DNA of 26,510 nt from Cochliopodium minus (taxonomy: Eukaryota; Discosea; Himatismenida; Cochliopodiidae): the NCBI GenBank assembly GCA_024220525.1, contig JAMYWO010000194.1, positions 53,254-79,763 on the forward strand, read 5' to 3'. Each line of letters opens with the position of its first letter. Position 1 is the first letter of the stretch. The notes under the pieces are model-generated. The model was not told the origin of the DNA. It did no database searches and was given only the letters and a program-made list of their open reading frames with translations. This document shows positions 1 to 26,510 of the stretch, in pieces. Position numbers and translations under genes: made by a program.

Positions 1-230
1 TTAAAAAGTACTTTGTTACATTATTGCACCAAGTAAATCTTTTTTATCACAATGAGAAGTCTATTGTATTAAAAAGACTCAATAATAATCCAAATTACGA
101 TTATACCCAAGCCTGTGTCTATAAGAGGTTCGTACCCAAGGTCAGGATCGTAGAAGTTATTCCTGGGGTCAAGCGTAGGGGCTGGAATATTAGAGTGACT
201 GAAAAATTGAAACTGGTTACTCCTGTCTAA
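1..230 (+). CDS. 3' end of an unidentified reading frame, open at the left edge
   Basis: A frame open from base 3 ends at the TAA at 228-230, giving about 75 residues. It has no in-frame ATG, so it is probably the last exon of a gene that begins left of the window, or a relic. The translation is basic and mixed in composition, with a segment VPKVRIVEVIPGVKRRGW, unlike the Phe/Ile/Lys-only frames of the AT spacers here, and I match it to no family. Just after the stop another frame stays open to 350, so a frameshift or an unseen splice is possible. Confidence 0.35.
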   Translation, partial: KKYFVTLLHQVNLFYHNEKSIVLKRLNNNPNYDYTQACVYKRFVPKVRIVEVIPGVKRRGWNIRVTEKLKLVTPV

Positions 231-434
231 ATGAAAAAGATACAGATTTTTATTGGAAAGAATCTCTTCAATCTTTTTATGCTGGTCTAGTTAAAATAAA
301 AATTATCATTTAGTTGTAAATATCCTTTCTGAATTTCTTAAAATACAAACCAAATCAATCAATCCATAAAATCTTTCTTATTTCCCAATAAAGATACTTG
401 TGAATATTTATTTAAGAGAAATCAAATAAATAAA

Positions 435-3138
435 ATGAAGAAAATCTCACAAAATTCACTCAAAGATAAATATATAGACAAGGCTTTGAAGTTATTCGAT
501 TGTTCCAAAACACAAACAATCTATTTTGAAAAGGAGAAGGATCCCTTCAACTTTGGAAATTATCTCTCTGGCTTCATATGCAAGAAAGATGGGAATCATA
601 CAGGATCATTGTATATAATATCAACAAATGGAGAAGAATTGGATGAACCACTCTTGATATGGGGTGTAAAATTTAAAATATATAAATTTTTCAGAGAAAA
701 ATAATTTAATCAACTTGATAGGTACCCAGGATCTTTCCACCAAAGTATCAAGGAAGCTATATTGATTTCAAATGTACGAAATATCTGATCAGCAAAAAGT
801 ATTGTGGAGAGGCCATCACCTTCTTCAGCTATGGTGACAAGAAGGGATCGAGATACATCTCGGCCAAGCAGAGATACACCGTCTTCGTGGAGAATGAGAA
901 GATAAGAAATTTGTTGAGAGATAATTATTCTGATAAAGAAATTAATATCTCTCATTTTAACGAAAATGAAATCCAAATTGAAAATGAAAATGATAATAAT
1001 AAAATTATTAATAATATTAAAATTGATGATAAAAAGAATGATATTGATGATAATGATAAAAAAGAGAAAGAGAAATCAGTGGTGTTCAACATCAAGGAGA
1101 ATTCCCAGGACGTGTTTGGGGAGAAGAAAGATTTTCAGTCTGTCTCTTTTGAGTTGTGTGGCAGCGATTTTCCTCAGTTTGTCAAATATCCCTTCAAACA
1201 CAAGTTGGTTCCTCTCTTCAAAACTTCTTTTGAAGGTGAAATAAAAATAAAAAAACTAAAAAATTTTATTTATAATTTTATTCTTAATTAAAATTTTTTA
1301 ATACACATTTTTTTAATTGATATTTTTTATATTTCAATATATATTATAATTTTCCTAATTGCTTTTAATAATTTTTTGTTATTTATAAATATTTTAATAT
1401 TATTTATTTTTATTCATTAAAGTGTCTTTTTTTTAAATATTTTTATAAAAATATATTTAAAATTTTCCTAATTTGCCCCATTTTATTTTCATTTTTTTTA
1501 ATAAAAATAAAAAAATTTTTTTTTTTTAGGAGATGTGTTCCCAATAATAAGAAAGGACTGCACTTTAGAAAATTTCAAAGACCAAAGCGAAATGGAGAAG
1601 ATAACAAAGGAATTGGAAAAAAAAACATACGAAAACAACTTACAGTTCAGAAAAGACAACAATCTTCCCAACCTTTCTTTCTATGAACATTTTGTGGAGG
1701 AGGGGAATGTTCTTTACTTGCTTAATGAAAATGATCATTTGCAAAAAAAGAGATTTCTTTATAAATTGAAGTCTAGGGATCTTCACACTTCTCATTCTGT
1801 TTCTTTTGACACGTAAAAATTTTTTTGAAATCTTTTTTAAAATTTTTTTTTAAAATTTTTTGATATAAAATAAAAATAAATCTTAAAAAATAAAAAAAAT
1901 AAAATTTATGTCAAATTTAAAATAATAAAAAATAATTAATAAATAAAAAATAAAAATAAATAATGAAAATAAAAATAAATAAAATAAAAAATAAAAAATA
2001 AACTGAAACCATTTAAAAAATAAATAATAAACAAAACATTTAAAAAATAAATAATAAATAATAAACAAAAAAATAAATTAAAAATTAAAAAGATCGTTCA
2101 AAATTTTGGCATTGGAAGCATTGGACAAAGTGAACAAGAAAAATGCTGGAAAAGAAATAGAAGAAAGTTTAAAGATGGATTTGGTGAGAAGAGAATTGGA
2201 TTTGGATTACGACAAGTGGTCCTCCTTCAAAGACGATATCGTTCCTTTTCTTTCTAACAGACCCAACTTTTATTCTCCCAACAAAAATGACTCTGGACTC
2301 TCTTTAATTGTTTTAGTTGGTGTAAAAAAAAATTTTCATTTATTTATCACAATTTTTTTTTTTTGTGAAATATTTCTTTAAAATAAAAAATATTTTCATT
2401 ATTCAAAAAATATTTCTTTAAACTAAAAAAATATTTTCATTGTTCAAAAAATATAATCATTTTTCATTGAAAAAATTTTTTAAATCTTATTCTTCATTAT
2501 TTTTTATGATATTTTTGTTAGTAAAAATATTTTCATATTAATCATTTTAATATTTATTAATATTTATTAATATTTTTATTAAATTATTTTATTTTTACTT
2601 TCTCACAAATTTTATTTTAATAGCTTCCAGGTTGTGGAAAATCACATTTTTCAACGAATCTGATAAAAGACAACAAGAAATGGGGAAGAGTGAACCAAGA
2701 TGAAATGAAAACTAGACATAGATGTGAAGAGGCTGCCAAATCTTTTCTCAAAAAGGGAATGAATGTCGTTGTGGACAGAACCAACATAGATATGAACCAA
2801 AGACATCATTGGATCTCTATTGCCACAAAACACAATGTCACAGATATTCACGCTATATTTTTAGATATAAGTAAAATAATTATTTTATATTTTTTTTTAT
2901 TTTTGAGTTTTAAAATTTTTTTTTATTAAATTTTTTAGACAAAGATGTTTGCTCAGATTCTGTTTTCAACCGTGCGAACCACCCCACGATCAAAAAGGGA
3001 ACAGGGAAAGATATTGTTGAACGTTTTTCAAAGGATCTCATTCCTCCCAATCCTTTGGAGGGTTTCACTTCAGTCAAAGTTGTCAAAACATATGAAGAAA
3101 TAGGAAAAATCGTTTCTGATTACCTCAATTACAAATAA
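435..3138 (+). CDS. Probable RNA ligase-polynucleotide kinase fusion protein (6 exons, 567 aa)
   Basis: Exons 435-665, 722-1235, 1530-1812, 2093-2321, 2624-2870 and 2939-3138 join in frame. The C-terminal part is a P-loop polynucleotide-kinase-type domain: Walker A GLPGCGKS at residues about 419-426, then DRTNID near 470. The N-terminal part carries a spaced set that fits the nucleotidyltransferase fold of T4 Rnl1/Trl1-type RNA ligases: a KxxG (K103-Y-C-G) as motif I, SFELCG (219-224) as motif III, EEGNVLY (about 305) as motif IV and KLKSRD (327-332) as motif V. An Asn/Asp/Lys-rich insert (about 150-195) lies between motifs I and III. The family joins RNA ends: the kinase phosphorylates 5'-OH and the ligase seals. 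No cyclic phosphodiesterase domain follows, unlike fungal Trl1. Oddity: motif I has Cys where KxDG has Asp. The kinase call is strong, the ligase call moderate. The introns are 56 to 302 nt of AT-rich sequence. Confidence 0.68.
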
Positions 3139-3539
3139 ATCAATTTTAAAAAAGAAAACCAGATAAATATTTCTCTAAAAACCTTCCTGTTGAAATGGCA
3201 AAGTGTCTTTTAGTTCAATATTTAAAATTATCTTTCGAACATTAAATTAGATGTTTTTCTTTGTAAGGATTTTTTTCCTAAATAAGATCACATTTTCTAT
3301 CTAACTAAAATTGATCGATCAGAATGTTTCTTCTGAATTGGTTGTTCAAAATTTCAACACTTTTTCATATTCCACAAACTACTCATAAGCAAAAAGAAGG
3401 ATTCACAAAATTTGTAAATGTTTTTTGTTCCAATTTCCATTTCTTTTTTCTTTATTCAAATAGATTGTGAAGGTATGATTCCCAAAATTAAATTAGAACT
3501 TTCAAAAATTCTTATTCCATTTTAATTAATAAAAAAAAA
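3139..3539. other. Intergenic spacer between the ligase-kinase gene and RPB11
   Basis: About 400 nt of AT-rich sequence with no supported reading frame or RNA fold on either strand. It must hold the 3' end signals of the upstream gene and the promoter of RPB11. No convincing TATA or polyadenylation element can be singled out in such AT-rich DNA. Confidence 0.5.
3531..3539 (+). promoter_or_regulatory. Pure A tract abutting the RPB11 start codon
   Basis: Nine A residues directly precede the ATG at 3540. Similar tracts abut the starts of the F-box gene and the PP5-like phosphatase. An A-rich leader before ATG is a usual start context in several AT-rich protists. A role in start choice is inferred. 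Confidence 0.35.
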
Positions 3540-4136
3540 ATGAACTTGCCTGAACCATTAGATGCAATTAAATTGGAAGAGAATGAAGAAAAGTTATAAT
3601 CAATAAAAACTAATCAAATATTTTTCAAATAAATCCAACATTTTTGTTTAATAAAGGATTGAGATCAAAAGAGACACAAAATTAAAAAATGCAGCAACCA
3701 TAACTGTTGCAAAGGAAGATCATACAGTAGGAAATTTAGTTGCACAGTAAAAAATCAAAATATTAAACATATCCAAAAATAAACAAAAATATAACAGACA
3801 TATATTTCCATTCTTAATCACATCTATAAATTAGACAATTGTTGAAAGATAAAGATATCTTGTTTGCAGGATATAGAGTGAGACATCCTTTGGAATATAA
3901 CATTGAATTCAAAATACAAACAAAACCCACCTCTAATCCTGAAAAAGCATTGAAAGATTCTATAAATCACCTCATCTCAAATCTATCTACCCTCAAAAAA
4001 CAATTTGAGGTAAAAAATATCTTTTATATTATAAAACTGTTCTTTTTTTGATTGATTGAAATATTTTCTTTTTAAAATCAAAAAGCAAGAAAAGAAAAGA
4101 TTTCCTGGAGAAGATAGAAACAGATGGAATTATTGA
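3540..4136 (+). CDS. RPB11: RNA polymerase II subunit RPB11 (4 exons, 122 aa)
   Basis: Exons 3540-3592, 3657-3746, 3835-4009 and 4086-4136 join in frame to 122 residues, close to the 117 of human RPB11 (POLR2J). The diagnostic stretches are all present: KEDHTVGNL, then QLLKDKDILFAGYRVRHPLE, then IQTKP. These are the core of the RPB11/archaeal L (AlphaC-like) fold, which pairs with RPB3 to form the platform on which Pol II assembles. The Pol I/III paralogue AC19 lacks the LLKD...FAGY spacing seen here, so RPB11 is preferred. The first intron falls just before the family core, and the second splits the codon before QLLKD. The start is the only ATG in frame and follows a pure A tract. Nothing looks damaged. 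Confidence 0.95.
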
Positions 4137-4336
4137 TCACATTTTTTTTTTTTCATAACGAGATAATGATAATTCAACAATAACAATAATTTTTACTTGT
4201 ATTGAATAAAATATTTAACCTATACAATCAACAATCTCTTTAATGTTCCCTATCAAATTCTTTTGATCTTAAAATAAAAAAAAAAATAAAAAAAAATTGG
4301 GGTTCAAAAAATAACAGTTATTTTTTCTTAATAAAT

Positions 4337-4748
4337 ATGAATATGTCAACAAAATCAAAATATGAACTCTATTTCACGAAATATATGAGTGTATAATTCT
4401 TTTTTTACTTTAAATATTCATTTACTTTGAATATATTAATATATTTAGGAACTTACAAATAATATATCCTCCTTCATAGACAATGAAAGTGTAAATTTGG
4501 AAGAATATATCAAAAATTTCGACCGTTTTGTCGATTTAATCTTTCTTCATCTTGAATCTAACAAAATCTATTGGGAAGAGAAAAAAATGATCGAATTATT
4601 CAGAGAATATAAGATTGTCAATCCTGATCTCTCCATCTCTGATCAATATATCCTTCTCAATATCATTTATCAGAAAAAATTAAAAGCAAAAGAAGAAAAG
4701 GAAAGTTGGTCCAATTTCACAAAGGGTTTGATAAATAATGATTTTTGA
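4337..4748 (+). CDS. Hypothetical small protein (2 exons, 117 aa)
   Basis: Exon 1 (4337-4390) carries ATGs at 4337 and 4343 in the same frame. An intron of 58 nt (4391-4448, gtataa...tttag) joins it in phase 0 to exon 2 (4449-4748). The product is charged and apparently helical, with SFIDNESVNLEEYIKNFDRF and a second helix near EEKKMIELFREY, ending in a Lys/Glu-rich tail. No signal peptide, membrane span or metal-binding motif is seen, and I do not recognise the family. It sits 200 nt after RPB11 and 213 nt before the F-box gene on the same strand. Codon use and exon composition match neighbouring genes, so it is probably real. A small subunit of a larger complex is possible but not shown. 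Confidence 0.6.
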
Positions 4749-4945
4749 TCATTTGAAATGAGGAGATCAAATAACTTTGGAATCAACAAAATTTTTTTTC
4801 TTTTTCAAATAAATTTTTTATAAATAACCCAAATAGGAATTATATCAAACAAAACCGTTTTATCTTGAATTCATCTTTGATTACAACTTTTCTTATTTTC
4901 AGAATTTTTCATCTTATCAAAATTCCTCTTTTTGATATGTTAAAT

Positions 4946-4961
4946 AAAAAAAAAAAAAAAA
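4946..4961 (+). promoter_or_regulatory. Pure A tract abutting the F-box gene start codon
   Basis: Sixteen A residues directly precede the ATG at 4962, the longest of the start-abutting A tracts in the window. Its effect on initiation is inferred only. Confidence 0.35.
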
Positions 4962-6449
4962 ATGGTGAGAACAAATCATTGTGTATGTTGTAGTAAATTA
5001 CATGTTATCACATTGTTTGAATTTGAAAACAAAACATACAAACTTGTAAGACGTTATCCCTTCAATAATTTTTATTTTTTCAAAAATTGAATATTTGCCA
5101 TCTCTCAATAATCTAAGATCAATAGACATAACTTCTCTAGGATAATCCAAATACAAAGAAGATTAAACATGGAAAGACTATCAAGCGAAAAGAAATCGAA
5201 ATTTTACACAGCTCAAAGAGAAATTCCACTGATAATTCCCAAAAATATAAATAAACAAATATGCAAGCCATTCTTTGAATTATTGCAAATGGAAGAAGAA
5301 AAAATGTTGAAATTGGATAATAGCAAGGATGATAAACTAAACGAGAAAAAAAAAGATCCGTCAACAGTTTTACCCAAATTAGTTTTCGTGCATATTTTAA
5401 AGTACCTTTGTTTTATTGATTTATTGAGTTGCAGTGAAGTCTCTTCGAAATGGAATGACTTGGCAGCCAACAATTTTATTTGGAGAACTCTTTTCTACCA
5501 AAATTTTAACGAAATCAAGGAACTTCCCCTCCAAAAACTTGATAGGTTGAAATATGAACAAATTTTATCCATTTATTTCAATAGAAAAGAGTTTTGGAAA
5601 ATAACGTATTTATTTTTTATTAATTTTTTATTTTTATCTTTTTTTTTTTATTTAATCTTTTTTTTGTGTAATTTCAAAAGATTTTCTAACATGAAAAGAA
5701 TACTACACCATGAGTTTATTTATTATTTTAACTCCAATTCAACCAATTACGTAAAGAAAGAGTTAAACAACCAAGATTTGTTCATTATTAATACTATCAG
5801 TATGTTTAACCACTCAAAAGGTTTGATTTAAATATATTTATTTTTGTTTTTTATTTCTTAATTCACTTTTTTTTTTTTGAACAAAAAAAAGATTTTTTGA
5901 GGATCACACAAAAAATAAACAACATCATTTCCATGAGACAACATTTCGATCAAGTCATGATTGATCATTCTTCCCTCCCCAAAAAAAGAAAATTTTGCAA
6001 CGAAGAAAATGTTGAAGAAGTCAATAATCTGGATGTTGATTACTATAAAGAGGTAGGAAATACTCTTAGATACTGTCATGTTGTGTATTTTGATTTTTTT
6101 TTCCTTTGAAATTTTTTTTTTTAAAAAACTTTTTTAAATTAGGGAAGATAAATCCAAATTTCTACTTTTGGAATCATCTAAAACAATCCATTTTTCCTTC
6201 TTGTTGAACAATGAAATTTTCATTTTTAATTATTTGAACAAAAATAAAAAACAAATTTCTTTGTCTGTAAAAAACTTGACAAAGAATAGAATTTTGAAAG
6301 AAGAAGAGGGGGAGGATAAAATCAATATCCATAGGATTCTCCCTTTTTTGAATATGCCTCCTGAATCAGAAAATTCTTTTGCAAACTTTATTTGTGGTGT
6401 AATTGATGAAAATCTTTCGATATTCTCATTTATCAAACAAGGATTTTGA
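4962..6449 (+). CDS. F-box protein (5 exons, 403 aa)
   Basis: Exons 4962-5045, 5118-5605, 5681-5820, 5892-6084 and 6143-6449 join in frame. Residues about 113-153 form an F-box: LPKLVFVHILKYL, then DLLSCSEVSSKWNDLA, then NNFIWRTLFYQNF. F-box proteins usually bind Skp1 in an SCF ubiquitin ligase and present a substrate through the C-terminal region. That region (about 160-403) has no WD40, LRR or kelch repeat I can see, so the substrate is unknown. The N-terminus has a short Cys cluster (HCVCCSKLH, residues 6-14) too small for a zinc finger alone. The acceptor at 5117 was chosen over the nearer AG at 5140 because only it keeps the frame open. The last intron uses the GT at 6085, which splits a Val codon. 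A 16-nt A tract precedes the ATG. Confidence 0.78.
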
Positions 6450-6540
6450 AAATATTCTTATTTAATTTTAAAAATAAAAAAAAAAAAAATGAAAATAAAA
6501 ATTTTAAAAAATTAAAATAATAAATTAAAAAAATAGTAAA

Positions 6541-6790
6541 ACTTTGTGAGAAAGAAATCATTAAAAGGAAAAGGTAAAATTTAATAAATTTTACAATCTT
6601 ATTAATCCTATTAGTGTTGTATTTGGATCAAGAGAGACTATTGGAAATGGTATTGTTAGAATTGCATTGAGAGAAGGTTAAAAATAAAAAATTAAAAAAA
6701 CTTTGAGTTTTTATTTATTTATCAATATTAAATAAAAGGAACTACAGTTGTTGTCAACTCTTCTTTTGAGAAAAGTAGGGAAATGAGACT
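6541..6790 (+). pseudogene. Relic of the short-chain dehydrogenase family (first tandem copy)
   Basis: This stretch matches the 5' part of the genes at 8656 and 11042. The leader and first exon are recognisable (attaaaaggaa), but the start codon has lost two bases. The second exon (about 6615-6676) keeps the Rossmann start VVFGSRETIGNGIVRIAL. The third begins near 6739 with TTVVVNSSFEK, shortened, and then runs into unrelated sequence. Donor sites have drifted (ggttaaaa for ggtaaata). Nothing after the third exon survives. Its upstream AT sequence resembles that of the copy at 11042, so the copied unit included the promoter region. Confidence 0.75.
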
Positions 6791-6800
6791 TTGGGGTCAC

Positions 6801-7553
6801 CATGACTTTTTTACAATGATTTAAAAGAGAAAAGGTATTATACTTACTCCAGATTTCCATTGAATCGAGAAAATATCAAACTAAAGCAATTTAAACTACT
6901 CTTCCTTTCGTGGAGATAAAATGATATAAAAATATCTATTAATTATAACAAATAAAAAGATGAATCAAATTGCTTTTATAAGATATTTTTTTTTTTTCAG
7001 ATCAAAATTCTTGGATGTTGGATTATTTTGTTAAGATGATTTTAAATTAAGGTAATTGTATTTATTGAGCAAATGATAAGATTTAATTGTTATCTAACTT
7101 AAACCAATTTGTGGGTTCTTCCATTTATATTTTCCATTCTTCAACTAAATGTGTTATTTATTTTGGAAAAAATTCTTTGTGATTAATCAAATGAAATGTT
7201 TTTATAAAATTCAAGTTTTGTTTCAGGAATGGTGAGTTAATAATGCTTTTGTTTTTTGTAATTGTGTCTATTAAAAAATAAATAAAAAAAATTGATTCTA
7301 ATTCAAAAGTTTTATAATGTATTTGTCAATCATGATCATATTTATATCATTGATCAATTTAATTTTGGGTATAATTTATTTGATGAACACCATTCTTGAC
7401 TAATTGATCGATCATTCAAAATGAGAAATTGCATTTGATTGTAATAGGATTGATTTTCACTGCATTCACATCAAAAACCATCTTTATTATTTGATATTAT
7501 TATTATTTTTTTTTTATTCTGTTTCTCTTGGTTAATTCTTTGTTTGTTGCGAA
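6801..7553. other. Spacer with no supported gene
   Basis: About 750 nt of AT-rich sequence between the dehydrogenase relic and the ubiquitin-like relic. No frame with a protein-like translation, no splice-consistent exon and no tRNA or rRNA was seen on either strand. It may be decayed gene sequence. Confidence 0.4.
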
Positions 7554-7926
7554 ATGGATACTTGCCTGCCATCGATCAAAAACTTACTTGGCAAAAAATT
7601 GTACCTCAAAAATTATCTTGAAAAGGTATTGAAATTACTTTTTTTATTCAAAAATACATTTAAATCTAATCAAGATATTGGAAATTAATCAAAAAAATTA
7701 CATCTTACAATAAGAGTTAAAAAAATCTTTTATTTCATGTATAAGTGCAAACAAAGCAACAATTTCCTTTTTTAAAAGGATTTCTCCTTTTTATTCTTAA
7801 CTAAACAATGAGAACATCCATTTAAAGTATATTGGAATAATTCTTCAACCTAACGACTTGTTATCCAAATACTAAATTGGAGAAGAAACTACTGTTCATA
7901 TATCATGTAGAGGGCTAGCGGGTATC
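7554..7926 (+). pseudogene. Decayed ubiquitin-like gene
   Basis: Pieces line up in order with ubiquitin. IKNLLGKKLYLK (7575-7610) matches VKTLTGKTITLE. NKATISFFKRISP (7750-7788) matches VKAKIQDKEGIPP. HLKYIGIILQPNDLLSKY (7819-7872) matches RLIFAGKQLEDGRTLADY. IGEETTVHISCRGLAG (7876-7923) matches IQKESTLHLVLRLRGG. From 7744 to 7926 one frame is used, but it has TAA at 7798 and 7873, and an insertion precedes HLKY. The first piece starts at the ATG at 7554 and reads to 7625, where a gt opens a possible old intron; the next piece is out of phase with it. The C-terminal Arg and final Gly survive, but the GG pair does not. It cannot make ubiquitin. The individual matches are weak; the order and spacing are the evidence. 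Confidence 0.6.
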
Positions 7927-8104
7927 TTAATTATTTTATTTATTTTATTACTTTTGTTTATTTATTTTTTATTTTTATTATTAATTATTTATTTTGATTT
8001 TGTTTTTTTGATTCATTTTAATTTTTTAATTTGTTTTCATTTTTGTTTTTATTTTTATTTTATTTTATTATTTTCATTTTTAATTTCAAAAATCTTTGAA
8101 ATCT

Positions 8105-8200
8105 ATGGAAGAAAACTCAAATGATAATGATTTATCTGAAATATCAGGTGATGATGATACAAACAATGACTTGAAGAGAAAATATGTACACCAATGTTAA
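8105..8200 (+). CDS. Possible small acidic first exon or relic (31 codons)
   Basis: ATG at 8105 opens a 31-residue acidic frame (NSNDNDLSEISGDDDTNNDL) ending at TAA 8198-8200. A gt at 8185 could be a splice donor. The composition resembles acidic leaders of host genes rather than AT spacer, but no following exon could be joined to it. It lies among decayed gene pieces. Confidence 0.2.
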   Translation: MEENSNDNDLSEISGDDDTNNDLKRKYVHQC

Positions 8201-8415
8201 TCATAAGAAGTCTAAAAAATAATTAATTGTATTTTATTTTGAATAAAAATCAATTTTAATTTTTTTCTTTTTTATTTTGACTTTTAAAATTTTAATAAAA
8301 ATTTTTTTAGATGCAATGATTTTTCTTAAAAAAGAAATGTGATCAAAAATACTTTAATAGATACTAAACAAAACGCACCATTCAGAATTTTTTTATTTTA
8401 TTCTTTTTTAAAAAT

Positions 8416-8646
8416 TCTGCATTTATTTTTTCGCCAACAAATTTGAACGGCATTTCACCACCAGAATTAATTAATTTAACTATTCTATACAACAAATTCT
8501 TTTGATCATATTGGGGAGTTTTTATAACTCCCGAGCAAATAAAAAATGTTTACCAAGAGGGAATTGATCGGAATTTAATTCCTTTTAAAAATGTTGAAAA
8601 AAAAAATTTAGAACAAAATAAAAAAAAGGTAAAAGTGAAACTTTGA
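8416..8646 (+). pseudogene. Broken reading frame of unknown family
   Basis: One frame reads 77 codons from 8416 to the TGA at 8644-8646 with a single internal stop (TGA, 8503). On both sides of that stop the translation is protein-like: SPTNLNGISPPELINLTILY before it, and YWGVFITPEQIKNVYQEGID after it. No start codon and no splice site that removes the stop were found. It ends just before the leader of the dehydrogenase gene at 8656. The family is not recognised. It could be a single exon with a sequencing error. Confidence 0.3.
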
Positions 8647-8655
8647 GATTAAGAA

Positions 8656-9871
8656 ATGTCATTAAAAGGAAAGATGTAAACAAATTAATTTAAAATTTTC
8701 AAAAATTTGAATCTTCTAATAATTTTTAAAGTGTTGTTGTTTATGGATCAAGTGGGATTATTGGGAGTGGTATTGTTCGAAGTGCATTGAGAGAAGGTAA
8801 ATAATTTTTTTTAAAAAACAAATTTAATTTTAAATAATTCATTAATTTTATTTAAAAGGAGCGACAGTTGTTGTCAACTCAAGAAACTCTTCTTCTTTTG
8901 AGAAACTGAAAGAATACGAAAAAGAATATTCCGAAAATTTGTACACATTTGAAAATGAAAGTACTCTTGAAGGTAAAAAAAATAATTCTTCATTAAAAAT
9001 AATTCATATAGCTTACTTTTAACAAATTTATTTAAAAAAGGGATCACAAAGTTTAAAGAGTTTGTTTATGAGAAATTCAAAAGAGTTGATCATCTTTACA
9101 GGTAAAATATTTTTGAGAATTATTTGTTTCATTTTTTTTAATTGTTTCATTTGAATGATAGTTCTGTTGGAGGATGGCAAGAAAAACCAATGATGACCGA
9201 AATATCTGTTAGAAAAAAAACAATTCATAATTTTTTCTAATTTAATGACAATATTTTGAACAAAATAATAGGAAGAAGAATTAAAAGAATCATTTGATCT
9301 TTATTTCTTTGGACACTGGAGAATTGCAAAAGTTTTCTTGCCTTCAATGAAGAATCATGAATCTACTTACACCATAATTACTGGTGGAGCTGGAAACTTT
9401 GTTGTATCACTTACATCAACTCACGTCACTGTTTGTGTATCAGCTCTTTTCGGTATTTTTATTCAAACTTTTACAAAATTTAGTTTTTTTTTTTCATTTT
9501 CTTTAATAATTTTTTAATAAAATTTATTTTTAAAAAAAGGTTTGGTGAAGAGTCTTCATAAAGAATGCGAAGGAACTAAGACTAAAATACATGAGTTAAG
9601 AATCACTAAAATGATTAAAAGAGAAGAAGATCTCAAAAATCCTCAATTTGAACATTCTCACTTGTAACCAATTCTTAAACCCAAATAAATTAGATATTAA
9701 TTAATGTTTTAACAATTAAATATTATTAATTTAATTTTTTAAACATTAATATTTAAATCAATTTACACTATTAGGGTCATTGGAAAACTGGCCATTAGAA
9801 TTGCAAATGAAAATTTAGAGCAACTTGTTATCAATTATAGCTCAGAATTTGATGAAAATCAAAAGTTTTGA
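8656..9871 (+). CDS. Divergent short-chain dehydrogenase/reductase, copy A (8 exons, 235 aa)
   Basis: Exons 8656-8675, 8732-8796, 8859-8972, 9041-9101, 9162-9207, 9272-9452, 9540-9663 and 9775-9871 join in frame. The product opens with a Rossmann dinucleotide site (VVVYGSSGIIGSG, glycines 12, 15, 18, 20). It then has SSVGGWQEKP where classical enzymes have NNAG, FGHWRIAKVFLP (helix 5) and YTIITGGAG (strand 6). The catalytic YxxxK is absent: the segment before GLVKSLHKE reads HVTVCVSALF. A set of bacterial and fungal SDR-like proteins with an S-x-GGWWQ motif also lacks this pair, so this is probably an atypical SDR that binds NAD(P) without the standard chemistry. The substrate is unknown. It is one of three tandem copies; 8783-9362 is almost identical to the copy at 11042. 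Confidence 0.85.
8783..9362 (+). repeat. 580-bp near-identical block shared with 11170-11749 (copy A side)
   Basis: The block spans the end of exon 2 to the middle of exon 6 and includes four introns. By eye it differs from its partner at one base, in the T/A run of the second intron. Outside it the two genes diverge sharply in exons and in intron length. The offset between the partners is constant at 2387. Confidence 0.9.
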
Positions 9872-10184
9872 AGAATTAATTAAAATTTAACAAAAATAAA
9901 TTAAAAATAGATCTTTTTAGGTAAAAATAAAAACTTAGTTATTTGAAGATTATCTTAGTAGTTTCTAAAATTAATATGATTTTTGAATTTTCTTAAAGAG
10001 GAAGAGGGATTTTGAGGGAAAAATTAAGTACAAGATGAATCTTATTGTTTTTTAAGGTATTTTTTTTATGATAAGAATAATGAAAAAAGTTTTATTATAA
10101 GTTTAATTTAATTTTGTCAAAAGAGTATTGCACAAGTTGTAACAACATCTTTTGGTGTTGGAAATTCAATATTTTGTTGTTTGA
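9872..10184. other. Spacer downstream of dehydrogenase copy A
   Basis: About 310 nt of AT-rich sequence with no supported gene. A segment near 10005-10025 (agagggattttgaggga) recurs at about 10888-10908 on the far side of the minus-strand reading frame. It may mark an old duplication. The right part could hold 3' sequence of the minus-strand gene. Confidence 0.4.
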
Positions 10185-10616
10185 TCATTCTTTGACGTGT
10201 GGATTCCAATTTGATTTTGTTTCTCGTTCAGATTCCCAATTTTTCCGTTCTTCAATCAAAATTCTTCTGATTGGTTGGAATAAATCTTTTATATCTGAGA
10301 TTCTGATAAACAAGCTATTTTCTTGCAAGATAAGTTGGGTATCAACAAGATCCCTGCCATCAAAAATTCTTTTGCATTTTGCAAAGATTGATGATAAGAA
10401 TCTTCCAACAGAATAGGAGATAGTATACTGGTTGGAGCATCTCATGAGAGTATCAATCATCAATTCAGATTTTGCTTCGAGAGGCAATGGATCAGAAGGA
10501 TTTGAAACAATTCTATTGTTGACGAATTGACTGAAAATTTTTGGTAGGGTGATAGTCTCCCCTACAATCCCCTTAATTTCCTCTTTGATTTCTCTTGAAT
10601 CCTTTAAAGAAATCAA
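10185..10616 (-). CDS. Unidentified minus-strand exon between the dehydrogenase copies (143 codons)
   Basis: An uninterrupted frame reads from 10616 down to a TGA at 10185. Its composition is that of a real soluble protein: SQFVNNRIVSNPSDPLPLEA, then SSIFAKCKRIFDGRDLVDTQ, then RRILIEERKNWESERE. It has no ATG before residue 53 and a stop lies just upstream in frame. The 5' end therefore must come from an unseen exon, or the gene has lost its start. Past the TGA another frame continues with IEFPTPKDVVTTCAILF, suggesting either a short intron or a frameshift. The family is not recognised. It is the only minus-strand reading frame in the left half, and it sits inside the duplicated dehydrogenase zone. 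It may be a gene fragment carried by the rearrangement. Confidence 0.5.
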   Translation of the reverse strand: MISLKDSREIKEEIKGIVGETITLPKIFSQFVNNRIVSNPSDPLPLEAKSELMIDTLMRCSNQYTISYSVGRFLSSIFAKCKRIFDGRDLVDTQLILQENSLFIRISDIKDLFQPIRRILIEERKNWESERETKSNWNPHVKE

Positions 10617-11041
10617 TCTTTTTAATCATTAAAATAACCATTAATTCCATCAATGTTTAAATAAAAAGGTGATACAATAGATTTTGTAAATTACATTATG
10701 CTTTGATTGTCAATTTATTTTGTTGAGTTTCAATTTTTATTTTTTGTTATTAAAAAGCTGATCAAAGATATGGAAATTTGATCATATATTTACAAAATCT
10801 TTTTTTAAATTATGATTGTGCAAGTTCAAAACAATTACATAGGATTCAAGTAGTTTATTAATTAAGTGAATTTATTTCTAAAGAGGGAGAGGATGAGGGA
10901 TTTTGAGGGAATATTTAAAAAAATTCCTTCACATTAAAAATAATTTGTGAAAAAATATAAATTATATTTAATATTATAAAATTATAAATTATAAAATTAA
11001 AATAATAAATTAAAAAAAAAAAGTAAAACTTGAGAAAAGAA
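10617..11041. other. Spacer upstream of dehydrogenase copy B
   Basis: About 425 nt of AT-rich DNA. The right end (about 10990-11041) resembles the leader in front of the relic at 6541 and, less closely, that of copy A, so it probably contains the duplicated promoter. No gene is seen. A missing first exon of the minus-strand gene at 10185-10616 could lie here but could not be found. Confidence 0.4.
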
Positions 11042-12255
11042 ATGTCATTAAAAGGAAAGATGTAAACAAATTTTAAAAAAACCTTTTTGAAATAATTATC
11101 TTTTAAAAATCCTGTTAGTGTCGTTGTATTTGGATCAAGTGGAACTATTGGAAGTGGTATTGTTAGAATTGCATTGAGAGAAGGTAAATAATTTTTTTAA
11201 AAAAACAAATTTAATTTTAAATAATTCATTAATTTTATTTAAAAGGAGCGACAGTTGTTGTCAACTCAAGAAACTCTTCTTCTTTTGAGAAACTGAAAGA
11301 ATACGAAAAAGAATATTCCGAAAATTTGTACACATTTGAAAATGAAAGTACTCTTGAAGGTAAAAAAAATAATTCTTCATTAAAAATAATTCATATAGCT
11401 TACTTTTAACAAATTTATTTAAAAAAGGGATCACAAAGTTTAAAGAGTTTGTTTATGAGAAATTCAAAAGAGTTGATCATCTTTACAGGTAAAATATTTT
11501 TGAGAATTATTTGTTTCATTTTTTTTAATTGTTTCATTTGAATGATAGTTCTGTTGGAGGATGGCAAGAAAAACCAATGATGACCGAAATATCTGTTAGA
11601 AAAAAAACAATTCATAATTTTTTCTAATTTAATGACAATATTTTGAACAAAATAATAGGAAGAAGAATTAAAAGAATCATTTGATCTTTATTTCTTTGGA
11701 CACTGGAGAATTGCAAAAGTTTTCTTGCCTTCAATGAAGAATCATGAATCCACTTACACCATCATTTCAGGTATTAGTGGAGAACAAGTTATGACTCTTT
11801 CTACCCTACACTTATCCATTTCAGGTTCTGCCATATATGGTATTTTTTTTTTCCTATTATTTAAGATTTTTATTTTAATTAATTTTAAAAAGGTTTGGTG
11901 AAGAGTCTCCATAAAGAATGCGAAGGGACCAAGACAAGAGTAAAGGAACTTAGAATTGGACTTTTTATTAAAAGAGAGGAAGATATTAAAAACCCTCAAT
12001 TTGAAAATTCTGACTTGTAACATTCTCTGATAATTCTTTCAAATTTCTAAAATTTAAAAAATATTTTAGGGTAATTGAAGAGCACTCCAATTTGTAAAAA
12101 ATTTTTAAATATATCCTTTTTCACTTTATAAATTGTTTTTTTTTCGATTCTTCAGGCTTACTGGAAAGCTAGCTGTGAGAATTGCCAATGAAAAGAACTT
12201 TGAAAAAGTGGTTGTTTATTTCACAAAAGAATTTGATGAAAATCAAAAATTTTAA
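11042..12255 (+). CDS. Divergent short-chain dehydrogenase/reductase, copy B (9 exons, 244 aa)
   Basis: Exons 11042-11061, 11119-11183, 11246-11359, 11428-11488, 11549-11594, 11659-11839, 11893-12016, 12070-12093 and 12156-12255 join in frame. The dinucleotide site reads VVVFGSSGTIGSG. SSVGGWQEKP and FGHWRIAKVFLP are as in copy A. After codon 147 or so the two proteins diverge: here TIISGISGEQ and a segment LSISGSAIYGLVKSL, again with no YxxxK. An additional 24-nt exon encodes VIEEHSNL before the common tail LTGKLAVRIANEKN. It has no counterpart in copy A and can be skipped without a frame change. Both copies end in EFDENQKF. The role is presumably the same atypical SDR function with an altered substrate pocket (inference). 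Confidence 0.85.
11170..11749 (+). repeat. 580-bp near-identical block shared with 8783-9362 (copy B side)
   Basis: Partner of the block in copy A. The right boundary is abrupt: from 11750 on, exon 6 changes from near identity to heavily diverged codons within a few bases. Confidence 0.9.
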
Positions 12256-12601
12256 ATTTTTTAAACCGACATTTTAGAAACCTTTTTAATAAAAAATTTT
12301 ATTTTAAAGTCAAATTTGTTTATTTGCTATGATCTTTACATTTCTTTTTTTAGATTCTCAGACAAAAATAATTTTCTTTTTCTTTTTATTATTCAAAGAA
12401 AATTCAAAAATAAAAAAATGATCATAAAAGATATTGGATGTTTTGGATCATTAATTTCAATTGGTTAACAGAGAATAATTGAAAACAAAAAATAATTTTA
12501 GTGAATCACAAAATTTGTTCTAAAAAATGAAAAAAATAATATAAAAATTATAAATAAAAATCGAAGGTGTTTAATTAAAGACAAATTGTATCGATAAATA
12601 T
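12256..12601. other. Spacer between dehydrogenase copy B and VPS4
   Basis: About 345 nt of AT-rich DNA with no protein-like frame or RNA gene seen. It presumably carries the 3' end signals of copy B and the VPS4 promoter. Confidence 0.45.
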
Positions 12602-14614
<2,013 letters not shown>

Positions 14615-15128
14615 AAAATTTGATGAAATAATTAAAAATAAGAATTTTTTTTTGTATTTCCGAAATTCTTTTTTTTTGATAAAAATGTATTTTTTTTGCT
14701 CGTAAACTTTTGATTTCCTCCAAAAAAAACTTGATTCACATTAAAGAAGATTTAATAAATTCAAGAATACTTGTCTTTTTTGTTGCTGCCCTCTTAAGAT
14801 TTTAAAATTTTCAGTATTTCTTTTGTAATTTAAAAAAGATAATAAAAAAATATTGAAGTTAAATTTGCTTATAATAGTATAAGTAGAAAATATTTTGATA
14901 CATTTTTGCTCAAATGGTACCATCATCATACTCACATTAAAAATATTAAATTTTTAAACTCTTTATGACAATATTTAAAAAAAATTTTCAAAAATAGGGG
15001 AACAAAATAACAAATAAATGTAAAATCTTTCCAAATATCATAATAAGACCAAAATATTAGAGAAATAATTAAATTATTGTATTGAAATTTTTTTCATTTG
15101 TAATTAATTTCTCATAAAATCAAATTAG
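14615..15128. other. Spacer between VPS4 and the LRR-PP2C gene
   Basis: About 515 nt of AT-rich DNA. The first exon of the LRR-PP2C gene should lie here, because the acceptor at 15128 needs an upstream exon ending in phase 1. No ATG followed by a suitable donor could be found. The ATG at about 14913 leads into gtacc in the wrong phase. Either the exon is very short, or sequence is missing. Confidence 0.4.
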
Positions 15129-17276
15129 CCGCAAAAGAGTTCTACGTGGTATTCGAAAAAGAATGTCAAGATAAGAATGTAAAGAAGATGATAGCGAGTA
15201 ATCTGGAAAAATTGAAAGAAAATGAAGATTTAAAATTAATATTCGAAAATATACCTTTGCATATAAAGGGATCAGGAAGTCTGATAAAAACATTCGAAAT
15301 GACAAGTAAATTGATGGAAAATTTGAGGGAATTATCATTAAAAAACACCATCTTTGATTCAAATTGCATCAAATCTTTTTGCACAGTGATAAAAAATGCA
15401 AAACAACTAAAATTGTTGGATATATCAGAAAATGATCATCTCATCTCTTCAAACAAATCCCAAGAATTGTTGGAGATGATCTCTAACATACCTACATTAG
15501 TCACTTTGAACATATCCCAAATGGATTTGGACGATGATATGGCCAATCAACTTCTCACCTCATTGATGAATTTCAAAAACCTATCCTTTTTGGATCTTTC
15601 AAGCAATAAGATATCAAATGCAAGTCTTCCTTTGATAAGAAAACTTATTTCCTCCGTTCTTACCCTTCAATCATTTAATCTTCAGGATAACAACATAGAT
15701 GATAAGGAGGTCAATTTGCTGAAAGAGATAATCAACACTGATCCCAAAAAGAAAGGATTTGGTACCTTGCATCACTCCAATGCAAATAATAAGTCTCATT
15801 CCTTGGATTCTATCAATGAGAAGAGTCGTTTGAGCAATTCTGGCATTCATACCCTTGATTTGGAGATTCCCACTACTCCGAATCACCATAAATCAAGCAA
15901 AGAGCAAGATAATAGCAATAAAAATGGAAATAAAGAAGGGAATAACAGTAAAGATAACGACAACAAGAATACTGGCACGTCCACTCAAGATAATAAGGAT
16001 CATCCTACCAACTACGATAATAATAATTATTTTCCTCAACAAGGAAATGATAAGAATGGGGATGGCAAGGATGATAATAAAAATAATGAGAATAAGATTG
16101 GAAGCAATCAAGAAAATAAAAATAAAATCAACGAGCAAATTGATAGCAATAATAATAACACCAATAATGATAATCCTCCACAAGAAGAAAAGATAGATGT
16201 GAGGGATAGAGGAAAGACGATGATAGGGATGGTGCAGAGAGTGATCAAGGATCCCAACTTTAAAGAGAAGCTCAAGGAGGTTCCTTACTCCAAAAGCAAG
16301 CGTTTCAACTTTGGCCATTCTGAGACTGTTGGCAACCGTCCCTCCATGGAGGATGTTTCTCTCTGTATGGGCTGTTTTAGAGATAGAGAAGACGAAGATT
16401 TGTTTGCTGTTTTTGATGGTAAAAATTTCAATCATTTTTTATTTATTTTTCATTTATTTTTATTTCACATTTTAAAATGTATTTATTTTTTTTACCTTTT
16501 TTTTTTTTTATTCCATATTTTTAAATGTTTGATTTTTTATGTTATGTTTATTTTTTCAAATTTTTTATTTTATTGATTCTTTATTGGAATATCCTTGGTT
16601 TTTTTTTAATGATGACAAACTTCAGTGAATACTGAACTAAATGTAGAAATTATGCTTCCTGAAAAAAAAAACTTATGTTTTATTTTCTTGTATAATTATT
16701 TTTATTTTTGTTTTGTTTTTATTTATCTTTATTCTTTATTCTTTATTTTTTATTTTCATTATTATTTTTTGATATTTTTATTTTTTTTTTTTTCAAATTT
16801 ATTTTTTTATGAATTTTTAGGACACGGAAGTATTGAAGCAGCTTTGCACGTTGCCAAAAACTTTCCAATTGTTTTCAAAGAAGAATTGGAAAAGAATGAA
16901 GAAGACATCATACAATGTTTAGAAAACACTTTCAAAAGCGTCAATGAGAACATGACATGGGCAGAAACGACTGGTAAAAAAAATTTTTTTTATTTTTTTA
17001 TTTTTTTATTATTATTTTATTTTTTTACTTCATTTTTTCATTTTTTATTTTTTTATTTTTTTATTTTTTATTTATTTTTTTTGAAAGGATGTACTGCGGC
17101 AGTCTGTTTTATTAAGGGAACCAAACTTTATTCAGCGAACTGCGGAGACGCAAGAACAGTGGTTTGCGAGGACAGAAAGGGGATCCGCCTTTCCTTTGAC
17201 CACAAACCCAGCCTCCCTGATGAAATCGAAAGAATCAGCAAATTGGGTGGTTACATTGATGGTGGAAGAGTACAAG
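15129..17276 (+). CDS. Leucine-rich-repeat PP2C phosphatase, lacking both ends (3 exons visible)
   Basis: Exons 15129-16418, 16821-16973 and 17088-17276 join in frame. The first part is a run of LRRs of the ribonuclease-inhibitor kind (LRELSLKNT, LKLLDISEN, LVTLNISQMDLDD, LSFLDLSSNKIS, LQSFNLQDNNID). A long Asn/Asp/Lys-rich linker follows (about 15890-16190). Then comes a PP2C domain: SKRFNFGHSETVGNRPSMED, FAVFDGHGS, GCTAAVCFIKGTKLYSANCGD, DHKPSLPDEIERISKLGGYI and GRVQG. The metal-binding Asp residues of MED and DGHG are present. PP2C enzymes are Mg/Mn-dependent Ser/Thr phosphatases, and LRR fusions are known in amoebae and in yeast adenylate cyclase. The domain stops about halfway, at the base before gN (17277-17278), where the next intron should begin. 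The 5' exon is also missing. Confidence 0.88.
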
Positions 17277-17277
17277 G

Positions 17278-17350
17278 NTTTTATTTTTTATTTTTTATTT
17301 TTTATTTTTTATTTTTTATTTTTTATTTTTTATTTTTTATTTTTTATTTT
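17278..17350. repeat. Single N followed by a (TTTTTTA)n heptamer array; probable assembly gap
   Basis: Base 17278 is N, the only ambiguous base in the window. It is followed by about nine copies of TTTTTTA. Both neighbouring genes, which face each other, run into this array by a splice donor and find no further exon. The array is probably where two contigs were joined or collapsed. Confidence 0.75.
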
Positions 17351-17356
17351 ATTTAC

Positions 17357-17831
17357 CAGTTTGAATGGCATGGTGAATGATGGAACCATAATAGATGGGA
17401 GTGACAGTTGTGATGGATGCACCACTGTCCACTATGATCCCTGTGATCTCCTCTACTTCCTCTTTCAAATTAAAAGCAGAGAATTGAGGGGAAAATCCTA
17501 AGAAAAATTTAAAAAAAATTTAAAATGGAATAAAATAAAATAAAGAAAATGAAACAAAATAAAAGAAAAAAAAATAAAAAATAAAAAAATTGAATAAAAA
17601 AAACAAACAAATGAATAAAAAAATAATAAATAAATATTAAAAAAAAAAATGATCAAAATAATATAATCATAATAATAAAAACCTCGTTTTTTTTTGTTTG
17701 CAAAGGCACATTATTATAAAAAAAAACTCGTAATTAAAAAAATAAAAAATAAAAAATAAATAATAAATAATAAATAAATAAATAAATAAATAATAAATAA
17801 AAAATAAATAAATAAAAAATAAATGAATAAA

Positions 17832-17862
<31 letters not shown>

Positions 17863-18188
17863 AAATAAAAAATAATACCAAAGTACAATTTAGAAGGAAT
17901 GAAAGCAAACTCGTTGTCAAACAACTTGTTGGAGAGTTCTTTGGGAGAAGGCTGAAAGAGAGGAACATGAGACAAAAGGATGAGGGGATGTTGAGGATCG
18001 TACTGACCCAATTTGAAAATTAATCTGAAAAATTCTTCGAAAAAGTTTTGATTTGCAGAAACAAAGTTGACATTTGCTGTGTTTATTGGGCGGTTTGCGA
18101 GAATGTTTGGGAGTGTCATATTGTTTGTATTTTGCCTCTCGTTTTTGAGGAGTGATGGCTCCTTGCTTGATGACCACCCATACTTTAC
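17357..18188 (-). CDS. Actin-related protein fragment (2 exons, about 150 codons, both ends missing)
   Basis: Exons 18188-17879 and 17497-17357 join in frame on the minus strand. The second exon holds EEITGIIVDSGASITTVTPI and YYGSIIHHAIQTG, matching the actin segment [20 protein letters not shown]...LPHAI, the second phosphate-binding loop of the fold. The first exon holds VKYGWSSSKEPSLL (actin MVKAGFAGDDAP region), NRPINTANVNF (nucleotide-sensor region) and HPLILLSHVPLFQPSPKELSN (actin HPVLLTEAPLNPKANRE). It is too diverged for actin itself; the class of Arp is not settled. The first strand with the first phosphate loop is missing upstream, and subdomains 3-4 downstream are missing because the second exon's donor leads into the array at 17279-17350. 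Confidence 0.75.
17511..17877. repeat. AT simple-sequence intron of the actin-related fragment
   Basis: The intron between the two Arp exons is dominated by interrupted AAAT/AATAAATA repeats, densest at 17735-17875. The long minus-strand frames here that translate as Tyr/Leu/Phe/Ile repeats are simple-sequence artefacts. Confidence 0.7.
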
Positions 18189-18189
18189 C

Positions 18190-18305
18190 TAAATAAAAAA
18201 AAAATAAAAAATAAAAAAAAAATAATAAATAATAAATAAATAATAAATAATAAATAAATAATAAATAAATAATCAATAATAAAAAATAAAAAAAAATATT
18301 TTAAC
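18190..18305. repeat. AT repeat tract between two truncated minus-strand genes
   Basis: About 115 nt of AAATAAT-type repeats lie between the last visible exon of the PP5-like phosphatase (ends 18306) and the first visible exon of the actin-related fragment (starts 18188). A splice across it would be out of phase: the phosphatase exon ends in phase 2 and the Arp exon opens in phase 0. The tract probably hides missing sequence. Confidence 0.6.
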
Positions 18306-19982
18306 AGTTGTTCGAATATTTTCATCTCAGTGCTTTCATTCCATATTGGTTCGTGAGCTCTGTCATATTTGAAATGGTTGATGTCTTCAATGTTTAAAGT
18401 TTCCACGCAAGGGCCTCCATGTACAACAAAACATTTTTTGTCTAACAAAAATTTTCATTAAAAAATAAAATGAAAATTAAATAAAATAAAAAAATATAAA
18501 ATCAATAAAAAAGAGAATAATTCAAAATTTTTTAAAATATTAAAAAATATTAAAAAAAATTAATAAATACAAGAAAAATCAAAAATCAAAAAAATTGATA
18601 AAAAAAAAATAAAAAATATAAAATCCAAAAAAAAATCTTTAGATAAAAAAAAATAAAAAAAAACTTATTTTAAAAAATAAAATCAAAAATCAAATTTTTT
18701 AAACCTTCTATTAATGCACATAATGGCAAAGCGTTGAAAAGAGATTGGACTTCTTTGTACATGTCGTGAGAGTATCTTTCCAAAAAGCTGGTTTGAAATC
18801 CATATCGCTTGTTTATTCTGCCTATTTCGTGGTTTCCTCTATTGATAAATATGTTTTTCGGAAACATCAATTTAAAGCTCAAAATGAGAAGAAGACATTC
18901 AACAGACTAAAAGATTAATCGAAATTTTTTAATTATTTTTTTTATTATTAAAATAAAAATAAAAATAAAAATTAATTATTTATTTAAAAATAGTTAAAAT
19001 TACATTATTATTAAAATTATTTTATTCATTAAAAATTTTTACTTGCTGACCTCTGTCTACTATGTCTCCATTGAACAAAATAGAATTTTTGAGACTTGGT
19101 AGTCCAGTAATTTCCAACACTGTCAAGAGATCATCTAATTGACCTTTAAAAATGTGACCATTAAAAAAAAAAAATCAAAAATAAAAAAAATAAAAAAAAA
19201 AATACCATGTAAATCTCTTTAAAAAAGGGATTCAAATTTTTTAATTTCCATTTTTTTTTTGTCTGCTTACCCGACAATATGGAACTTTCCATCTTTTGGC
19301 AAATGCAACTTCAACATCAAATCTTCTTCTTTAAACAGTTTTTTGCTTTCTTCTATAATTTTGGTAGCAATATCCTTCTTTATGACTAAAATAAAAAATT
19401 ATAAAAAAATTATAAAAAAATTTTTTTAATTTTTTAATTTTTTTAAATTTAACCTCCTCCTTTTGATATATTATCCAATATTGTTTGTATATCATTCGGA
19501 TTCAATGGCCATTCTACATCAAAGAAGGTCAATCCTCTTTTTAGAGTTTCTTTGGGTGTGCTTTCCTCTTGGGTTTGGGATTCTTCCATCTGCTTCATTT
19601 TGAAATTGTTGATCTTTTCTTTTATAATAGAGCAAATTCACTTTAAATATTTATATATATTTTTGATTATGAAATGCATATTTGTCATTTTAATGTTATA
19701 TATATTTAAATGACACAGAAATTTAATTAATTATAATTTTTGATATACCCATTGCTATTTTCTCCAATTCCATGAATTTCAAATCAACCTATAATTAATG
19801 ATTAAAATTTAGGAATAGTGATATTTAAATTTATGTTTGAAACTTCTATAGAGATTCTTTCTTCATCTTCCTCCAATTTTTTCCAAATTTGTTCCCTAAA
19901 TCAAAAGAATGAATGCTTCAGAAAACAAGAGAAAGATAGAAAAGTATTAATACCAATTTGGCTTCTCCTTTTTGTTCTCCAT
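18306..19982 (-). CDS. PP5-like Ser/Thr protein phosphatase, 3' end missing (9 exons visible)
   Basis: Minus-strand exons are 19982-19954, 19895-19844, 19788-19749, 19618-19454, 19385-19271, 19216-19206, 19143-19043, 18906-18705 and 18441-18306. The catalytic motifs of the PPP family appear in order: GDLHG, GDIVDRG, RGNHE and VHGG, with FNGDIVDRGQQSVE and NRYGF-like NKRYGFQ closest to PP5/PPEF. These Asp, His and Asn residues bind the two catalytic metals. The N-terminal 95 or so residues are charged and helical, with no TPR repeats visible, unlike PP5 of animals. The GDLHG motif needs the 11-nt exon at 19206-19216. The product should continue with WSDP and about 120 more residues ending the catalytic core; instead the last donor (18305-18304) opens into AT repeats. 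The start ATG follows an A tract. Confidence 0.88.
19206..19216 (-). other. 11-nt micro-exon supplying the GDxHG catalytic motif
   Basis: Read on the minus strand the exon is AGATTTACATG, preceded by ...tttaaag and followed by gtatttt. The upstream exon ends in GG (19272-19271) and the downstream exon begins GTCAATTA (19143). Joined, they give GGA GAT TTA CAT GGT CAA, that is G-D-L-H-G-Q. Without it, joining the two larger exons directly gives a stop in the fourth codon and no metal-binding motif. Confidence 0.85.
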
Positions 19983-19995
19983 TTTTTTTTTTTTT
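19983..19995 (-). promoter_or_regulatory. Pure A tract abutting the PP5-like phosphatase start codon
   Basis: On the minus strand thirteen A residues directly precede the ATG at 19982. It resembles the tracts before the RPB11 and F-box genes. Confidence 0.35.
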
Positions 19996-20098
19996 GAAAC
20001 ACTCAAATTTTTAAATATAATCTTAAAAAAAAAAGTATTTGAGTAAAGAAGATGAAATGTTTATTTACAAAAGAAGATGAAAGAATGGAAATGTTTAT

Positions 20099-21382
20099 TT
20101 ACAAAAGAGATTTTAAATAATAATTAACAATTTTATACACATAAGAATATTGACTGGAAGTTTGCACACTGCCGTGTCTTTGCTTTCTTATACTAGAAAC
20201 AATCTGAGGAAGATTAATGTTGAAGTTGAGCAACTCGCCACTCAAAAAGAAGTTTTTGTTCTTCAAAAGATCAATGATCTCAAAACAAAAGGCAGAAGCA
20301 ATATAAGTAGCACTTCTCCCAACACCTGCAGAACAATGTACAACAGCAGGTCCATTGAGTCCATCTGTTTCACTTTGTTTTTGGAGTTTCTTTTGAAGGA
20401 GATAAACGTATATTAAGACTTGATAGTCTTCTGGTACACCGTGATCAGGCCATCCAGTGTAATGAACTTGTTTTATGTTTCTTGTAATTCCGCTCACGAG
20501 GTTTTTGATTCGGAGATTTCTTACTATCAGTTGATCTTCAAAGGGAGTGGTCTCTTCAGTTATTGTGATTACAAAATCAGACACTGTGAGTGATTTCCCC
20601 ATTGAAGGCCAAAACTTTACCATTTTGACTCTGTTGTTTTCAACGATTGAGGTCAAAGAGATAATCATTTTTGATTTTGATTGCCATATCATTTCGTAGA
20701 AATCTCCTATCGTCTTGTCAAGTGGTGCTTGCGTTGCTATAAATGTGGAATTACATCCATGTGTACCATTGATGTAATTTGCGTTGATATATTTTGAATG
20801 ATCCGCTTCATAATCCTTATCATCTTGATTCATTGTCAACAAGCTAAGATCATTCATCGATTTTGAGAGTTTGTTATCATGCTTAAAGACAAATCTTGAT
20901 GATTCATTACAAAGAATATCTTGATATCTATTCTTTCCCCAATTTTCAGGATATAGAGATGCTTTGAACATCACCTTTTTTTCATTGAGACTCATTTCAT
21001 CCACTCTTAATGGTTCCATTTCACATATTTCATTGTATTCTTGTTTCATAATTTTATTAATCATTTTGGATGTTACTTCTCCTTCTATATTTGAAAGAGC
21101 AGTTGGAGATATCACAAGTTGGAAGCCTCCCATATCAATTTTTCTATTTCGATTATCTTGATGATTAATTTCCTCTACATAATTTTGTTTATCTTCCAAT
21201 TTTACTATTTCAATTCTTATATCCCTCTCATTGCTGATGATATTTTCTTTATTCAAGTATTTTTTGTCCATATTGCTGTAATTCTTTTTATCAAAGGTCA
21301 ATATGTTATTATTCCCCATATTCTTTGAAAGCAGAAAAAATACCTTTGGAATAGGTTGTGATTTAGAAAATGATTTGATCAT
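20099..21382 (-). CDS. Classical protein tyrosine phosphatase (single exon, 427 aa)
   Basis: An intact frame from ATG 21382 to the stop at 20099 encodes one PTP domain with all standard motifs in order: KNRYQDI, YINANYINGT, ATQAPLDKTIGDFYEMIW, WPDHGVP (general acid Asp near 312), VVHCSAGVGRS (nucleophile Cys350, Arg356) and QTSSQY. KNRYQDI falls where most members have KNRYxDI before the pTyr loop, which is standard. The first 100 or so residues are polar, Asn/Lys-rich and without a signal peptide or membrane span, so this is a cytosolic, non-receptor enzyme that removes phosphate from tyrosine. It is the only intact multi-motif gene in the window without an intron. It ends 116 nt before the start of the PP5-like gene on the same strand and is divergent from the RhoGEF gene. 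Confidence 0.96.
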   Translation of the reverse strand: MIKSFSKSQPIPKVFFLLSKNMGNNNILTFDKKNYSNMDKKYLNKENIISNERDIRIEIVKLEDKQNYVEEINHQDNRNRKIDMGGFQLVISPTALSNIEGEVTSKMINKIMKQEYNEICEMEPLRVDEMSLNEKKVMFKASLYPENWGKNRYQDILCNESSRFVFKHDNKLSKSMNDLSLLTMNQDDKDYEADHSKYINANYINGTHGCNSTFIATQAPLDKTIGDFYEMIWQSKSKMIISLTSIVENNRVKMVKFWPSMGKSLTVSDFVITITEETTPFEDQLIVRNLRIKNLVSGITRNIKQVHYTGWPDHGVPEDYQVLIYVYLLQKKLQKQSETDGLNGPAVVHCSAGVGRSATYIASAFCFEIIDLLKNKNFFLSGELLNFNINLPQIVSSIRKQRHGSVQTSSQYSYVYKIVNYYLKSLL

Positions 21383-22022
21383 TTTATACTTCTTTTCAAT
21401 AAATCCTTTTCTCTCCTTTCTCTAATTTAAATTTAAATTTTTTTTTTATTTTTATTTTTTAAACTTACGAGATCAATTTTAAAGTGAAGAATAAATCCCA
21501 AAATAAGGTTTAGTTATCTTTGGATGTACTCAATATTTTTTCAATTCATGATATGAGATTTCTTATTTTATTTTGTTAATAACATGATAAGTGAAAAGTG
21601 ATGAAATCCAAAATTTAAATTTTTTTTTTCAGAGAAAAAAAAAAAAATCTCTCAAAATGAAAAGAGAAAAAAAGAAAGATAGGAAATACAAATGTTTCTA
21701 TTTTCCTCTTTAAACTTATATTATGAAATATTTTTTCTTTTCTCTTTTTCAAAATTTTTGATAGTTAAAAATATATTTCAAATATTGATATCTGAAATCA
21801 AATGAAAGCAGATGATGAATGAATTACAAAAAATTTTAAATTCTAACCAATACCAACAAGTAATATAATAATTATAATTCCTTTTTTCAAGAATTCATTC
21901 AAAAATATCAACATTTTTTCCATAGTCTCTTTTTGAAATTTTTTTTGAATTGTATTTAAAAATATATTTTCAATTTTTCTTTTTTTTTTTTTGCATTTTA
22001 TAAAAATATATAAAAAAAATAT
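21383..22022. other. Divergent promoter region between the PTP and RhoGEF genes
   Basis: About 640 nt separate two genes transcribed away from each other, so both promoters must lie here. The sequence is AT-rich with several T and A runs (about 21430-21460, 21618-21645, 21970-21995). No specific binding motif can be singled out, and no gene is seen. Confidence 0.55.
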
Positions 22023-25000
22023 ATGGATAAGGAACTGGAAAATAAGGATAATGAAAAGAATGAAGAGAATGATACAAAAATTAATGATTCTCCAGGAATT
22101 TCAAGGATCCCAGTCAAAAATAGAATAAATATATTTGAAACAAAAGGTGGATCATCAAATTCTGAAAATAAACAAAATGATGATTTGAAATCCAGCCAAG
22201 TTATTGAACAAATACAGAAATTCGAAAATTTAAATTCAAAATTGGCACCAACACCACCCCCAAAGCCCAAAATAAAGATAAAGAAAAATTCAAAAATATT
22301 ATCTCCCACATCAACAAATAAAATAAATGGAGATCAACCAAATGGATCAAATAATTCAGAGGATAAAAATATAAATAAAGATTCAAACAATCATACAATA
22401 AATAATCACAATAATAACTGTAAAGTCAAAATTGAAGAAAGTAATAATGAAAATACTTCCAATTCATCCAATATTGTGGAATTAAAAGATATGAAGAAGC
22501 CCACAAAATGGGTCAAACCAACATCTCCTTATACAAAAGATAAAAATAAAGAATTGACACCTCCTAAATTGAGTCCCAATGGAGAGGATAAATCTAGTGG
22601 AAGCAAGGTGACATACCAAAGGATATCTGAACCATTATTCAAAAAACCAACAAAAAGAAACATAAAGGCAAGAGAAAAATATAATCTCAAAATGAGCACA
22701 AGGAATAGCAATAAGAATGAAGGAGATAATGAAATTATAGAAAATTCAAAAAATGATGAGGAAATCTCTTTTGTAAATGAATCAAAGGAAGAAAATAATT
22801 TGGATTTAAAGGGAGAATCTGTATTGATTAATGATGAGAATACCAAATTGGAGATTAAAGGAGAAAATGTTAATCAAGATAATCAACCATCTATAGAATA
22901 TTTGGAAAATGGGAATACTTCATTGAGAAGTACAAGTGAAATTGAAATTGAAATACAGCCTGTGGGGTCTGATTTGGAAAGCAAGGATACAGAGGATGAA
23001 TCTGAGGGTGATAATCTTTCAAATCAACCCAATAAAGAAGAATCTGAGGATAATCAATTGAAAACATCAACCATACAAGAAGAGATAGAAACATCAACAA
23101 ATATAGAATCTCAGCAAGAAGATAATGAAACCTCAACTAATCAGGAAGATTCAGAAACTGATAAAGATAAAACACTTGTGATTACTCCAAAGAAAGTGAG
23201 ATTATCACTTACAGATAAAGAAGGAGAGGAAGAGAATGAGGCAGAGAAACCCAAAAAAGATTTCAAGCCAGTTGTCCCCAAAAAGTCACAGTTGCTCAAC
23301 AAAAAGGTCCTCAGCAACAGAAAGCATCTCAGCATGGGTGCGAACAACTTCAACAAAGGCAAAGAAACAACCCACAAAACAGTGGTGATAGACAGAAACG
23401 AACTTCATTTGGAAATAGACAAGGAAGACATCAAACAAAAGAGGTTTCGCAAAAGAAAAAACCTTTCGATGGAGTATCTCACTACTGAAAGGACTTACGT
23501 TGCTAATTTGGTTTCTTTGATAGACACTTTTAAGGTTCCTCTTGAGAAGAGCGAACTCATTGATCCTAATGACATGAGAGTGATCTTTTTGAACACGGAG
23601 ACGTTGATTCCCATCCACAAAAAGCTTTTGTTGGACTTGGAGAACCGTTTGTCGAAGGAATGGGACGAGAGCAGCTGTATAGGCGACATCATCAAGACTC
23701 TGGTGCCCTTCATGAAACTGTACATTGATTACGTCAATGGGTTTGATGAAGCAGAGCACAAATTGAGGATTTTGACTAAAAAAAGCGAAAAGTTGAAGCA
23801 ATTCATTGATAATTGTGACACTGTTAATAATAATGGTGCTTCTGTCTTTTTTTCCCTTCAAATTTGTCCCATTCAGAGGATTCCTCGTTATGTCTTGTTG
23901 CTGAAAGAGCTCAAAGACTCTACTGATGAGGAGCACGTCGATTATAAGGACATTGTCTCTTCTTTCCACTCTGTTTCTTCGTTAGCAGAGACGATCAACA
24001 AAACAAAACAAAAACATGAAGATCAAGTATGGTTTTTTTTTAAAAAAAAATTTAATCAAACTTTATATTCTATTCTTCTATATTTTTTATTTTTTATTTA
24101 ATATTTTTTATTTTTATTTATTTTTTTGTTTTGTTTTGTTTTATTTATTTTTTTTATTCATTTTTTTATTTTCCTTTATTTATTTATTTATTTATTATTT
24201 ATTTTTTTATTTTATTTTATATTTTACTCAAGATTTTTCAATTTTTATTTTATTTTTATTTTTATTTTTATTTTTATTTTTATTTTTATTCTTTAAAATG
24301 AATCTTTTAAAGGCAAAATTGAGGAATATCGCAACAAAATTGAAGGGGAAAATGGGAATTCTCCATCAAAGTTTCATCTTCAACAAAAACGTCGAGCACA
24401 ACTGGATAGGAAAGAAAACGTCCAAAAAATGCGATTACTGCACTGAAGTGATCGGCGACCCCAACATGAGAAAGTGCACCGTTTGTGGCATCCTCACCCA
24501 TGAAGCCTGTCACAAGTTGATGCCTATGAACTGCCCTTTAGAGAAATCTCTCAATCATATCGAACCTTCTTTGATCACTCCTACTCGTAAGTTGATCAAG
24601 AAGTTCAAGTGTTTGCATCGTTGCATTGATTTGGAGAGGATTGGTGACACTATTAATGCGAAGCCTAAAGAGGGTAAAAAAATAAATAAAAAATAAAAAA
24701 TAAAAAATAGAAAAAAATGCTTAAAAAAAATTAAAAATAACTTTCTTAACGAATATTGGAAATTATGATAAATGATAAAAAATGAATCAAAATTAAATCT
24801 ATCAAATAAAAAATATTTCAAAATGAAAATAAAAATATTTCAAAAAACAATTCAAATTAATTTAAAATCAAAATAAAAAGTATTTCAAAATTAAGTAAAA
24901 TAAGAAATGAAAAGAAACAAAAATAAAAAATAAAATATGATAAAAAAATATTGATCAATTTTTTTTAAAAAAGAATTTAAAAAGATTTAAAAAATATCAA

Positions 25001-26510
25001 GCATAAGAAAATAAAAATGCAAATAAAAATAAAGTTACAATAAAATTTAAATTTTTTTTTTTAAATAATAAAATTTAAATTTTTTTTGAATAGCAAATGT
25101 GTTCCTAATGAACGATTCACTTTTAATAACCAACAAGGAGAAACAAAACCACGAAGTGATAGATTTGGTGAGATGGGTGAGCCACTCGAAAAATGCGGAA
25201 ATAAAAATCAACGAGACGGTTTCCAAGGACACGTTTTCTTTTTCCGTGAACAACCCTCGCATCCCCCTCTCCCACACTTTCTTTTTGGACACCCTGGATC
25301 TTAAGACTCTCATCATTTCTGATATTCGTAAGCAGATCGAGATTTATTCTCAACAATCTGATTCCCGTTTGTCTTTGATCTCTTCTCAACTCGTAAAAAG
25401 AAAATTCTTTTTACTTTATTTTTCATTTTGGTTTTTCAAATTTTTTTTAACAATTTTTAAAATTTTTTTAACAATTTTTAAAATTTTTATTTAGTACTTA
25501 TTTTTTTAAAAAGATTTTTATGATTATTTTTTAATGATTAATTTTTGTTTTCATAATATTTACCTCTTTCAACATTGGTTTTTATTTTTAATCATTTTTC
25601 AAAAAAGAATAATTTATTTTTATTTTTTAAAATTTGATTTTTTATTTTTATCTTTCAAAATTTATTTTTGTGTTCATTTTATTATTTTCAAAAGGAATAA
25701 TTTATTTTTTTGATATTTATTTTTTTATTATTCATTTTTTAATTTTGTTAAAAATTTTTTTATTTTAAATTTTTTAAATTTTTTTTTGAAAGAACGTATC
25801 AAAAGACGAAGTGAAAGAAGAGAAGAAGGAAGTGAAAAAAGTTTTGAGATTCAAAATTCCAAACAGCATTCCCGTAGGCTCCTCCAGCGAAAAGCCCTTC
25901 ACCGCGTACATGGTAGAAGTTTTGTATGGAGAAGAAACCACCACCATTTTGAAACGTTACAACAGTTTCTTGTCTTTGCATTCTTCCATGAAGAAATCTT
26001 ACGCGGAAAAACTTCTCCCTTATTTCCCTGGAAAGAAACTTGTTGGAAACATGAATACCAAAAATATTCAGAAAAGGTATTTTTTTCAATTTATAATTTT
26101 AAAATTATTTTTGAATTATTTTTTATTATTTTTTCAATTTATAATTTTAAAATTATTTTTAAAATTATTTTTAATTATTTTTGAATCATTTTTGAATTAT
26201 TTTTTATTTTTTTCTTTTATATTTTCAACAAAATTTTAATTATTTTATAAATTGTTAATTATCTTTTTTTTTATTGATTTTTAATTATTTTTTATTTTAT
26301 TTTTCAATTTAAATTATATTTATCATTATTTCCTTTTCAATATTGATTTTGATTTTTAAATTTTGTGTTAATTATAATTTTTAACTTTTAAATTTTTTTC
26401 ATTTCAGATGTAGAAAATTGGAAGAGTACATGAATAATTGTTTTTTACAATTAGAAGGGTTTTTGGATCAACCACCTGTTGTTGAATTTCTCACCACCTC
26501 TGCCGTAAAA
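22023..26510 (+). CDS. RhoGEF with DH, C1, PH and PX domains (5 exons visible, open at right edge)
   Basis: Exons 22023-24026, 24313-24673, 25094-25392, 25793-26076 and 26408-26510 join in frame to 1017 residues, and the frame is still open. Residues 1-460 are Asn/Glu/Lys-rich and disordered, with a short proline stretch near 78 (TPPPKPK). The DH domain (about 475-680) starts with SMEYLTTERTYVANL and has ICPIQRIPRYVLLLKEL. A C1-type zinc finger follows (about 697-742): His, CDYC, CTVC, H-EAC and a last Cys before PLE. A PH-like part (about 755-885) holds ANVFLMNDSLLITNKE. A PX domain begins near 905, with LKRYNSFLSLHSSMKK (R943, Y944) and YFPGKKLVGN. DH domains load GTP on Rho GTPases; PX and C1 suggest recruitment to phosphoinositide or lipid membranes. 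The start is the first ATG in a 668-codon frame. Introns 2 to 4 are 331-420 nt of AT-rich DNA with no gene. Confidence 0.92.
24170..24292. repeat. T-rich simple repeats in the first RhoGEF intron
   Basis: The intron 24027-24312 contains TTTA repeats (about 24176-24195) and a cleaner TTTTTA hexamer array (about 24240-24292). Frames through it give only Phe, Leu, Tyr and Ile and should not be read as protein. Confidence 0.7.

Follow-up and report, generated by a model that had tools for sequence, protein, structure and literature searches.

An 11-nucleotide micro-exon predicted to complete the GDxHG motif of a PPP-type phosphatase gene in Cochliopodium minus

The phosphatase locus and its surroundings

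The whole stretch of DNA analyzed herein (26,510 nt; hereafter, the window) corresponds to bases 53254-79763 of contig C194, reaching the contig end at 79763, in a genome of 44.65 Mb distributed over 598 contigs. Its G+C content was 25.5% (A+T 74.5%). On the minus strand, six open exons of 145, 115, 11, 101, 202, and ~140 nt encoded 238 residues, the N-terminal part of a PPP-type phosphatase, and all five introns between them were of the GT-AG type. The three motifs used to recognize PPP membership, GDxHG, GDxVDRG, and GNHE, were all present and intact in the spliced protein. The features considered were as follows.

19454..19598, minus strand: PPP exon 1, 145 nt; putative ATG at 19598, GT donor at 19453
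19386..19453, minus strand: PPP intron 1, GT-AG, 68 nt
19271..19385, minus strand: PPP exon 2, 115 nt; its 3' end supplies bases 1 and 2 of the codon for the initial Gly of GDLHG
19217..19270, minus strand: PPP intron 2, GTAAGC...TTTAAAG, 54 nt
19206..19216, minus strand: micro-exon AGATTTACATG, 11 nt; third base of the Gly codon, Asp-Leu-His, and first base of the next Gly codon
19144..19205, minus strand: PPP intron 3, GTATTT...TTTAAAG, 62 nt
19043..19143, minus strand: PPP exon 4, 101 nt; (G)QLDDLL...NGDIVDRGQQ, with the PPP motif GDxVDRG
18705..18906, minus strand: PPP exon 5, 202 nt; SVECLL...INRGNHE..., with the PPP motif GNHE
18302..18441, minus strand: PPP exon 6, ...CFVVHGG...EQLL; its 3' limit is approximate (~18302) and enters simple repeats
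18200..18300, no strand assigned: simple repeat of ATTT/AATA, where the gene model ends
12602..14614, plus strand: VPS4-type ATPase gene with six GT-AG introns backed by P0109; splicing control for the genome

In the spliced alignment with P0001, exon 1 began at 19586. The control gene was matched by P0109 (433 aa, 97% identity), which fitted once the six GT-AG introns were removed and, being located on a 1377-nt contig, was taken as a transcript.

Several observations concern the sequence around the phosphatase gene. A protein-tyrosine phosphatase (PF00102, 212.5 bits) occupied a single long frame at 20099-21421 on the minus strand, adjoining the split-up PPP gene. The region 17085-17520 began with an exon that we take to be PP2C-like, followed by an N at 17278 and ATTTT repeats, and then by a short actin-like fragment (17349-17519, minus strand; PF00022, 27.2 bits, cut-off 27); the region looks like a doubtful assembly join. 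An open stretch on the minus strand at 17900-18190, with AATA repeats on either side, contained LILLSHVPLF, which presumably recalls metallophosphoesterases of the MPPE1/Cdc1 kind, and had no Pfam match.

The micro-exon and its support against chance

The 3' end of exon 2 (19385-19271, minus strand) reads ...ATT GTC GG/GTAAGC, where slashes mark splice sites, the micro-exon AGATTTACATG lies between TTTAAAG and GTATTT, and the downstream exon opens at 19143 as AAAG/GTCAATTAGATG. When spliced, GTC GG/A GAT TTA CAT G/GT CAA reads V G D L H G Q, with the 11 nt completing HIV-GDLHG-QLDD across two split glycine codons.

We enumerated joinings between 19385 and 19043 that used one or two GT-AG introns, each 30 nt or longer (125 + 1387 = 1512). 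Of these, 113 were open and four contained GDxHG, all via the acceptor at 19216; a single joining also retained QLDDLL behind the motif. No open one-intron joining yielded GDxHG. Coding micro-exons are understood here as internal exons of at most 15 nt that have canonical splice sites on both sides and are needed for the reading frame or for conserved residues. The present exon has 11 nt bounded as AG/.../GT and belongs to the one joining in 1512 that fits. Its length is not a multiple of three, contrary to the length criterion for regulated, neural-type micro-exons.

The locus was also aligned to 108 homologues with a spliced aligner of our own, which employed BLOSUM62, gap costs, obligatory GT and AG, an intron cost, and small bonuses for splice-site context, and which is not assumption-free because of these bonuses. 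In this alignment, blind to the finding, exactly 19216-19206 was recovered with 92/108 homologues. Six others gave 19215-19206, since their local alignment starts at 19215, and ten made no use of the micro-exon, eight of them starting downstream and two (P0087 and P0102) favoring another upstream piece. The alignment and the enumeration thus bear out what the earlier note had proposed for 19206..19216, that is, an 11-nt micro-exon encoding GDxHG of a PPP enzyme, with exact coordinates and both phases as claimed.

When the intervening sequence was subjected to 1000 dinucleotide shuffles for each of two queries, GDxHG was placed in none, any other middle exon was placed in two and 15 shuffles, respectively, and with either query the highest-scoring shuffle equalled the real score. 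Runs with other seeds gave 1/200 and 0/1000 shuffles that reached this score. These results bear on the idea of an assembly or base-calling error, in which an indel makes the exons seem unjoinable and the 11-nt match is due to chance. The assembly does contain N's and homopolymer-rich introns; however, a GDLHG that fits the splice sites and the phases on either side is unexpected by chance (0/1000), the upstream exon meets a stop right behind its GT, and a similar exon in a Rab2-like gene is backed by the transcript-derived protein P0229. We consider such an error scarcely credible and, as judged from the DNA, conclude that the 11-nt segment at minus 19216-19206 is a genuine coding micro-exon.

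Skipping of the micro-exon gave ...KFHIVGSIR and a stop at codon 91, three codons past the split Gly codon, and a Pfam search of the product gave no Metallophos match, while the full model scored 83.7 bits and exons 4-6 alone 67.0 bits (PF00149, cut-off 21.5). It was therefore correctly anticipated that skipping would remove both the motif and the frame. Retention of the upstream intron led to an immediate stop and retention of the downstream intron to a stop after residue 113. The acceptor is followed 2 nt later by another AG (AAAGAG), with which the frame stops after residue 93. The locus is thus a clean case of a catalytic motif hidden from exon-by-exon gene finding, in which the skipped model has no Pfam phosphatase match, and the expectation that gene finders easily overlook such an exon is a fair one in light of the available excerpts of PMC8831610.

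The same consequences would suit a regulated cassette, in which the enzyme is turned on or off according to whether the 11-nt exon is included. The frameshift and early stop upon skipping would make such a switch effective, and the alternative AG past the acceptor also leads to a stop. The evidence that weighs on the other side comes from other genes and is presented with them below.

Phosphatase family and the missing C-terminal half

Among the matches listed (60 of 95), the closest solved structures were calcineurin A (E 3.2e-33), followed by PP1, PP5, and RdgC. The window protein has the GDxHG, GDxVDRG, GNHE, and HGG motifs in common with PP5, PPEF (RdgC), PP1, and calcineurin, but, unlike these, its gene has the N-terminal half of the domain only. 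A model of the PP5 TPR region scored 14.6 bits on the window protein, under the cut-off of 23.5, and no IQ or EF-hand models were reported by Pfam for the 238 residues. Divergence of the gene is apparent from the 108 homologues, of which the top-scoring one had 38% identity across 92% of the query, and higher identities were confined to shorter stretches (the highest listed being 59% over 29% of the query). Neither a close orthologue nor a transcript-derived protein of the window phosphatase was found in this protein search, which covered ~131-416 aa. In another search covering ~72-227 aa, the matches listed (120 of 148) all carried a Ras domain and included no transcript-derived protein for the window phosphatase or for a second phosphatase located on contig C61.

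RSH and SAPNY are C-terminal metal/substrate motifs that define PPP phosphatases, and they were visible in relatives of the window protein, for example P0041. With four queries, neither these motifs nor a second domain half was found in 14800-18300. No N was present at 18200-18300, and a DNA search of the locus against its own genome recovered, among the best 40 candidates scored, only the locus itself and AT-rich intron sequence. A stretch at C30:15142 was considered as the missing half and rejected, as it has N-terminal exons of its own (DRGPHSLEL...GNHE) a short way upstream on C30 (1.7 kb examined).

With its C-terminal half missing in the assembly, the PPP gene could be non-functional, and the locus might be a pseudogene or gene fragment in which the micro-exon is a functionless remnant. 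The model indeed ends at ~18302, ahead of the C-terminal half of the PPP domain, the adjoining stretches resemble fragments of other genes and are bounded by simple repeats, and neither search above recovered a transcript-derived protein of this gene. Against this reading stand the six open exons, the five GT-AG introns, and the three intact PPP motifs, as well as the fact that the assembly breaks genes elsewhere. Specifically, a calcineurin-type gene is split between its first half (L048) on contig C413 and its second half (L053) on contig C435; over its first 88 nt, C435 is 97.7% identical to C413, the match extending as far as an N in C413, past which C413 continues with different sequence. 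The ending of this match at the N is evidence of a putative wrong join at that position. Because the same assembly breaks this gene, an assembly break is probably the better explanation for the missing half than a pseudogene, and we regard the latter as unlikely.

A further pair of models showed a related arrangement, in that the PPP model L042 (C42) ends inside GNHE at a GT and the model L043, near the end of C350, starts after an AG with the expected next residues. Judging by these ends, the two are possibly halves of one gene.

We examined 19 PPP/metallophosphatase loci (L039-L057), of which L043, L052, L053, and L055 were left out since the motif was not reached or no usable model was obtained. 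GDxHG was placed in 13 of 16 PPP-type models (window gene included), and an 11-nt exon was present at or adjoining the motif in two of the 13, namely the window gene and the C61 gene. Neither of the introns flanking the window micro-exon was common to the other 12 models with a placed GDxHG. In the C61 phosphatase, the 11-nt exon AAATTATGAAG lies immediately 3' of GDLHG, and its score was reached in 30/200 shuffles with a distant query and in 0/300 with a paralogue as query. Equivalence of the two micro-exons was considered and rejected; the C61 exon also has 11 nt and equal phases but lies four codons later, so its introns differ from those of the window. A 22-nt exon indicated in the C61 gene by the distant query was likewise rejected, having disappeared when the paralogue was the query. 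The score of this rejected exon was reached in 0/200 shuffles, and hence the shuffle test by itself did not expose the wrong call.

Micro-exons in other genes and the splicing of the window exon

A Rab2-like gene (C201) contained an 11-nt exon, TTGCAAATATG, located between introns of 68 and 54 nt and encoding part of LQIWD. The EukProt protein P0229 (210 aa), which is named as a Trinity transcript ORF and was therefore taken as transcript-derived, was identical to the spliced model at 208/208 residues, its last two residues lying outside the DNA compared. This identity means that the organism, or a very close one, joins the 11-nt exon exactly.

A broader sample of the Ras family comprised 19 loci with introns, seven of 20 in one set (the other 13 being meant as reference sources) and 12/12 of another. 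These loci were chosen from the listed part of 164 matches, mostly for alignments beginning within the domain; this choice favors broken-up genes, and the frequencies obtained apply to the sample rather than to the whole genome. Terminal exons were excluded from the counts. Among the 31 internal exons of the 19 genes, 17 had at most 51 nt, 11 at most 27 nt, and three at most 15 nt, and at least one exon of 27 nt or less was present in 8/19 genes; for mammals, 94% of coding exons are given as >51 nt (excerpt of PMC4317164). The lengths of five of the 11 small exons were multiples of three, showing no clear bias, with numbers too low to exclude a mild one, and such lengths do not suggest a programme of in-frame skipping. 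In a shuffle test of the 11 micro-exons (200 trials), the scores of nine were never reached, that of a 20-nt exon was reached once, and that of a 13-nt exon ten times, the last dropping to 1/300 with a paralogue query. Micro-exons are common in the sampled genes, and the window exon is not special among them. One Ras-type match (G000:C1:633782-634150) lay within an open frame of 14,711 residues, perhaps that of a giant protein.

The median intron of the Ras sample was 70.5 nt (n = 50), and introns flanking micro-exons did not differ from the others (medians of 67 and 77 nt, respectively; Mann-Whitney p = 0.42), indicating that short flanks are a trait of the sample and not of micro-exons. A single MAFFT alignment placed 31 distinct intron positions in the 19 genes, 21 of them in one gene only. 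In the same alignment, the intron before LQ(I/L)W was common to three Rabs (L080, L085, and L078), and the next intron was kept in L080 and L085. The intron pair of an 18-nt exon was common to the Rabs L080 and L085, and that of a 24-nt exon to the Ras-like L076 and L088. Variable intron positions, together with the retention of some micro-exons, fit intron gain close to pre-existing introns and stable retention thereafter.

These data bear on the regulated cassette introduced above. The sample has many micro-exons, their lengths are mixed (5/11 being multiples of three), some of their intron pairs are kept between paralogues, as is the case with constitutive exons, and the 11-nt Rab2-like exon is present in its transcript-derived protein. 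No skip product turned up in the protein searches, although these were hardly suited to reveal one. The on/off switch put forward in the earlier note consequently finds no support, and we deem a cassette very unlikely. Given that the sampled genes are rich in micro-exons, the window exon looks like an ordinary, always-included exon rather than a switch.

The micro-exon of potato invertase codes for a portion of a catalytic motif. More generally, coding micro-exons in conserved domains are already known, best in plants, to which the PPP exon adds one (excerpts of PMC8831610 and PMC12409088). Like the window exon, the plant exons described in these excerpts (PMC8831610; MEPDB, PMC12409088) are 1-15 nt in length, occur in genes for protein domains, and are often unannotated; many are constitutively spliced, and their omission shifts the frame or drops residues. 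Examples of 9 nt named in the available portion of PMC12409088 are those of potato invertase and of the Arabidopsis AP2 domain. Unlike these plant exons, the window exon is in a protist, in a different gene family, and between short AT-rich introns. According to the same excerpts, introns of plant micro-exons show more delayed splicing (PMC8831610, PMC12409088), and the word "phosphatase" is never mentioned in the main text of PMC8831610. No catalogue of protist micro-exons was found in the literature searched, which reflects the limits of the searches as much as a finding; micro-exons of 3-15 nt have been sought in the ichthyosporean Creolimax (excerpt of PMC4739763).

In the accessible part of PMC8378409, C. 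elegans micro-exons require PRP-40 except where introns are very short; two PRP-40-independent micro-exons had introns down to 49 nt, and swapping one upstream intron for a 58-nt one abolished the need for PRP-40. Animal neuronal and PRP-40-dependent C. elegans micro-exons have at most 27 nt and, as for the window exon, intron definition has been proposed for them, but they are largely alternative and cell-specific (same excerpt), whereas here there was no sign of regulation and no clear multiple-of-three bias.

We hold it to be probable that the 11 nt form a constitutively included coding micro-exon of a PPP gene in an AT-rich, intron-dense protist, spliced by intron definition and left between two close introns, and we infer that it is included in most transcripts. 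Each short intron (54 and 62 nt) would be recognized as a unit by intron definition, not across the exon, with the 11 nt being the remainder between them. Intron definition is proposed because introns are short here and because of the C. elegans PRP-40 results (excerpt of PMC8378409). The micro-exon itself would have arisen through intron gain that placed two introns 11 nt apart, and not as a regulatory device. The earlier note called exons this small difficult for spliceosomes; this applies mainly under exon definition with long introns, and the introns here have 54 and 62 nt. Two points count against intron definition. Introns of micro-exons were not shorter than others in the Ras sample (p = 0.42), and PMC8831610, in the excerpt available, argues that the two flanking introns of a micro-exon compete even under intron definition, and hence are removed one after the other.

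The richness of the genome in micro-exons is the more interesting part of the finding. We tentatively propose, with a confidence that stops a little short of evenly balanced, that this lineage may have no effective lower limit on exon size, and that ongoing intron gain may have cut its coding sequence, including the most conserved motifs (GDxHG of PPP, WDTAG of Rabs, and the P-loop of Ras), into 11-24-nt constitutive exons whose splicing relies purely on intron definition. If this is true, standard gene prediction would get a large share of the internal exons wrong, and with them a large share of the annotated proteins. With exons of 11-24 nt common among the Ras-family genes sampled, and one or more of these exons supported by a transcript-derived protein, this genome offers a natural test of whether intron definition abolishes the minimum exon size.
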